Origin: Nitrobacter sp. Nb-311A
GTDB lineage: Bacteria > Pseudomonadota > Alphaproteobacteria > Rhizobiales > Xanthobacteraceae
Direction: 5' to 3'
Assembly (NCBI RefSeq): GCF_000152905.1
Contig: NZ_AAMY01000008.1
Coordinates: 1-64,000 of the forward strand
Length of the DNA stretch: 64,000 nt
Positions 1 through 64,000 of this stretch are shown in pieces. The translations under genes and the position numbers were made by a program. How positions within the stretch are numbered: position 1 is the first letter of the stretch; every line of letters begins with the position of its first letter. The notes beneath the pieces were generated by a model. The model saw nothing but the letters and a program-made list of their open reading frames with translations, was not told the origin of the DNA and did no database searches.

Positions 1-526
1 CCATCTCCTGCGTCTCCCGCGGATAGGCCCGCACGAACAGCATGCGGCTGTGGCACAGCCGGACATGAGCGACCTTCACGATCGCCGTCACGCCGTTGAG
101 GAGAACGATCTCATGGCTCCAGTCGAACTGGTAGGCTTCGCCCGCCGCAAAGCTCAACGGAACATAGGCCGCCGCGGTCGATTGCCCGCGCTCCTTGCTC
201 CAACGCCTGGCGTAACGCCGTACGGCATCGTAGCCGCCGTCATAGCCGCGTCCGCGCAACTCTTCGAAGATCCGGATCAGCGTCAGCTGTTCGCGAGCCG
301 ATTTGGCCGCGTTCGCCGCCAGCAGTTCATCAAGCTCCGCCGCCCAACGCCCGAGTTTGGGGCGCGGCTGGATCGAACGCTCATACTCGAACAAGGTCTT
401 GCCCGACCTCAGCACCTTCCGGACCGTGTTCCGCGACACCTTCAGGTCACGGGCGATCTCCTTGATCGTCTTGCCCTTGATGAAGTGTTCGCGCCGTATC
501 CGCGCAATCGTCTCCACGATCAGCAT
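1..526 (-). CDS. istA: IS21 family transposase IstA, N-terminal part (copy 1)
   Basis: The reading frame is open from the ATG at 524-526 to the window edge, giving about 175 residues. The N-terminus (MLIVETIARIRREHF) leads into a helix-turn-helix segment around residues 20-45 (GKTIKEIARDLKVSRNTVRK). Next comes the start of the DDE catalytic domain (YQFDWSHEIVLLNG), with the first expected Asp in FDW. IstA carries out DNA cleavage and strand transfer for IS21 elements, with the AAA+ helper IstB. The C-terminal half and istB are beyond position 1. The protein differs clearly from the second IstA next door, so the two belong to different IS21 subgroups. Confidence 0.85.
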   Translation of the reverse strand, partial: MLIVETIARIRREHFIKGKTIKEIARDLKVSRNTVRKVLRSGKTLFEYERSIQPRPKLGRWAAELDELLAANAAKSAREQLTLIRIFEELRGRGYDGGYDAVRRYARRWSKERGQSTAAAYVPLSFAAGEAYQFDWSHEIVLLNGVTAIVKVAHVRLCHSRMLFVRAYPRETQEM

Positions 527-639
527 CCCCGACCACCTGCTTCATGACAAAGCAGGCAGCGCAACAGCCAACCTGTAGGGGGTCAATTTTGGACGCCGAT
601 CCCCCGGCTTACGGGGTCAATTTTGCATGCCGAATGACA
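1..639 (-). mobile_element. IS21-family insertion sequence, copy 1 (partial, runs off the left edge)
   Basis: This element is read on the minus strand. Its outer end lies near 639, where the minus strand begins TGTCATTCGGCATG. Two copies of the short motif CAAAATTGACCCC follow inside it, at about 614-627 and 580-593. Terminal TG and nested subterminal repeats of this kind are typical of IS21 elements. The istA gene of the element starts at 526. The end falls inside the 3' part of a second istA gene, so this copy jumped into an older IS21. The istB gene and the other end lie outside the window. Confidence 0.75.
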
Positions 640-2068
640 GATACGGATAGATCGTCATGTCGAGGCGTGGCGGACGCCGCTCGATACGGCACAGCACCAG
701 ATGCTTCACGGCATCGAAGCCGACCGCACCGCGCGCGATCGCGTCGCGCACGGCGGCGGCCACGTCGTCGATCTTGAACACCTCCATCAATCGCAGCACC
801 TGCACGAACTCGCGTTTGCCGGACTTGCCCATACGGGCCTCTAACAGGCGGCGCAGCGTCGCGAACTCCTCGGGCAATTGCCAATCGGCGAGCGGAGCGG
901 CCTGGTCGAGCGCATTGGTTTTCTGTTCGATGAGCGCCAGGTAGTGCAGCGGATTGAACACGAAGTCCGCACGCTCGTAGGAGCGCAGATGGCGCGCAAT
1001 CACCTCGACCCCACAGGAGATGACGACCTCGTGCACGTAGCCACGGACCAGCACCTTCTGGTGCCCATAGGCCGTCGGCACCGAGTAGTCGTTCAGCCGA
1101 TAGCGCACCAGCGAGAGCGAGTTGACGCTGCCCGGCTTCTTGTCGCAAGCGTCGTAGGGAGCCGGCAGCGGCTTCTGGAAGGTGGCGAGATCGTGCTCCA
1201 GGCGCTCACCGATGGTGCCGTCATGGCCGCGCAGTCGGTCCGCAAGGCGCTTCCGACACCCCTCCAGAAGATGCGCGTTCAATGCCGCGAAGTCAGCGAA
1301 CACGGGGATCGGCACCAGGAAGTTCCGCCGCGCGTATCCAACAAGCCCCTCGACCTTGCCCTTGTCGTTACCCTTGCCCGGGCGGCCAAACCGATCCGTG
1401 AACAGGTAGTGCGATTGCAACTCGCTGAACACGCGCGTGCGCTGGCGCTTGCCGTTGCCGAGAATGCGGGCAACCGCGATCCTGGTGTTGTCATACAGGA
1501 TCGACCGCGGCACCCCGTCGAAGAACGCGAACGCTCGCACGTGCCCGTCGCAAAACGCTTCCGTCGTCTCTGCCGGATAGCCCACCACGAAGATCGCGTC
1601 GGAGTGCGGCAGGTCCATCGCGAAGAAGTGGATCTTGCACTCGACGCCGCCGATCACACCGATCGCTTCGCCAAAGTCCGCCTGGGCATGCCCCGGTGGA
1701 TGCACAAGCGGAACGAACATCTCCTGTGTCCGCTGGCGCCAGCCGGCAACGTAGTCCTTCACGATCGTGATCTTGCCCGTAAACCCGTGCTCGTCGCGGA
1801 GCCGTTCGAAGATCCGCTTTGAAGTATGCCGCTGTTTCTTCGGCCGCTCCCTGTCGGCCGCCAGAATCCCGTCAATAACGCCGGTGAACTCGTCGAGCTT
1901 CGGCCGCAACGGCGGCTTCCTGCGCACGTATCCTGGCGGCACTGAGAACTTCAGCATCTTCGAGACCGTTCTGGCGTTGATGCCGAACCGATCTGCCGCA
2001 GCACGCTCGCTGATCCCCTCGATCAGAACGGCGTGCCGGACCCGCGCGTAAAGCTCCACTGTCTTCAT
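617..2068 (-). CDS. istA: IS21 family transposase IstA, 3' end cut by copy 1
   Basis: The protein has 483 residues. It starts MKTVELYARVRHAV with an N-terminal helix-turn-helix (SERAAADRFGINARTVSKML). The integrase-like core begins at HAQADFGEAIGV, where Asp of ADFG is the expected first catalytic residue, and continues with a second acidic site at SILYDNTRIAV and GNDKGKVEGLVGYARRNF with the Glu. The natural C-terminus stops after TIYPYL. The last residues, SFGMQN, and the stop codon come from the end of the neighbouring IS21 element. It should therefore be treated as a disrupted gene, although the catalytic core is intact. Its istB partner has been separated or lost. Confidence 0.9.
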   Translation of the reverse strand: MKTVELYARVRHAVLIEGISERAAADRFGINARTVSKMLKFSVPPGYVRRKPPLRPKLDEFTGVIDGILAADRERPKKQRHTSKRIFERLRDEHGFTGKITIVKDYVAGWRQRTQEMFVPLVHPPGHAQADFGEAIGVIGGVECKIHFFAMDLPHSDAIFVVGYPAETTEAFCDGHVRAFAFFDGVPRSILYDNTRIAVARILGNGKRQRTRVFSELQSHYLFTDRFGRPGKGNDKGKVEGLVGYARRNFLVPIPVFADFAALNAHLLEGCRKRLADRLRGHDGTIGERLEHDLATFQKPLPAPYDACDKKPGSVNSLSLVRYRLNDYSVPTAYGHQKVLVRGYVHEVVISCGVEVIARHLRSYERADFVFNPLHYLALIEQKTNALDQAAPLADWQLPEEFATLRRLLEARMGKSGKREFVQVLRLMEVFKIDDVAAAVRDAIARGAVGFDAVKHLVLCRIERRPPRLDMTIYPYLSFGMQN

Positions 2069-2180
2069 CCCCCGCCCCCTGCCGACTCAGGCAAAGGACT
2101 CTAACTGCCGCAGTTTTACTCCGGCGCAGCCAAACCAATCGGCCGTTTCAGTGAGGGATTATTGCTCCGGCTTTTACACA
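640..2180 (-). mobile_element. IS21-family insertion sequence, copy 2 (interrupted by copy 1)
   Basis: The istA gene at 617-2068 fills this element. Its upstream end lies at about 2180, where the minus strand reads TGTGTAAAAGCCGGAGC. A second GCCGGAG-containing repeat lies about 50 bp further in, giving the TG start and subterminal repeats expected of IS21. Flagellin coding sequence begins immediately outside at 2181, so this copy inserted into a flagellin gene. The opposite end is missing because copy 1 inserted near 640. Confidence 0.7.
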
Positions 2181-2490
2181 ATGCGGTGATCAACCAGATC
2201 AAGACTACCGCGTAGGGATTCGTCCTTCAACGGCATCAACCTGATCAACGGCGATCAGCTCAAGCTGGGTGTTCAACGAAACCGGCAAGTCCACCCTGAC
2301 CATACAGGGCGTGACCTTCGATCCGGCGGCCTCGGCCTGGCATCGCTGGTCAAAGGCACCGACTTCCTCGACAACGCCTCGACTAACAAGGTTTTGGACT
2401 CGCTAAACAACGCGTCCGGCACACTGCGCTCGCAGGCTTCGACGAGAAGAACCGCTCCAGTAGCCGGGAATGATCGTCTAGCTAATTTTC
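2181..2490 (+). pseudogene. Flagellin gene remnant (frameshifted)
   Basis: Conceptual translation in changing frames gives segments typical of the C-terminal half of bradyrhizobial flagellins: SSFNGINLINGDQLKL, then VFNETGKSTLTIQGVTFD, then LGLASLVKGTDFLDNAS and NKVLDSLNNASGTLRSQAS. At least three frame changes separate them: an extra G near 2268, one around 2325 and one near 2440. The 5' half is absent because an IS21 element abuts at 2180. The gene is dead. It marks an ancestral motility locus broken by insertion and now lying beside the copper cluster. The assignment rests on recalled family sequences, not on a search. Confidence 0.75.
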
Positions 2491-2729
2491 AGCGTTCAAG
2501 AGCGGCTTAGCAAAGCAAGACGGCACCTGTTTCAGCGGTTCCGTTAAGGTACCTTCTGTGGCGATAAATCCCTGCGAAGGCCCATTGGACAGGGCGGGTG
2601 GGAAGCGTTACGGAACGAGCTTTTCAATGCGTCGTCGGTTTTGTCCGCGCACCTGCGATGCGTGCTGATCATTTGCTGCGCGTACACGCTCGTCCATTGA
2701 ATCGAGCGCTAGTTTGCCGTCCGAGTATG

Positions 2730-5129
2730 TCAGACCCGCGCCGTCCGCAGCCGCAGGGCATTACCCACGACACTGACGGAAGAAAGAGCCATCGCCGCCG
2801 CCGCCACAATCGGCGAGAGCAGGAGACCGAAGGTCGGATAGAGCACGCCAGCCGCGATCGGAATGCCCGCGGCGTTGTAGGCAAAGGCGAAGAACAGATT
2901 CTGCCTGATGTTCCTCATGGTCGCGCGCGATAGCCGCCGCGCGCGAACGATGCCAGTGAGATCACCCTTTAGCAGCGTGACGCCGGCACTCTCCATCGCG
3001 ACGTCGGTCCCTGTACCCATCGCGATCCCGACCTCGGCAGCAGCCAGCGCCGGCGCATCATTCACGCCGTCGCCCGCCATCGCCACGATCCGACCTTGCT
3101 TCTGCAGCCTCGCGACAACCGCGCTCTTTTGATCGGGCAAAACTTCGGCTTCCACGTCGGCAATGCCTAGTTGCCGCGCCACCGCCAGGGCGGTGGTGCG
3201 GTTGTCACCTGTGAGCATGATCACCTTCACGCCGTCGGAAGCTAGGTCGCGCAGGGCCTCCGGAGTTGAGCTCTTGACCGGATCGGCAATTGCCATGATG
3301 CCCGCGAGCTGGCGGTTCACCGCCATGTTGATGACGGTGGCACCTTCCCCGCGTTGACGTTCCGCCTCGGCTTCCATGGCGGAGGTGTCAACTCCCTGAG
3401 AGCGCATAAACGCTGCATTACCAAGCAGCACTTTCCTGCCTTCGACCGTCCCGAGCGCACCCTTGCCCACGGGCGAGTCGAAGTCCTGGACGTCGGCGAC
3501 CTGGATGCCCCGATCCCTAGACTCGTTCACGATTGCGTCGGCGAGCGGATGCTCGCTAGCGCGTTCGACGCTTGCGGCGAGCCGCAGCACCTCGGCCTCG
3601 GTGTAATCCGAGGTGGCTTTTACAGCGACAACCTTCGGCCTGCCTTCGGTCAGCGTGCCGGTCTTGTCTATGACAAGGGTATCGATGCGCTCCAGGCGCT
3701 CGAGCGCTTCGGCGTTCTTAATAAGTACGCCGGCGTGTGCCCCGCGTCCAACGCCAACCATGATCGACATGGGAGTGGCCAGACCGAGCGCGCATGGGCA
3801 GGCGATGATGAGGACGCTGACGGCGGCGACGAGACCGAATGCGAAGCGTGGCGCAGGACCGTACGCCGCCCAAACCGCGAAGGCCGCGACCGCGACCACG
3901 ATGACCGCCGGCACGAACCAGCCTGCGACCTGGTCGGCGAGACGCTGGATGGGAGCGCGGGAGCGTTGCGCCTGCGCGACCATCTGCACGATCTGAGACA
4001 GCATAGTGTCGGCGCCGACCTTCTCGGCGCGCATGATGAAGCCACCGGAACGGTTAAGCGTACCGGCAAGGACATTCCCGCCGACCTCCTTGCTGACCGG
4101 CATGGATTCGCCCGTCACCATGGACTCATCGAGCGACGAGCGCCCCTCGGCGACTTCGCCATCAACCGGCACCTTTTCGCCTGGCCGGACGCGAAGCCGA
4201 TCGCCGACCTGCAGGGCTGCGATCTCTACCTCTTCGTCAGTCCCGTCGGCCCGGATCCGGCGGGCCGTCTTCGGCGCGAGGTCTAGGAGCGCTTTGATCG
4301 CGCCCGAGGTCGCCTCTCGCGCCCTGAGTTCGAGCACTTGGCCAAGGAGAACCAGTACGGTGATCACCGCGGCCGCCTCGAAGTAAACGGCAACGGCGTC
4401 ATGAGCCTTGAAAACAGCTGGGAAGACACCGGGCGCGACGGTGGCGACGATGCTGTAAACCCAGGCGACACCAGTGCCCATTGCGATCAGCGTGAACATG
4501 TTGAGGTTGCGGGTCATCAACGATTGCCAGCCTCGCACGAAGAATGGCCAGCCTGCCCAAATCACCACCGGCGTCGCGAGAACCAACTGAACCCAATTCG
4601 ACAGCGTTTGGTCGATCCAACCGTGGCCCCCGACGAAGTGGCCGCCCATCTCCAAGATGACGACAGGTACGGAGAAGGCGAGGCCGACCCAAAAGCGGCG
4701 GGTCATGTCGATCAGCTCCGGATTCGGGCCGGTCCCCGCCGTCGCAAGCTCGGGTTCGAGCCCCATGCCGCAGATCGGGCAATTGCCAGGTCCGACTTGT
4801 CGGATCTGAGGGTGCATCGGACAGGTATAGATGGTGCCTGCCGGCGCGTGTGCGACCGGTTGTTGCTGCGGGTTTCCGTTGATGTACTTGGCCGGCTCAG
4901 CTTCGAATTTCGTACGGCAGCGTTCCGAACAGAAATAGTAAGTTTGTCCGCTGTGCTCGAGCTTGTAGCGAGCCGTCGCTGGTTCGACCTTCATGCCGCA
5001 GACCGGATCAACCGCGCTCGCTGCGGCATGATGATGATGAGTATGCCCGGCATCGTCATCCCCGGCCGAATGCGAATGCCCGCAGCAGCTTCCACGAGCC
5101 TCTTCGGATTTGTTATGCTGCTCGTCCAT
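2730..5129 (-). CDS. copA: Copper-exporting P-type ATPase (P1B-1)
   Basis: This inner-membrane pump of 799 residues exports Cu(I), and possibly Ag(I), using ATP. It opens with a His-rich stretch (residues 18-34), then a YHS/TRASH metal-binding domain (about 41-84, [10 protein letters not shown]) and a second heavy-metal-binding domain (about 100-127, YTCPMHPQ...[10 protein letters not shown]). The usual GMTCxxC ferredoxin-like domain is missing. The core is complete: TGES 339-342, the transport motif CPC 444-446, the phosphorylated DKTGT 488-492, SEHPLA 525-530 and GDGVNDAP 686-693. The late YN (751-752) and MALSS (780-784) residues are those of Cu(I)-type pumps. A GGAG site lies 5 nt before the ATG. 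It diverges from csoR across a 54-bp gap that holds a CsoR-like operator. Confidence 0.96.
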
Positions 5130-5148
5130 TGCGACTCCATATCATCTC

Positions 5149-5177
5149 TTGCGGAATGTACCCTATGGGGGTATATA
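5149..5177 (+). promoter_or_regulatory. csoR promoter, leaderless arrangement
   Basis: A -35-like TTGCGG (5149-5154) and a -10-like TATATA (5172-5177) are separated by exactly 17 bp. The csoR ATG starts 6 nt after the -10 box and no Shine-Dalgarno sequence precedes it. This implies transcription starting at or next to the A of the ATG, that is, a leaderless mRNA. Confidence 0.6.
5159..5175. promoter_or_regulatory. CsoR-type operator between copA and csoR
   Basis: The sequence TACCCTATGGGGGTATA is a G-tract pseudo-palindrome (TACCC...GGGTA), the kind of site bound by CsoR/RcnR family repressors. It lies within the spacer and -10 region of the predicted csoR promoter and in the copA upstream region. 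A single bound repressor could therefore shut off both directions until Cu(I) releases it. Confidence 0.7.
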
Positions 5178-5183
5178 CGAACC

Positions 5184-5459
5184 ATGAGGAACGACATCAA
5201 GGCTTCGTGCCAGAAACGCTTGAACCGCATCGAAGGCCAAGTTCGCGGGCTGGCGAAAATGGTCGATGAGGACCGGTACTGCATCGATATCGTCACGCAG
5301 ATCTCAGCGGTCCGTTCTGCCCTCCGGCGGGTGGAAGAACAGATCCTTAAAGATCACGTGGCCCACTGCGTGGAACACGCCATCAACAGCGGCGATAAGG
5401 CCGATCAGCGCCGCAAGATCGCGGAACTGATGGACGTAGTGGGGCGGGTGGATAGGTAG
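5184..5459 (+). CDS. csoR: CsoR-family copper-sensing transcriptional repressor
   Basis: This is a 91-residue all-helical CsoR/RcnR/FrmR-family protein. It carries the Cys-His-Cys set of copper sensors: Cys33 (RYCIDI), His58 and Cys62 (HVAHC, the Hx3C spacing). The conserved RLNRIEGQVRGL segment lies at residues 12-23. CsoR tetramers bind G-tract operators and leave when Cu(I) binds. The ATG at 5184 is chosen because homology starts there. A much longer frame continues upstream but is only the antisense shadow of copA. The gene diverges from copA and faces the same way as the Cus genes downstream. Confidence 0.92.
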   Translation: MRNDIKASCQKRLNRIEGQVRGLAKMVDEDRYCIDIVTQISAVRSALRRVEEQILKDHVAHCVEHAINSGDKADQRRKIAELMDVVGRVDR

Positions 5460-5556
5460 CGATGGCGGTGGTCACAAATACCTGAGCGGGATCGAACTGC
5501 AGTCCTCGCCGAAATATGCTACTCAGATTAGGTCGGCTTGAAAGGTAAGTAGCCAA

Positions 5557-5925
5557 ATGCGGCTCGTCCGCATCATCCTTGCACTCGCGGTCGCCATTTC
5601 GCTGGCGATGTTGCCGCTCGGCGCATCGGTCGCCGTCGGTCACGCAATGCCGTCGAACAACATGCAGAACGCCATGCACATGGCAGATCACGGCGACATG
5701 TCGATGGACGATTGCTGTCCGGACAACATGCAGGGAACGATGTCGCACAAGGACGGCAAGTGCGGGATGGGTTTCTGTTGCATTGGCGGAGCCTTCGCGA
5801 TCGGCGACGTTCGTCCCGGTGCACTCGCGCTCTTCGCTGTCGCCGCGGCAGAGATCGCCATTCCCGTCGATCAGGTCCTGTCCTCCTGCGTCAACAGTCC
5901 TCCCTTCCGACCTCCTCGAAGCTGA
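5557..5925 (+). CDS. Secreted Met/His/Cys-rich small protein, probably copper-binding
   Basis: The protein has 122 residues with a clear signal peptide (about 1-29, RIILALAVAISLAMLPLGA). A mature segment rich in Met, His and Cys follows, with NNMQNAMHMADHGDMSMDD near 35-53 and Cys pairs at DDCCPDN and GFCCIG. A second hydrophobic stretch lies near 80-100. I do not recognise a named family. The composition, and the position between csoR and the efflux genes, suggest periplasmic or membrane-anchored copper sequestration. That role is inferred. An AAGG motif lies about ten bases before the ATG. Confidence 0.7.
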   Translation: MRLVRIILALAVAISLAMLPLGASVAVGHAMPSNNMQNAMHMADHGDMSMDDCCPDNMQGTMSHKDGKCGMGFCCIGGAFAIGDVRPGALALFAVAAAEIAIPVDQVLSSCVNSPPFRPPRS

Positions 5926-6022
5926 TCTCGCAAAATCCGCGCGCGCACGCTTGCTCGCGCAGACGACTGACGTGCGGGCTCTAGAAGCGCCACGGCGGGA
6001 GATCAATTATGAGGACAAGACC

Positions 6023-6415
6023 ATGCTTTCCAAATTCACGACCGCGGCTGTTGCTGCCACCCTTTCACTTGCCGCTTCTGCCACCATGGCAGGCGCCGAC
6101 GACTACTCTTTCGAGCCGGTCAATCCGGAGATGAAGAAAGGCGACGACGTCACGCTCGCCGTCCGGCTGACCAACAAGCAGACCGGCAAGCCGGTGTCGG
6201 ACGCCGTTATCTTCAAGACCCGCGTCGATATGGCTCCCGACGGTATGGCGGAGATGGAGTCGCCGGTCACACCGCTGCCCTCGAAGGAGCCGGGGGTCTA
6301 CGCCTTCAAGACGGACCTGCCAATGGTCGGCCGATATCAGTTGACGCTCTCCGCGAAGGTGCAGGGCGAGTCGGAGACCGTCACCGGCAAGGTGATTGTC
6401 AAGGCGACCAAGTGA
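6023..6415 (+). CDS. YtkA/FixH-like periplasmic protein
   Basis: The protein has 130 residues. Residues 1-25 form a signal peptide (LSKFTTAAVAATLSLAASA). The remainder is a single beta-sandwich-like domain with the pattern DVTLAVRLTNKQTGKPVSDAVI...MAPDGMAEM...VYAFKTDLPMVGRYQLTLSAKV, which matches YtkA-like/FixH-like domains often found beside copper and metal efflux genes. The frame is open much further upstream, but the signal peptide fixes the start at the ATG at 6023. The stop overlaps a longer open frame of the next gene. It probably acts in the periplasm with the CusB/CusA pump; its ligand is not known. Confidence 0.8.
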   Translation: MLSKFTTAAVAATLSLAASATMAGADDYSFEPVNPEMKKGDDVTLAVRLTNKQTGKPVSDAVIFKTRVDMAPDGMAEMESPVTPLPSKEPGVYAFKTDLPMVGRYQLTLSAKVQGESETVTGKVIVKATK

Positions 6416-6495
6416 GCCTCTGGGCGCCGCTCGACGGCGCCCGCAGTCCTCTTTCCGATTCACATAATGCGCGCTTGGGCGCGCTGGATAACGCC

Positions 6496-7917
6496 ATGAA
6501 CACGCAGCGTCTTCTGACGGCACTCGCACTCACGAGCAGTCTCGCCTTCGGCAGCTTCTGGTACTGGGCCGGCGAACACTGGTCCGTATACGCGACCACC
6601 GCGGCGGCCACGGACCGAACTCCGCTCTATTATCGCGATCCGGACGGCGCGCCACTCTGGTCGGCAGGTCCTAAGAAGAACGACAGCGGGCGGGACTACC
6701 TGCCGGTCTACGACGACGACAAGGCCACCCCAGCCCCCCTCAAGCCGAAGCAGCAGGCGGAGGATACGTCGCGAAAGGTTATGTACTACCGCAATCCCAT
6801 GGGCCTGCCGGACACGTCCCCAGTACCGAAGAAGGATTCGATGGGGATGGACTACGTTCCCGTCTACGAAGGCGACGACACCGACGACGGCAGCGTCAAA
6901 CTATCGCTCGGCAAGATCCAGCGCACGGGAGTGAAGTCGGAGCCTGCCGAGCGGCTTCCGATCCGTGTCTCAATCAAGGCTCCCGGCACCATCCAGCTCG
7001 ACGAGCGCCGGGTGTCGGTGATCGCGATGCGTGCCGAAAGCTTCGTACAGAAGGTCGCCAACGTGACCACTGGCACCCACGTGAAGGCGGGACAGCCGCT
7101 GATGGAGATCTACAGTGCGGCGGTTGCCTCCGCGGCGGCGGATTATCTGGCGACGATCACCTCAGATAAGGTGGGCCAGGTAGAGAAGTACAGGAGCGGG
7201 TCGCGACAACGGCTGACAAATCTGGCCGTGCCAGAGCAGGTCATCTCCAAGATCGACAAGTCTCATGTTGCGCCAGTGACCGTGCAGTGGTCGTCGCCGC
7301 GCGACGGCATCGTGCTGGAGCGCAACGCCATCGAGGGGATGCGGGCCAATCCGGGCGACGTGCTGTTCCGGATCGCTGACATCTCGGCGGTCTGGGCTTT
7401 GGTCGATGTTGCCGAACGGGATCTCGGCAGCATCGAGGTCGGCCAGCCGGTTTCGATACGCGCCCGCAGCTTCTCGGGCCGAACCTTCTCGGGAAAGATC
7501 TCTGTCATCTATCCTCAGGTGAACCGCGACACGCGCACGGCCCGCGTCCGGATCGAGCTGGACAACCCGGACTTCGCGCTGCTGCCCGACATGTACGTCG
7601 ATGCCGAAATCGACACCGCGGATGGTGCGCCGGTGCTGGCGGTGCCGGAGAGCTCCGTGCTTGACACCGGCAGCCGCCAGGCCGTTCTCGTCGATAAGGG
7701 CGAGGGGCGTTTCGAACCGCGGGTAGTGAAGGTCGGCCGTCGCGGCGGCGGCTTCATCGAGATCAGAGACGGCCTTGCCGCGGGCGAGGCGGTAGTCACC
7801 TCGGCCAATTTCCTGATCGACGCGGAAAGCAATCTGAAGGCCGCGCTCAAGGGTTTCGCTGAGGCGACGCAGCAGCCGTCGAACGGCGCGTCAGACGCGA
7901 TGGGAGATCATAAATGA
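6496..7917 (+). CDS. cusB: CusB-type periplasmic adaptor of a heavy-metal RND efflux pump
   Basis: This 473-residue membrane-fusion protein links the inner-membrane RND pump to an outer-membrane channel. An N-terminal membrane anchor or signal (about 5-25) is followed by two heavy-metal-binding modules. The first spans about 44-73 (LYYRDPDGAP...DYLPVY) and the second about 96-125 (MYYRNPMG...GMDYVPVY). Then come the barrel-sandwich, hairpin and beta-barrel domains of HlyD/CusB proteins. I place the start at the ATG at 6496 (MNTQRLLTAL). An upstream GTG at 6412 would add 28 residues without a signal sequence and would overlap the previous gene. The stop overlaps the cusA start (ATGA). No outer-membrane partner (CusC) is in the window. 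Confidence 0.92.
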   Translation: MNTQRLLTALALTSSLAFGSFWYWAGEHWSVYATTAAATDRTPLYYRDPDGAPLWSAGPKKNDSGRDYLPVYDDDKATPAPLKPKQQAEDTSRKVMYYRNPMGLPDTSPVPKKDSMGMDYVPVYEGDDTDDGSVKLSLGKIQRTGVKSEPAERLPIRVSIKAPGTIQLDERRVSVIAMRAESFVQKVANVTTGTHVKAGQPLMEIYSAAVASAAADYLATITSDKVGQVEKYRSGSRQRLTNLAVPEQVISKIDKSHVAPVTVQWSSPRDGIVLERNAIEGMRANPGDVLFRIADISAVWALVDVAERDLGSIEVGQPVSIRARSFSGRTFSGKISVIYPQVNRDTRTARVRIELDNPDFALLPDMYVDAEIDTADGAPVLAVPESSVLDTGSRQAVLVDKGEGRFEPRVVKVGRRGGGFIEIRDGLAAGEAVVTSANFLIDAESNLKAALKGFAEATQQPSNGASDAMGDHK

Positions 7918-10900
7918 TTGCCCGCATCATCGCGTGGTCGGCCCGCAACCTGGTGCTGGTGCTGTTCGGCACGGGTTTCGCGGCCGCCGCCGGCCTGTAT
8001 GCACTTGTTCATCTTCCGCTGGACGCGATCCCCGATCTCTCCGATACGCAGGTCATCGTCTACACTGAGTACCCTGGGCAGGCGCCTCAGGTCATCGAGG
8101 ACCAGGTCACGTACCCGCTGACGACGGCCATGCTGACGGTGCCGAAGTCCAAGGTGGTGCGCGGCTTCTCATTTTTCGGCGTGTCGTTCGTTTACGTGAT
8201 CTTCGAGGACGGCACTGATATCTACTGGGCGCGGTCGCGCGTCATGGAGTTTCTAAACGGCGCCGCCTCGAGACTTCCGGCAGGCGTCACGCCGACGATC
8301 GGCCCAGACGCGACCGGCGTCGGCTGGGTGTACCAGTACGCCGTCATGTCCAAGGAATTGAACCTGGCGGACACGCGCACGATTCAGGACTGGAACCTGA
8401 GGTTCGCCTTGGCCAAGGCGGAAGGCGTGGCCGAGGTCGCTAGCATCGGCGGCTTCGTCAAGCAGTACAACGTCGTCCTTGACCCGCAGCGGATGCGCGA
8501 TCGCGGCATTAGCTTGCAGAAGATCCGCGACGCGATCCGTTCTAGCAACGCCGACGTCGGCGGCCGCACCGTCGAGCTCTCGGAGTTCGAATACGTGATC
8601 CGCGGCCGGGGGTACATTAAGAACATCAACGATCTCGGCAACATCGTGCTGAAGACAAGCAACGGTACACCCGTGCTGCTGCAAGACGTAGCCCATGTCG
8701 AGCTCGGCCCGGACGAGCGGCGGGGCATCGCCGAACTCAATGGCGAGGGCGAGGTCGCGAGCGGCATCGTGCTGCAGCGCTTTGGCGTCAACGCTCTCGA
8801 CGTGATCGAGAACGTCAAGAAGCGCTTTAAGGAGATCGCGAGCAGTCTACCGAAGTCCGTCGAGATCGTGCCGGTCTACGACAGGTCGAACCTGATCTAC
8901 TCCGCCATCGACACGCTCAAGCATACGCTGTTGGAAGAAAGCATCGTCGTCGCGCTGGTCTGCATCGTGTTTCTGCTGCATGTCCGCAGCGCGCTGGTCG
9001 CGATCCTCATGCTGCCGGTCGGCGTGCTGATGGCCTTCGGCGCCATGAAGCTGTTGGGGCTAGGATCCAATATCATGAGCCTCGGCGGCATCGCGATCGC
9101 GATTGGTGCAATGGTGGACGCCGCCATCGTCATGATCGAGAACGCCCATAAGCACCTCGAACGGGCCGAGCCCGAGCAATCGCGGGTCCAGGTCCTGATC
9201 GACGCGGCGTCCGAGGTAGGGCCGGCACTGTTCTTCAGCCTCTTGATCATTACCGTGTCGTTCATGCCAATTTTCACTCTAGAATCACAGGAAGGTCGGC
9301 TGTTCAGCCCGCTCGCGTTCACCAAGACATTCGCAATGGCCGCCGCGGCCCTGCTGTCAGTGACCCTGGTGCCGGCGCTGATGGTGATCTTCGTCCGCGG
9401 CAGGATCGTTCCGGAGCACAGGAATTTCATCAACCGCTTCCTGATTTGGATCTACCGGCCCGTGATCAAGGCCGTGCTGCAGGCGAAGACCCTGGTGATC
9501 CTCGCCGCCGTAGCGGTACTGGCTGTCACGATCTGGCCCGCACGGCAGCTCGGCACCGAATTCATGCCGACGCTCAACGAGGGCACGCTGCTGTATATGC
9601 CGACGACGCTACCCGGCATCTCTGTCACGAAGGCGGCCGAACTGATGCAGACGCAGGATCGGATCATTAAGTCGTTCCCGGAGGTCGCCTCGGTCTATGG
9701 CAAGGCGGGACGCGCCGCGACCGCGACCGATCCGGCGCCAACCGAGATGTTCGAGACAGTGGTCAACCTGAAGCCGAAACAGCAGTGGCGTCCTGGCGTG
9801 ACCCTCGACGGCCTGGTCGCCGAGATGGACAAGGCGCTGCAATTCCCCGGCGTCTCAAATGCGTGGACGATGCCGATCAAGGCCCGCATCGACATGTTAT
9901 CCACCGGCATCCGCACGCCGGTCGGCATCAAGGTTATGGGCACAGATCTGGTCGAGATAGACCGCCTAGCCAAGCAGATCGAGAGCGTCATCAAAACTGT
10001 GGCCGGCACATCGTCGGCCTACGCCGAACGGGGCATCGGCGGGTACTATCTCGAAATCATCCCGGACCGCGAGGCACTTGCCCGTTACGGGATCCTGGTC
10101 CAGGACGTCCAGGACACCATCGCGGCCGCCCTTGGTGGGCAGACGGTGACCACGACTGTGGAGGGCCGGCAGCGCTTCACGGTGAACATGCGCTACCCGC
10201 GCGATCTCAGGGACAATCCAAAAGCTATCGCTACCGACATCCTGGTGCCGATGCCCGCAGGCGGCGCCGTGCCGCTCGGCGAAGTGGCCAAGGTTGAGCC
10301 GGCGCGGGGACCGACGTCAATCCGAACCGAGAACGGACAGCTCGCGACCTACATATACCTCGACGTCCGTGATCGGGACCTGGGCAGCTATGTCGCCGAC
10401 GCTCAGCGCGCCGTTACCGAGAACATCCAGTTTCCCGCCGGTTACTATGTGGTCTGGAGCGGTCAATACGAATATCTGCAGAGGGCTGCCGCTCGCTTAA
10501 AGATCGTGGTCCCGGTCACGCTCGCGGTCATCTTTCTGCTGCTGTACCTAAACTTTGGGGCGATGACTGAGACCCTGATCGTCATGCTCTCGCTGCCCTT
10601 TGCCCTGGTCGGCGGACTTTGGATGATGTGGTTGCTCGGCTTCAATTTGTCCGTCGCCGTCGCTGTGGGCTTTATCGCGCTCGCTGGCGTCGCCGCCGAG
10701 ACCGGCGTCGTGATGCTCATTTATCTCGATCAAGCGCTTGCCGAGATGAAAGCTAGGCGCGACGCCGAGAGCCGAATGTTGACTCGGCAGGATCTCCACG
10801 ATGCCATTATGCTGGGTGCGGTCGAGCGTGTTCGCCCCAAGATGATGACGGTCGTCGCCATCATGGCGGGCCTTCTGCCTATCATGTGGAGCACCGGCAG

Positions 10901-11087
10901 CGGATCGGAGATCATGCAGCACATCGCGGCGCCGATGATCGGCGGGATGACCTCCTCGACGCTCCTCACCCTCATCGTGATTCCGGCGATTTTTGGCGTC
11001 GCGAAGGGGCGCGGACTACCCCGCGACGGCAAGGCCGCCGACACGCTGTCGAATGGTACTCCGCAAAACGTACCAAAGGCGGCATGA
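7914..11087 (+). CDS. cusA: CusA/CzcA-type heavy-metal efflux RND transporter
   Basis: At 1057 residues this is full length for the heavy-metal efflux branch of RND pumps. It has the expected architecture: one N-terminal membrane helix (NLVLVLFGTGFAAAAGLYAL), a large periplasmic loop, a six-helix bundle, and a repeat of this pattern. The conserved acidic stretch of helix 4 is visible near residue 400 (GAMVDAAIVMIEN). The family exports Cu(I)/Ag(I) or Co/Zn/Cd by proton antiport. Linkage to copA and csoR favours Cu(I)/Ag(I) here. It is translationally coupled to cusB by ATGA. No promoter is apparent between them. Confidence 0.93.
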   Translation: MIARIIAWSARNLVLVLFGTGFAAAAGLYALVHLPLDAIPDLSDTQVIVYTEYPGQAPQVIEDQVTYPLTTAMLTVPKSKVVRGFSFFGVSFVYVIFEDGTDIYWARSRVMEFLNGAASRLPAGVTPTIGPDATGVGWVYQYAVMSKELNLADTRTIQDWNLRFALAKAEGVAEVASIGGFVKQYNVVLDPQRMRDRGISLQKIRDAIRSSNADVGGRTVELSEFEYVIRGRGYIKNINDLGNIVLKTSNGTPVLLQDVAHVELGPDERRGIAELNGEGEVASGIVLQRFGVNALDVIENVKKRFKEIASSLPKSVEIVPVYDRSNLIYSAIDTLKHTLLEESIVVALVCIVFLLHVRSALVAILMLPVGVLMAFGAMKLLGLGSNIMSLGGIAIAIGAMVDAAIVMIENAHKHLERAEPEQSRVQVLIDAASEVGPALFFSLLIITVSFMPIFTLESQEGRLFSPLAFTKTFAMAAAALLSVTLVPALMVIFVRGRIVPEHRNFINRFLIWIYRPVIKAVLQAKTLVILAAVAVLAVTIWPARQLGTEFMPTLNEGTLLYMPTTLPGISVTKAAELMQTQDRIIKSFPEVASVYGKAGRAATATDPAPTEMFETVVNLKPKQQWRPGVTLDGLVAEMDKALQFPGVSNAWTMPIKARIDMLSTGIRTPVGIKVMGTDLVEIDRLAKQIESVIKTVAGTSSAYAERGIGGYYLEIIPDREALARYGILVQDVQDTIAAALGGQTVTTTVEGRQRFTVNMRYPRDLRDNPKAIATDILVPMPAGGAVPLGEVAKVEPARGPTSIRTENGQLATYIYLDVRDRDLGSYVADAQRAVTENIQFPAGYYVVWSGQYEYLQRAAARLKIVVPVTLAVIFLLLYLNFGAMTETLIVMLSLPFALVGGLWMMWLLGFNLSVAVAVGFIALAGVAAETGVVMLIYLDQALAEMKARRDAESRMLTRQDLHDAIMLGAVERVRPKMMTVVAIMAGLLPIMWSTGSGSEIMQHIAAPMIGGMTSSTLLTLIVIPAIFGVAKGRGLPRDGKAADTLSNGTPQNVPKAA

Positions 11088-11119
11088 GCGAGAGTATCGA
11101 GCAAAAATAGATTTCCAGA

Positions 11120-11410
11120 GAGCATGACTTGCAAATGCAGCGGCCGCCGGCAGCAATATTGGCGTTGCAGCCATTCTCCACAAGGCTTTAGCCAAGAAAA
11201 GCGAACAGCTAGCCTGGCGGACTTCGATCGTTGATCTCATGAAGGCACTTGATGTCGATTCTAACCTGAGCGCTCCAAGGAACTGGCGAAGGATCTGGGC
11301 TATCCAGGCGACATGAATGACTCCGCGACGATGAACATTTGGCTGCATAAGCAAATGATGGCACAGCCGGCGGCTAACGGCGGCAAATTACTGCCGATCT
11401 TACCCGCGCA
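11120..11410 (+). pseudogene. DUF3597 gene remnant (frameshifted, 5' truncated)
   Basis: Two frames together reproduce the C-terminal part of DUF3597 proteins. The first frame gives VAAILHKALAKKSEQLAW then SIVDLMKALDVDSNLSA. After a frame change near 11275 the second gives KELAKDLGYPGDMNDSATMN and IWLHKQMMAQPAANGGKLLP. A full-length gene is not present on either side. This remnant fills most of the gap between cusA and the cold-shock gene. Confidence 0.7.
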
Positions 11411-11458
11411 GCTTAGCGAGGGTTCGCATCGTTATTCATTCCAACAGGAGTTCGGCAA

Positions 11459-11662
11459 GTGGCGATCGGTACTGTGAAGTGGTTCAACGGGCAGAAGGGC
11501 TATGGGTTCATCGAGCCTGAGAGCGGCGGCAAGGACGTGTTCGTCCACATCTCGGCGGTCGAGCGAGCAGGCCTTGGTTCGCTCAACGAAGGCGACAAGG
11601 TTTCCTACGAAGTGGTGACGAACCACGGCAAGGAAAGCGCGGAGAACCTTCGGGTCGGTTGA
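11459..11662 (+). CDS. CspA-family cold-shock protein
   Basis: This is a 67-residue single cold-shock domain that binds single-stranded nucleic acid and acts as an RNA chaperone. RNP1 (KGYGFIEP) and RNP2 (VFVHIS) are both present, and the length is normal. The start is a GTG at 11459, preceded by AGGAG at 11446-11450 with eight intervening bases. The upstream region is a pseudogene remnant, so the gene appears to be monocistronic. Confidence 0.95.
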
Positions 11663-11896
11663 TCATTGACCCGGCGAGCTGAGCCGGATGTACGCTCGCT
11701 CGCGATGTGGATGGCCCCGGGCAATGCTTCGAGCCATTTGCATGTTCGGGTGACGTGATGGCGGCGCTCTCCCGCCTCCAAACCATTTTTTAACGGATCT
11801 CGTGGCCGCTTTGCGAGAGGGTCGGATTCGTTCTTGAGAACGAAGGGGAGTCAAACGGAGAACTCTCGGCATAACCACCAGCATCGCGCCGGAGTC

Positions 11897-12511
11897 CTAC
11901 GCAGGGTAGCTTATGACCGCTCCTCGGCGCTCCGCAGAGAGCGTCATCTGAGCCTCAACAATCTTGCCGGGTCCGAGTATATGCCGCACCGGAATCTGAC
12001 GTGAGATGAGGTAGTCGGCGATAATTCGGCGGTGACATCGCCACCAAACGGCTTCCGCACACATGATCGCGGTCAATTCGTGCTGACTCGTTTCAATGAT
12101 ACGTTCCAGGCCGGCTAGGAAGGCCTCGCTCATCGCGTAATCGGCGTAGTTGTGAAAGCTTTGATTTTCCCAGAACGCGTTGATCTCTTGAGCAATCATC
12201 TTGCTCTTTCCTCGGTGGCCGCCCAACGCGGCGCAATAGACATATCCGATCTGGAGGCTTTCCAGAGCATCCGAGAGAGGCTCGCGGTTGAAATGCGGAA
12301 ACCTATGCGACGATGGCGAGCTTCGGACGTCAACCAATGTGCAAATTTCCGCAGCAATCAAGAGCTTGGCAAACTCGTCGATGGTTCGGGTGGAATGTCC
12401 AACGGTGTAAACGGGATTCGTCACGCTTGCCAACCGCGCCCCGCTGAGAAAAGTTCCTCGCCTTCTGCCCCGACGTTGCTGTCGAACCAAGGGGGTCGCG
12501 TCGGCGCGCAT
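11897..12511 (-). CDS. DUF488 domain protein
   Basis: This protein of up to 204 residues matches the DUF488 family. It has the N-terminal YTVGHSTRTIDEF motif, the LVDVRSSPSSHRFPHFN segment, LGGHRG, and the CAEAVWWRCHRRIIADYL motif with the conserved Cys, Cys and His. The function of the family is unknown; it is often found in accessory regions. Family homology begins at TNPVYTVGHS, so the true start may be the GTG at 12424 (175 residues) and not the ATG at 12511. Neither has a convincing ribosome binding site. Confidence 0.85.
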   Translation of the reverse strand: MRADATPLVRQQRRGRRRGTFLSGARLASVTNPVYTVGHSTRTIDEFAKLLIAAEICTLVDVRSSPSSHRFPHFNREPLSDALESLQIGYVYCAALGGHRGKSKMIAQEINAFWENQSFHNYADYAMSEAFLAGLERIIETSQHELTAIMCAEAVWWRCHRRIIADYLISRQIPVRHILGPGKIVEAQMTLSAERRGAVISYPA

Positions 12512-12782
12512 GCGAGAAGTTGCGTCTTCGCCGTCACGGTCCGGGTTGGTCGTGCTGATCGAGCTGTTGCTTGTGGCAATTCTTCCGGGAGCCGTCTGAA
12601 GTTTCAGCTGTACGAGCCCGCATTAGCGAAGCGCGCTTACGCAAGACTCCTATTTTACCCGACCGACCATTACATTTTCCGCGTCGCATGTGGAGTATCG
12701 CGATGGCATACCGCAGTCCGAAAGATTTGGCCGATCGGACGATGAAGCGGCTGCTGAGCGCGGATTAAGAGCGTTCGGCCCC

Positions 12783-12815
12783 AAAAAGGAGACCCGCCAG
12801 TTTCCCGGCGGGTCA
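12783..12815 (-). terminator. Rho-independent terminator-like hairpin
   Basis: The stem GACCCGCC/GGCGGGTC has a short loop. On the minus strand it is followed by CTCCTTTTT. It would end transcription arriving from the right. Confidence 0.5.
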
Positions 12816-13027
12816 AGTCTTGGGGTCGAGCTCCGGACAGGCTGATGACCCGTCCGGGGCGGATAATGCCTGCGGGAGATGACCCAGTCAGACTAAACTG
12901 TGTGCACAAAAATCCCGCTGAACATGGCGGGATGAGGTTTGATGCTGATCGAAAGGATCGGCAGCAGCGGCTTCTTCGGTAATCGCGTAAACCAAACCCC
13001 GCGCTCCGCCGGTTTTCTTATGAGAAA

Positions 13028-13055
13028 AAGGCCGCCCGTTGGGCGGCCTTCTGTA
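13028..13055 (-). terminator. Rho-independent terminator downstream of the 13081-13428 gene
   Basis: A perfect stem AAGGCCGCCC/GGGCGGCCTT is followed on the minus strand by TTTTTCTC. It lies about 25 bp beyond the stop codon of the minus-strand gene. Confidence 0.75.
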
Positions 13056-13080
13056 AGGTGGATGGGACTGCACGACGCTA

Positions 13081-13428
13081 TTAAGTGCCGCCGCTGTAAC
13101 CAACTTTTTCCTGCCCCTGCGATTTGTTGTCCGGATTATCTTCCTTTACGGCCTTCCTGATTTCGGCCTTTCGGATGTCTTCATTCTGCTGTTGCTGAAC
13201 TCGCGGCCTCTCGCCTCTGTTCTGTCGTTGGTCGGGATTTTTTTGGTTTATGGTCATTTGGTCCGGATATCCAGGATCCGGATTTGGCCCACCGGCGGGA
13301 GCCGAGTTGCTGGACGGCCGCATATTATCGGGAGCGGGCGGTGGATGGCGACCGCGCGGGTCCTGGTATACGTCTTTGCCTACACTGGGACGCGTTTCAG
13401 ATCGTAGCTCATCGAGAGCTCCTTTCAT
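13081..13428 (-). CDS. Hypothetical Pro/Asn/Gln-rich protein
   Basis: The protein has 115 residues and is hydrophilic and probably disordered. It is rich in Pro, Asn, Gln and charged residues (DPRGRHPPPAPDNMRPSSN, QNRGERPRVQQQQNEDIRK). No signal peptide or known domain is visible. A rho-independent terminator directly downstream in the same orientation supports a real transcript. The start is uncertain; the ATG at 13428 has only a weak ribosome binding site. Confidence 0.45.
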   Translation of the reverse strand: MKGALDELRSETRPSVGKDVYQDPRGRHPPPAPDNMRPSSNSAPAGGPNPDPGYPDQMTINQKNPDQRQNRGERPRVQQQQNEDIRKAEIRKAVKEDNPDNKSQGQEKVGYSGGT

Positions 13429-13599
13429 TCTGTTTTCCGCGGGATGTAGACCAACCGACGTGCTTCCGACACGTTCCGAAAGAACTGCTGTTCCTTCGTT
13501 ACAGTTGGTTCACCTTTCGTATTGTGACGCAGCTGCGTTGCCGGCTTAGTTGATCGCTTCGGCATTCTGCAGCCACGAAATGAGCGCATGAAAAAGCCC

Positions 13600-13625
13600 C
13601 GCCGGCGAGAGAACCGGCAGGACTC
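13600..13625 (-). terminator. Rho-independent terminator downstream of the 13640-13918 gene
   Basis: On the minus strand CCTGCCGG and CCGGCGGG form a stem around TTCTCTCG, followed by GCTTTTTC. It sits just after the stop codon of the adjacent gene. Confidence 0.7.
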
Positions 13626-13639
13626 AAAATGGATGCAGC

Positions 13640-13918
13640 TCAATCGTCGTCGTGGTCGTTCACCGGCTCGTCCGTCTCGCAGACTTCCATGGTCTTCATG
13701 CCGGCCTCGGCTTCGGTCCGGGTGCCGAAGATGCCGTGGTCGACGATGCTCGTCGTAACGGTTGGCTTCTGGTCCACGATGGTGCACCGCTTGGTCGCCG
13801 GATCGCGCACCGCGTAGTATTCCTCATGAACTGTCGCCGTTTGCGCCAGCGCCGACGTGGTCGCCAATGCCGCGCTACCCAGCGGCGAAACTTCAATTTC
13901 GGGGGCTTCGTCAATCAT
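13640..13918 (-). CDS. Small secreted protein with damaged signal peptide
   Basis: The protein has 92 residues. From about residue 17 (SAALATTSALAQTATV) it resembles the end of a signal peptide with an ALAQ cleavage site. A mature domain follows (EEYYAVRDPATKRCTIVDQKPT, GIFGTRTEAEAGMKTMEVCET) of a type common in Bradyrhizobium and relatives, whose function is unknown. The first 16 residues (MIDEAPEIEVSPLG) are acidic and do not look like the n-region of a signal peptide, so the 5' end may be frameshifted or the start misassigned. A terminator follows the gene. Confidence 0.6.
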   Translation of the reverse strand: MIDEAPEIEVSPLGSAALATTSALAQTATVHEEYYAVRDPATKRCTIVDQKPTVTTSIVDHGIFGTRTEAEAGMKTMEVCETDEPVNDHDDD

Positions 13919-13928
13919 GCGTCGAACT

Positions 13929-14124
13929 CTATTGCTTGCGCGCCTTCAGCCCCAGCTCGACCAGGCGGATGGATTCGGAGCGGGAAACATCGTTTATTTG
14001 TCGTCCAAGCATCTACCGCCTTGGTGGTCTCAGGCGTCAGCCTGGCTGGAATGTTTTCCGTATAGGCAACGCCAGGGGGGCGACCTCGCGTTTTTTGTGG
14101 ACAGTTTTTTTCTTGCTTTGCCAT
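13929..14124 (-). pseudogene. Ribbon-helix-helix protein gene with a frameshift
   Basis: From the ATG at 14124 the frame gives MAKQEKNCPQKTRGRPPGVA then IPARLTPETTKAVDAWTTN. One base change of frame near 14000 is needed to continue into DVSRSESIRLVELGLKARKQ and a stop at 13929. Together these form a complete small ribbon-helix-helix protein (basic GRPPG lead, strand IPARLTP, second helix SRSESIRLVELGL). The shift lies in an A-rich run (AAATAAAC), so it could also be a sequencing error. Confidence 0.65.
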
Positions 14125-14304
14125 GATTATTAGCCGGGGCAAGGCTGTCACCTCGCACCCCGGCCAATGGCTCAGGCTACCCAACGACATACCACAAAAC
14201 GGTCTTCAGCGGCTCAGATCATCAGCGAGTGCAAGCCGTCCGCGTTGCCAACGTTCCCGCCGAGCCACGGTGACGCCGATGCTGCTCGCTAGAATAGCGC
14301 CGCG

Positions 14305-16287
14305 TTACATCAGCCCGATCTTTTCGAAGAAGGCTTTGTTTCGAAGCTTGGCCGAATCCAGCACGTCCTTAAAGGACGAGATCTCGATGAAAATGTTGAA
14401 GGCGTCGTCCCAGCGGTAATAGGTGCCTGACCCGACTTTCTGATGGAACGGCCCCAATGCCTTCATGACCGTCCGGAGCGAGGGCGTTACGTCGGCGATG
14501 ACGTGGCAAACAAATGGAGTTGTTTCGGCAATTTGACGAAGCGGAGTGCCATCGTATTTGATGGCCTCGCCAGACTTTCTCATATCATCGACGTATTTTC
14601 TCACTTGAGTGATCGGATTTTTCTCAAGGGTGTAATCATCTCTTTTTGGGCGCTTGAACTCAATGATCGTGATCGGCTGCGACTGGTCGATATTCTGGAA
14701 TCCAAGGCTAACGTCGAAAACCGAGATATCGGGGCGATCAACAGGGTTGGCGGGGTTGGCGATTTGGGTCTTCATTTGTTTATCGGAATTGAAATATGAG
14801 AAGAAGGCGAGACGGTCGTCGACAATCCAGAGATTGTGATCTTCATAATCAAGTTCTTCTGACGTCGATCGCAGCGGGCACACGATGTCATGAACAACGT
14901 CTTCATAGTCCGAAAGTTTGGCCTGGATATCAGTGTATTTGAGGCTCTCCTCAAAGACTTCCAAGATCATTTTGCGCTTCATGACGTACTCGGCCAGCGA
15001 AGAGACCGATTCACTCTGAAGCCCGGCCACATATTCTTGAGCTTTGGCCGTGATGTCCGGCAATTTCTTCTTAACGGACGTCAGGAATGCCTTTTTGCGC
15101 CGTTTGTATTGCCGAAGCGATTGCCGTGAAAGTTCGACGAATACATCCTCTTCCTTCTGCATAGAGAGGTGCAGATTGTTGGCGAACTCCTTGCTGTCGC
15201 GTGCAACACTTAGAAATCGAGGATGTTCGACCCTCAATGATGCGACAACTTTCTCCTGCCGCTCGCGAATATCCGTGATCTCCGGCGCCAGGAACTCCCT
15301 AGCTTTCGCCTTGGCAGCGTTGACGATTATTTCGAGATCATCGTCAGAGAGCGAAAATTCAGTGCGGGTGTCATTGGCCGTGTCATTCAAAATCTCAGAC
15401 TCAACGTAACTGAGATAGGCATATTTATCGTCGATTGCTCTCATGCCCAGAACCGCATCCAGCTCGTAGCGTTTAACCGCCCGGCCGTTAGCACCCAGAT
15501 ACAAGGCGTTCGTGCTGTTCTCGTCGTCTGAAATCGACTTGGGAAGAAGAAAGCAATGGCAGACAAACTCAAACTCTCCTGTCGAGAGTGTCAGCACAAA
15601 TCTGAAATCTTGATCGCGTTCAGTAACCGATGTGAATTGATCGAACAGATCGATGCTTTTGGCGCCGTCGATAATCTCGATCTTTGGCTGACTGATATTC
15701 ACGAAATAGCTGATGAAATGGGCAAGCACGCGGCTAGCGATCGTTGCGACCTTTCGCGGGATCGGTCTCGCGTAGGTGTCCTTATAGGGAAACAGTTCGA
15801 TGGTCGTTCCGATATGTTCGACCGCCGCGCCATCGGAGTACTCAATATTCCGAATAGGGTCGTCGAGGCAGAAGTCGAAGACCACACGGCTTACGCCCTG
15901 TGCGTCAGAGAAGAGGCTTTCAATTCGAACAGAGTCGACGACTTTCAACCATAAAAGCCGCCCGACGCCTTTGCCGCCTATGGACGCCTTCTTTTGAGAG
16001 TCCATTTTGACAAACGAATCGAGGTTTTGCTGATTGAATCCGATTCCGTTGTCGCTGACTGTGAAGCCTGTACAGTCCCCATCCCCAGTCCGGATGACTG
16101 TAACACGAACATTCCCCGACGAAATCTGGTCGCGACCGAAACGCTCCTCGATCGCCTGAATCGAATTCATGATCGCTTCGAAAAGCGGAAACAGGGAGTT
16201 CTTCTGGTTGGGAGCCAGAGATATGTTGGCGATTCTTCCAGCCGGATCGTTCCGCCAGTTGTTACTGGTCCCAACAATTGCATCCAT
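14305..16287 (-). CDS. GHKL ATPase with C-terminal PD-(D/E)XK nuclease-like domain (defence candidate)
   Basis: The protein has 660 residues. The N-terminal 250 residues carry a GHKL ATPase fold: N box FEAIMNSIQAIEERF (about 37-50), G1 box SDNGIGF (78-84) and G2 box IGGKGVGR (103-110). The middle (about 310-470) is helical and charged, probably coiled coil. The C-terminal 150 residues hold a PD-(D/E)XK pattern: PD at 519-520, IIEFK with Glu543 and Lys545, and a RecB-like QxxxY at 561-565. GHKL proteins related to MutL and MORC are known beside restriction systems (the prokaryotic MORC relatives described by Aravind and colleagues). I infer an ATP-gated nuclease acting on foreign DNA. The gene stands alone, next to a severed tRNA-Arg. 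Its function is not established. Confidence 0.75.
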   Translation of the reverse strand: MDAIVGTSNNWRNDPAGRIANISLAPNQKNSLFPLFEAIMNSIQAIEERFGRDQISSGNVRVTVIRTGDGDCTGFTVSDNGIGFNQQNLDSFVKMDSQKKASIGGKGVGRLLWLKVVDSVRIESLFSDAQGVSRVVFDFCLDDPIRNIEYSDGAAVEHIGTTIELFPYKDTYARPIPRKVATIASRVLAHFISYFVNISQPKIEIIDGAKSIDLFDQFTSVTERDQDFRFVLTLSTGEFEFVCHCFLLPKSISDDENSTNALYLGANGRAVKRYELDAVLGMRAIDDKYAYLSYVESEILNDTANDTRTEFSLSDDDLEIIVNAAKAKAREFLAPEITDIRERQEKVVASLRVEHPRFLSVARDSKEFANNLHLSMQKEEDVFVELSRQSLRQYKRRKKAFLTSVKKKLPDITAKAQEYVAGLQSESVSSLAEYVMKRKMILEVFEESLKYTDIQAKLSDYEDVVHDIVCPLRSTSEELDYEDHNLWIVDDRLAFFSYFNSDKQMKTQIANPANPVDRPDISVFDVSLGFQNIDQSQPITIIEFKRPKRDDYTLEKNPITQVRKYVDDMRKSGEAIKYDGTPLRQIAETTPFVCHVIADVTPSLRTVMKALGPFHQKVGSGTYYRWDDAFNIFIEISSFKDVLDSAKLRNKAFFEKIGLM

Positions 16288-16475
16288 AAGTTACAGCCCC
16301 CGCGAAGGACACGGAGTATATCGCGTGACCACACTGGGGCAATGCGGGCTTAGCCGAAGATACAATGCTAATGCGAGATCCGAGGGCAGCGGCTTGCTCT
16401 TCTTGGCGTTCGCCGTCGATACGAAAACCGGGGCGATTCGCTAACAGGGGGGCAAACAATGTCTTGAGAACAGTA

Positions 16476-16685
16476 TCACGCCGCCTCCAAACAAGGGCGG
16501 TAAAGACCTGCCACAAGCTTTTCGGCCGAAGTCATAAGATGCGAAATCTCAGGATCGTTCGGATAGGCACGAACGGCTTCAAACATTTGAGGATACTCGA
16601 AGACCTTGCCGGCGTAGTAAGCGTCGGCGCGCTTGATCTCCTCCCACTCCAGAGCCGATAGGGTAACCAATTCGTGGAGATCATG
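16476..16685 (-). CDS. Small hypothetical protein beside the tRNA-Arg fragment
   Basis: The ATG at 16685 opens a frame of about 69 residues (MHDLHELVTLSALEWEEIKR ... GLYRPCLEAA). It is acidic and helical with no known domain. The start lies immediately after the CCA end of the severed tRNA-Arg. The frame stays open upstream through the tRNA fragment but codes nothing sensible there. It could be a remnant of a longer protein. Confidence 0.35.
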   Translation of the reverse strand, partial: HDLHELVTLSALEWEEIKRADAYYAGKVFEYPQMFEAVRAYPNDPEISHLMTSAEKLVAGLYRPCLEAA

Positions 16686-16688
16686 CAT

Positions 16689-16741
16689 GGCGCGCCCGAA
16701 GAGATTCGAACTCCTGACCCCCAGATTCGTAGTCTGGTGCC
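16689..16741 (-). other. 3' half of a tRNA-Arg(ACG) gene (attachment-site scar)
   Basis: The minus strand reads through an anticodon stem-loop CCAGA-CTACGAA-TCTGG (anticodon ACG), the variable region, and a T arm with TTCGAAT. It then runs through the acceptor 3' strand CGGGCGC and an encoded CCA. The D arm and 5' acceptor strand are missing: sequence beyond 16741 does not continue the tRNA. Loss of everything 5' of the anticodon arm is what remains when an element integrates into, or excises wrongly from, a tRNA gene. Confidence 0.8.
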
Positions 16742-16942
16742 GGTCCGAGATCGCCGACATCAAATCCAAGAAACGCGCAACAAGATTGCTAAGAAAGGAC
16801 TGGCTTTGCTGTGGCAACGGAGCGTTACTACGGCTGTTATAGCGAGCGAATAGGCTCGTCAGGATCCTGACCCGCCGGCCTTGGCCATTGCGGGGCCGCG
16901 GCGGTGGGGCGCGATGGATGCCCCGCAATGTCGGAGATCCCC

Positions 16943-17353
16943 ATGACGAAGGCCAAAGCAAAGCAGCCAGCCGCGACCAGGCAACCTGCCTCAAAATTAG
17001 CCGCGACCCGATCGGCCAAAGCCAAACGAGTTGGCACTAAGATAAAGAGGCCGGCGGCATCGAAGGCATCGCCGACTGCTGGCTCATCCGCCTTGCCAAC
17101 CAAAGCATCGGAAGCTCGCACTGATTCCAAGCAAGCTCGAGTGCTCGCTCTGCTGCGATCGCCAGACGGTTGCACGATCGACGCCATCGCAAAGGCGACG
17201 GGTTGGCAGTCGCATTCGGTGCGCGGCTTCTTTGCCCGTGTCGTTCGCAAGAAGCTGAAGCTCAATCTTGAGTCCGAACTGGTTGACGAGGTCCGGCGCT
17301 ATCGCATCAAACCTGCAGCGGATGAGGTCGGCAAATCGGCTACGGCCGCCTGA
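16943..17353 (+). CDS. DUF3489 domain protein
   Basis: The protein has 136 residues. A basic, Ala/Lys-rich N-terminal half ([19 protein letters not shown]) precedes a winged-helix-like DUF3489 domain ([40 protein letters not shown]). The ATG at 16943 is chosen because GGAG lies 6 nt upstream; ATGs at 16928 and 16904 are alternatives. It is the first gene of a conserved alphaproteobacterial trio with DUF2924 and a serine recombinase. DNA binding is likely; the precise role is unknown. Confidence 0.85.
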
Positions 17354-17356
17354 TCG

Positions 17357-17851
17357 ATGGCGCCGCGCAGACAATCACGTCGCACCGTCGATGCAGCCTC
17401 TCTTGAGATCGAAATCGAGCGTCTCCGTGATCTCGATCTCAAGGCCCTTCGTCTCCGTTGGCAGGGCGTGGCGGGTCGCTCAGCTCCCGTTCACCTGCCC
17501 AAACATCTGTTGTTCGCCATGCTCGCCTATCGCATTCAGGCCGATGCCTTCGGCGACCTCGATGCGGGGATGGTACAGATCTTGAAGACTGTCGTAGGAT
17601 CAGAGGGATCGGCTGCAATCACCAGGCTGACCGACAAGGTCGATCAGCGCAACCAGGAGCTCACGCCGGGCGCCATCCTGACCCGCGAATGGAAGGGCCG
17701 TGACCATCGGGTCATGGTGCTCGCCGATGGCTTTGGGTTTGAGGGCAAAACCTATGACAGCCTGTCCAAGGTCGCCCTTGCCATCACCGGGACCAGATGG
17801 AACGGGCCGAGGTTCTTTGGCCTGCGAGCTGCAACTGCGAAGCCGCAATGA
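17357..17851 (+). CDS. DUF2924 domain protein
   Basis: The protein has 164 residues and matches DUF2924: EIERLRDLDLKALRLRWQ near the N-terminus, LPKHLLFAMLAYRIQADAFG in the middle, then GAILTREWKGRDHRVMVLADGFGFEGKTYDSLSKVA and ITGTRWNGPRFFGL at the end. Members sit directly upstream of serine recombinases and may be accessory factors for recombination. It follows the DUF3489 gene by 3 bp. Its stop overlaps the recombinase start (ATGA), so the three genes form one operon. Confidence 0.9.
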   Translation: MAPRRQSRRTVDAASLEIEIERLRDLDLKALRLRWQGVAGRSAPVHLPKHLLFAMLAYRIQADAFGDLDAGMVQILKTVVGSEGSAAITRLTDKVDQRNQELTPGAILTREWKGRDHRVMVLADGFGFEGKTYDSLSKVALAITGTRWNGPRFFGLRAATAKPQ

Positions 17852-18771
17852 CGTCTGGTAAATCGGTGTCTGGCAAATCCGTCCGGTGTGCGATCTATAC
17901 CCGGGTTTCGACCGATGCCGGGCTCGATCAGGAATTCAACTCGCTCGATGCTCAATACGATGCATCCGAGGCCTATATCCGTAGTCAGACGCATGCGGGC
18001 TGGACGCTGATCAGGGCGCGCTATGACGATGGCGGGTTTTCGGGCGGATCAACCGACCGCCCTGCCCTGCAAAAGCTACTCGACGATGTCCGGGCCCGCA
18101 AAATCAATGTCATCGTTGTCTATAAAGTCGACCGCCTGACACGCTCTCTGGCCGACTTCGCCAAGTTGGTTGAGCTGTTCGATGCTCATAACGTGTCATT
18201 TGTCTCGGTGACCCAGCAGTTCAACACCACAACATCGATGGGCCGTTTGACCCTGAATGTTCTTCTGTCCTTCGCCCAGTTCGAGCGCGAGGTCACTGCC
18301 GAGCGCATCCGCGACAAGATCGCCGCCTCCAAGCGCAAGGGCCTCTGGGTTGGAGGCATTGTGCCGCTCGGTTACGCGCTGAGCGATGGCAAGCTCTCCA
18401 TTCACCCAAACGAGGCAAAAACCGTTCGGCTCATATTCGAGCGCTACCTTGAACTAGGAAGCGTCAATCGCCTGGTCGCCGATCTCAAGAGCAAGGGACT
18501 GACCTCCAAGGTCCGCAAGCTCTCGACCGGTGCCGTCAGGGGCGGCGTTCCCTTCACCCAGGGGCCGCTGTTCTACATGCTGCGCAACCGGTTCTATATC
18601 GGCGAAGTGGCATTCAAGGGTGAGGTGCTGCCCGGGCCGCAACCGCCTTTGCTCGAGCGATCCCTGTTCGAGGCCGTCCAGGCGAAACTGACCGAACAAT
18701 GGTCTCATCGGACCAGAGCCAGGCAAAAATCCAAAGCACTTCTCTCCGGATTGCTGTTCGACGGAACTTAG
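17848..18771 (+). CDS. Large serine recombinase, C-terminally truncated
   Basis: The 307 residues cover the resolvase catalytic domain, with Ser21 in YTRVSTDAGLDQEFNSLDAQ, the conserved GGFSGGSTDRPALQKLL and VVYKVDRLTRSLADFAKLVE, and the start of the recombinase DNA-binding domain (RNRFYIGEVAFKG). The protein ends abruptly at SKALLSGLLFDGT. Relatives continue past this motif with a zinc-ribbon and coiled-coil region of 200 or more residues, which is missing here. After the TAG stop the frame reads only GHRRGYPARS and stops again. The truncation marks the junction with the phage genes that follow, and the enzyme is unlikely to be active. Confidence 0.85.
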   Translation: MTSGKSVSGKSVRCAIYTRVSTDAGLDQEFNSLDAQYDASEAYIRSQTHAGWTLIRARYDDGGFSGGSTDRPALQKLLDDVRARKINVIVVYKVDRLTRSLADFAKLVELFDAHNVSFVSVTQQFNTTTSMGRLTLNVLLSFAQFEREVTAERIRDKIAASKRKGLWVGGIVPLGYALSDGKLSIHPNEAKTVRLIFERYLELGSVNRLVADLKSKGLTSKVRKLSTGAVRGGVPFTQGPLFYMLRNRFYIGEVAFKGEVLPGPQPPLLERSLFEAVQAKLTEQWSHRTRARQKSKALLSGLLFDGT

Positions 18772-18888
18772 GGCCATCGCAGAGGCTACCCGGCGCGGTC
18801 CTAATAGGAAGTGGCCCTCGTACCGTTGCTTGAGCTTCTGGGCCGATCTTGCCGACCGCCTTGACCGTATCGCGGCGGAGGCGTGGTC

Positions 18889-19182
18889 ATGAGCGAACAG
18901 CGCAAAAACGTTCGCGAGATGCTGGAACTGAAGTCCGGCGCATTCATACGGACGCGCGAAATTAAGGACGCGGCCACGGCCAATAGCGCCTTAGCGGTCG
19001 TGAAAATGGAATTGAAGGAGGCTCTCTGCGGATTGTCTCCGCTGTTCACAAAGGAGGTGCTGCTGGCGGTCTGCATGGCGGTGATGGACGAGGACGACGA
19101 CCCCGACGGCCCGCAGACAAAACTCTATTGTGATCACAGCGACGAGCAGGCCGAGGCGTTGGCCAATGGGGCGACGCCATGA
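18889..19182 (+). CDS. Hypothetical phage protein
   Basis: The protein has 97 residues (MSEQRKNVREMLELKSGAF ... EQAEALANGATP), with an amphipathic helical core and an acidic tail (MDEDDDPDGPQ). I recognise no domain. It is the first gene of a run of small overlapping genes; its stop overlaps the next start (ATGA). A GTG six bases upstream is an alternative start. Confidence 0.6.
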   Translation: MSEQRKNVREMLELKSGAFIRTREIKDAATANSALAVVKMELKEALCGLSPLFTKEVLLAVCMAVMDEDDDPDGPQTKLYCDHSDEQAEALANGATP

Positions 19183-19361
19183 AGCGCACCGCCTCAAAGG
19201 TCATTGTCGACCTTGCTGTCTACGAGGGCCGCCAGCTTCTAGGCCACGTCCTCGAAATGGACGACGGGGAGCACCAGGCCGTCACTGTAGACGGTGAGAT
19301 CATCGGCTCATTCCGATCCCGCATTGAGGCCTCCAAGGCCATCAGTGGGGTGGCGGCATGA
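19179..19361 (+). CDS. Small phage protein, paralogue 1
   Basis: The protein has 60 residues. The pattern VYEGRQLLGHVLEMDDGEHQ then GEIIGSFRSRIEASKAI resembles the next gene (QIVGFIVALDDGTFRAVD, GETLGTFRKLKVAYRRV). The two are probably tandem duplicates of one small beta-rich fold. It overlaps both neighbours by ATGA. The function is unknown. Confidence 0.6.
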   Translation: MKRTASKVIVDLAVYEGRQLLGHVLEMDDGEHQAVTVDGEIIGSFRSRIEASKAISGVAA

Positions 19362-19540
19362 AGGCCAAACCCGACGTCATCGGCAGCTACACCGTAGCGT
19401 GCGACAACCAGATCGTCGGCTTCATCGTTGCCTTGGATGACGGCACCTTTCGGGCCGTTGACTCGGATGGAGAGACCCTTGGCACGTTCAGGAAGCTGAA
19501 GGTCGCGTATCGGCGCGTCGCAGCGTTGCTGGTCGCCTGA
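19358..19540 (+). CDS. Small phage protein, paralogue 2
   Basis: The protein has 60 residues and shares a layout with the preceding protein: a short N-terminus, a GHV/GFI strand, DDG turn, VDGE/SDGE turn, and a final G-T-F-R helix with an Ala-rich end. It is translationally coupled to it. Small proteins of this form recur in alphaproteobacterial prophages and host accessory regions; the role is unknown. Confidence 0.6.
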   Translation: MKAKPDVIGSYTVACDNQIVGFIVALDDGTFRAVDSDGETLGTFRKLKVAYRRVAALLVA

Positions 19541-19542
19541 TC

Positions 19543-20499
19543 ATGGTCCCTTCCCTGGAATCAATGGCAGCGAGGGCCGGAGGCCGCGTTATGCGCGGTC
19601 GGAAGGCGTATGTCGCCGCGCCGTTCCCGGGGAAGAAGAAGACCGACCGCAGCGTCCACATCTGGGACAATGGCGACGATATCGGGATCAAGGTGTTCCG
19701 CGACAACGTCGATGAGATTGCCTTGAAGGACCACTACCGCCGTCTGTTCGGCATGCCCGCGTGGCAGCCCAGGCGCCGGAAGCCTCGCAAGCCCAAAGCC
19801 GTTCCGTTTGCCGTCAGGAACCACTTCTTTGGCGAAACGCTGGCCGTGTGTCGCTTCCGCAAGAAGATAACCCCGGACCAGTTCGCGCTACTCATCAACG
19901 ACCTGCGGCTCCGTGGGGATGCCAGGGACGCCATCAAATACGTCCGCGAGTTCGGTTTGCCGATGTCAGACCTCGAGCAGTGCATGCGCGCGACGCCTCG
20001 GCATTACACCGCCGACGAGCGCGCGAAGATCCTCAACCTCACCTATGCGGAGCGGCAGCACCTGGGGTTGCGCCGGACTGGCTCCATTGATCTCGACAAG
20101 GCCGGACGCGAGCGTGCCCGGCGAGACCGTTACAACGAGAAGCGACGCGCTATCCGCGCAGGCGCTCGACGTGCTGGCGTCAATAAGACCAGCCAAGTTC
20201 AGGGAAGACTACCTAAGAAGAAGGTAGAGGTTAAATCATCAACAATCAGGATCGTTAGTATGGATGATTACCGAGAGGATAGGCCGAAAGAGCAGCCGTT
20301 GCCGGCAATTCCGCATGAGCAGCTTGCCGAAATGCGATTACTCGACGAATTGGGCGACGGAGATCCGGATCGAGGCGTTCGAATTGCGATTGCCATGGGC
20401 GACGCGAAGTTCTGTTGGCTGCGGCGAGAGTTGATGCGAGGGTCGCTGTACCCGAGCACGATCCGGGCGGCCGCGAGAGGTCGACGGCATGCAGCATGA
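19543..20499 (+). CDS. Phage protein with primase-like N-terminal motif, unknown function
   Basis: The protein has 318 residues. The N-terminus (GRVMRGRKAYVAAPFPGKKK, DRSVHIWDNGDDIGIKVF, then LFGMPAW) resembles the lead segment found before Toprim/primase domains in phage DNA-replication proteins, with the pattern GPGHSxxDRS...F..D......LGL. No Toprim domain follows. The middle is very basic (RRKPRKPKAVPFAVRNHFF; AGRERARRDRYNEKRRAIRAG), suggesting nucleic-acid binding. The C-terminal 60 residues are acidic then helical. It may be an early or replication-associated protein; this is an inference. Confidence 0.6.
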   Translation: MVPSLESMAARAGGRVMRGRKAYVAAPFPGKKKTDRSVHIWDNGDDIGIKVFRDNVDEIALKDHYRRLFGMPAWQPRRRKPRKPKAVPFAVRNHFFGETLAVCRFRKKITPDQFALLINDLRLRGDARDAIKYVREFGLPMSDLEQCMRATPRHYTADERAKILNLTYAERQHLGLRRTGSIDLDKAGRERARRDRYNEKRRAIRAGARRAGVNKTSQVQGRLPKKKVEVKSSTIRIVSMDDYREDRPKEQPLPAIPHEQLAEMRLLDELGDGDPDRGVRIAIAMGDAKFCWLRRELMRGSLYPSTIRAAARGRRHAA

Positions 20500-20815
20500 G
20501 GCCCTCCTCCCGCTGGATATTTTGCCCCCGGCCCCGATCCTCGTCGAGAACGACGACGTGATCGTGTTGAAGAACGCTGTGCGGCTTGTTGCTCGGAACG
20601 AACGAACGATCCGCCGGTGGTGCCATCGTTACGGTATCGCCCGCCAAGCTGGCCCTGCCGCTCCGCTGGAGATCAGCGCTCCGGCGTTGGTGATGGTCGC
20701 ACATGGTGACATCGTTGCCTTAGAGCTTCTCCGCTCCGGTGACCGAGAGCATCCCCGCGTGCGCCGCTATTTCGATCACGTCGGCATGTCGGTGCACCGG
20801 CCTCGGCCGCTCTAA
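20489..20815 (+). CDS. Putative HTH-type phage regulator
   Basis: The protein has 108 residues. A segment ARNERTIRRWCHRYGIARQ looks like the recognition helix of a MerR/excisionase-type winged helix. It is followed by ISAPALVMVAHGDIVALELL, where such proteins name the residue that closes the wing. It overlaps the previous gene by 11 bp. A cluster of inverted repeats lies directly downstream, before the portal operon, and could be its target. That link is untested. Confidence 0.55.
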   Translation: MQHEALLPLDILPPAPILVENDDVIVLKNAVRLVARNERTIRRWCHRYGIARQAGPAAPLEISAPALVMVAHGDIVALELLRSGDREHPRVRRYFDHVGMSVHRPRPL

Positions 20816-20821
20816 ATGAAT

Positions 20822-20942
20822 GTGTGCCAAGCGTGGCACACTTTCGCAGGCCCCGGTCAGACTATTTATCAAACTTGATAAACATATCCCGCTCCCCCAT
20901 CCGCCGAACTGCCCTCTGAAAGTTTGCAGAGCTCTGCAAACT
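20822..20942. promoter_or_regulatory. Cluster of three different perfect inverted repeats upstream of the portal operon
   Basis: Within 121 bp there are three palindromes. GTGTGCCA/TGGCACAC with a 4-nt centre lies at 20822-20841. TTTATCAA/TTGATAAA with a 2-nt centre lies at 20865-20882. A gapless 22-bp palindrome with half-site AGTTTGCAGAG lies at 20921-20942. The first could act as a terminator hairpin, but no T run follows. The others look like protein binding sites. They lie between the putative HTH gene and the morphogenesis genes. Confidence 0.6.
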
Positions 20943-21025
20943 CTCCGATGTCGCCCTCTAAATCGTCCGAACGTGTCCACACGTGTCGAGTATGCGCGCC
21001 AAAGATGATGTGTTCGATTGTGGCC

Positions 21026-21232
21026 ATGAGCCGTCGGACATCAATCGTCAATCTCTCACTTGCCGGAGCGCGCGTAACAGCGCCATGCCGCGATGCGATC
21101 TTCGCCGCCGCTGATCGCGTTGGCGTCGGTGTTTCCGAGTTTTGCATCAGAGCCGCTGCCGAGAAGCTGATCGAAGACGGCGCCGAGATTCCCGGGGTGT
21201 TCGAACCCGGCGATGTGGGCGGCATTCGATGA
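21026..21232 (+). CDS. Small ribbon-helix-helix-like phage protein
   Basis: From the ATG at 21026 the protein has 68 residues (MSRRTSIVNLSLAGARVTAP ... EPGDVGGIR). The first strand TSIVNLSLAG and the helices DAIFAAADRVGVGVSEFCIRAAAEKLIEDG suggest a ribbon-helix-helix or similar small DNA-binding fold. ATGs at 21005 and 20924 are also in frame. The stop overlaps the portal start (ATGA). In position it may correspond to the small head-completion genes found before portals in lambdoid phages, but I see no sequence support for that. Confidence 0.45.
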   Translation: MSRRTSIVNLSLAGARVTAPCRDAIFAAADRVGVGVSEFCIRAAAEKLIEDGAEIPGVFEPGDVGGIR

Positions 21233-22605
21233 AGATGCCGCGCCTGATCGCCAGGATCTTTCAGCGCAGTTACGAAGGAGCCGCCGGTGGTCGACGCTGG
21301 CGCGGTCAGCCGGACATGCCGGTCACCTTGGCCGCGATGAATGCGGCACGCGGCCCTCTCGCTCGACGCGCTCGGTATCTCGCCGCCAACAACGCACTAG
21401 CAGCGTCCGGCGTTGAAGCCTGGGTCTCCGCACTGGTCGGCAGCGGAATTAAGCCACAGAGCGGACATGCTGATCCCGCGGTCCGTGGCCGCCTTAATCT
21501 CGCGTTCGAAGCCTGGACCGATGATGCCGACGCCGACGGCCTCACCGATTACTACGGACTGCAAGGCGTCCTTGTTCGCCGCATGGTCGTCGACGGTGAA
21601 TCCTTCGCTCTGAAATTAAACGCCCCCGAGGGCCTGCGGCTTCGCCTGATCGACTCCGATCAGGTCGACGCAAGCTTGAACCGCGAACTGGCGGGCGGTG
21701 CGCGGATCATCCAAGGCGTCGAATTCGATACCAGCGGCCGGCGGGTCGCCTATCACATCCTGCCAGACCGATCGGGAGCCCCATTCGCTCAACTGGCGCT
21801 GACGCCACGTCGCGTTCCGGCGGAAGATGTCGTGCATATGTTCAGGCCGGAAACGCCCGGACAGGTACGCGGCATCAGCTGGTTTGCGCCGGTGTTGCTC
21901 CGCATGGTGGACCTCGATAGTTGGCGCGATGCGCAGCTCGTCAGACAAAAGATCGGGGCTCTGCTCACCGGCTTCATCACCAACGGCGACGGAAGTGGTC
22001 AGCCATTCGAAGGCGAGCAGAACGGATCGAACCTGGTCGGAGGTCTGGAACCTGGCACCCTGAAATTCCTCGATCCGGGCCAGAGCGTGACGTTCAGCAC
22101 GCCGGCCCGCATCGGTACAGAAGTTATTGACTTCGCGAAAATCACCGAACGTGAGATCGCGGTTGGCCTCGGCCTGCCGGCATCGGTACTGACCGGCGAC
22201 CTATCAGACGTGAATTACAGCAGCATCCGCGCTGGCTTGGTCGAGTGGCGTCGTCGCGTCGAAGCCATCCAGCACAATGTCATTGCGTTTCAGGCTCTCC
22301 GCCCAATCTGGCGCCGATGGGCGGCAACCGAAGTCCTGAGCGGTCGCGTGGCGACTACGCTCGATGCCGTGATGCCGGTGAAATTCATCACTCCGAAACA
22401 GCAATGGGTGGATCCGTGGAAAGACGTCCAGGCCGAGCTTGATGCCATCGCCGGCGGCCTGATGTCCCGACGCGAGGCAGTCACCTCCCGCGGGGTCGAC
22501 ATCGAGGCGCTCGACGCTGAAGTTGCCGCCGACAATGCCAGGGCCGATGCGCTCGGCTTGACCTTCACCGCACCGACGAAGCCTCAAACAGTGGTGGCCG
22601 CATGA
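21229..22605 (+). CDS. Phage portal protein, lambda gpB family
   Basis: The protein has 458 residues and forms the dodecameric ring at one capsid vertex through which DNA passes. The family pattern is clear: SGVEAWVSALVGSGIKPQS, LVRRMVVDGESFAL, RLIDSDQVD, RRVAYHILPDRSG, AEDVVHMFRPETPGQVRGIS and ITEREIAVGLGLPASVLTGD then NYSSIRAGLVEWRR. The ATG at 21229 overlaps the preceding stop and matches the family start. Longer upstream frames are shadows. Size is slightly shorter than lambda gpB. Four-base overlaps link it to its neighbours. Confidence 0.93.
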   Translation: MKMPRLIARIFQRSYEGAAGGRRWRGQPDMPVTLAAMNAARGPLARRARYLAANNALAASGVEAWVSALVGSGIKPQSGHADPAVRGRLNLAFEAWTDDADADGLTDYYGLQGVLVRRMVVDGESFALKLNAPEGLRLRLIDSDQVDASLNRELAGGARIIQGVEFDTSGRRVAYHILPDRSGAPFAQLALTPRRVPAEDVVHMFRPETPGQVRGISWFAPVLLRMVDLDSWRDAQLVRQKIGALLTGFITNGDGSGQPFEGEQNGSNLVGGLEPGTLKFLDPGQSVTFSTPARIGTEVIDFAKITEREIAVGLGLPASVLTGDLSDVNYSSIRAGLVEWRRRVEAIQHNVIAFQALRPIWRRWAATEVLSGRVATTLDAVMPVKFITPKQQWVDPWKDVQAELDAIAGGLMSRREAVTSRGVDIEALDAEVAADNARADALGLTFTAPTKPQTVVAA

Positions 22606-24419
22606 CGGAAATTCTCACCCGCGAAGCGCCGGTCAAGGCATCGAGCTGGAACGCCGAGCAGCGCACGTTCGACGTCGTGCTCTCGGTCGGCGTCGCGGTG
22701 GAGCGTCACGACTTCTCCGGTCCGTACGACGAGATCCTGGACTTGCGCGGCGCAACGGCGCCTTCGCTCTTGCCCCTGCTCGACAGCCACAACCGGTCCG
22801 GTCTGGAAGGCCGGCTCGGCGAGGTCAGCAATGTCCGCCTCGAGCGAGGCAAGTTGATCGGCACGGCGCGGCTCTCGGCTCATTCTCCAATGGCACAGCG
22901 CATCGCCGCAGAGCTTGGCGACGGAACGAAATACGGCGTCTCGATCGGCTACAGCGTGTCGGCCTGGGCCGAGCAAATGAACCCCACCACCAAACGGCGC
23001 GAGAAGCGGGCGACGGCCTTCAACGTGCTCGAAGCTTCACTCGTCGCCGTGCCGGCCGATCAGGCCGCTACAACTCGGAGTCTTCCAATGCCTGAAGCGA
23101 ACGCAAAAACCGAACCCACGCCGGCGGCGGCCACTGTACCGGCCACGACGGAGCCCACCACCATGACGCGCGCTGCCATTAACGTCGAGATCCGCAGCAT
23201 CGCTCGCACCGCGGGATTGGATCAGGCATGGATCGATCGGCAGATCGACGCCGACGCCAGTCTCGATCAAGTCCGCGCCGCCGCGTTGTCGGCGATGTCG
23301 GAGCGATCGTCCGCAGCGGCTTCAATCCGCAACACGGGCGCCGTCATCATCAACGATCACACCGATCCGGTGGCGATCCGCTCGGCTATGGCCGACGCTC
23401 TGGCTCACCGTATCGCACCGGCCGCCTGTAAGCTGGAAGGTCGATCGGTGGAGTTCCGCGGTCACCGTGTGCTGGATATGGTCGGTGACTTGGCCGCCGC
23501 TGCCGGCGAGCGCATCAACCTTCGCGACCAGGACGCGCTCCTGCAGCGAGCGGTCGGCGCTCATTCGACCAGCGACTTCCCGCTGTTGCTCGCCGATGCT
23601 GCGAACAAGGCGCTGCTCGCCAACTACCAGGTTGCGGCGCCGACCTATAGAAAGTGGGCGGCTCGCAAGCCGTTCTCCGACTTCCGCGATCACAGCTTCC
23701 TGCGCGTCGGCGATTTCCCGTCCTTCAAGGAGATCAACGAGGGCGGCGAGGTCAAGTACGGCACGATCAGCGAGAACGCGGAGAAGGTTCGGGCGAAGGA
23801 GTATGGTACCGGAATCGCCATCGGCCGCCGCGCGCTGATTAACGACGACCTTTCCGCGCTGTCGGACTTCTCAAGCATGATCGCCACCCGAGCGGCGGCT
23901 GACGAGAACGCTAAGGCCTACGCGGTCCTCGCGACCAACGCGGCGCTGTCGGACACGAAGGCGCTCTTCCATACCGATCACGCCAACCTCGCCAGCTCGC
24001 CTTCGACGATCGATACGACGAACGTCGCACTGGCGGTGGCGCAGCTTCGGGCACAGACAAGCCTCGATGGCCTGAAGCTCAATTTGCAACCTACCTATCT
24101 CATTTGCGGGCCGGCAAAGGAAGTCGCCGCCCGTCAGCTTCTCGCCGCGATCGTGGCCGCCAAGGCGTCGGATGTAAACGTTTGGTCAGGCTTCGCCGAG
24201 TTGGTGGTCGACGCGAACATCACCGGGAATGAGTGGTACATCTTCTCCGCTCCCGGTGTCGCGCCGACCGTCATCTACGGCTATGTCGCAGGCTCTGAAG
24301 GTCCGCAGGTCCGCACCGAACGTGACTTCGACACTCAGGCGATCAAGGTGGCCGCGTCGCTCGACTTCGCAGTCGGTGCGATTGACTTCCGCGGCGCCGT
24401 GAAAAACGCTGGCGCATAG
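22602..24419 (+). CDS. Fused prohead protease and major capsid protein
   Basis: The protein has 605 residues. Residues 1-160 are an HK97-type prohead protease: LLDSHNRSGLEGRLGEV with the His of the catalytic site, LGDGTKYGVSIGYSV with the probable Ser, and FNVLEASLVAVPADQAA. A linker rich in Ala, Pro, Thr and Glu (about 163-195) follows, with MTRAAINVEIRSI just after it. The major capsid fold begins around residue 260 and contains FLRVGDFPSFKEINEGGEVK, ALINDDLSALSDFSSMIATR and YLICGPAKEVAARQLLAAI. The protease presumably cuts itself and the scaffold-like linker away. Fused versions are known in alphaproteobacterial phages. The start overlaps the portal stop by ATGA. Confidence 0.88.
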   Translation: MTEILTREAPVKASSWNAEQRTFDVVLSVGVAVERHDFSGPYDEILDLRGATAPSLLPLLDSHNRSGLEGRLGEVSNVRLERGKLIGTARLSAHSPMAQRIAAELGDGTKYGVSIGYSVSAWAEQMNPTTKRREKRATAFNVLEASLVAVPADQAATTRSLPMPEANAKTEPTPAAATVPATTEPTTMTRAAINVEIRSIARTAGLDQAWIDRQIDADASLDQVRAAALSAMSERSSAAASIRNTGAVIINDHTDPVAIRSAMADALAHRIAPAACKLEGRSVEFRGHRVLDMVGDLAAAAGERINLRDQDALLQRAVGAHSTSDFPLLLADAANKALLANYQVAAPTYRKWAARKPFSDFRDHSFLRVGDFPSFKEINEGGEVKYGTISENAEKVRAKEYGTGIAIGRRALINDDLSALSDFSSMIATRAAADENAKAYAVLATNAALSDTKALFHTDHANLASSPSTIDTTNVALAVAQLRAQTSLDGLKLNLQPTYLICGPAKEVAARQLLAAIVAAKASDVNVWSGFAELVVDANITGNEWYIFSAPGVAPTVIYGYVAGSEGPQVRTERDFDTQAIKVAASLDFAVGAIDFRGAVKNAGA

Positions 24420-24421
24420 CG

Positions 24422-24643
24422 ATGTCGGTCGACGTCCTCCAGGCGCAGCTTGAGACGCTCCGTAAGGCTCGCGCCTCTGGTGTGCGGCGCGTGGAGGTTC
24501 GCTCGGCCGACAGCACCCAGATCGCGGAATACAAATCGGACGCCGAAATGGCCGCCGCGATCTCTGATCTCGAGCGACGGATCGCGGCCATGACCAACAC
24601 CCGCGTCCGAACGTTCATGCCCTTCACCTCCAAAGGACTCTGA
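24422..24643 (+). CDS. Head-tail joining protein, gpW-like
   Basis: The protein has 73 residues, with a two-helix pattern: VLQAQLETLRKARASGVRRVE, a short hairpin (IAEYKSDAEM) and a second helix ISDLERRIAAM. Size and fold pattern match small gpW-type head-completion proteins that sit between capsid and tail. It lies two bases after the capsid gene. Moderate confidence, because sequences this short diverge quickly. Confidence 0.65.
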   Translation: MSVDVLQAQLETLRKARASGVRRVEVRSADSTQIAEYKSDAEMAAAISDLERRIAAMTNTRVRTFMPFTSKGL

Positions 24644-24644
24644 C

Positions 24645-24968
24645 ATGAAGAATTTTATCCAACCCGGAGACATCGTCCCGGTGACTGCGCCCGCCGATGT
24701 TGCATCCGGTGATCTTGTCGTCGTCGGCACGTTGTTCGGCGTCGCCACCGCCGACGCTGCGAACGGCGCTGTCGTCGAGATCAAAACCACTGGAATATTC
24801 GTGCTCCCGAAGACCAGCGCGCAAGCCTGGACGCAAGGCGCGAAGGTTTATTGGGACGCTGGGAATAGCGTTCTAACGACGACCGTCTCGACAAACTTAT
24901 TTATTGGCAACGCCGTTGAGGGCGCCGACAATCCCTCGGCCACCGGCGTCGTTCGGCTCTCGATCTGA
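24645..24968 (+). CDS. DUF2190 capsid decoration-like protein
   Basis: The protein has 107 residues and is almost entirely beta-strand. It has the DUF2190 layout: MKNFIQPGDIVPVTAPADVA, GDLVVVGTLFGVA, GAVVEIKTTGIFVLPK, GAKVYWDAGNSVLTT and IGNAVEGADNPSATGVVRL. DUF2190 proteins sit on or near the capsid surface beside the major capsid gene. AAGGA lies before the ATG with a spacing of seven bases. Confidence 0.8.
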   Translation: MKNFIQPGDIVPVTAPADVASGDLVVVGTLFGVATADAANGAVVEIKTTGIFVLPKTSAQAWTQGAKVYWDAGNSVLTTTVSTNLFIGNAVEGADNPSATGVVRLSI

Positions 24969-25110
24969 CCTGATTTCGCGCGGAGCCTTTCTTGACGGCG
25001 ACGCAGCCAGTCGAACAACGAAAAGCTGGCCTCCTCTTTCCGCGCGATGGCGTACTCAGTGAGGTCAAGGCCGGCAAGGCTGCAATTCATTCTCACGTGG
25101 CAGGATAGTC

Positions 25111-25461
25111 ATGGCTGAAAGCGAAACCAAAGAGCGATTTAGCATCGAACCGGACGGCACGCGGGTTTGCCGCCTGCACGTACCGATGCGGGCGCATGGT
25201 GGACGAACCATTGATGTCGTTCGCCTCCGGCCGCCCAAATACAGAGACATCATGAGCTTTGGCGATCCCGCCGCAATGATCGTCTTTAACGGCGCGATCC
25301 TCCCGCACGAAGACATGGGGATTATCGAGAAATACCTCAACGCGTTGTTGCTCGATGACAAAGGCGAGGTGATCGATACGGGGCTCCTGGCTCAAGTCGA
25401 CTACCGGGACGCTCTGGCGCTGAAGGATGCTGTCCTCAGTTTTTTCAAGGCGGCGGCGTAG
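25111..25461 (+). CDS. Phage tail assembly chaperone (E/gp41-like), zero-frame product
   Basis: The protein has 116 residues and belongs to the tail assembly chaperone group of P2 gpE and Mu gp41. It has a beta-rich N-terminal half (CRLHVPMRAHGGRTIDVVRLRP) and a helical end (DYRDALALKDAVLSFFKAAA). The last codons contain a slippery heptamer. The zero-frame protein ends at 25461, while a -1 shift adds the gpE'-like tail described separately. These chaperones coat the tape measure during tail assembly, and the two-length design is conserved in long-tailed phages. Confidence 0.8.
   Translation: MAESETKERFSIEPDGTRVCRLHVPMRAHGGRTIDVVRLRPPKYRDIMSFGDPAAMIVFNGAILPHEDMGIIEKYLNALLLDDKGEVIDTGLLAQVDYRDALALKDAVLSFFKAAA
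25440..25446 (+). promoter_or_regulatory. Programmed -1 ribosomal frameshift site (T TTT TTC)
   Basis: In the chaperone frame the codons are AGT TTT TTC AAG, so T TTT TTC fits the X XXY YYZ slippery rule exactly. A shift back by one base moves translation into a frame that stays open to 25601. It occurs 13 bases before the zero-frame stop, the expected position for tail chaperone frameshifting. Confidence 0.85.
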
Positions 25462-25601
25462 GAGACATCTTCGACGCCGCTGACATTCTCGTTTTCGATC
25501 TCGGTTTCGATCCGTTCTCCGTGCAGGGGATGACCGTCACCGAAATCTTCAACTGGCTTGATCGCGCGATTGCGTTCAGGAAAAGGAAGTCCGCCAAGTG
25601 A
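25446..25601 (+). CDS. Frameshift extension of the tail chaperone (gpE'-like)
   Basis: After the -1 shift the ribosome reads about 51 more residues, QGGGVGDIFDAADILVFDLG through GMTVTEIFNWLDRAI to a TGA at 25599-25601. The pattern of a short aromatic core, then MTVTEIFNWLDRAI, resembles the small P2 gpE' tail. It has no start codon of its own, so it should exist only as part of the fusion. The tape-measure GTG at 25598 overlaps its end, giving translational coupling. Confidence 0.8.
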   Translation, partial: QGGGVGDIFDAADILVFDLGFDPFSVQGMTVTEIFNWLDRAIAFRKRKSAK

Positions 25602-27517
25602 CCAGAGTGATCGAGGCAAAGGCCGTCATCACCGCCAAGGACGCGACGGGCGGAGTCTTCGATCATGTCGCGCGACGGCTTCGCAATCTGATGCATACGG
25701 CCGAAACGGCCAACCGCAGAGTGAACAGTGCGGCCATGCGCGCAGGTGGTGCAGGCAGAGCCGCGGCCGGTGTAGTAGGCGCGCGTGGGATGTCACGCCG
25801 CGAAGGCGGTGTATTCCCGCCGATCATCCCGCCGATTGGACTCGGTGTGCTTGGCCCCGCAGCGGCGGCCTATGGCGGCGTTCAGGCGGTCAAACGCTAT
25901 GCCGACACCGACCTCGCGCTCACCCGCATCGGCATCACCGCGGACGCCACGAAAGAACAGATCGACGGCCTCAATAAGTCGGTCCGTGACCTGGCTTATG
26001 GCAGCGGCAAGTCCTTCGACGAAGTAACGAAGGGTCTCGAAAGCCTGGTCGCCGGCGGCCTCGATCTCGACAAAGCGATGCCGGCGCTACCTGCCATCGC
26101 CAAGACGGCTCAGGCGGCCGGCGCCGAAGTTCAAGACATGGCGACCACAACGCTGGCACTCAATCAGTCTCTCGGCATCTCGACCACCAAGATGCAATCC
26201 GCCTTCGACGTCTTGGTCACGTCAGGCAAGGCCGGAAAGTTCGAGCTGAAGGACATGGCCAGGTATATGGCCTCGATCGCACCGGCAGCGGCAGCGATCG
26301 GCCTCAAGGGCGAGGAAGGTTTGAAGCGCATTGTCGCGGTGCTGCAGACCATTCGCGCCGGTACCGGCTCAACGGAAGAAGCCGCGTCGTCCGTCCAGAA
26401 CATCTTCGCCAAGATGGAGAGCGAGGAGACATCCAAGCGGTTCAAGAAGTTCGGTATCGACCTGCGCAAGGAGATGAAGGAGGCGCGTAAAGAAGGCAAA
26501 GACCTGCTGACCGTGTTTACCGAGCTGACCGAGAAAGCCACGAAGGGCGATCTGTCCAAGATCCCGCAGCTGTTCAGCGACATGGAGTTCGCTCGTGGCA
26601 TGCGGGCGCTTCTGACCTTCAAGGACGTTTTCCAGGACGTGATGAATCGCGTCTCACACTCGGCCGGATCGGCGATGAAGGACTTTGACAAGGTCATGGA
26701 GCGCCCCCAGGCCGCGATCAACCGAATGGCCGAGAGCTTCGACCGGTTGAAAGAAAGCATCGGCAAGGCAATGGCTGCTGCCGGCGCCGCGAAGGCGATG
26801 GACTGGTTTTCCAGCAAACTTGAGGAAGGCGCTCGAATTAAAAGCCTGCCGGCGGCTGAGCGTGCGCAGTTTGAAGCCGATAAGCGCAAGCGCCAAATCA
26901 TCGATCCGCAGATCCGCGAGCTGGACGATAAAATCAGGCAAAAGGAAGAGGCGGAGCGCAAAAAGACGGAGCCATCATGGTGGGAGAGGATGCGAGGCAA
27001 AAAGAAGCTCGATCCCCTTGAGGACCGTCTGCGCAACGACCCTCAGCTTCAAGAATGGCGGATGAAGCGGTTCAACCTCGATGCCGGCCGCGTCGCTCTG
27101 CATGGCGGGGAGATGCCGCCCATCTTTACCGACGACGAAGTCAAGAAGATGCGGGAGGCCGAGGCCGAGAAGGCCCGCGCCGCCGACAACGCGAAGCCTG
27201 AGCCGCTGCCGTCCGGCACTTCACGCATGATCCCCAGACCAGACCTGCGCGAACGGCCGAAGCGGCTGGAATTGCCGCCCGTGCAGGGCCTCGATGCCGG
27301 TCCTAGCAAGGTCGACGTTCAGGGAACGGTAGACGGCGAATTGAATGCCAAAATCACGATCGAGGACGGCACGGGGCTGCTGAAGATGAAAAGCGACCTT
27401 GAACGGGTCGTGAAGGTCGTCGGCTCGCTTCAAGGCGCCAGCAATGGACCTGGCTCTGCAGGTCACTCCTCCCCTGACGCGGGTGCGGCTTCGGCAGGAT
27501 CGGCAGGTGCGCAATGA
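25598..27517 (+). CDS. Phage tail tape measure protein, TP901 family
   Basis: The protein has 639 residues and sets tail length while being spooled inside the tail tube. The TP901 core lies near residues 100-330 (DTDLALTRIGITADATKEQI, SFDEVTKGLESLVAGGLDLD, ATTTLALNQSLGIS, IAPAAAAIGLKGEEGLKRI). The N-terminus has a Gly/Ala-rich hydrophobic patch (IPPIGLGVLGPAAAAYGGV), and residues 430-520 are highly charged. It is short for a tape measure, which implies a short tail or a deletion. The start is GTG at 25598, overlapping the chaperone extension; the stop overlaps the next gene by ATGA. Confidence 0.88.
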   Translation: MTRVIEAKAVITAKDATGGVFDHVARRLRNLMHTAETANRRVNSAAMRAGGAGRAAAGVVGARGMSRREGGVFPPIIPPIGLGVLGPAAAAYGGVQAVKRYADTDLALTRIGITADATKEQIDGLNKSVRDLAYGSGKSFDEVTKGLESLVAGGLDLDKAMPALPAIAKTAQAAGAEVQDMATTTLALNQSLGISTTKMQSAFDVLVTSGKAGKFELKDMARYMASIAPAAAAIGLKGEEGLKRIVAVLQTIRAGTGSTEEAASSVQNIFAKMESEETSKRFKKFGIDLRKEMKEARKEGKDLLTVFTELTEKATKGDLSKIPQLFSDMEFARGMRALLTFKDVFQDVMNRVSHSAGSAMKDFDKVMERPQAAINRMAESFDRLKESIGKAMAAAGAAKAMDWFSSKLEEGARIKSLPAAERAQFEADKRKRQIIDPQIRELDDKIRQKEEAERKKTEPSWWERMRGKKKLDPLEDRLRNDPQLQEWRMKRFNLDAGRVALHGGEMPPIFTDDEVKKMREAEAEKARAADNAKPEPLPSGTSRMIPRPDLRERPKRLELPPVQGLDAGPSKVDVQGTVDGELNAKITIEDGTGLLKMKSDLERVVKVVGSLQGASNGPGSAGHSSPDAGAASAGSAGAQ

Positions 27518-27702
27518 GCTGTGGAGGCTGCGCAGAGCGCGCCAAGGCAATCAGCACCGGCGTCAAGGCCCTCGTTCGCGGTGACGTCAGAACGGCGGCG
27601 GAGAGATCGCGGTTCGTCGTCAAATCAGCGGCGACCGACGCAGCATCCTCTCTCAGGATCAAGGTAAGCGCGGCTCGCGCCAGATTGGGGAGGCACAAAT
27701 GA
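27514..27702 (+). CDS. Small Cys-containing phage tail-region protein
   Basis: The protein has 62 residues (MSCGGCAERAKAISTGVKAL ... RARLGRHK). A CGGC motif at the very N-terminus is followed by a basic helix. Proteins starting MSCGGCxxR sit after tape measures in several alphaproteobacterial prophages; the function is unknown. ATGA overlaps occur on both sides. Confidence 0.65.
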   Translation: MSCGGCAERAKAISTGVKALVRGDVRTAAERSRFVVKSAATDAASSLRIKVSAARARLGRHK

Positions 27703-28262
27703 CGCTCTCGATCCACTTCGACGCCTCATCGATCGTCCGCGCCAGCAACCTATTCCATGCCGCAGGCAAGGACGCGCCTAAGGCTCTCGTGCGAGCGATC
27801 AATCACACCGGCGACAAGGCCCGAACCCAGATGCGCCGAGTGCTCGTCAAGCAAACCGGCTTGCCCATGAAGACGATCCGAAAGGCCATCACATCGAAGA
27901 AGGCATCGTTCGCCGGTGGATCGTATGAGATCAAATCGGAGGGCGGCAACGTTCGTTTGAAATATTTCAAGCCGCGAGAGACCCGCAAGGGAGTAACTGC
28001 AGCGCCGTGGGGCAAGCGGCAACTTTATCCCGGCACCTTCATGAAAGGCGGCGCTTTCCCGAACCGTAAGGTGGTCGCGAAGTTCGACGGCCACGTCTAT
28101 CGGCGACTCAACAAGTCGGGCACGAAAATCACGCAGAAGCGATCCGGTCTCTTCATCCCGACCGAGATGGTCACCGGCTCGTCCGGGGCCGCGTTCTATT
28201 CGACGCTCGATCGCGAACTGCCCAAGAGGATCGCGCACGAGCTGTTCAGGGTGATCGGATGA
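27699..28262 (+). CDS. Prophage minor tail protein Z (GPZ)-like
   Basis: The protein has 187 residues. Family features are the N-terminal NHTGDKARTQMRRVLVKQTG segment (residues about 38-57), the basic RKGVTAAPWGKRQLYPGTFM stretch and the end FYSTLDRELPKRIAHELFRV. Lambda gpZ caps and activates the tail for head attachment. It is coupled to the previous gene by ATGA. After it the structural run breaks off, where tail tip genes would be expected. Confidence 0.8.
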   Translation: MTLSIHFDASSIVRASNLFHAAGKDAPKALVRAINHTGDKARTQMRRVLVKQTGLPMKTIRKAITSKKASFAGGSYEIKSEGGNVRLKYFKPRETRKGVTAAPWGKRQLYPGTFMKGGAFPNRKVVAKFDGHVYRRLNKSGTKITQKRSGLFIPTEMVTGSSGAAFYSTLDRELPKRIAHELFRVIG

Positions 28263-28396
28263 CCAGCGCGACCGCAGCACAGCGAGGACGTGGCGAATGG
28301 GCAACACCGTTGCCGATCTGCCTCGCCCGCGTGGGTCCTTCCCAGCCGCCTGGGGGAGCGGGGACGCGTCAGCCCGAGATTTCACTCAGTGCATAA
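28259..28396 (+). CDS. Possible 45-residue protein after the tail gene
   Basis: An ATG overlapping the previous stop (ATGA) opens 45 codons: MTSATAAQRGRGEWATPLPI, then CLARVGPSQPPGGAGTRQPE. The reading frame coincides with a G/C-rich segment that may instead be a packaging site. No domain is visible. Listed only because of the translational coupling. Confidence 0.3.
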   Translation: MTSATAAQRGRGEWATPLPICLARVGPSQPPGGAGTRQPEISLSA

Positions 28397-28515
28397 ATTC
28401 CTAGAGGAGGTTTTTCATCATTGAAATGATTTGAGTTTTCTGAGTTGGCTCTTTCAGCAATGGGATCAATATCCTAATCAGGGCTTGATCCGCCGGCAAC
28501 GATGCGAGTTATGCG

Positions 28516-28971
28516 ATGGACAACGTGGTGACCGCGAAGCAATTGGCCGATCTGATCGGCATCACCACGGAGCACGTCCGGCGGCATCAGCAGGCTGGCG
28601 TCGTCTTCAAGACGGGGCGCGACAAGTATCTCCTCCGTGAGAGCATCCGTGGCTATTGCGAGCATTTGCGGGGCGTGGCCTCAGGCCGGGGTGGTGATTC
28701 TGCGGTTGCGACCTTGACCGCAGAGCGGGCAAGGCAGGCCCGGGAGCATGCCGACAACACCGCGCTGAAGAACGCCGCTCTCAGGAAGGAGCTTGTCCCA
28801 GCCACCGACGTCGTCCGAGGCTGGGCAGATATCCTAACCAAAGTGCGAGCGGCCTTGTTGGCGGTGCCTTCGAGGGTGTGGCAGCAGGCGCCGCACCTCA
28901 CCGCCGAAGACAAAAATATAATCGACGCTGAACTGCGGCTCGCCCTGGCTGCCCTGGGAGAGGGCGAATGA
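28516..28971 (+). CDS. Terminase small subunit, Nu1-like
   Basis: The protein has 151 residues. The N-terminal winged helix is typical of Nu1/gpNu1: VTAKQLADLIGITTEHVRRH followed by the wing QAGVVFKTGRDKYLL. A long charged helix (LTAERARQAREHADNTALKN) and a C-terminal segment for contact with the large subunit follow. The protein recognises the packaging site and recruits the large subunit. Its stop overlaps the large-subunit start by ATGA. Confidence 0.85.
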   Translation: MDNVVTAKQLADLIGITTEHVRRHQQAGVVFKTGRDKYLLRESIRGYCEHLRGVASGRGGDSAVATLTAERARQAREHADNTALKNAALRKELVPATDVVRGWADILTKVRAALLAVPSRVWQQAPHLTAEDKNIIDAELRLALAALGEGE

Positions 28972-30746
28972 GCGAGCGTCTGACACGCGCGGCGCTGCGA
29001 TCGCTGATCCCGCCGCCCCGGCTACAGCTTTCCGAGTGGATCGAGCGAGAGATTTGCCTGCCAGACGATGTGTCGGCGCTTCCGGGACCTATTCGGCTCT
29101 ACCCGTTCCAGCGTGGCATTGCCGACGCCATCAGCGACCCTGCGGTCGAGAGAATCACCGTCGTGAAGTCGGCGCGCATTGGCTACACCACGCTGCTGAT
29201 CGGAACGCTTGCCGCTCACGTGGTCAACGAGCCGGCCGCGGTGCTGTTTGTTCTGCCGACCGCCGATGACTGCCGCAACTTCATGGTCAGCAACGTCGAG
29301 CCGACGTTTGAGGCTTCACCCTCCCTTGCCGGCAAGCTGTCAGGCGACCAGCCCGGCAAGAATGACAGAAATACCATGCTCTCGCGCCGCTTCCTGGGCG
29401 GCTCGCTCAAGATCGTGGCGGCGAAGGCACCTCGTAACCTTCGGGCCCACACCGCTCGCGTGCTGATCGTCGACGAAGCCGATGCCATGGAGGTTACGGC
29501 CGAGGGCTCGCCGATCATGCTGGCTGAGAAACGGACGCTCTCGTTTCCGGATCGGAAGATCATCGTCGGCTCGACGCCGGTGTTCGAGGATACCTCTCAC
29601 GTCCTGCGCTCCTATGCCCGTTCGGATCAGCGGATCTTCGAGGTTTGCTGTCCGGAGTGCTCAGGCTTTCACGAGGTCGCATGGAAGGACATCCAGTGGC
29701 CGGAAGGTGAACCGGACAAGGCGGCCTGGTGCTGCCCGGGCTGTGGTGTGGTGATCGAGGAACGGCATAAGCCAGCGATGGTCACGGCGGGCCGGTGGCG
29801 CGCCACCGCTCCCGAGGTGAAGGGGCACGCAGGTTTTCGGATTAACGCACTGGTGAGCCCGCTGGCGAACGCGTCGTGGCGAAAACTGGCAGCCGAATTC
29901 CTGCAGAGCAAAGACGACCCCGCGACACTGCAGACGTTCGTCAACACGATCCTGGCCGAGGGGTGGCGCGAGGCCGGCGAAGAGCTGGACGACAGCGCCC
30001 TTGCAGAGCGCGCTGAGAACTTCTCCCTCAATGACCTGCCCATGAACGTGCTGATGATCACGGCAGGCGTCGACGTGCAGCGCGACCGACTGGAGATCAC
30101 CTTCATCGGCTGGGACAGCGGCGGGGCCGCGTACGTCCTGGGCCATCGCATCATCTGGGGACTGCCGACGGACGATCTGACCTGGCGCGATCTGGACGAT
30201 CTGCTGAAGGAGCGCTTCCGCCATCCTTTCGGAGGATCGCTCGGCATCGAAGCTGCGGCCATCGATAGCGGCGACGGCGAGACGATGGAGCGCGTGTATC
30301 GCTTCTGCTTCCCCCGCGCACGCCGTCGGATCATGGCCATCAAGGGCGTCGCCGGGAATCGGCCGTGGATCGAGAGATCGAAGCAGAAGATCCAGGGCGG
30401 ATGGCTGTGGATCGTCGGCATCGATGGAATCAAGTCACATCTGATCGCGCGGCTATCCCGCAGCGGGAACGTCCGGTTCTCGAACAGCTTGTCGGCCGCT
30501 TGGTATGAGCAGCTGGCCTCCGAGCGTGTGGTGGTGCGCTACAATCGGGGCCAACCCATGCGCCGGTTCGAACGGATCCCCGGCCGCCAGGCGGAAGCCC
30601 TCGACACCGTCGTCTACGCCATCGCCGCCCGGCAGCAGGTCAACGTCAACTGGTCCGCGCGCGAAGAGCAGCTTCGCAATCCCATCGTAGCCGAGCAAGT
30701 CGCGCAAAGACCGCGCGTTGTGCAGTCAGACTGGATGGCCCGCTGA
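28968..30746 (+). CDS. Terminase large subunit, GpA family
   Basis: The packaging motor and nuclease has 592 residues, slightly short of lambda gpA. The ATPase domain has a deviant P-loop (VVKSARIGYTT, about 65-75) and Walker B LIVDEADAM (about 165-173). A zinc-binding insertion is present (CCPECSGF ... CCPGCGVV, near 222-262). The nuclease half begins around ITAGVDVQRDRLEITFIGWD with the catalytic Asp. It lies downstream of the tail genes, which is unusual. The stop overlaps the next start (TGATG). Confidence 0.92.
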   Translation: MSERLTRAALRSLIPPPRLQLSEWIEREICLPDDVSALPGPIRLYPFQRGIADAISDPAVERITVVKSARIGYTTLLIGTLAAHVVNEPAAVLFVLPTADDCRNFMVSNVEPTFEASPSLAGKLSGDQPGKNDRNTMLSRRFLGGSLKIVAAKAPRNLRAHTARVLIVDEADAMEVTAEGSPIMLAEKRTLSFPDRKIIVGSTPVFEDTSHVLRSYARSDQRIFEVCCPECSGFHEVAWKDIQWPEGEPDKAAWCCPGCGVVIEERHKPAMVTAGRWRATAPEVKGHAGFRINALVSPLANASWRKLAAEFLQSKDDPATLQTFVNTILAEGWREAGEELDDSALAERAENFSLNDLPMNVLMITAGVDVQRDRLEITFIGWDSGGAAYVLGHRIIWGLPTDDLTWRDLDDLLKERFRHPFGGSLGIEAAAIDSGDGETMERVYRFCFPRARRRIMAIKGVAGNRPWIERSKQKIQGGWLWIVGIDGIKSHLIARLSRSGNVRFSNSLSAAWYEQLASERVVVRYNRGQPMRRFERIPGRQAEALDTVVYAIAARQQVNVNWSAREEQLRNPIVAEQVAQRPRVVQSDWMAR

Positions 30747-31279
30747 TGCTGATGCGAACGCCAGGGCCCGAGGACAAATTGCCGGATTTTCCGGCAATAA
30801 GAATTGCGCCCAAGAAGAAGCGCTTCAAAGTCAACAAGGATCGCCGGGCGCATATCGTGCGCGTGGTGACATCCATCCTTGCTGGCGGTGAGCCCACGCG
30901 GTTCGCCTTCGAGGCGACATGTCGGCACGCCGTGAGGTCGCGTCTGTGCCTCAACGGCTGGTCATGGGCGGCGGCAGACGACCTGGCGGCGGACGTCGTG
31001 AAGGACGCGCTCAGGCGGCTCGGCGCGAGGCGGCCGACGTGGAAAGAGGGCCAGCCGGAGTGGGCGCAGGATGGGTTCGCGCCGATCCTCCGAACGCGCT
31101 GCATCCGTTGCCATCGCACCCTAGAGGGCGAACGATGGAAATTTTGTAGCGAGCTTTGTGACCAGTCGCATCGAGCTTTGATCTATCGAATTCGCGATGC
31201 CGAGCAGTTGGCGGCCTACGATATCGTTGCGAAGGGCGTGACCAGCTTAACCAGCGCGCGAGGTCCCAATGCGATTTGA
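30746..31279 (+). CDS. Hypothetical phage protein with C-terminal zinc-binding motif
   Basis: The protein has 177 residues. The N-terminal two thirds are helical and basic (APKKKRFKVNKDRRAHIVRV), and the C-terminal part has a zinc-ribbon-like set TRCIRCHRTLEGERWKFCSE followed by LCDQSHR (CxxC, then CxxxC). The same kind of motif is repeated three times in the next protein. Together they suggest nucleic-acid-binding accessory proteins of packaging or a host-takeover role. Neither is a known family to me. Confidence 0.6.
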   Translation: MLMRTPGPEDKLPDFPAIRIAPKKKRFKVNKDRRAHIVRVVTSILAGGEPTRFAFEATCRHAVRSRLCLNGWSWAAADDLAADVVKDALRRLGARRPTWKEGQPEWAQDGFAPILRTRCIRCHRTLEGERWKFCSELCDQSHRALIYRIRDAEQLAAYDIVAKGVTSLTSARGPNAI

Positions 31280-31742
31280 TGACCTTCGGGGGAGCGCGTG
31301 CGAGTGGTGCGGCAAGCCGCTCCCGGACAGTGGCAGGATCGACAAGGTATATTGTAATAACCGATGCTTTCACCAGCACGTGGGGGCGCTCAATCGCGAA
31401 GCCCTTCGAGAATCCAAGCGGGGGCGGATCTGCATCGTTTGCCAAAAGCCAATCTCCGTGGAGCTGAAGGCGGGGGCTGTATATTGCGGCGACGTGTGCG
31501 GCCGGAGGTTCAGGGGCAGGAGATCCCGGTCCCGTGAACGCGATGCTGTTCGAGCCTCCCGGGCCGATCGGACTTGTATTGTCTGCAAAGATCCGATGCC
31601 GGTTGAGCGGCCTAAGAACGCTCTGTATTGCGCGTCATGCAGACGTCGGAGGATCAACGAATTCCGAAAGCTCGCTCATGCACGTGATAGACTGCGGGCG
31701 GCGAGCAGCAAGGATGTGAACCATGACAACGCCGTTCGATGA
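31269..31742 (+). CDS. Triple zinc-ribbon phage protein
   Basis: The protein has 157 residues built from three tandem modules with near-identical spacing. These are CEWCGKP...VYCNNRC, CIVCQKP...VYCGDVC and CIVCKDP...LYCASC, with basic linkers (RRFRGRRSRSRERD). Each module has CxxC, about 13 residues, then CxxC or CxxxC. Modules of this sort usually fold around zinc and bind DNA, RNA or other proteins. It overlaps the upstream gene by 11 bp and the downstream gene by 20 bp. Confidence 0.65.
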   Translation: MRFDDLRGSACEWCGKPLPDSGRIDKVYCNNRCFHQHVGALNREALRESKRGRICIVCQKPISVELKAGAVYCGDVCGRRFRGRRSRSRERDAVRASRADRTCIVCKDPMPVERPKNALYCASCRRRRINEFRKLAHARDRLRAASSKDVNHDNAVR

Positions 31743-32121
31743 TCTTGCTGCTATGCTCTCGGACACCGTGAACGACTGCTTCGGCGAGACGTTTCGGTTC
31801 GAGGCGTTCAAGCCCGTCGATGACGTCGACCTGCCGACGGTTGCGGATGCTACCCGGCCAACGTTCGAGGCCGTCGGCATCTGGGCTGATCAGTCATCCT
31901 CCGAGCTGCCGCATGCCAGAATGGGGCCGGATCGTCGCGCACACGGATGGACTGCCGGGCACCCGACGGTGCTGATGGCAGACGCAAGGATGCCATGGCG
32001 TCCCCGAGCAGGCGATCAGATCACGCGGCTCGCAGACGGCACCGTCTACCGGATCAGTAAGCCGCCTCGGCCTGATGGGATGGGCCACACCACGATTCCG
32101 CTCACGGATAGGAAGCGGTGA
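31723..32121 (+). CDS. Phage head-tail joining or completion protein (FII-like)
   Basis: The protein has 132 residues. It has the layout of small head-tail attachment proteins: a helical start (PFDDLAAMLSDTVNDCFGE), then strands VGIWADQSSSELPHARMG, RPRAGDQITRLADGTVYRIS and a C-terminal VTIPL-type end (HTTIPLTDRKR). The segment RAGDQITRLADGTVYRI is the most characteristic. The identification is by pattern. It is the last gene of the rightward structural run; a terminator follows. Confidence 0.6.
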   Translation: MTTPFDDLAAMLSDTVNDCFGETFRFEAFKPVDDVDLPTVADATRPTFEAVGIWADQSSSELPHARMGPDRRAHGWTAGHPTVLMADARMPWRPRAGDQITRLADGTVYRISKPPRPDGMGHTTIPLTDRKR

Positions 32122-32143
32122 CGACTAAGCCGGTGGACGCCCG

Positions 32144-32434
32144 CTAGGCGTCCACCAAAGCCACCCGCTCGAGGCGGGTTTTAATCATCTGGTTGATTTG
32201 TCGAGTTGAGTCAGTAACCCGTATCTGCGCCTTGATGGCCGCGAGCGAAAACTCTTTGAGCAAAGGCACAAATGACGCGTTGACGAACGACGAAGTCGCG
32301 GTCTGAACCTTACTGAACGACACAACGAAGGGTTCTCCGGCCGCCATGGCTGATCGAAGGTGAGGCAACACGTTGGCCCCTTGGTCGGCGGTATTTGCAC
32401 CGGCCACGAGATCGTGAATCTGAATTGTTACCAT
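32144..32434 (-). CDS. STAS-like DUF4325 protein
   Basis: The protein has 96 residues, resembling the DUF4325 STAS-like group: IHDLVAGANTADQGANVLPH, then a strand PFVVSFSKVQTATSSFVNAS ending in the SSFVNA turn expected near an STAS-type strand-helix junction, and FVPLLKEFSLAAIKAQIRV. STAS proteins of the anti-anti-sigma type bind GHKL anti-sigma kinases. This gene directly follows and overlaps (7 bp) a GHKL-STAS gene, so a partner-switch pair is likely. It lies in reverse orientation in a prophage and is therefore probably accessory cargo. Confidence 0.7.
   Translation of the reverse strand: MVTIQIHDLVAGANTADQGANVLPHLRSAMAAGEPFVVSFSKVQTATSSFVNASFVPLLKEFSLAAIKAQIRVTDSTRQINQMIKTRLERVALVDA
32163..32182 (+). 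terminator. Terminator of the rightward phage structural operon
   Basis: The stem ACCCGC/GCGGGT with loop TCGAG is followed by TTT. It lies inside the 3' end of the convergent STAS-like gene. A second, longer stem, GGTGGACGCC/GGCGTCCACC at 32132-32156, overlaps that gene's stop codon but has no T run on the plus strand. Confidence 0.65.
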
Positions 32435-33333
32435 TCCAGCTCCTCTCTCTCTTCCGGAAGTTCCTCGATTAGATCCGTACGAAGGTTAATATCTATGGTC
32501 GTTCCCGGACTAAAACCTGCAGTTTTAAGGGCCCGATGTTCAATTTTACCTGATCCGTTACGGTAGAACGTCACCATCGCATAACCGGTGTATATAGTCA
32601 CCTGTCCGGCATTGGTTCCAATGACAACTTTTAGCAGTAGATCAAGGCCCAATCCCGCATTCCCGGGGATGGATTTGGTAGTGAATCCTTCCTGAACGGC
32701 CAAAAGGACGGTATCAGGGTCAGGAAGCCCTGGCCGCACTTCTCGGACCTTGGCGGGGATACCCAACCCAAAATCCGCCAACGAAATGTTGATCCGATCC
32801 TGCCTGGGATAGTGCTGCACGAAGATGCTGCCGATATCCAACCGGGTGTGTTCCCGAATGTTGTTGAACAGCTCGGATAGACATGTTTTGAGATCATAAA
32901 ACGAGGCTTGTGTCTTCCCGACTCTACTTGAGAGCCACGGCAGGAATGTGTGCTCCAACCAGTCGTGGCTTTGATTGGGGGCAATACGCTGCAACGGAAT
33001 GGTCGTCTCTCGCGGGCACGAATTTTCCCGAACTTTGGCGCCGCAGTGTTGTTCGAAAAAGCGGGAGTCGTCGAGATACCGCAGGGCCCCTACGTTTTTG
33101 TCGATGCTCGTCAGGCGCACAACGGTTCCATTTTGATGAAGCCACCAAATTAGGTTGCTGAGAAAAACCACTCCTGCCGGCTGAATGAAGTTTAGCCTCT
33201 GAAAATCCAGGACGAGATTTGAGGGAAGCCCGCTTGGGCAGCCCGAGGCAATCGACTCGGCTAAAGTAGAAAGAGTAGCGCCTTCAAATTTTGTAGGGAT
33301 GAAAAAGCTCGGTACTGTCGCAGAATCATTCAT
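32428..33333 (-). CDS. STAS-GHKL ATPase protein, cargo gene in the prophage
   Basis: The protein has 301 residues. The N-terminal part (about 10-110) looks like a degenerate STAS domain (LVLDFQRLNFIQPAGVVFLS, then LTSIDKNVGALRYLDDSRFF). The C-terminal half is a GHKL ATPase: N box LSELFNNIREHT, G1 box LADFGLGIP, and G2 box NAGLGLDLLL. The arrangement recalls anti-sigma kinase and antagonist proteins (SpoIIAB/SpoIIAA) joined in one chain. With the DUF4325 gene it forms a two-gene operon. I know of no defined function; a phage-exclusion or host-control module is an inference. Confidence 0.7.
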   Translation of the reverse strand: MNDSATVPSFFIPTKFEGATLSTLAESIASGCPSGLPSNLVLDFQRLNFIQPAGVVFLSNLIWWLHQNGTVVRLTSIDKNVGALRYLDDSRFFEQHCGAKVRENSCPRETTIPLQRIAPNQSHDWLEHTFLPWLSSRVGKTQASFYDLKTCLSELFNNIREHTRLDIGSIFVQHYPRQDRINISLADFGLGIPAKVREVRPGLPDPDTVLLAVQEGFTTKSIPGNAGLGLDLLLKVVIGTNAGQVTIYTGYAMVTFYRNGSGKIEHRALKTAGFSPGTTIDINLRTDLIEELPEEREELEW

Positions 33334-33677
33334 CCGGCGACTTTACGGCAAGAGGTTCATTTGACGAAAGATCCCGAAAGCTACCGCTCCGCCTCAACCC
33401 GCTCCGGCGGGTTTTTATTGGAAGGTCGCAAAAAGGCCCGCCGGAGTTGGAGGCCACAGCGGGCCAATTCGGGTCCGGGATCGATGGGTGCGGAGCTCCC
33501 GTCCGGTGAATCAATGCCGCACGCGGGAGAGCGTTCCTCAATCCTTCAATAGTGAGACGTTTGGGCGCCGGGGTTTTGAACCCCTAGTTGCGATTATTTT
33601 TTTTGTGCGGAAAGTTGGGAAATCCCATGTTAGCGGGAAAATCGGAGCGTCTTCAGCTCTGTGCAGGCGCGAGCCAT
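33334..33677. other. Intergenic stretch with a plus-strand terminator-like hairpin
   Basis: An ACCCGC/GCGGGT hairpin followed by TTTTATT lies at about 33399-33420 on the plus strand, although no plus-strand gene ends nearby. A T-arm-like hairpin with GGGGTTTTGAACCCC lies at about 33574-33588. No credible gene is visible. Confidence 0.45.
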
Positions 33678-33992
33678 TCACCCGCCCAAGTCATTCCACT
33701 GTGAGATGTCTGCCGGTAAAATCTCCGAGGCTTTGAAGCCGAGCTCTTTGTCGTAAGAGCCGCTATAGAGGTTTGAAGCATCACTGGAGATGAACCCGCC
33801 TCCGTATCCGAGGGGCCTATCGTTGAAGAGTACTTCGGTAGTAGGAGGCTGCCCTGGCGTGCACGGGCGGATTGTAAACGTGCCGCGCGATGTCCAGTGC
33901 GTAATCTTCGGCGCTGGATCATCGCCATTCCAGTACCAAAACTGCTTGGCTTTCCGCTCTAGGTCCGCACTTGAAAGTCCCGGCGTGTTCAT
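33678..33992 (-). CDS. Hypothetical phage early protein
   Basis: The protein has 104 residues, with a helical start (MNTPGLSSADLERKAKQFWY) and a beta-rich remainder (RGTFTIRPCTPGQPPTTEVL; GGGFISSDASNLYSGSYDKE). No known domain is recognised. It follows the Arc-like gene by 23 bp in the same orientation, so it is probably transcribed with it from the operator region. Confidence 0.5.
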   Translation of the reverse strand: MNTPGLSSADLERKAKQFWYWNGDDPAPKITHWTSRGTFTIRPCTPGQPPTTEVLFNDRPLGYGGGFISSDASNLYSGSYDKELGFKASEILPADISQWNDLGG

Positions 33993-34015
33993 CGACCCTT
34001 ACCTTCAGCCCTCGC

Positions 34016-34399
34016 TCATTTGTCGAAGGGCGGTGACCGCTTGATGGCATAGCCTTTACTGGAAAGATAATCGCGCATTATAAAATCGACCGCCTCGGCT
34101 CGAAAATGCATCTTGTTTCCAGCTTTCGCCTGATCCGCCATGAACTGTTCGAGATCGAATTCTCGTATGTTGTAAAAGACGCTTTCTAGGGCTTCAGTCG
34201 TGGCCTGCATACGCGTTGCGAGCGCCTGAATGCCCAGGGCGTTCAACACTTCTTCGAAGGTATACTCGAGCCTCGCGACAATCTCAGCGTTCAGTGATCG
34301 CCCGTTCTGTTCCGCCTCAGCCTTCAGAGCATCGCGCATCCCTTCCGGAAAGCGGACAATATACTGATCCAACTTTCGGCTCTTTGACTTCTGGGCCAT
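34016..34399 (-). CDS. Arc-family ribbon-helix-helix repressor-like protein (leftward)
   Basis: The protein has 127 residues. The first 50 match Arc/MetJ-type DNA-binding domains: KLDQYIVRFPEGMRDALKAE followed by AEQNGRSLNAEIVARLEYTF, with the strand QYIVRFP and the conserved NGRSLNAEI. A C-terminal helical domain (about 60-127) may mediate oligomerisation. The ATG at 34399 is chosen because AGGAG lies six bases upstream; an upstream in-frame start at 34429 would fall in the operator region. It faces a second Arc-like gene across three palindromic operators. Confidence 0.85.
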   Translation of the reverse strand: MAQKSKSRKLDQYIVRFPEGMRDALKAEAEQNGRSLNAEIVARLEYTFEEVLNALGIQALATRMQATTEALESVFYNIREFDLEQFMADQAKAGNKMHFRAEAVDFIMRDYLSSKGYAIKRSPPFDK

Positions 34400-34421
34400 C
34401 CGGATTCTCCTGACTGGAGTA

Positions 34422-34500
34422 TATCGCACTAGGCGATAAAGTCCCTTGACTCAATTATCGCACTAGGCGATAAGGTTAATCGTTATCGCATTAGGCGATA
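34422..34500. promoter_or_regulatory. Triple operator of the phage control region
   Basis: Three copies of a 17-bp inverted repeat, TATCGCACTAGGCGATA, lie at 34422-34438, 34456-34472 and 34484-34500; the last has one T for C change. The outer arms TATCGC/GCGATA are identical in all three. The starts are 34 and 28 bp apart. They overlap promoter elements in both directions: a rightward TTGACT (34446-34451) with GATAAG 17 bp downstream, and a leftward TATACT in the first copy. This is the layout of a lysis-lysogeny switch. Confidence 0.85.
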
Positions 34501-34513
34501 TCGGAGACCTTTT

Positions 34514-34735
34514 ATGTCAAGAGCCGACCCGCAGGTAGCTGTGCGCCTGCCGCCCGATGTCAAAGCCTTCATCCAGGCCGAGGCCCGGGAAAACTCCAGT
34601 TCTCAAAACTCAGAGATTGTCCGCGCCATTCGGGAGCGGATGAAAGCAAAAGGCCCGGCCAGCGTTGGAGCGCTGCCGAGCCATGGTTCCAGCCAAACCC
34701 ACGAAGGTAAAGCCAATGAACTCATCAGAGAATAG
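34514..34735 (+). CDS. Arc-family ribbon-helix-helix protein (rightward)
   Basis: The protein has 73 residues. The domain spans residues 6-45 (QVAVRLPPDVKAFIQAEARE followed by NSSSQNSEIVRAIRERMKA), which is a canonical Arc fold with strand VAVRLP and the second helix NSEIVRAIRERM. A disordered tail follows. It starts 13 bp after the third operator copy and overlaps the next gene. With the opposite Arc-like gene it probably reads the three operators, as Arc/Mnt or Cro/CI pairs do. Confidence 0.8.
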   Translation: MSRADPQVAVRLPPDVKAFIQAEARENSSSQNSEIVRAIRERMKAKGPASVGALPSHGSSQTHEGKANELIRE

Positions 34736-35453
34736 CACACCAAATCGCAGTCGCGCAATCAGAACCGTTGCCGAGCCGCTTCGCGCACTCACCGAGTTCA
34801 CCACGCTGCCGCACGGCCATATGACTTTCCGGATCGAGGAGGACGGCTCCGAACCGCACCTCAAGGAAGGCGAATACGCTGTCATCGACATGACGGACCG
34901 CAGCGTCCAGAACGGCGAACTTTTTCTGATCCAGTACCAGAGCGGCAACCGGGCGCGGCGTATCGTTCAGGTTAAATCGACGATGACGCAAATCACTCCG
35001 CCCCCGTCGCCAAAACGGCTGGTGTGGTGGTGCTGCAGTCTGCGAGGCTTCCGGCCGCTTCATATCCCGCCGGCCGGTTCGGGAGGAATCCCCGAATACA
35101 CGGGCTTATCTGACGGGCCATATCTGGCCGAGGGCTTAGAGAAGAAGTTGCTCGGCCGGGTTGTCGGCTATTCAACACGGTCGCTGAGCAAGGCTCTCTC
35201 TCAAGCTGCAGGCTATGAAGACGAAGACATCGGCAACGCTCAATTCGATGCCGGAGAATACATCGATGTGCTGACGCGCTGCGGTTACAGGCTCGTGGTG
35301 GAGCGTGACTATTACTGGGAGCATCTGCCCGATCGCGCCCTGACCAAAGAAGAAGACGCCGCCGTGACCGAGGTGCGGTGGAAATACTGCAGAGCTTCCA
35401 AAGCGCTGCAACTCCTAAAGGACGAATGCGAACGGCGAGGACTGGTCGCATGA
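34716..35453 (+). CDS. S24/LexA-like domain protein, probably without protease activity
   Basis: The protein has 245 residues from the ATG at 34716. Residues about 40-90 resemble the S24 (LexA/CI) peptidase fold: FRIEEDGSEPHLKEGEYAVI then LFLIQYQSGNRARRIVQV. The Ser of the GdSMxP position is present in DGSEPHL. The Lys normally found in the second motif is Arg in NRARRI, so autocleavage is doubtful. The C-terminal part (about 160-245) is acidic and helical. No helix-turn-helix is evident. The place after the Arc-like gene suggests a regulatory role. Confidence 0.55.
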   Translation: MNSSENSTPNRSRAIRTVAEPLRALTEFTTLPHGHMTFRIEEDGSEPHLKEGEYAVIDMTDRSVQNGELFLIQYQSGNRARRIVQVKSTMTQITPPPSPKRLVWWCCSLRGFRPLHIPPAGSGGIPEYTGLSDGPYLAEGLEKKLLGRVVGYSTRSLSKALSQAAGYEDEDIGNAQFDAGEYIDVLTRCGYRLVVERDYYWEHLPDRALTKEEDAAVTEVRWKYCRASKALQLLKDECERRGLVA

Positions 35454-35656
35454 TCATCGTTCCCCCGCGCCCCGTCGAGGCGATTGACTTGGTCGACGAA
35501 GTCATCGCGGCGGTCCAAACCATCCACGTTGCATTGAACGCACCGGACATGATCGACGACGACGCGCTTCGTAGTCTGGTGGTGGCCCACGAAGATGTGC
35601 TCCGAAAACTGATCCCTATAAGGGAAATGATCAATGAGCAGCATGCGCGCTCATAA
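35450..35656 (+). CDS. Hypothetical phage protein
   Basis: The protein has 68 residues (MIIVPPRPVEAIDLVDEVIA ... REMINEQHARS). It is mostly helical and acidic with no known domain. The ATG overlaps the previous stop (ATGA), and the stop lies 20 bp inside the next gene, so it is part of the control-to-integrase transcript. Confidence 0.55.
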   Translation: MIIVPPRPVEAIDLVDEVIAAVQTIHVALNAPDMIDDDALRSLVVAHEDVLRKLIPIREMINEQHARS

Positions 35657-36101
35657 TCCCGGCCACGCAACGTTAGACGGGTTTCCGGGCAACCCGTCTA
35701 ACGCGCTCGCTCGATACGATGAGCTGATGACGGAGGCGGAAGTCTGCCGCCGCTACGCCCATCTGGTAAGCGAGAAGGAGTTGCGGTGCGCGAGGCAGCG
35801 CGGAGAGATTCCCTTCTACAGCGGCAAGCGCGGGATGGTGCTGTATCACCCCGACGCCATCGCCAGCTATCTGCAACGAAAGGAAAGCCCGTGTCGTCGA
35901 GAATGTGGGAGTACGGCGGCTACTGGATCGGATCTGCGAACAACACCTCAAAGCTCTACGCCTATTGGTATGACAAGCGAACAGGCGCAACTCGTCGCCG
36001 AACGCTTGGGACAGAAATACTCTCCGAAGCGCAAGAAAAGCTCATCGAGCTTGTCGGAGAATCTCGGCTCGACGGAAGCAAATCTCCGAGTAGTGTCATG
36101 A
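35634..36101 (+). CDS. Excisionase-like DNA-binding protein
   Basis: The frame has 155 codons. Residues about 31-82 (LMTEAEVCRRYAHLVSEKEL, then ARQRGEIPFYSGKRGMVLYH and PDAIASYLQR) have the Xis/AlpA-type winged-helix pattern: a recognition helix, a wing with basic residues, and the closing DAIASYL helix. The C-terminal 65 residues (CRRECGSTAATGSDLRTTPQ) overlap the integrase gene in another frame and are of low complexity. The functional unit is probably the first 90 residues. Overlap of xis with int is common. Confidence 0.65.
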   Translation: MSSMRAHNPGHATLDGFPGNPSNALARYDELMTEAEVCRRYAHLVSEKELRCARQRGEIPFYSGKRGMVLYHPDAIASYLQRKESPCRRECGSTAATGSDLRTTPQSSTPIGMTSEQAQLVAERLGQKYSPKRKKSSSSLSENLGSTEANLRVVS

Positions 36102-37114
36102 TCCGCGTTGCGCTGGACCACTACTACGAGAACGACGCCAAGAATAAGCCGTCCGCAGATCAGGCTTTCAGAGCCATTGTCTTGGTCAACGAATATCTGT
36201 CGGAGAAGATCGTGCCGATGGCTGCGGTGTCGGCATTCGGGCCGCTGAGGCAGAAAGAGTTTATGCTGTGGTGTGCGTCGAAGCACAGCCATACAGCCGG
36301 CACCATCGCGCGCAATCTCGCCGTCGTGTCTGCAGCCTTCCGGTTCGGTCGACGTCTGTCCGTCGTAAGGGATGGCTTCGGCAACGAGCATGAAATCCAA
36401 CTTCTCGAGTCTGCTCCCGACATCGTCACCCAGCCCAAGCGCGTGGCCGAGCTTACATCGCTGGCACCATCGGCGCCGCGCGACTGGCTTCCCAGCTTCC
36501 AGCAACTCGGGCAATTCATCGATGCGATCGACAGGCGGCAAGAAAACCTCTTCCGCTTCGTGATCTTGGCGCTGAACACCTGGGCGCGACCGGAGGCTGT
36601 TTTAGATTTCCGACCTTCCGTGCAGGTCAATCGAGAGTTCGGGACGCTGAACCTCAACCCGCCGGGTCGCAGGCAGACCAAGAAATATCGCCCCACGATT
36701 CGGCTCACAGACAATCTGACCGGCTGGCTGGATGAGTGGGGCGAAGGTGCGCCGATGATTTGGGACGGCAAGCCGGTCACGACCATGAAGCGGACCTTCA
36801 AACGACTGGCCGTCGACTGCGGGATGGATCGCTTCACGCAAGACACCCTCCGCCACTTCATGGCGACGTACGTTCGCAGGTCAAAAAACCCGCCAGTGTC
36901 ACAAGAACAGCGAGATATGTGGCTCGGTCACGACGAGAGCCGGACGGCCAATTGGTACGAGCACAATGACCCGGACTACCTGTCCGAGGCCATGCAAGCC
37001 ACCGACAATATCATCCGGGACCTGCAGGCGTACTGCTCCCGTTCTCTGTTTTCGTGCAAGGGACGTGCAAAAGCGCCGCTCCGCGCAATCAAAGGAGGTC
37101 GCGATGTCGCATAA
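35891..37114 (+). CDS. int: Tyrosine-family phage integrase
   Basis: The protein has 407 residues from the GTG at 35891 (SSRMWEYGGYWIGSANNT). The N-terminal arm-type DNA-binding part (YAYWYDKRTGATRRRTLGTE) precedes the core. The catalytic set is visible: Arg in NTWARPEAVLDF, the box with RHFMATYVRR and the later GHDESRTANWYEH with the nucleophilic Tyr. The in-frame ATG at 35786 lies within the xis gene and is less likely. It ends 25 bp from the tRNA-Val CCA end, which identifies its target site. Confidence 0.9.
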   Translation: MSSRMWEYGGYWIGSANNTSKLYAYWYDKRTGATRRRTLGTEILSEAQEKLIELVGESRLDGSKSPSSVMIRVALDHYYENDAKNKPSADQAFRAIVLVNEYLSEKIVPMAAVSAFGPLRQKEFMLWCASKHSHTAGTIARNLAVVSAAFRFGRRLSVVRDGFGNEHEIQLLESAPDIVTQPKRVAELTSLAPSAPRDWLPSFQQLGQFIDAIDRRQENLFRFVILALNTWARPEAVLDFRPSVQVNREFGTLNLNPPGRRQTKKYRPTIRLTDNLTGWLDEWGEGAPMIWDGKPVTTMKRTFKRLAVDCGMDRFTQDTLRHFMATYVRRSKNPPVSQEQRDMWLGHDESRTANWYEHNDPDYLSEAMQATDNIIRDLQAYCSRSLFSCKGRAKAPLRAIKGGRDVA

Positions 37115-37138
37115 AGTGCCGATGAATAGGGCGGAAAG

Positions 37139-37213
37139 TGGTGGGCGCGACAGGGATCGAACCTGTGACCCCTACCATGTCAAGGTAGTGCTCTCCCGCT
37201 GAGCTACGCGCCC
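37139..37213 (-). tRNA. tRNA-Val (anticodon GAC), attachment site of the element
   Basis: The minus strand begins GGGCGCGTAGCTCAGCGGGA. It has a D arm, an anticodon stem CTACC/GGTAG around TTGACAT (anticodon GAC), and a T arm with TTCGATC. It ends in the acceptor strand CGCGCCC, discriminator A and encoded CCA (37139-37141). All stems pair. The integrase gene lies next to its 3' end, so the tRNA 3' half is the likely integration site and has been kept intact. Confidence 0.97.
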
Positions 37214-37286
37214 GTAAACTCCCACAAGGGTCGCCGGTCCTATATCGGCTCCCGCGCGAACAGGCAAGGATCAGCGGACACCAGAA

Positions 37287-37658
37287 TCAAGCCGCCAGCA
37301 TCTTGTTCACTTCGCTCACCAACTCGCGCAGATGCACCGGTTTGGACAGCACCTTGGCATTCTTGGGCGCCTCGGAATCGGAATTCAGCGCGACGGCGGC
37401 GAAGCCGGTGATGAACATGATCTTGATGTCGGGGTCGAGTTCCGAAGCGCGGCGCGCCAACTCGATGCCATCCATTTCCGGCATGACGATATCGGTGAGA
37501 AGCATTTCAAATGGCTCCTCGCGCAATCTCTGATAGGCTGACAAGCCGTTGTCATAGGACGACACCTTGAAACCGGCGTTCTCCAGCGCCTTAACCAGAA
37601 ATCGGCGCATGTCGTTGTCGTCTTCGGCGAGGAGGATTTTATGCATGATGGAGGTCAT
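37287..37658 (-). CDS. cpdR: Response regulator CpdR
   Basis: The protein has 123 residues and consists of a receiver domain alone. It has the acidic pair in LLAEDDND, the phospho-acceptor Asp in LLTDIVMPEMDG (about residue 56), the Thr in FITGFA and the Lys in VLSKP. It matches CpdR of alphaproteobacteria, which in its unphosphorylated form directs ClpXP to its substrates during the cell cycle. Homology starts at MHKILLAEDD, so the ATG at 37646 is an alternative start. It lies beside tRNA-Val in normal chromosomal context. Confidence 0.9.
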   Translation of the reverse strand: MTSIMHKILLAEDDNDMRRFLVKALENAGFKVSSYDNGLSAYQRLREEPFEMLLTDIVMPEMDGIELARRASELDPDIKIMFITGFAAVALNSDSEAPKNAKVLSKPVHLRELVSEVNKMLAA

Positions 37659-37820
37659 CGGAGCCCGGCTGGAGGAGCACTCAATATAAGCTAAATCTGG
37701 TAAATTTGGAGTGAAAACGAACTTTGGCTTGGCAGAACGGGCGCGATTATCGACAATGCAAATTCAGAAACGCCTGTCCAGACGAATTCGACAGGCGGCT
37801 GCGCAGGGACGACGCCGGCG

Positions 37821-38708
37821 ATGAGCCAGTTTGACGGTGACCAACCGCCTCCTTTCGAGATCGCTGAGCCGGCGATGTGGCGATCCCCCATCATCTTTAA
37901 CTCTCCGCATTCCGGTTCGGTCTATCCGGAGCAATTTCTGTCCGCGTCGCGAATCGATCTCGCCGGCCTGCGCCGGTCAGAAGATTCGTTCATGGATGAA
38001 TTGATCGATGGCCTGACCGATGCCGGCTTTCCGGTGGTCCGGGTCAACTTTCCCCGCTCCTACGTTGACGTCAACCGCGAACCTTACGAACTCGATCCGC
38101 GAATGTTCACCGGACGGCTGCCGAGTTTCGCCAATACGCGATCGATGCGGGTCGCGGGTGGTCTCGGCACTATCCCGCGCGTGGTCGGCGACGGCGAGGA
38201 AATATATCGCGAGCGTCTGGGCGTGGACGATGCGCTCGGCCGGATCGAACTTCTCTACAAGCCCTATCATCGCGCGCTGCGACGGCTGATCTACAAGGCC
38301 CACCAGACATTCGGAACGGTCATCCTTGTGGATTGCCACTCGATGCCATCGACCGGCATCTCACCCGACGAACCCAGGCGGCCGGACATCGTGATCGGTG
38401 ATCGCTATGAGACCAGTTGCGCGCAGCAGATACCGAACGTCATCGATGACGTGACCAGCAGCCTCGGCTACTCGGTCGCCCGCAACAAGCCCTACGCGGG
38501 CGGATTTATCACCGAACATTACGGCAATCCGGCCAGCGGACTGCACGCGGTCCAACTCGAACTCAACCGAGCGATCTACATGGACGAAGAGCGGCGCGAG
38601 CGCGGACCCCGCTTCAGCCAGGTTGCAGCCGATTTCCTGACGCTCGCCGATGCCCTGGCCGCCATCCCGCTCGGTGATCTCGGCTCCTTCCGGTCCGCCG
38701 CAGAGTAG
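37821..38708 (+). CDS. N-formylglutamate amidohydrolase family protein
   Basis: The protein has 295 residues. Family motifs are NSPHSGSVYP near the N-terminus, FPRSYVDVNREPYELDPRMF, YRERLGVDDALGRIELLYKP, and ILVDCHSMPS followed by PDIVIGDRY. The His and Asp residues are expected to bind the metal. These enzymes hydrolyse N-formylglutamate to glutamate and formate in histidine degradation, but many alphaproteobacterial copies stand alone, as here with no hut genes nearby. It is convergent with cpdR's neighbourhood and followed by an sRNA on the other strand. Confidence 0.88.
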   Translation: MSQFDGDQPPPFEIAEPAMWRSPIIFNSPHSGSVYPEQFLSASRIDLAGLRRSEDSFMDELIDGLTDAGFPVVRVNFPRSYVDVNREPYELDPRMFTGRLPSFANTRSMRVAGGLGTIPRVVGDGEEIYRERLGVDDALGRIELLYKPYHRALRRLIYKAHQTFGTVILVDCHSMPSTGISPDEPRRPDIVIGDRYETSCAQQIPNVIDDVTSSLGYSVARNKPYAGGFITEHYGNPASGLHAVQLELNRAIYMDEERRERGPRFSQVAADFLTLADALAAIPLGDLGSFRSAAE

Positions 38709-38782
38709 ATTCCCGACGCGCAATCAAAGTTCGGAAGCTGGATCGGCGAGAGCCCGAATTCCCCTGCAAAGCGGTTGCAAAG

Positions 38783-38850
38783 AAAAAGGGCCGCTCGTCG
38801 AACAAGCGACCCAAGTTATAGGGAGGAAACGCCCAAGGAGGGCAAGCGAT
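38783..38850 (-). ncRNA. MmgR/suhB-type small regulatory RNA (alphaproteobacterial ar8 family)
   Basis: The minus strand contains TTTCCTCCCT (38820-38829), the ten-base single-stranded motif I recall as strictly conserved in the MmgR (ar8) sRNA family. It is preceded by a GCCCTCC-TTGGGC hairpin. It is followed by a terminator hairpin (38788-38812, GGGTCGCT/AGCGGCCC) with TTTTTCTTT. Anti-Shine-Dalgarno CCTCC loops are typical of this group. The Rfam name suhB comes from its position near suhB/hisN-like genes, and hisN is indeed the next gene. The 5' end is approximate. Confidence 0.75.
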
Positions 38851-39229
38851 AGCGCGACTTGGCTACCGCAGCGCACAATATGTAACCGCGCTGCACAAAA
38901 TGCAAGGGATTTCGACCAAGGCCCCGTTTAAATTAGGTCTACTTCCATCCTTTCCATCCGGCGTTTCCATCTATCAGCCTCTGCAGGATTTCATATTTTA
39001 TTATTTAATTTCAATATCTTATATTCATATTGCGTCCATCCTCCCGCGATCCGGCCCAGGCATTCAAGACCGCAACATCCGATCCACGATCGATGCGGCC
39101 GATAATTACGAGTACGGGAAAACTATGCATCGATGGAACGGCAGACGATGCGGTATCCGATCCGGCCATGTATAGGAGGCGGCTTAGCTGGCGGGCGCGA
39201 CGCCCGAACATTGCCCGGTGAGGTATAGC
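38851..39229. other. Intergenic stretch between the sRNA and hisN
   Basis: A GCAGCGC/GCGCTGC inverted repeat lies at about 38868-38893, upstream of the sRNA on the minus strand. The rest is AT-richer than its surroundings near 38990-39035 and likely holds promoter sequences. No gene is visible. Confidence 0.4.
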
Positions 39230-40015
39230 GTGACGGTGATTGACTTTACCGCCTTTATTGACCGTCTCGCGACGGCGTCGGGCGAAACGATCCTGCCGTT
39301 TTTCAGAACGACCCTTCTCGGCGTCGAAAACAAGAGTGTCAGTCGCGATTTCGATCCGGTAACGGAGGCCGATCGCGCGGCCGAGGCGGTGATGCGACGG
39401 ATGATCCAGGCGAATTTTCCGGAGCACGGCGTCGTCGGCGAGGAATTCGGCAATCGGAACGAAGACGCCGACTATGTCTGGATGCTGGATCCCATCGACG
39501 GCACGAAATCCTTTATCGCAGGTTTTCCGATCTGGGGCACGCTGATCGCACTGCTCCATCGTGGAATGCCGGTGTTCGGCATGATGCATCAACCCTACAT
39601 TGGCGAGCGATTCAGCGGTGACAATCGCTCCTCTCGCTATCGAGGACCGTCGGACGGACGCAAACTCGCTGTGCGGCGATGCGCGTCGCTGAAGGAAGCA
39701 ACTTCGTTCACGACAAGCCCGCTCCTGATGAATCCAGACGACCGCGCGGCCTTCAGCAAGGTCGAAGCCGAGGTGCGGCTGAGCCGCTATGGAGGCGACT
39801 GCTATTCCTATTGCATGCTGGCCGCTGGCCATCTCGATCTCGTCATCGAGACGGAACTGAAACCTTATGACATCGCGGCTTTGATACCGATCATTATCGG
39901 GGCTGGTGGCGTGATTACGACATGGGAAGGCGAGCCGGCGCAGGGAGGCGGCCGCGTCATCGCCGCCGGCGACCCCCGTATCCACGAGGCCGCGCTGAAG
40001 TTGCTGAATTGCTAG
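39230..40015 (+). CDS. hisN: Inositol-monophosphatase-family phosphatase, histidinol-phosphatase HisN type
   Basis: The protein has about 261 residues. Metal-binding motifs are GEEFGNRNED (with Glu), WMLDPIDGTKSFIAG (DPIDGT) and the C-terminal KPYDIAALIPII. The GTKSFIAGFPIWGTLIAL segment is that of HisN/histidinol-phosphatases more than of generic SuhB. It would remove phosphate from L-histidinol phosphate in histidine synthesis. The GTG at 39230 has GAGG seven bases upstream; an in-frame GTG at 39218 is the alternative. Confidence 0.88.
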   Translation: MTVIDFTAFIDRLATASGETILPFFRTTLLGVENKSVSRDFDPVTEADRAAEAVMRRMIQANFPEHGVVGEEFGNRNEDADYVWMLDPIDGTKSFIAGFPIWGTLIALLHRGMPVFGMMHQPYIGERFSGDNRSSRYRGPSDGRKLAVRRCASLKEATSFTTSPLLMNPDDRAAFSKVEAEVRLSRYGGDCYSYCMLAAGHLDLVIETELKPYDIAALIPIIIGAGGVITTWEGEPAQGGGRVIAAGDPRIHEAALKLLNC

Positions 40016-40057
40016 AACCTTCCCCCGCTTCACGGCGACGGTGGAAAGACTTTAGAG

Positions 40058-40153
40058 TCTGTTTCAACTGCACCAGACTCGTCGCTTATCTTTTTTGTTT
40101 GAACATGATCTTTTCCGAAAACCGGTTTCCACTTTTCGGGATCATGCTCTAGA
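40058..40153. repeat. Dispersed intergenic repeat, copy A
   Basis: This segment contains GTCGCTTATCTTTTTTGTTT and a CCGAAAACCGGTTTCCACTT stretch. It matches the reverse complement of 49138-49232 almost base for base over about 90 bp. The core ACCGGTTT is palindromic. It lies between two stop codons (hisN and the hydrolase), a typical place for REP-like elements in these genomes. Confidence 0.8.
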
Positions 40154-41093
40154 ACAGTGGCGTGCCAGGGACAAAGGCGTCGAAGGCTGCCCAGAACTGG
40201 GCACGATAGCGGTCCTGTTCCTGCAGGATTTCATGCTTCGATCCGGCGATCACAAGGTGCAAACCGCTGCGCAGATGACAGGCAAACTGCTCGATGGCCG
40301 GGGTGGAGACGATGGCGTCGTTGCCGGCCGCGATCAACAGCAGCGGCTGACGAATCTGCGAGGGGTAACTTGCGGCGCGAAAAGCCTGCATCGTCTGGAA
40401 GGCCGTGTCGACCCACGCCACCGTCGGAGACCCAATTCCCAGCGAAGGGTCTTCCTCAAGGATTGCGACATTGCGGGCAAACCGCACGGGATCGCTGGTC
40501 AGGGGATTGCCGGCGAAACTGGCAACGCCGGTGATTTGGTCGCTCCCACCGGGAACGTAACGGCCGCCCTGCCCCAACAGTCGCATCGCACGCAGCAACG
40601 CACGCGCCGGGAACGAGGTGCGATGTCCCGGCAGGTCGATCATCGGCGCCGACAGCACCATGCGGTCGAACCAGCGCCTACCGGCGTGCGCCACCCGCAA
40701 CAGCACCGTACCTCCCATTGAATGCGCCAGCGCAAAGTATGGCGGCGGGCAATCCGGCAGCACCACCTGCTTTACGAAGGCGCGAACGTCGTTTTCGTAG
40801 TCGGAGAAGCGACGCACATATCCCTTGCGCGGATCCAGCAACTGTCGCGACGAATGCCCCTGTCCCCGCCAGTCAATCATCGCCACCGCGAAGCCCCGGT
40901 CGCGCAGGTCTCGGACGGTCTCGAAATACTTTTCGATCTGCTCGCCGCGTCCGGTAAACACGCACACGGTCCCCTTGCGCCCGTGTGTCGGCGGCCAGCG
41001 CGCGAAGCGCAACTCGACCCCGTCGGAAGTTCTCACGGCGCCGCTAACGCAATTCTCCGGAACCGGATTTGCGGGGATTGAAACAAGCCTCAT
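40149..41093 (-). CDS. Alpha/beta hydrolase, lysophospholipase (PldB)-like
   Basis: The protein has 314 residues. The nucleophile elbow AHSMGG has Ser125; the other catalytic residues are likely Asp in AAGNDAIVS and His in GSKHEIL. IDWRGQGHSSRQ (about 73-84) is the oxyanion-hole region typical of the lysophospholipase/monoglyceride lipase group. The ATG at 41093 (MRLVSIPANP) is preferred; the frame opens at 41240 but the extra residues are not conserved in character. No signal peptide is seen. Substrates are acylglycerols or lysophospholipids by family. Confidence 0.85.
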   Translation of the reverse strand: MRLVSIPANPVPENCVSGAVRTSDGVELRFARWPPTHGRKGTVCVFTGRGEQIEKYFETVRDLRDRGFAVAMIDWRGQGHSSRQLLDPRKGYVRRFSDYENDVRAFVKQVVLPDCPPPYFALAHSMGGTVLLRVAHAGRRWFDRMVLSAPMIDLPGHRTSFPARALLRAMRLLGQGGRYVPGGSDQITGVASFAGNPLTSDPVRFARNVAILEEDPSLGIGSPTVAWVDTAFQTMQAFRAASYPSQIRQPLLLIAAGNDAIVSTPAIEQFACHLRSGLHLVIAGSKHEILQEQDRYRAQFWAAFDAFVPGTPLF

Positions 41094-41250
41094 GACCGAA
41101 CCGGCTGGAGGAGAAGCCCGAGAGAGCGGGTCGTCTGGAGGCACGCGTGTCCCCGCCCTTGAACCTGCCTGAAGGTTCTCCCATATCACTTTCGTGCAGG
41201 CCGCTACCAGTGGTCTGAACCATGGATCATCAGGCTGCACACAGACGAAA

Positions 41251-41305
41251 GCCCGGCCCGACTGGCGGGCGGGTTCATTTGACGTCGCTCAATGGAGGAC
41301 TGAAC
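41251..41305 (+). promoter_or_regulatory. ROSE-like RNA thermometer in the hsp20 leader
   Basis: The last leader hairpin pairs GTC-G-CTC (41284-41290) with GAG-GAC (41295-41300) around AATG. It thereby hides the GGAGG Shine-Dalgarno sequence, with one G left unpaired opposite it. It is closed by an outer GTTCA/TGAAC stem (41273-41277 with 41301-41305). A GC-rich hairpin lies upstream from 41251. Weak SD hairpins with a bulged G are the mark of ROSE elements on rhizobial small heat-shock genes, where heat melts the stem and lets translation start. Confidence 0.6.
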
Positions 41306-41306
41306 C

Positions 41307-41768
41307 ATGCGTACTTTCGACCTAACCCCGTTTTACCGCTCTACTGTCGGCTTCGACCGCCTCTTCAATCTGCTTGATCAGGCCAATGGCGACGCGCCGG
41401 GCTACCCGCCCTACAACATCGAGCGCACCGGCGAGAACGCGTATCGTATCAGCGTCGCCGTCTCCGGCTTTGCCCCGAACGAACTCTCCATCGTCGCGAA
41501 GGAAAACACGCTGACGATCAAAGGCGAGAAGGTCGCCAATGAGAACGGCAAGGAAAAGGCCGAGGTGCTATATCGCGGCATCGCGGCCCGCGCCTTCGAA
41601 CGCGCATTCCAGCTGGCCGATTACGTTCAGGTGAAGAACGCATCGCTGGAGAACGGGTTGCTGCATGTCGATCTGGTTCGTGAAATTCCGGAGGCCAAGA
41701 AGCCCCGGAGCATTCCGATCTCGACCAGCACGCCTGCCACACCGGCGGTCGAGAAGGCGGCCGCCTGA
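41307..41768 (+). CDS. Small heat-shock protein Hsp20 (IbpA-like)
   Basis: The protein has 153 residues, with the alpha-crystallin domain at about 35-130 (YPPYNIERTGENAYRISVAV, NTLTIKGEK, YRGIAARAFERAFQLADYVQ, NGLLHVDLVREIP). The N-terminus (TFDLTPFYRSTVGFDRLFNL) and the C-terminal SIPI motif (IxI-type anchor, about 135-138) are those of class A rhizobial sHsps. It holds unfolded proteins for refolding by DnaK and ClpB. It is preceded by a ROSE-like leader and followed by a strong terminator. Confidence 0.95.
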   Translation: MRTFDLTPFYRSTVGFDRLFNLLDQANGDAPGYPPYNIERTGENAYRISVAVSGFAPNELSIVAKENTLTIKGEKVANENGKEKAEVLYRGIAARAFERAFQLADYVQVKNASLENGLLHVDLVREIPEAKKPRSIPISTSTPATPAVEKAAA

Positions 41769-41803
41769 TCCGGGCTTCGGCGATTATAAATTTGCCGAGC
41801 ATG

Positions 41804-41842
41804 GAAAGCGCTCCGGTTCCACCGGGGCGCTTTTTATCGGGC
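41804..41842 (+). terminator. Rho-independent terminator of hsp20
   Basis: The stem AAAGCGCTCCGG/CCGGGGCGCTTT has a short TTCCA loop and runs into TTTTTAT. It lies 36 bp past the stop codon. Confidence 0.85.
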
Positions 41843-42235
41843 AGCGCTTGAGGGAGGCGAGACGGCGCCCGGTCCATTTTTCCGCCGTCGCGTTTTGGGC
41901 ATAACCTCCACGCCATCAGCGACTCCCTGGCGCTTGTATGATAGAGAAAAATTTGGCAATGTGACGGTTAGGACAGCAAAGCTGTCTTATATTTTGAAGA
42001 TCGGCTTGGCACCGAGGTGTTGCCGCGTATACAGGCGTCTGATGTCCGTTTACGGGCATGGCAGGCTCGCTGTCCCCGCGGATGTCGGGCAGCCAGGTTT
42101 GAATTCTCAAAACTTCGGCTCGCGGCTTGCGAGTGGCGGCCCCAAGGTTGTCGATCGGGGCGCCACGGCCGCCCAAGGTGTGCCGAAGGCGCGGACATTT
42201 TCGGGATATCACATCCTGGCCGGGAAAGGACTGAG
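41843..42235. other. Leader region upstream of gltB
   Basis: The gltB frame is open from 42017 without an ATG that fits the family. The region therefore most likely holds the promoter and leader. A TTGGCAC...TTGC pair near 42005-42025 looks like a sigma-54 site, but its spacing is two bases too long. Confidence 0.4.
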
Positions 42236-46984
<4,749 letters not shown>

Positions 46985-47120
46985 CCAAGGCTATGAACAT
47001 AAGACGAGAACGCGCGAGTTCGGCCGCCTCTTCCCTGGGGAGAGGGAGCATGTTTCCGTCGCAGCACCGCGCGACACCACAACTTGGTTTTTGAATTCAG
47101 GTTTCGAGGCATCAGGTCCG

Positions 47121-48575
47121 ATGGGCAAGATCACGGGTTTTCTGGAAATCGAGCGTCGCGACCGCAAGTACGCGCCGGTCGCGGAGCGAGTGAAGAACTT
47201 CAAGGAGTTCGTGATCCCGCTATCCGAGAAGGAAACGCGCGACCAGGCCGCGCGTTGCATGAACTGCGGCGTTCCCTATTGCCACGGCACCGGCTCGGTC
47301 GCCCCGGGCACGCCCGGCTGCCCGGTCAACAACCAGATTCCGGATTTCAACGACCTCGTCTATCGGGATGACTGGGAAGAGGCCTCGCGAACGCTGCACT
47401 CCACCAACAACTTTCCGGAGTTCACCGGCCGCATTTGTCCGGCACCTTGCGAAGCTTCTTGCACGCTGAACATCGACGACAATCCGGTCACCATCAAGAC
47501 GATCGAATGCGCCATCGTCGATCGCGCCTGGGACAACGGCTGGCTGAAGCCGCTTGTCGCAACGCAGAAGACCGGCAAGAAAGTCGCCGTCATCGGCTCG
47601 GGTCCCGCGGGGCTTGCCTGCGCGCAGCAACTCGCGCGCGTCGGTCACGAGGTGCATGTCTATGAGAAGAATGCCAAAGCCGGCGGGCTGCTGCGCTACG
47701 GCATTCCCGACTTCAAGATGGAAAAGCACATCATCGACCGCCGCCTGGAGCAAATGCAGGCCGAAGGCGTGATCTTCCACTACGGCAAGCCGGTCGGGGG
47801 GAACACAACAGGCGTGATCGATCCGGCGCAACTCGTCAGAGACCATGACGCGGTGGCTCTGACCGGCGGCGCGGAAGCGCCGCGCGATCTGCCGATCCCC
47901 GGCCGCGATCTCGACGGCATTCACTTTGCGATGGATTTCCTGCCGCAGCAGAACCGCCGCAATGGCCATGAGTCGTTCGACGCGCCGGACATCCTCGCGA
48001 CCGGCAAGAACGTGGTGGTGATCGGCGGCGGCGACACCGGCTCGGACTGCATCGGCACCTCGTTCCGGCAAGGCGCGAAGTCGGTGACGCAGCTCGAAAT
48101 CATGCCGGCCCCGCCGGAGCATGAGAATAAGCCGCTGACCTGGCCCAACTGGCCTTTGAAGATGCGCACATCGTCAAGCCAGGCCGAGGGCGCCAAGCGC
48201 GACTACGCCGTGCTGACACAGAGTTTTTCCGGCATCGAGGGCAAGGTGACCAGGCTGCACTGCGCCCATGTCGACAGCAAGTTCCAGCCGATCGCAGGCA
48301 GCGAATTCGAGCTGGAAGCTGATCTCGTGCTACTGGCGATGGGCTTTGTGCATCCCGTGCACGAGGGTCTGCTCAAGACCCTTGGCCTCGACCTCGACCA
48401 GCGTGGTAACGTCCGCGCCAATACGCAGGACTTTCAAACTTCGCTACCAAAAGTGTTCTCGGCCGGTGACATGCGCCGCGGCCAGTCGCTGGTCGTGTGG
48501 GCGATCCGCGAGGGGCGCCTGTGCGCTCGCGCCATCGACCAGATGCTGATGGGATCTACCACCCTGCCACGATAA
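47121..48575 (+). CDS. gltD: Glutamate synthase (NADPH) small subunit
   Basis: The protein has 484 residues and passes electrons from NADPH through FAD and two 4Fe-4S clusters to GltB. Cluster cysteines lie in [23 protein letters not shown], and [14 protein letters not shown] and NADPH sites are [20 protein letters not shown] and [20 protein letters not shown]. The ATG at 47121 ([20 protein letters not shown]) is the conserved start. It lies 136 bp after gltB in the same direction. Confidence 0.96.
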
Positions 48576-48782
48576 GCCGTACGGTTGTTGCTCCGCGACG
48601 TCCATTTTGGTCGCGAATCATCAAGGCAATCCCGGCAACCAATCTCGTCTTGGAATTAGCCGATTTGTAGGCTCCATCGGCAGCCATCCACATGCCCCAC
48701 GTAACCGTGCACAGAGACAATCTGTGAATTGATCACCGTCCCCCGCGCGTTACTGTCACGACAAATTGGGGGGACGGCGAAA

Positions 48783-49136
48783 GTGACGACATCGCGTTGG
48801 ATGGTTTTCTTGATCGCCGCCATCCCGATCGTGCCTGCACAGGCGATGTCTCGTCACGTCGCCGTCAGCGCCGGCTCGTTCTTCGCCGCCGCTTCGCGCT
48901 GCGAACAGCAGAACCTGATTACGCCGGGTCAGACCGACGAACTCCTGACAGCGCTGGACGCCTATCTTTCGAAATCCGATAAAATCAATATGGCGGCCGG
49001 TCGGGCGCGCGGCACGAAGGACTCGCAGGTGTTCGTGGAGGCGGAAAAAAAGTGGGTGAGCTTCACGCCGGACGCAACGAGCTGCTACCGCGTGCAGGGT
49101 GTGCTCGACGACTACAGGGCGCAGCTCGGGCATTAG
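48783..49136 (+). CDS. Small secreted hypothetical protein
   Basis: The protein has 117 residues from the GTG at 48783. The signal peptide (WMVFLIAAIPIVPAQAMS) ends near residue 23. The mature part has two Cys (SRCEQQN and TSCYRVQ), which may form a disulphide, and is mostly helical. No named family is recognised. An earlier ATG at 48729 would add 18 residues before the signal. Confidence 0.6.
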   Translation: MTTSRWMVFLIAAIPIVPAQAMSRHVAVSAGSFFAAASRCEQQNLITPGQTDELLTALDAYLSKSDKINMAAGRARGTKDSQVFVEAEKKWVSFTPDATSCYRVQGVLDDYRAQLGH

Positions 49137-49137
49137 G

Positions 49138-49232
49138 TCATGATGCCGAAAGGTGGAAACCGGTTTCGGAAAAGATCGTGCTCAAACAAAAAAGATAAGC
49201 GACGGGTCTGGTTCAACGCAGTTGAAACACGC
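49138..49232. repeat. Dispersed intergenic repeat, copy B (inverted relative to copy A)
   Basis: The reverse complement of this segment repeats 40058-40153, including the T6 run in CTTATCTTTTTTGTTTGA and the ACCGGTTTCCAC core. It directly follows the stop of a small secreted protein gene. Confidence 0.8.
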
Positions 49233-49344
49233 TCTCGAGCCTATCCGCTTCTGATGGAATCAGAAGCGGGGCTCTATGATTTTGACCTGACGCGTTTTCC
49301 TCGCGCAAACCGGTATCGCTTCGCTTGAAAACGCTGTGGGACAA
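49233..49344. repeat. REP-like repeat, copy 1
   Basis: The unit contains the inverted repeat CCGCTTCTGATGG/AATCAGAAGCGG (49246-49270) followed by TTTTGACCTGACGCGTTTTC. Related units, inverted, lie at 51004-51105 and 62395-62525, each between genes. Confidence 0.7.
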
Positions 49345-51003
49345 TTACCGCGAGAACAGGTCCGAGAAGAATCCGGGCAGTCCGGAGTTAGGAGGCGGAC
49401 GAGATGGCGCCTGCGATCTTCCCGCCTGTGCAGGCGGGAAAGGGCGAACTCCCGGCGATCCATTCGACCGCTGAGCAGAAGAAGCGGGTAGCGGCTTCTT
49501 CGACTTAGCGGCCGAAGCAGGCGTGACACCATCCGTCACGACCGGCGCATCGGCCTTGGCCGGTTCAAGGTTGACCTCGCGGCGCGGCCAGACGAAATCG
49601 TCGGCACGTCCGGCAGGCGCGGACAACGGTTCGCCCCTCACCAGCGTTCGCACCGCCAGCGCGTCGATCGCTGCGGGGCGGCTGCCGGGACCGCCGAGCA
49701 ACCGGTCGGTCCCAAACGACGAGGCCACCAACGGCAAGATCGGTCCAGCCAGCGGACGCGGCGACGACTGCCCAGGTTTGACGTCGGTGTCGGGCGTGTC
49801 AGGCTCAGTGGGGATTGCGATCGGCCCCGAACGCGCCGTCAGCACGCGCGTGATCTCGCGCTCGACATAATGTGCAAGCTTGCGCGCGCCCGCCTTGGTG
49901 AAGAATACGCCGTCGTATGAGCGAAGACGACGGATCTGACCTTCAAAATCCGGTCCCTGCTGGATATAACGGCCCGCCTCGTCGACGAACCCATCCCAGA
50001 TATCGACGTAAGTGATACCCGCCTTATCTGCGGCGCCCCGATAGAGTGAGTCGAGAAACAGCATATCGGCCGTTGATTTTGTGCCGCGCACAGCAGGCAG
50101 AGCGACCCAGAACACCGGCACGCCCTTCGACTTAAGCACCGCGATCATTTCATCGATCTTCCTGCTGTAGAGTTCGGCCCAGCGATCGCTGCGGAACTCG
50201 GCAACCCCGGTAGGCGACCGCGTGCTTTTCTCCTTGGCTATAACAGACTGATCGCCGGCGGCATCATCCGGAGATAGCTCAGAGTCGGCCGGCTTGCCGG
50301 ACTCGGCAACTTCATCAGCCTTGTCGTTCTTGGCTCCCTCCTTCTTCTTGTCCGCATCGGCCTTTTTCTTGTCGTCCGGCTTGCCGCCCTTGTCCTTTTC
50401 CGGCGCTTCACGAATCGACATGCGGTCGTGCAAGCCCAGCATGACCACGATGGCGGCCGGGTTTTCGGCCGCAAGAATGGCTCTCGCCGCGGCCGTCCAA
50501 TCCGCGGGCTCGCCCTTCGGCTGATAGCGAATGAGGCCGGAGATAGTCTTATGCTTTCGGATCACGCCCATCTCGGGCGTCTCGCTGAGGGCATCCTCGA
50601 GGCCATAAGCAAGCCAGTCGGCCATGGCGTCGCCGAGCACCAGCACATTGCGCTCAGGCACGGTGTCCCGCTTTTCAGGTGGTGGCGCGTGCGTATAGTT
50701 TTCCGTCGGACGCGACCGCTGCTGTTGTACTTGCTGTCTTGGCGGCGGTTGTTGAAAGGGCGCGAAGAAAGGATTGTCCGATCCGAACCAGCCTCCTCCG
50801 CCGCCGCCGCCGCGACGCGCCGGCGCCGGGCGGTCAAAGCCGAAATTGAAAAACTGCGCCGAAGCGGGCGCGGCGACCAGCGTCGCAACAACGACCACCA
50901 GCGCGATGCATGGTCCACGGCCGATTAGTCGGCGAAGCAGCGATTCGGGTCCGGACATACGCTCAATCGCAAAGGAACCTCCAAGCGTTTTCGAGCGAAA
51001 CAT
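49345..51003 (-). CDS. DUF459 (SGNH-hydrolase-like) periplasmic protein
   Basis: The protein has 552 residues with a signal peptide near residues 25-49 (PCIALVVVVATLVAAPASA). A Gly-rich and Pro/Gln-rich segment leads into the SGNH-like domain (about 115-385): block I is VLVLGDAMADWLAYGL, then VVMLGLHDRMSI, and the block V-like FFTKAGARKLAHYVE with Asp/His candidates. The usual GDS Ser is Ala in GDAMAD, so hydrolase activity is doubtful. A low-complexity Lys/Asp insert (DKGGKPDDKKKADADKKKEG) interrupts the domain, and a disordered Pro-rich tail follows. Confidence 0.8.
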   Translation of the reverse strand: MFRSKTLGGSFAIERMSGPESLLRRLIGRGPCIALVVVVATLVAAPASAQFFNFGFDRPAPARRGGGGGGGWFGSDNPFFAPFQQPPPRQQVQQQRSRPTENYTHAPPPEKRDTVPERNVLVLGDAMADWLAYGLEDALSETPEMGVIRKHKTISGLIRYQPKGEPADWTAAARAILAAENPAAIVVMLGLHDRMSIREAPEKDKGGKPDDKKKADADKKKEGAKNDKADEVAESGKPADSELSPDDAAGDQSVIAKEKSTRSPTGVAEFRSDRWAELYSRKIDEMIAVLKSKGVPVFWVALPAVRGTKSTADMLFLDSLYRGAADKAGITYVDIWDGFVDEAGRYIQQGPDFEGQIRRLRSYDGVFFTKAGARKLAHYVEREITRVLTARSGPIAIPTEPDTPDTDVKPGQSSPRPLAGPILPLVASSFGTDRLLGGPGSRPAAIDALAVRTLVRGEPLSAPAGRADDFVWPRREVNLEPAKADAPVVTDGVTPASAAKSKKPLPASSAQRSNGSPGVRPFPPAQAGRSQAPSRPPPNSGLPGFFSDLFSR

Positions 51004-51105
51004 GTCCTCCGGCTTGACCCGAGGATGAATACTGGTTCGCGTGAAGAAAACGCGTCAAATCAGAATTATGGAGCCTCTCTCCTCATTCTATCAGAAGCGG
51101 AAAGA
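51004..51105. repeat. REP-like repeat, copy 2
   Basis: The unit carries GACGCGTTTTCTTCACGCG (minus strand) and TATCAGAAGCGGAAAG (plus strand), and corresponds to copy 1 in inverted orientation. It fills the gap upstream of the DUF459 gene. Confidence 0.6.
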
Positions 51106-51279
51106 CCCTAGCCATGCCATAATAGCGAAATTGGGCCGCAAGCGGGCGACCTTCGCGCCAAAAGCGACGTGTAAGTCTGGGGCTTCACAGGCAGGTCGCA
51201 CGCATTCCCTTAGCAATACCTGCCCTTAGCAATACCTGCCGAGCCGCCCGCCCTACCCCCCGGCGGACTTTAACGGGCC

Positions 51280-52716
51280 CTACCGTCGCCGCAGCCGTTC
51301 CAGCACGTCGGATGACGCAAAACCATCGGCAGGCGCCCCGACCGAAGCCTGAAAGCTGCGCAACGCTTCCCGTGTCCGGCTACCGATCTGGCCGTCGGGA
51401 GTTCCGCGATAGAAACCCTGCCGCGCCAGGAGTTGCTGTAGCTCAAGCCGTTCGGCGCGGGACAACACCCGCTCCTGCCGCGGCCACGGCTGCACGAAGG
51501 ATCCTCCGCCACGCAACCGGTCGGCAAAATGGCCGATCGCCAGCGCATAGGCTTCCGCCGGGTTGTACTTCATAAAGACCCGGAAATTCTGCAACATCAG
51601 GAAACCCGGCCCTCCGGCGCCAGCGGGCGCAAGCAGATAGGCGCGGTCGGCGGAATGCGGGAACGCCTTGTTGCCGGCGCGCCGGATGCCGAGCTGCTCC
51701 CACTGCGCAAGTGTCATCGCCTTGGCGCGATCCGCCAGCATGTAGTTGAAGTTGTTGGGTACGACCACCTCGTACCCCCAGGTTCTGCCGGTCTGCCAAC
51801 CGTCTTTCTTCAGGTTGTTGGCGGTGGATGCGATCAGGTCAGCCGGATTGTCGACCACGTCGCGACGGCCGTCACCATCACCATCGACGGCATAACGTTT
51901 GAATGCCGTCGGCATGAACTGCGTCGGGCCGAATGCGCCCGCCCATGAGCCGCGCATCTGCTCCGGCCGCAGATCACCCCGATTGAGGATCTCAAGTGCG
52001 GCCAGAAACTCATCCCGAAAGTACGTCTGGCGACGGCCGACGCACGCCAACGTCGCCGTTGACTGCAGCACGCTGCGGTCACCTATCCGCGTCGAATAGT
52101 TCGATTCGATGCCCCATATCGCAGCGATCGCGTAACGATCGATGCCATAAGCCTTCTCGACGGCATCGAACTGCGGCTTGTAGGTCGCGAGAATTTCGCG
52201 ACCGCGTGCAAGGCGTGCATCATTGACCAGAATATCGAGATAATCCCAGATCGCCTTGGTGAACTCCGGTTGCGAATCCATCAGGTCCATGATGCGGAGA
52301 TCGGGCGACAGCCCCGCCGTAAAGCGCTCGAAGTTCTCGCGCGTGATGTGCCGCCGCGCCGCATCGGGCCACATGGCCGCGACGCAGCTCGAAAAATTCG
52401 CCGCGGCCCGACGAATCGCGGCAGCGGTCATCAGCGGATGACCGGACGCGCCGTCCTCGCCGCTCCAGGGCGTCGCGGCCGAACTCGCCGGCTGTTTCGG
52501 CGCGGAGAGAACTTCCTGCGATCCAACGCGCGGCGCCAGGGACGCGTTTTGCCCGCCATTCGCGATCGAACCGGTGAAGAGGTTGTCCAGAAAACCCTGG
52601 ATGCCGTTGCCGTTCGGCGCCTGCGCGCGCGTCTCGTCCGGCAGCACAAGCACCGCAAGCGCCACGACGACCGCCGCCATTCCTATTCCGCGCGTCCATC
52701 CCTGCGTCGCAACCAT
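51280..52716 (-). CDS. Lytic murein transglycosylase, MltB family
   Basis: The protein has 478 residues. An N-terminal signal peptide (GMAAVVVALAVLVLPDETRA) is followed by the SLT_2 catalytic domain with Glu in IAAIWGIESNYSTRIGD (about residue 203) and the family segments GSWAGAFGPTQFMPTAFKRY and DNPADLIASTANNLKKDGWQ. The C-terminal peptidoglycan-binding domain (about 412-475, RQGFYRGTPDGQIGSRTREA) anchors it. It cleaves glycan strands to 1,6-anhydro ends during wall growth. Confidence 0.92.
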   Translation of the reverse strand: MVATQGWTRGIGMAAVVVALAVLVLPDETRAQAPNGNGIQGFLDNLFTGSIANGGQNASLAPRVGSQEVLSAPKQPASSAATPWSGEDGASGHPLMTAAAIRRAAANFSSCVAAMWPDAARRHITRENFERFTAGLSPDLRIMDLMDSQPEFTKAIWDYLDILVNDARLARGREILATYKPQFDAVEKAYGIDRYAIAAIWGIESNYSTRIGDRSVLQSTATLACVGRRQTYFRDEFLAALEILNRGDLRPEQMRGSWAGAFGPTQFMPTAFKRYAVDGDGDGRRDVVDNPADLIASTANNLKKDGWQTGRTWGYEVVVPNNFNYMLADRAKAMTLAQWEQLGIRRAGNKAFPHSADRAYLLAPAGAGGPGFLMLQNFRVFMKYNPAEAYALAIGHFADRLRGGGSFVQPWPRQERVLSRAERLELQQLLARQGFYRGTPDGQIGSRTREALRSFQASVGAPADGFASSDVLERLRRR

Positions 52717-53049
52717 GCCTGACCTATATCAAATGAAGAGTCCCGATCTCAGGAGGCCCTGTCACAGTTTCTATCAGCTTAACAACGGGTCTTTTTCCAG
52801 CCGGATAAGGACAATCGGTCGCGGCTTGCCCCTGAGGGGTTCATGCGACGACGAATTCGTCCATTGCGGCCCTGAATCAGGGAACCGGCAACCGGCACAC
52901 ATTCACCGCATCCGGTTTTTATCGTGCTTCGCCGCTGCGGGCCAGCCGGAGGGCGACCACATATCCGTCTTTGTTCCCTGTTGCAAAACCGGCTAACTAC
53001 ACACCAACAGACCGTCTCATCCCACCTGCAAAACAACCACAGAATCGAT
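52717..53049. other. Intergenic stretch upstream of galU
   Basis: Divergent promoters for the transglycosylase and galU must lie here. I see no gene, RNA or strong hairpin beyond a GCCCCTGAGGGG-type inverted repeat near 52829. Confidence 0.4.
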
Positions 53050-53925
53050 ATGAAAATCCGCAAAGCCGTTTTTCCGGTTGCCGGCCTCGGCACCCGCGTC
53101 CTTCCTGCCACCAAGGCGATGCCGAAGGAAATGCTCACGATCGTCGATCGGCCGTTGATCCAATATGTATTCGACGAAGCCAGGGAAGCGGGCATAGAGC
53201 ATTTTGTTTTCGTGACCGGCCGCAACAAGAGCGCAATCGAGGACCATTTCGACCGTCAGTTCGAATTGGACGAAACATTGAAGGCGCGCGGCAAGAAGGC
53301 AGAAACAGATCTGCTGGCGCAATTCCAGCCCGATGCCGGTGCGGTGAGTTTTACCCGACAACAGGCGCCGCTCGGGCTTGGCCACGCGGTGTGGTGCGCC
53401 CGCGACATCGTCGGCCACGAGCCTTTCGCGGTGGTGCTGCCGGACGAACTGGTGCTGAACACGCCGGGCTGCCTCAAGCAGATGATGCAGGCTGCGGAGA
53501 CTCTTGGACCGAAGTCCAACGTTGTCGCGGTGGAAGCGGTGCCCGACGACATGACCCATAATTACGGCATCTGCGGCGTAGGCAAGCGCAGCAGCAATAT
53601 CTTCGAGATCGATGGCATGGTGGAGAAGCCGCCGAAGGGCACCGCGCCGTCAAATCTTTCGATCACCGGACGCTATATCCTCCAGCCGGAGATCTTCGAA
53701 ATTCTCGGAAACCAGGAACGCGGCGCCGGCGGTGAGATCCAGCTCACCGACGCCATGATCGGTCTGTCGAAATCGCAGCCCTTCTACGGTCTCGAATTCG
53801 ACGGTGAGCGCCACGACTGCGGCTCGCGCGCGGGTTTCCTGCGCGCGAATATCGCGTTCGGGATGGCGCGCCCCGATCTTCGCGAGGGCTTGCGCGCGGA
53901 AATGAAGAAATATCTCAGGACCTAA
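53050..53925 (+). CDS. galU: UTP-glucose-1-phosphate uridylyltransferase
   Basis: The protein has 291 residues and makes UDP-glucose for exopolysaccharide, LPS and osmolyte synthesis. The nucleotide-binding signature is KIRKAVFPVAGLGTRVLPAT, followed by KAMPKEMLTIVDRPLIQYVF, GLGHAVWCARD, VLPDELVL, and the C-terminal GGEIQLTDAM. The ATG at 53050 is the conserved start; the frame extends upstream without homology. Confidence 0.96.
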   Translation: MKIRKAVFPVAGLGTRVLPATKAMPKEMLTIVDRPLIQYVFDEAREAGIEHFVFVTGRNKSAIEDHFDRQFELDETLKARGKKAETDLLAQFQPDAGAVSFTRQQAPLGLGHAVWCARDIVGHEPFAVVLPDELVLNTPGCLKQMMQAAETLGPKSNVVAVEAVPDDMTHNYGICGVGKRSSNIFEIDGMVEKPPKGTAPSNLSITGRYILQPEIFEILGNQERGAGGEIQLTDAMIGLSKSQPFYGLEFDGERHDCGSRAGFLRANIAFGMARPDLREGLRAEMKKYLRT

Positions 53926-53929
53926 CGCG

Positions 53930-54199
53930 GTGCCGAACTACGATGCGTTGCGCAATTACCTGAAACAACAGACGCAGGTCGAATTCGTCTTGAGCTTCGC
54001 GCAGATCGAGCAAATTATCGACGACGATCTGCCGCGCGCGGCGCAGCGCGCGTCGTGGTGGGACACGGCGCGCGCACCCGAACAACGAATGCCGCAACGT
54101 GAAGCCTGCATCGCGGCCGGTTATGTCGCGACACGCCTCGGCGACAATGAGGGTGTCCGATTCCGCCGCGCGGACGCAAAGCGGCCGCGCTTCCGGTAG
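53930..54199 (+). CDS. DUF7662-like small protein
   Basis: The protein has 89 residues from a GTG four bases after the galU stop. It has the layout NYDALRNYLKQQTQVEFVLS then FAQIEQIIDDDLPRAAQRAS, WWDTARAPEQRMPQREACIA and GYVATRLGDNEGVRFRR. These motifs (L..YL......v.ltf.eIE.il...LP.sA....WW) resemble a small family of unknown function, here tentatively DUF7662. It is probably co-transcribed with galU. Confidence 0.65.
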   Translation: MPNYDALRNYLKQQTQVEFVLSFAQIEQIIDDDLPRAAQRASWWDTARAPEQRMPQREACIAAGYVATRLGDNEGVRFRRADAKRPRFR

Positions 54200-54429
54200 C
54201 CAGCAGTGACGCGAGTCGTGCCGGCTTCCCGCGTTGGAGCCTTTCCGCTTCCACCCCCCTGCGGTCACCTCAGGACGTCGCTCACGAATTCGTGGCCTGC
54301 CATATCACCACAGCCGGTAACAAAACGGCCATCTCAACGTATCTTGAGCACGTACACGCTGCAAAAGCGGCGCTGTTGTGAAGCATACCTTTTGAGAGCG
54401 ACCTTTTGAGGCTGTGCGAAGGACCATGC

Positions 54430-55149
54430 ATGACCCGCAATCCGTTCAAACGTAAGGTCTTCGTCGCGGCTTTTGTCGCGGGCGCAGCAGCGTTGTCGTG
54501 GCTCCTCCCCGGAGCATCCCGCGCCGAAGACGCTGTGATTATTCCGCCGTCGGCTCTGGATGTGAGAGCTGCCAACGGCATCCAGACCGCGGTCATCGCC
54601 GGCGGCTGTTTCTGGGGCGTCCAGGGCGTATTTCAGCACACCGCCGGGGTGGTCAACGCGGTCTCGGGTTACGCCGGCGGCGCGAAGAAAACCGCCAAAT
54701 ATGAATTGGTGAGCACCGGCACCACGGGACACGCGGAGTCGGTTGAAGTCAGGTTCGATCCAAAGCGGATCAGCTATGGAAAAATCCTGCAGATATTCTT
54801 CTCGGTAGCGCATGATCCGACCCAGCTCAACCGCCAGGGGCCAGACACCGGCACGCAATATCGCTCCGGAATTTTCGCGCTCAACGACGAGCAGAAGAAA
54901 GTCGCCGATGCCTATATCGCTCAACTCAACGCCGCCAGGGTCTACAATAAGCCGATCGTGACCAAGGTCGAAACGCTGCAGGGATTCTTTCCAGCCGAGG
55001 CCTATCATCAGGATTACCTGACGCTGCATCCTGACGAACCTTACATCGCAAACTATGACCGTCCGAAGATCCGGAATTTGCAAAGGGTTTTCGTGCCAAA
55101 CTATATCGAGAAGCCGACGCTGGTCGGCAGAGCCAGGGCCACGAACTGA
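54430..55149 (+). CDS. msrA: Peptide methionine sulfoxide reductase MsrA, exported
   Basis: The protein has 239 residues. Residues 1-32 form a signal peptide or anchor ([20 protein letters not shown]), so it acts outside the cytoplasm. The catalytic Cys60 is in [34 protein letters not shown] and the QYRSGIF segment complete the family set. It reduces the S-form of methionine sulfoxide. It is followed by msrB after 17 bp. The ATG at 54430 is chosen for the signal peptide; 54406 is an alternative. Confidence 0.94.
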
Positions 55150-55166
55150 AGAATAGAGGAGAAGTC

Positions 55167-55580
55167 ATGGCAGACAGCAAGACTGTGCCAGCCAAGATCA
55201 CGAAGAGCGACAGTGAATGGCGCGAGGTGCTGACGCCGATGCAATATGCGGTCCTGCGCGAGAAGGCGACCGAACGGCCGTTCTCCGGCGAATACGAACA
55301 CGAGCGCCGCGCAGGTACCTATGTCTGCGCCGGCTGCGGACAGACGCTATTCGAATCCGACGCCAAGTTCGATTCGGGGTGTGGCTGGCCCAGCTTCACC
55401 GCGCCCGCGGTCGACAGCCACATCGATGAGGAACACGACACCAGCCACGGCATGAGCCGTACCGAGGTGTTGTGCTCCAGGTGTAGCGGCCATCTCGGCC
55501 ATGTTTTCAATGACGGCCCAGGGCCCACCGGTTTGCGTTACTGCATCAATTCGGCGGCCCTTAAACTCGAACCCAAATAA
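55167..55580 (+). CDS. msrB: Peptide methionine sulfoxide reductase MsrB
   Basis: The protein has 137 residues and no signal peptide. Zinc is bound by Cys54/Cys57 (CAGC) and Cys103/Cys106 (CSRC). The GCGWPSF motif is at 71-77 and the catalytic Cys126 in RYCINSAAL. It reduces the R-form of methionine sulfoxide. AGAGGAGAAGTC lies before the ATG. It pairs with msrA but appears cytoplasmic while msrA appears exported, so they may not share a compartment. Confidence 0.95.
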
Positions 55581-55887
55581 CGATTTGGGGAGCTTGCCTC
55601 GAAATTCCACGCTTCCCGCGCCACGAGCCCCCGGGGATGGATATCGACCCGTGATGAAGGCGGGAACATCAGCTCGCCCCCGTGGCCATATTATTGATCA
55701 CCTAACCTTTATCGAGATACCGGGTCCGGACGCCGGATTCATGATTCCGGCCCGGGACGGTCGCAATTTCCGCATTTCACCCTATATAATTGGCGCATCA
55801 CGGACATGCTGCCTGTCGGGAGCCCATCGGGCCCTCGCTTGAGCATTGCTCGTTCTTAAGAAAGCAAAAATTGTAGAGGTTCCCGCC
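55581..55887. other. Intergenic stretch after msrB
   Basis: Short frames are present but none resembles a protein. AT-rich sequence around 55785-55885 is probably the promoter of the next small gene. Confidence 0.4.
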
Positions 55888-56175
55888 ATGGCCTTCAGCT
55901 TCAAGAAATCCGCCGAACTGTTCCCCGCCGCGGTTCGCAGGAAAAGGCGTGCCGGTTTTGCCTACCGCCGTTTCGATACCGCGGCTGACGCCGTACGCTT
56001 CGCAATCGAGGAATTGCCGGCCGACTCGCTGAATGGCGCGTATCTTCAGGTGGATGAAGCCCGTTTCGATCAGAACGGTATTCGCTCTCTCTATGAGAGC
56101 CGCGATTTTCCGCTGCCTCGCCGCAAACTCGACACCGCATCCGCGGAAACGGGAACCTCAAAGGACGCTGCGTGA
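55888..56175 (+). CDS. Conserved small hypothetical protein
   Basis: The protein has 95 residues from the ATG at 55888 (MAFSFKKSAELFPAAVRRKR), which has AGAGG seven bases upstream. The middle (FDTAADAVRFAIEELPADSL, GAYLQVDEARFDQNGIRSLY) looks like a compact alpha/beta domain found as small proteins in this bacterial family. The function is unknown. Confidence 0.7.
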   Translation: MAFSFKKSAELFPAAVRRKRRAGFAYRRFDTAADAVRFAIEELPADSLNGAYLQVDEARFDQNGIRSLYESRDFPLPRRKLDTASAETGTSKDAA

Positions 56176-56194
56176 TACGTCCGGCCCCGATTCA

Positions 56195-56345
56195 TCCGAT
56201 TCAGACGGAATTGAATCGGGCTCTCACCTCGACGTCCTGATTAAAGTGTTTTCCGGCGAAGTGGAGACCGGTTCGCCGCGAGGGATGCGACCAGACAATA
56301 ACTGTCAGAGCATGGTCTGATTCAATTTGATCGGATCACGCTCTA
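56195..56345. repeat. Intergenic repeat-like region
   Basis: This gap holds GATTCA...TGAATC inverted segments (GATTCAGACGGAATTGAATC) and a CTGATTCAATTTGATCGGATC segment ending in GCTCTAAC. The sequence style matches dispersed intergenic repeats in these genomes. I have only one copy in the window, so this is a weak call. Confidence 0.4.
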
Positions 56346-56879
56346 ACGCGGATGCCGGTCGAGCCAGCGCTTGAGCATCCGCACGTTGCGCATGTTGGCG
56401 CGAAACATCACGTCGAAGGCATCGCCTGCAACGGGCACCAATCCGACCACCCCGTCAACTGCGACATTGCTCAGCATCCGTGCGGTGATGTGCCAGGGCG
56501 CACCAAGCGCCCGCGCTTCGCGCACCAGCCATAGCGAGAACGCGGTGGTTATGATGTCACCGATCACCGGTACCAACCCGATCAGGCCATCGATGCCATA
56601 ACGGATGTTCGTTCCCGGCACGACAAAGGCAACGTCAAGCAGCTTCGCAATCGCGTCCAGTCGCGCCAGCCGTTGCTCGCGGGTGAGCGGCTGGAACGCG
56701 GCAGTGAACTCAAAGCCGGATGCCCCCGCGCTTTGCCTGAAGGCCCCGAACGCACCAGCCTCGAAACCACCGCCAGGCGGGTCCATGTGAATCTCACGGC
56801 CGTCCTGATCGATAATCTTGGCGCGCGCCGATGCCCGGGATCGGAAGGCATCACGCTCAAACAGATTGTCGTTCGACAT
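56343..56879 (-). CDS. DUF4112 membrane protein
   Basis: The protein has 178 residues from the ATG at 56879 (MSNDNLFERDAFRSRA). The C-terminal 110 residues match DUF4112: RLARLDAIAKLLDVAFVVPG, YGIDGLIGLVPVIGDIITTA with the GLVPVIGD motif, and a repeat VDGVVGLVPVAGDAFDVMF. The two hydrophobic hairpins suggest membrane association. An upstream ATG at 56924 is possible. The function is unknown. Confidence 0.85.
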   Translation of the reverse strand: MSNDNLFERDAFRSRASARAKIIDQDGREIHMDPPGGGFEAGAFGAFRQSAGASGFEFTAAFQPLTREQRLARLDAIAKLLDVAFVVPGTNIRYGIDGLIGLVPVIGDIITTAFSLWLVREARALGAPWHITARMLSNVAVDGVVGLVPVAGDAFDVMFRANMRNVRMLKRWLDRHPR

Positions 56880-57170
56880 GGATCTCATGGCCTTCCACAT
56901 GGGCTCTCCCGGCGGCTTTCGCAAGCTGCCTCACGTAGCCGCGCAGGATCGTGATGATCGCGCCATCATGGCTCACATTGCAATATCGTCATCAGTCGCT
57001 TCCCATCTACACAGGCGCTGCGGGAGAAACATATTCGCCCTGCAATTTCCCTATCCGAGACTCAACTCCGCCCCATTGCGTCGCCACTTTCTCCGCTCAA
57101 GAATCCGGCATGATCGCATCAGAATTCGCCTCACTGCGTTTCGCGATGATGTCGATGAGGAGGGCATTGC

Positions 57171-57386
57171 ATGAGTCAGGTTCCGTCGCAGAAGTTTGGT
57201 GCCGAATATGTTGCGCACTTGCGCAATTTGCTCGACATCGCAGCCGAGCAGATCGGGCCTGAACATCGCACCTCGGCGCCCCAAGCAGAGATAGCCGAGA
57301 CCCGCCTTCGCGATACGGAGAATGTTATCGAGGCGCACCAACTCACGAACGCAGCCTTGCCCGCAGGTGAGGACCGCACTGCATAA
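57171..57386 (+). CDS. Small hypothetical protein
   Basis: The protein has 71 residues (MSQVPSQKFGAEYVAHLRNL ... ALPAGEDRTA). It is helical with no known domain. The strong Shine-Dalgarno sequence GAGGAGGG just before the ATG supports translation. It stands alone. Confidence 0.55.
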   Translation: MSQVPSQKFGAEYVAHLRNLLDIAAEQIGPEHRTSAPQAEIAETRLRDTENVIEAHQLTNAALPAGEDRTA

Positions 57387-57532
57387 TATCAGCTGCCCAT
57401 GCAGAGCGGCGCGGAGTATTCCCTGCGTCCGTCAACCCGGTTAGGTGCCGACCTCTCCCGGAAGAAGCATGTCCCGATGAACGGCGATTGATCCCAACAA
57501 ACGCGCTTCACAATACAGCAACAGCCGGAGCG

Positions 57533-59065
57533 CTACTCGCCCCACGCCGTGAAGGCTTCGTTGAATGCGCGCTCGCCGGGCGCCCCCTTCTCGATGGCGA
57601 TGATCGCACGACGTTGATTTGTATAGACCAGCGGCACGTCAAACCATGAGCGCTCTTTCAAGAGCTGGAGGTTGCGCACGCGATCGGACTCGACGTTCGA
57701 TAGCCCAACCAGGAAGAAGCCGTCGGTGACTTTGACGGCGAGTCCCGCCAGGGGCGTGCCGCGGGACTGTTCGTTCGACTTCATCAGGATGCCGGGTACG
57801 TTGGAAACTCCGCCGCCATCGAAATCCTGCGGCAATACGAAGGTCAGCTCTGCAGTATGACTGGCCGGCAGCGAGGTATCGGTGTTGCGGCGGAACGACA
57901 TCGTCATCTTGAACTTGCGTTCGGGAATGTCGATCTCGGCGCGCACGGCAATCTCCGGCTTGTTGCCAGCCGCGCCCTTCACTTCTTCGGTACGCCACAC
58001 CACCGAACCGACATATTGCTTACCCTTAGGGTCCGACGGATCCTCGTCATACAGCACGACGCGCTGCGCCACCGGCGCAATCGTTTCGGATGAGGCAGGC
58101 TGACCGACCCGGTCAGCGATCTTCGGCTTCAATCCCGGCGTTGCCGGCTTCGCAAGCTCGGCCGTTTTGTGTGAGGAGTCGAACAGCCCGCGCACGGTGG
58201 AGACCGCATTCGGACCCCAGACAATTCCAGCTCCGGCGAGGATCAATACGAGGCCGACCACGATCGCGCTCTTGAGCGGAAAGCCGCCGCCGAAGCTGAG
58301 CTTCGGCCTGTCGCGACCAGGCTGCGGCCACGAACGCGGCAGCGGCGGCGGTTGGTCGTCCACGTTCCCGCCGAAGGGCGGTTCATGAGGAGGGTACGCC
58401 CCCTCGAACCCGCCGCGATCCTCAAGGCTCGGCTCAAGCCGGTCGAATTCCGGTGACTGCGATCGCACATTGGCATAGGTACGCCGGGCCAAACGATTGG
58501 CCTGCGCCGCAGCGCGGCCGAGATCGTCAGCATCCGCAGTCACATCTCGAAAACCAGGAACCGGCGGCGGCGGGCGCTCGGGCTCGGAATTGCGGCGCAG
58601 ATGCTCCTGGCTTTGTCGCTCGCGGGCAGGCGGTTCATCCTGTAATGAAATTGGCGGCCCGGGGGGCCTCCAGGACGGAGGCGGGCTGGGAGCCGGGTCG
58701 CCTCGCAGATTGCGCGGTTGGGGCGTCGCGTTAGCGCGCGAGCGGATCGGCGGCTGGGTAGCCGTGTCCGGCGACTTCATCGCAGCGCGGGTCGCGGCAC
58801 GGAACGCATCGCCGGAGCGCGAACCGCCGCTACGCGAAGCCTCGCGGGCGCGCTGGGCGGCCTCGGACTCGACCTTGCGCACAGCCTCTTCCAGCGCCAA
58901 CCGCTCGCGGGTGATCTCGGATTCGCTTAAAGGCGGCTCGACACCGCGAAGCTGAGCGATCAACGCCGTCCTTGCCCGCTCATAGAGCGCGCGCCGTTGC
59001 TCGCCGGGCGCGTTGACGTCCAGTCCTGAGATGGCGCGTGCGATCAGCGGGTAATAATCAGCCAT
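57533..59065 (-). CDS. Conserved membrane-anchored hypothetical protein
   Basis: The protein has 510 residues. The N-terminal domain (about 1-75, MADYYPLIARAISGLDVNAP and ALYERARTALIAQLRGVEPP) recurs in proteins of this bacterial family. A long Arg/Pro-rich disordered region (75-255) is followed by one membrane helix (about 263-285, SAIVVGLVLILAGAGIVWG). The rest (about 320-510) is a periplasmic-side domain with AQRVVLYDEDPSDPKGKQYV. Specific function unknown. It lies just upstream of purA's 3' end, in the same orientation. Confidence 0.75.
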   Translation of the reverse strand: MADYYPLIARAISGLDVNAPGEQRRALYERARTALIAQLRGVEPPLSESEITRERLALEEAVRKVESEAAQRAREASRSGGSRSGDAFRAATRAAMKSPDTATQPPIRSRANATPQPRNLRGDPAPSPPPSWRPPGPPISLQDEPPARERQSQEHLRRNSEPERPPPPVPGFRDVTADADDLGRAAAQANRLARRTYANVRSQSPEFDRLEPSLEDRGGFEGAYPPHEPPFGGNVDDQPPPLPRSWPQPGRDRPKLSFGGGFPLKSAIVVGLVLILAGAGIVWGPNAVSTVRGLFDSSHKTAELAKPATPGLKPKIADRVGQPASSETIAPVAQRVVLYDEDPSDPKGKQYVGSVVWRTEEVKGAAGNKPEIAVRAEIDIPERKFKMTMSFRRNTDTSLPASHTAELTFVLPQDFDGGGVSNVPGILMKSNEQSRGTPLAGLAVKVTDGFFLVGLSNVESDRVRNLQLLKERSWFDVPLVYTNQRRAIIAIEKGAPGERAFNEAFTAWGE

Positions 59066-59115
59066 GTCTCCTCAATGCACGACATTAACCTTGAACGCAT
59101 TCCGGTAACACCCCG

Positions 59116-60408
59116 TTAAGCCTCGAACGGGTTCTGAACCAAAATAGTGTCCTCGCGCTCGGGGCTGGTGGATAGCAGAGCGACTGGACACCCCACCAGT
59201 TCCTCGATCCGGCGAACGTATTTGATGGCCTGAGCTGGCAGGTCCGCCCATGAACGCGCGCTGGCCGTCGGCTCCTTCCAGCCCTCGATCGTTTCATAAA
59301 CTGGTTCGATGCGAGCCTGCGCCCCCTCTCCGGCCGGCAGATGGTCGATCTCCCTGCCGTCGAGACGATAGCCCGTGCAGACCTGGATCGTGTCAAAACC
59401 GTCGAGAATATCGAGTTTGGTCAGAGCGAGGCCATGTATGCCGCTGGTCCGCACTGTCTGCCGCACCAGCATGGCATCGAACCAGCCGCAGCGCCGCTTG
59501 CGCCCGGTGTTGACGCCGAATTCCTTGCCGCGCTGACCGATGAGTTCGCCGATCTCGTCCTCGAGTTCGGTCGGAAACGGCCCCTGGCCGACCCGTGTGG
59601 TGTAGGCCTTGCAGATACCGAGTACGTAGCCGAGCGCGCTCGGCCCCATGCCGGTACCGGTGGCCGCCTGAGCTGCAACGGTGTTGGAGGAGGTGACGTA
59701 AGGGTAGGTGCCGTGATCGACGTCCAGCAACGCGCCTTGCGCGCCTTCAAACAGGATGCGCTTGCCTTCGCGGCGCTTGTGATCGAGCAGATTCCACACG
59801 CTGTCAGCATAGGGCAGCACCCGCGGCGCAATTGCGGCGAGTTCCTTCAACAGCGCGCCGCTATCCACTTCCGCGATGCCGTGACCGCGACGCAGCGCGT
59901 TGTGATGGGTAAGCAGCCGCTCGATCTTGTGCGGCAGGGTCTGCGGGTCGGCGAGGTCCATCAGGCGGATGGCGCGACGGCCGACCTTGTCCTCGTAGGC
60001 CGGACCGATGCCGCGTTGGGTGGTGCCGATCGCGGTCGCCGCGCTCGCATTCTCGCGCAGGCTGTCCAGTTCGCGGTGCAACGGCAGGATCAGCGTGACG
60101 TTCTCGGCAACACGCAGGTTGTCGGGGCCGATCTTGACGCCCTGCCCTTTCAGCTTCTCGACTTCATTGACGAAGGCTTGCGGATCGAACACGACACCAT
60201 TGCCAATGATTGACAGCTTCGACGAGCGGACGACCCCCGAGGGCAACAATGCCAGCTTGTAGGTATGACCATCGATGACGAGCGTATGACCCGCATTATG
60301 GCCGCCCTGGAAGCGAACGACGATATCCGCCTGCTCCGACAACCAGTCGACGATCTTGCCCTTTCCCTCGTCACCCCATTGGGCGCCGACGACGACAACG
60401 TTGGTCAT
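59116..60408 (-). CDS. purA: Adenylosuccinate synthetase
   Basis: The protein has 430 residues, the normal length. The N-terminal P-loop is [18 protein letters not shown] (GDEGKGK at about 12-18), with GGHNAGHT next. IMP and active-site segments include [14 protein letters not shown] and [20 protein letters not shown]. It joins aspartate to IMP with GTP in AMP synthesis. The ATG at 60408 is the conserved start; the frame runs upstream to 60489 without homology. Confidence 0.97.
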
Positions 60409-60827
60409 TTCCGCGGAAGTTCCTTGCAAAGTGGGCGCGTCTATACAGCGCCTTCGGTAACGAACCTCGAATTCGAAGGGCCCCGGCAACTCGTGATTGT
60501 AGCAGTGGTGTGGCTCGGAAGCTCGCTTGAGAAAAACCGCCGCGAGAATGAAGCGATCTTCCGGACCACCCCGCTAGCCGAAACACGACAGACGCAAATA
60601 CAAGATCGCCAGCATGCGAGGCGTCACATCGGATAAAGGATGCGTGCGGTTGACGCAAGCCGGAAGGGCCGCGAACTGCCCCCGTTCCAAACCGTTGATT
60701 CATCCGGGCAATCCAAAACATGGTGCCCAACCGCTTGCATGCGGTCCCGTGCCCGCCACAGTTTTCGAGCACATTAGATAATCAATGTTCGGAGCACCGC
60801 TCGACGGCCAGGCGAACAGGAGGAGTG
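60409..60827. other. Divergent intergenic region between purA and the S10 peptidase
   Basis: Promoters for both genes must lie here. Short frames occur but none is credible and I see no RNA gene. Confidence 0.4.
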
Positions 60828-62381
60828 ATGCGCTGTCTGATGATCCGCGAGTTATGCGCCGGAGCGATACTGCTGGCGATACTGGCCCCGACTGCCGCTT
60901 ACGCGCGCGAGGAAGCGCCCGGTACGCCATCGCACCACGCCAAAACCATGCCCGCCGGCCCTCGAAAAGAGGGCGGCGAGCCTGCCCTGGTCCCCGACAA
61001 TCGCCGGCTGCCGCCGGATTCGACCACCAAACATAAGCTCGTCCTCCCGGACCGCACGCTGGCCTTCACCGCAACAGCGGGGACGATTCATATTTTTGAC
61101 GACAAAGGCGAGCCGCAAGCCGATATCGTCACCACGGCCTATGAACTCGACGGCGCCGATCCCCGCAGCCGCCCCGTGACCTTCGTTTTCAATGGCGGTC
61201 CCGGCGCCTCTTCGGCGTGGTTGCAATTCGGCAGCAACGGCCCCTGGCGCATCGCGATGGACCGCGCGATCTCCCATCCCTCCCTTCCAATATCGCTGGA
61301 GCCGAACGCGGAAACCTGGCTCGACTTCACCGATCTGGTTTTCATCGATCCGCTGGGCACCGGCTACAGCCGCATGGTGGCGCGCGGCGAAGAGGCGCGG
61401 AAACGCTTCTTCACCGTCGATGGCGATGTGGCCTCGATCGCGCTGGTGATTCGCCGCTGGCTGGAAAAGGCGGACAGGATGCAGTCGCCGAAATTCATCA
61501 CCGGCGAAAGCTATGGCGGCATTCGCGGACCGAAGATCGCTCGCAATCTGCAGACCCGGCAGGGCGTCGCCGTCAACGGGCTGGTCCTGATCTCGCCAGC
61601 GCTCGACTTCGGCGACGTCCTGGGCATGGGCTTGACCCGGTTCGTGGCAAGCCTGCCGAGCATGGCGGCGGTTGCGCGGGAAAAGGAAAAGGGCGGAACG
61701 CTGACCCGCGCGGACATGGCCGACGTCGAAGTCTATGCGCGGGACGATTTCCTGACCGATCTCGTCAAGGGACAGGCCGATGCGGAAGCGACGCGACGGC
61801 TTGCCGACTGTTTCGCGGAGCTGACGGGAATCGATCAGGCGGAGAGCCGTCGCCTCGCCGGACGATTCGACGTCAGCGAATTCCGCCGCGCCTTCGACCG
61901 TAGCCGCGGCAAGGTGACCGGACGCTATGATGCGTCGGTGCTCGGATTCGACCCCTACCCGGACTCAAGCGCCAGCGACTTCAACGACCCCTCGGAGGAG
62001 CCGCTGCTGTCCGCGCTGACATCGGCGGCATTCGAACTCTATGCACACAAGCTGAACTGGCGGCCGACTGGCTCCTATGAGCTGCTCAGCCGCAACGTCA
62101 ACCACCAATGGGATTTCGGTAAGAGCCGGTCGTCTGTCGAGTCGATGACTAACATCCGCGAACTGCTCGCTGCGCAACCGGAATTCAAGCTGCTCGTCGC
62201 GCATGGGTTATTTGATCTGGCGACACCTTATTTCGCCTCACGGATACGTCTCGATCAATTGCCGGCCTTCGGCTCGCGCGATCGCGTCAAGCTTGTGGTC
62301 TATCCCGGCGGCCACATGTTCTATTCACACGACGGCTCACGCCGGGCGCTGCGCGACCAGGTTCGCGCGCTGATGAAATGA
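60828..62381 (+). CDS. S10 family serine carboxypeptidase-like protein
   Basis: The protein has 517 residues with a signal peptide (MIRELCAGAILLAILAPTAA). The family pattern is NGGPGASSAWLQFG, then FIDPLGTGYSR, the nucleophile in ITGESYGGIRGP, and the C-terminal HGLFDLATPYFA and YPGGHMFYSH with the expected Asp and His. Bacterial S10 peptidases are exported carboxypeptidases. AGGAGGAG precedes the ATG at 60828. Confidence 0.92.
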   Translation: MRCLMIRELCAGAILLAILAPTAAYAREEAPGTPSHHAKTMPAGPRKEGGEPALVPDNRRLPPDSTTKHKLVLPDRTLAFTATAGTIHIFDDKGEPQADIVTTAYELDGADPRSRPVTFVFNGGPGASSAWLQFGSNGPWRIAMDRAISHPSLPISLEPNAETWLDFTDLVFIDPLGTGYSRMVARGEEARKRFFTVDGDVASIALVIRRWLEKADRMQSPKFITGESYGGIRGPKIARNLQTRQGVAVNGLVLISPALDFGDVLGMGLTRFVASLPSMAAVAREKEKGGTLTRADMADVEVYARDDFLTDLVKGQADAEATRRLADCFAELTGIDQAESRRLAGRFDVSEFRRAFDRSRGKVTGRYDASVLGFDPYPDSSASDFNDPSEEPLLSALTSAAFELYAHKLNWRPTGSYELLSRNVNHQWDFGKSRSSVESMTNIRELLAAQPEFKLLVAHGLFDLATPYFASRIRLDQLPAFGSRDRVKLVVYPGGHMFYSHDGSRRALRDQVRALMK

Positions 62382-62394
62382 TGCAGCACCAGGT

Positions 62395-62525
62395 CGATTC
62401 ATGGTGCTCTCAGGCGAATCATGTCCTCGGGACCTGACCGGAGGATGTTTTCATATTCGCCTGAAAACAAGGCATCAAAATCAGAGTCCGAGGCCCGCTT
62501 CTGATGTCATCGGAAGCGGGAGGGT
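62395..62525. repeat. REP-like repeat, copy 3
   Basis: The unit has CCCGCTTCTGATG/CATCGGAAGCGGG (62500-62522) and, on the minus strand, TCTGATTTTGATGCC and GGACATGATTCGCC stretches like those of copies 1 and 2. It fills the space between the peptidase and serA stop codons. Confidence 0.65.
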
Positions 62526-62530
62526 AGAGG

Positions 62531-64000
62531 TCAAAACGTCAGCGCCTTGGCCTGCTTGACCTGCGGCAGCGCCTGCACCTTGGCGAGAACATTTTCAGGC
62601 ACGCTGCCGTCGACCTCGACCAGCGCAATGGCGTCGCCGCCCTGGCTGTGACGGCCGAGATTGAATGTCGCGATGTTGAGGCCGGCATCACCCAGCAGGC
62701 TCGCGAACCTGCCGATGAAACCGGGCTTGTCCTCGTTGGTGACGTAGATCATCGACTTGCCGAACTCGGCATCGACGCGGATGCCCTTGATGTCGACAAG
62801 GCGCGGATGACCATCGGCGTATACCGTTCCCGATACCGAGCGCTCCTGCCGTTCTGTAAAGACGGTGACCGTGATCAGGCTTTCGTAGTCGCTCTGCGCG
62901 GCGCGTACGACCTCGTCCACCACCATGCCGCGCTCTTTGGCGACGACCGGAGCGGAAACGACGTTGACATCACCCAGCATCGGTCGCAGCAGGCCCGACA
63001 ACGCCGCCGACGTCAGCGCCTTGATCTTCATTTCGGCGACCTGACCCTCGTAGGTGATGGTCACCTTGGATATTCCGGTCTCGGTGAGCTGGCCTGCGAA
63101 CGAGCCGAGTTTTTCCGCAAGCGACACGAACGGCTTCAACTTCGGCGCTTCTTCCGCCGTGATCGAGGGGAAGTTGATGGCATTTGTAATGGCACCGTTG
63201 AGCAGATAGTCCGACATCTGCTCTGCGACCTGAAGCGCGACATTCTCCTGCGCTTCCGTGGTGGAAGCGCCGAGATGCGGCGTGCAGATCACACCGGGAT
63301 GGCCGAACAGCACGTTCTTGGTCGCCGGCTCCTCAACGAATACATCGAACGCCGCGCCTGCCACTTGCTTGGCGTTGAGCGCATCGACCAGCGCCTGCTC
63401 ATCAACCAAGCCGCCGCGCGCGCAGTTGATGATGCGCACGCCTTTCTTCATCTTGGCGATAGCAGCGGCGTCGATGATGTTGCGGGTCTTGTCTGTGAGC
63501 GGCGTGTGCAGCGTGATGAAGTCGGCGCGCTTGAACAGATCATCAAGCTCGACCTTCTCCACACCGATATCCTTGGCCCGCTCCGGCGACAGGAACGGGT
63601 CGAACGCTATCACCTTCATCTTCAGACCAAGCGCGCGGTCCGCGACGATTGAGCCGATGTTGCCGCATCCGATCACGCCGAGCGTCTTGCCGGTGATCTC
63701 GACGCCCATGAAGCGGTTCTTCTCCCACTTGCCGGCCTGGGTCGAAGCATCGGCGGCAGGGATCTCACGCGCCAGCGCCAGCATCAGGGTGATCGCGTGC
63801 TCGGCGGTCGTGATCGAATTACCGAAGGGTGTGTTCATCACGATGACGCCCTTGGCCGTGGCTGCCGGAATCTCGACGTTGTCGACGCCTATGCCGGCAC
63901 GGCCGATCACCTTCAGCCTCTTGGCATTAGCGAGAATTTTCGCGGTCGCCTTGGTGGCCGAGCGGATGGCGAGGCCGTCATAGTTGCCGATGATCTCGGC
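62531..64000 (-). CDS. serA: D-3-phosphoglycerate dehydrogenase (5' end outside the window)
   Basis: The frame is open to the right edge and the extra residues (AEIIGNYDGLAIRSATKATA) are those of SerA, so the true start is beyond 64000. Visible parts are the NAD-binding motif GVIGCGNIGSIVADRALGL, the catalytic Arg in NCARGGLVDEQALV, the Glu/His region GVICTPHLGASTTEAQENVA, the intervening domain, and the C-terminal ACT domain (ending QALPQVKQAKALTF). It carries out the first step of serine synthesis. This is the long form with an ACT domain, suggesting serine feedback. Confidence 0.96.
   Translation of the reverse strand, partial: AEIIGNYDGLAIRSATKATAKILANAKRLKVIGRAGIGVDNVEIPAATAKGVIVMNTPFGNSITTAEHAITLMLALAREIPAADASTQAGKWEKNRFMGVEITGKTLGVIGCGNIGSIVADRALGLKMKVIAFDPFLSPERAKDIGVEKVELDDLFKRADFITLHTPLTDKTRNIIDAAAIAKMKKGVRIINCARGGLVDEQALVDALNAKQVAGAAFDVFVEEPATKNVLFGHPGVICTPHLGASTTEAQENVALQVAEQMSDYLLNGAITNAINFPSITAEEAPKLKPFVSLAEKLGSFAGQLTETGISKVTITYEGQVAEMKIKALTSAALSGLLRPMLGDVNVVSAPVVAKERGMVVDEVVRAAQSDYESLITVTVFTERQERSVSGTVYADGHPRLVDIKGIRVDAEFGKSMIYVTNEDKPGFIGRFASLLGDAGLNIATFNLGRHSQGGDAIALVEVDGSVPENVLAKVQALPQVKQAKALTF

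Follow-up and report, generated by a model that had tools for sequence, protein, structure and literature searches.

Two overlapping minus-strand genes in a prophage in the window (here, the whole 64,000-nucleotide stretch of Nitrobacter sp. Nb-311A DNA that was analysed) encode a STAS plus GHKL protein (K) and a DUF4325/STAS protein (S), and we give an even chance to the reading that this pair is a moron that works in trans and belongs to a branch of ssDNA-triggered kinase-substrate switches lacking an effector. K (301 aa; 32428-33333, minus strand) appears from the ORF list, Pfam, PHROG and a structure model to be a serine/threonine kinase similar to SpoIIAB and VapK, and S (96 aa; 32144-32434, minus strand) is a predicted VapS-like phospho-acceptor according to Pfam, a profile match to PDB 9z7o and its own model. 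The stop codon of K and the start codon of S overlap by 7 bp (ATGGTAA, 32428-32434, minus strand), and both ORFs are exactly as described in an earlier note on this DNA, which had proposed a two-gene STAS-GHKL/DUF4325 operon. In Pfam, S passes the gathering cut-off for DUF4325 (PF14213; 35.9 bits, cut-off 23), while the matches of K to HATPase_c (E 8.9e-5) and STAS (E 1.7e-3) both lie under Pfam's own cut-offs. The PHROG collection (v4) places K in phrog_3364 (E 3.1e-38) and S in phrog_9989 (E 2.6e-15), two families of unknown function that already hold relatives of K and S; the matches are near full-length, and the families were matched separately, the scan tying neither to the other. Considering that homologues are found in the same order, with similar sizes and mostly overlapping, across phyla, both are real genes. 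The GC content of the pair is about 52-53%, compared with 60.6% for the window.

Late genes to the left of the pair are all on the plus strand, namely portal (21142-22605), major head protein (22602-24419), tape measure (25598-27517) and terminase large subunit (28968-30746), and behind S come phage genes in convergent orientation. The right end of the prophage is marked by a tyrosine integrase (35786-37114, plus strand; phrog_1, E 7.8e-23) that adjoins tRNA-Val (37139-37213, minus strand). Two further leftward ORFs lie upstream of K: a possible neighbour of 104 aa (33678-33992, minus strand), which has the weakest coding signal of the set compared and matches nothing in Pfam up to E 1, and an Arc-like ribbon-helix-helix repressor (34016-34429, minus strand; Pfam Arc, E 5.8e-14). 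The pair had been described as reversed relative to the flanking phage genes, and it does run against the late genes and the integrase; however, because these two leftward ORFs precede K, it may end a leftward cluster rather than form a lone reversed cassette. A 10-bp perfect inverted repeat, given without a strand, lies over the 3' end of S (32132-32156) and forms a hairpin; minus-strand RNA of positions 32110-32170 folds at -36.3 kcal/mol (z -4.55). The hairpin by which the pair was said to be closed is thus real, but its role as the pair's own terminator is unproven because it is without a U-tract and the terminator scan of the pair's region gave no canonical intrinsic terminator on the minus strand. 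Two intrinsic-terminator-like hairpins were found in the region compared with 3.2 expected in shuffles, and a good rightward one is located in the gap upstream of K (33396-33413, plus strand). The prophage region also has a serine-recombinase-type integrase at its left (17797-18771, plus strand) in addition to the tyrosine integrase at its right. No lysis or baseplate genes were found among ten prophage proteins scanned, and, in a search for the left attachment site, no 14-base piece of the sequence around the tRNA recurred as an exact direct repeat. It is possible that this region consists of two elements or is a reduced prophage.

The AlphaFold2 model of K, built with 62 sequences, has a pLDDT of 93.9, and its best Foldseek match is SpoIIAB bound to sigma-F (1l0o; E 7.5e-6, TM 0.71 on the target). 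When the K family profile was compared with solved structures, the best match was CheA (E 1e-5), with SpoIIAB at just E 0.018; the single sequence of K gave matches at chance level alone, including RsbW (E 0.37). The N-box of GHKL proteins serves the ATP/Mg site. In K, the N-box residue Asn158 (ELFNNIREH; codon 32860-32862, minus strand) is a predicted part of this site, and E154, N158, H162, D187, G191, N225, G227 and G229 are identical in 62/62 aligned K sequences. Position 49 is Phe in 54, Tyr in 2 and Trp in 1 of these 62 sequences (57/62 aromatic), and Phe49 of K (codon 33187-33189, minus strand), a candidate ssDNA-stacking aromatic, aligns with W53 of a PIN-linked K from Deinococcus (L008). 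Through this alignment, and hence indirectly, Phe49 would be the counterpart of VapK F54, and it is a proposed equivalent of CapK W68. The protein starts with its STAS domain, and no HTH was found on it in Pfam at E up to 1. PADLOC assigned neither protein to a clear family; part of its DrmA profile was hit by K at 1.5e-4 and by relatives of K at 5.8e-7 to 4.9e-10. A fused K-S protein (L122:439-1806) matches positions 85-386 of the 1750 in the same profile at E 1.1e-25, a hint that some proteins behind the DISARM DrmA profile may carry a K-S-like module.

The AlphaFold2 model of S has a pLDDT of 96.5, and Foldseek retrieved nothing significant for it from the PDB, the best match being the STAS protein TM1442 (E 0.83). 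The single sequence of S had no match among solved structures; a profile of 27 S relatives matches Escherichia VapS (PDB 9z7o) at E 4.8e-12. In the alignment to VapS, Ser48 of S (codon 32291-32293, minus strand) falls on VapS Ser48 and is therefore the predicted phospho-acceptor. Among 64 orphan-type S proteins (those of pairs without a linked effector), position 48 is occupied by Ser 55 times, by Thr 8 times and by Pro once. These proteins also have a motif in the C-terminal helix, with I80 in 54/64 and R87 in 53/64, that is absent from VapS and PIN-linked S and is largely missing in six Bacteroidota members; we propose that it may form a surface for a partner. The tail past R87 has 7-21 residues (median 11) in 61 orphan S and 28 in the PIN-linked S of L008.

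Physical interaction between K and S is supported by the presence of both GHKL and DUF4325 domains within one polypeptide. Among the 53 DUF4325 loci examined (L122-L174), there are single ORFs with GHKL and a C-terminal DUF4325, of which 11 have 399-523 aa (L122, L124, L129, L136-L138, L143, L158, L160, L166 and L168) and 9 have 334-355 aa (L123, L126, L128, L135, L148, L150, L151, L159 and L162); the fusions fall in at least two clades. K is probably the kinase of S, with both the kinase activity and the ssDNA trigger being predicted by analogy with described relatives.

The SpoIIAB-like fold of the K model raises the possibility of a classical partner switch, in which K would be an anti-sigma factor that sequesters a sigma factor of the host or the phage, with S as its anti-anti-sigma factor, so that transcription of the lysogen is reprogrammed. 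Such a switch, whose support comes from this modelled resemblance to sigma-F-bound SpoIIAB, would also be compatible with S being a STAS protein like SpoIIAA and RsbV, and with the missing linked effector, as its target must then be in trans. Nevertheless, we consider it possible but unlikely. As the earlier note had stated, there is no sigma factor or phosphatase among the annotated neighbours (part of the window ORFs were scanned), and the best solved match of the S profile is VapS, which is an antitoxin and not an antagonist of an anti-sigma factor. Moreover, CapK and VapK have an N-terminal STAS domain, which K shares and which SpoIIAB and RsbW do not have.

Scans for the pair covered viral contigs, annotated phages and plasmids, and genomes, and a pair was counted when a K of at least 250 aa occurred with S (loci up to L121; cut, broken and S-less loci were dropped). 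They yielded 100 loci with K and S, representing 67 distinct pairs at 90% end-anchored identity. Sixty-four of them were kept as orphan-type, after L007 (whose K joins the fused clade), L008 (PIN-linked) and L013 (in the membrane-linked clade) had been set aside. According to the record titles, carriers of K-S include Streptococcus, Bacillus, Gracilibacillus, Rhodopseudomonas, Methylobacterium, Ruegeria, Desulfonema, Massilia and Hymenobacter, among others. S directly follows K in 41/44 genome loci; of the three exceptions, two (L105 and L109) have only a broken K frame and one (L107) reaches the contig end. With start codons picked by script, the K/S overlap is exactly 7 bp in 38/67 distinct pairs and 10 bp in 11/67. 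A K relative with no recognised S beside it was observed in a Nostoc plasmid (L009). Near the host taxon, K matches were found in 2/101 genomes (the host and one with a two-piece remnant) and DUF4325 in 9/298 genomes (host included), a sporadic distribution typical of mobile cargo. In Bradyrhizobium plasmids (H20-H25 and H29-H32) and in relatives of the host (L002/L003 and L015), K is found as short or two-frame remnants, as expected of cargo that comes and goes.

The moron-like position suggested for the window pair is supported by isolate proviruses. Among 24 hand-picked contigs of at least 15 kb, one per near-identical group, the pair is located within 3 kb of an end in 10/15 distinct isolate proviruses (2.52 expected, P 3.5e-5) and in 3/9 metagenome contigs (2.04 expected, P 0.33), where isolate or metagenome status is presumed from what we take the contig number to mean. 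This count includes L031, L058 and L074 (K or S only, or broken) and omits L033 (presumably a near-copy of L031) and L057 (a copy of L055). Among 49 nearest-neighbour proteins, nearly all of which come from viral loci, integrases (7/49 for each of the two top families) and endolysins are the commonest among the first 25 of 86 families; the pair of Streptococcus phages is flanked by the lysin on one side and by the integrase or paratox end on the other. The 77 neighbouring proteins at genome loci (first 25 of 66 families) include integrases, amidases and a terminase, as well as housekeeping proteins (secA, mfd, uvrB, ubiD and others) and restriction proteins (HsdR, Eco57I and ResIII). The housekeeping and restriction neighbours in several genomes indicate a portable cassette rather than a phage-only gene pair. 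Thus, with regard to its occurrence in other prophages, which the earlier note had raised, the pair is indeed present in temperate phages of several phyla, but it is also chromosomal and extends beyond prophages. K-S of two Streptococcus chromosomes lies close behind ResIII and Eco57I-methylase genes (L110:1527-6819) and behind a PLD-SNF2 helicase gene (L111:2169-6798), arrangements that are perhaps defence operons.

These neighbours also bear on the idea that the pair is a sensor for induction, which would relay ssDNA to the repressor of the prophage (the adjoining Arc-like regulators) and thereby set the choice between lysis and lysogeny. The window pair, ending a leftward cluster that starts with the Arc-like repressor, fits this idea. 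However, the closest neighbours at several genome loci are the housekeeping genes mentioned above, and no regulator recurs among the nearest-neighbour families considered at viral or genome loci, which makes such a sensor quite unlikely.

We then considered whether an effector accompanies the pair. Counting ORFs of at least 90 aa, the first one past S lies on the opposite strand in 39/61 orphan loci; in 5/61 it shares the strand of S and is no more than 60 bp away. Ten of the 17 same-strand ORFs within 150 bp behind S were scanned, among which there was no PIN domain (PF01850) and no family that occurred twice; one of these followers is DUF188 (YaiI/YqxD). A small hydrophobic toxin ORF was found behind S in 0/64 loci in a first scan, and a wider recheck (59 loci with the full 500 nt) gave 8 hydrophobic ORFs among 206 small ORFs, in 6/64 loci; one of the 8 has a ribosome-binding-like motif and none are alike. 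These results agree with the earlier view of a switch with no output beside it: binding or phosphorylation is predicted, and no linked effector was found. The host genome contains three PIN-domain places on other contigs, and a search of it for a VapC acting in trans, made without a positive control, gave no match to the VapC of L156, which is of VapKSC type.

The last result also concerns a counter-defence decoy, in which S or K of the prophage would disturb VapKSC-like systems of the host and spare induction or infection from host toxins. A VapS-like S without the VapC-blocking tail could compete for VapK, and phages may be expected to profit from blocking damage-triggered abortive systems. 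On the other hand, the active site of K is complete, the VapC search above found no such target, and the host genome lists a single DUF4325 place, that of the window. Likewise, among seven genomes with an orphan S (G000, G119, G142, G575, G658, G708 and G909), a second DUF4325 place is present in G575 only. We thus regard a decoy as very unlikely.

Phylogenetic analysis of the kinase was carried out for 84 K sequences, comprising 41 of the 68 orphan rows (4 of them from the DUF4325-locus scans, 3 of which are identical to others) and 43 other sequences. In this quick tree, which has long branches and an arbitrary root, the orphan type needs 2 changes compared with 28.4 in shuffles, and the orphan K are grouped apart. 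One clade unites the four PIN-linked K (support 98; linkage taken from the annotation for L008 and from reading the sequence for L153, L154 and L156), and a second unites the 15 membrane-linked K with L013 (support 96). It looks as if the effector-less condition is, under this arbitrary root, an old and kept state, which argues that K and S are functionally complete and act in trans. A set of three genes was also observed at L125, L127, L130-L134, L145, L149, L152, L155, L164, L165, L167, L169 and L171, consisting of a GHKL protein (mostly 317-390 aa; that of L164 is unrecognised by the K profile), a DUF4325 protein (about 105-148 aa) and a protein of 140-219 aa. The third protein has a 19-residue stretch of mean hydropathy of at least 1.6 in 12/16 cases and of 1.3 in 3, with none in L165; the proteins of L130 had no PADLOC match. 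Such a set resembles a KS switch whose effector is a membrane protein.

An alternative explanation for a pair without an effector is decay of a VapKSC system that lost the VapC toxin and the VapS tail and now has no function or just that of an antitoxin. The homology of K and S is the same as that of VapKSC, no PIN gene is present, S stops at residue 96, within the stretch (residues 94-116) that VapS requires (as given in the available part of its description), and K frames are broken or split in L002/L003, L015, L058, L105 and L109. However, the K motifs (62/62) and the S acceptor (Ser or Thr in 63/64) are kept across phyla, which argues against decay, and, within the limits of the quick, arbitrarily rooted tree, orphan K are grouped rather than scattered as tips in the PIN clade. 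Decay is therefore very improbable, and an intact effector-less switch remains the reading that we prefer.

A further feature of orphan K is an acidic C-terminal tip with a terminal aromatic residue (e.g., EEEEFEW). In the window it comprises residues 295-301, EREELEW (32428-32451 with the stop codon, minus strand), and is modelled with low confidence. When the overlap is at least 7 bp, 45/54 K end in F, W or Y; in 54/64 K the tip is partly forced, since the K reading frame runs through the ribosome-binding site of S (e.g., GAGGAG) and its start ATGG. Among the 10 pairs whose genes overlap less or not at all, the last 12 residues of K still have a mean charge of -4.3 (background +0.37 in 530 ORFs), and K ends in F or W in 6/10 compared with 32/530 in the background, with a P of 8e-6 that is generous because 6/10 are related Bacteroidota and the background has unverified ORFs. 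F or W is the last residue of 4/4 PIN-linked K, whose mean charge is just -1.25, and of 0/15 membrane-linked K. The tail of SSB, DDDIPF, is similarly acidic with a terminal aromatic, and the accessible part of one report describes it as able to bind and regulate SSB's own ssDNA-binding fold (PMC8509808). By this likeness, we tentatively propose that the K tip might sit in the cleft where K would bind ssDNA, from which ssDNA would then displace it.

Taken together, the effector-less switch would work as follows. As a GHKL serine/threonine kinase akin to VapK, CapK and SpoIIAB, K would act on its STAS substrate S; while the lysogen rests, K would be inactive and S would carry no phosphate. Upon DNA damage or infection, ssDNA would bind the STAS-GHKL cleft of K, possibly displacing its acidic-aromatic tip, and the activated K would phosphorylate S on Ser48, whereupon S would release, or gain, a partner. 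By analogy with the described systems, we judge ssDNA or DNA damage as the trigger to be about as plausible as some other signal. In this mechanism K and S are the whole cassette. As no effector is encoded with the pair, the partner would be a protein encoded elsewhere, in the host or the phage, and output through such a trans partner seems rather probable. The phage would carry the pair as a moron, most plausibly to the benefit of the lysogen through an abortive or anti-phage or a damage response; this benefit is possible, at somewhat less than an even chance, and a role as a phage-exclusion module is a candidate suggested by analogy. The role of the tip, the partner and the benefit are all put forward tentatively. 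In the strongest form of the proposal, temperate phages of several phyla would share a complete effector-less switch in which ssDNA activates a tip-inhibited K and the S helix grips a conserved host component, two genes alone turning ssDNA into changed host physiology; we consider this form rather doubtful.

As far as the consulted parts of their description go, CapKS and VapKSC have made ssDNA sensing by GHKL kinases an immunity theme, each with an attached output. A widespread branch that is kept by selection without linked output would imply either that the target is elsewhere or that the kinase-substrate pair acts alone. The present analysis offers a testable function for phrog_3364 and phrog_9989, and the SSB-like tip of K provides a concrete idea of autoinhibition.

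The pair was suggested to be undescribed, and this holds in part: a 2026 report describes the homologous CapKS and VapKSC as immune controllers that respond to DNA damage (PMC13373217, Chambers et al. 2026; here and below, as stated in the part of the article available), but the orphan pair is neither of these systems, and no paper on an orphan K-S pair was found in the open-access literature. DUF4325 also figures in PMC5982333, in the portion of that text at hand. A similar arrangement may be that of Francisella phage KIRK, where the accessible text lists a 293-aa protein (Fhv_0046) followed by a 112-aa DUF4325 protein (Fhv_0047) between repressor and integrase (PMC7924643); it is likened to our pair by description and not by sequence, and it differs in that a 125-aa TM-marked protein follows (PMC7924643). 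VapKSC comprises a STAS-GHKL kinase, a STAS antitoxin and a PIN toxin and is anti-phage; VapS residues 94-116 are needed to block VapC, and VapK was not testable in vitro by its authors (PMC13373217). The window pair resembles it in having a STAS-GHKL kinase without HTH and a STAS partner with a conserved Ser/Thr48. It is unlike VapKSC in that no VapC/PIN gene adjoins it, S does not have the VapC-blocking tail, orphan S has its own C-terminal helix motif and orphan K falls outside the PIN clade. In CapKS, an HTH-STAS-GHKL kinase is activated by ssDNA and phosphorylates a STAS-wHTH repressor (PMC13373217). The STAS-GHKL kinase, the STAS partner with a phosphorylated serine (predicted in S) and the phage-defence context are alike; in contrast, K has no HTH, S is a single STAS domain without a winged helix, and the pair has convergent phage genes behind S instead of lying upstream of an immune operon. 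With SpoIIAB/SpoIIAA and RsbW/RsbV, the pair shares the GHKL serine-kinase fold and a STAS partner with the equivalent serine, and it differs from them in the extra N-terminal STAS domain of K and in having no sigma factor or PP2C phosphatase among its annotated neighbours. Overall, the homology to CapKS and VapKSC points to a damage-activated kinase rather than to a sigma-factor partner switch.
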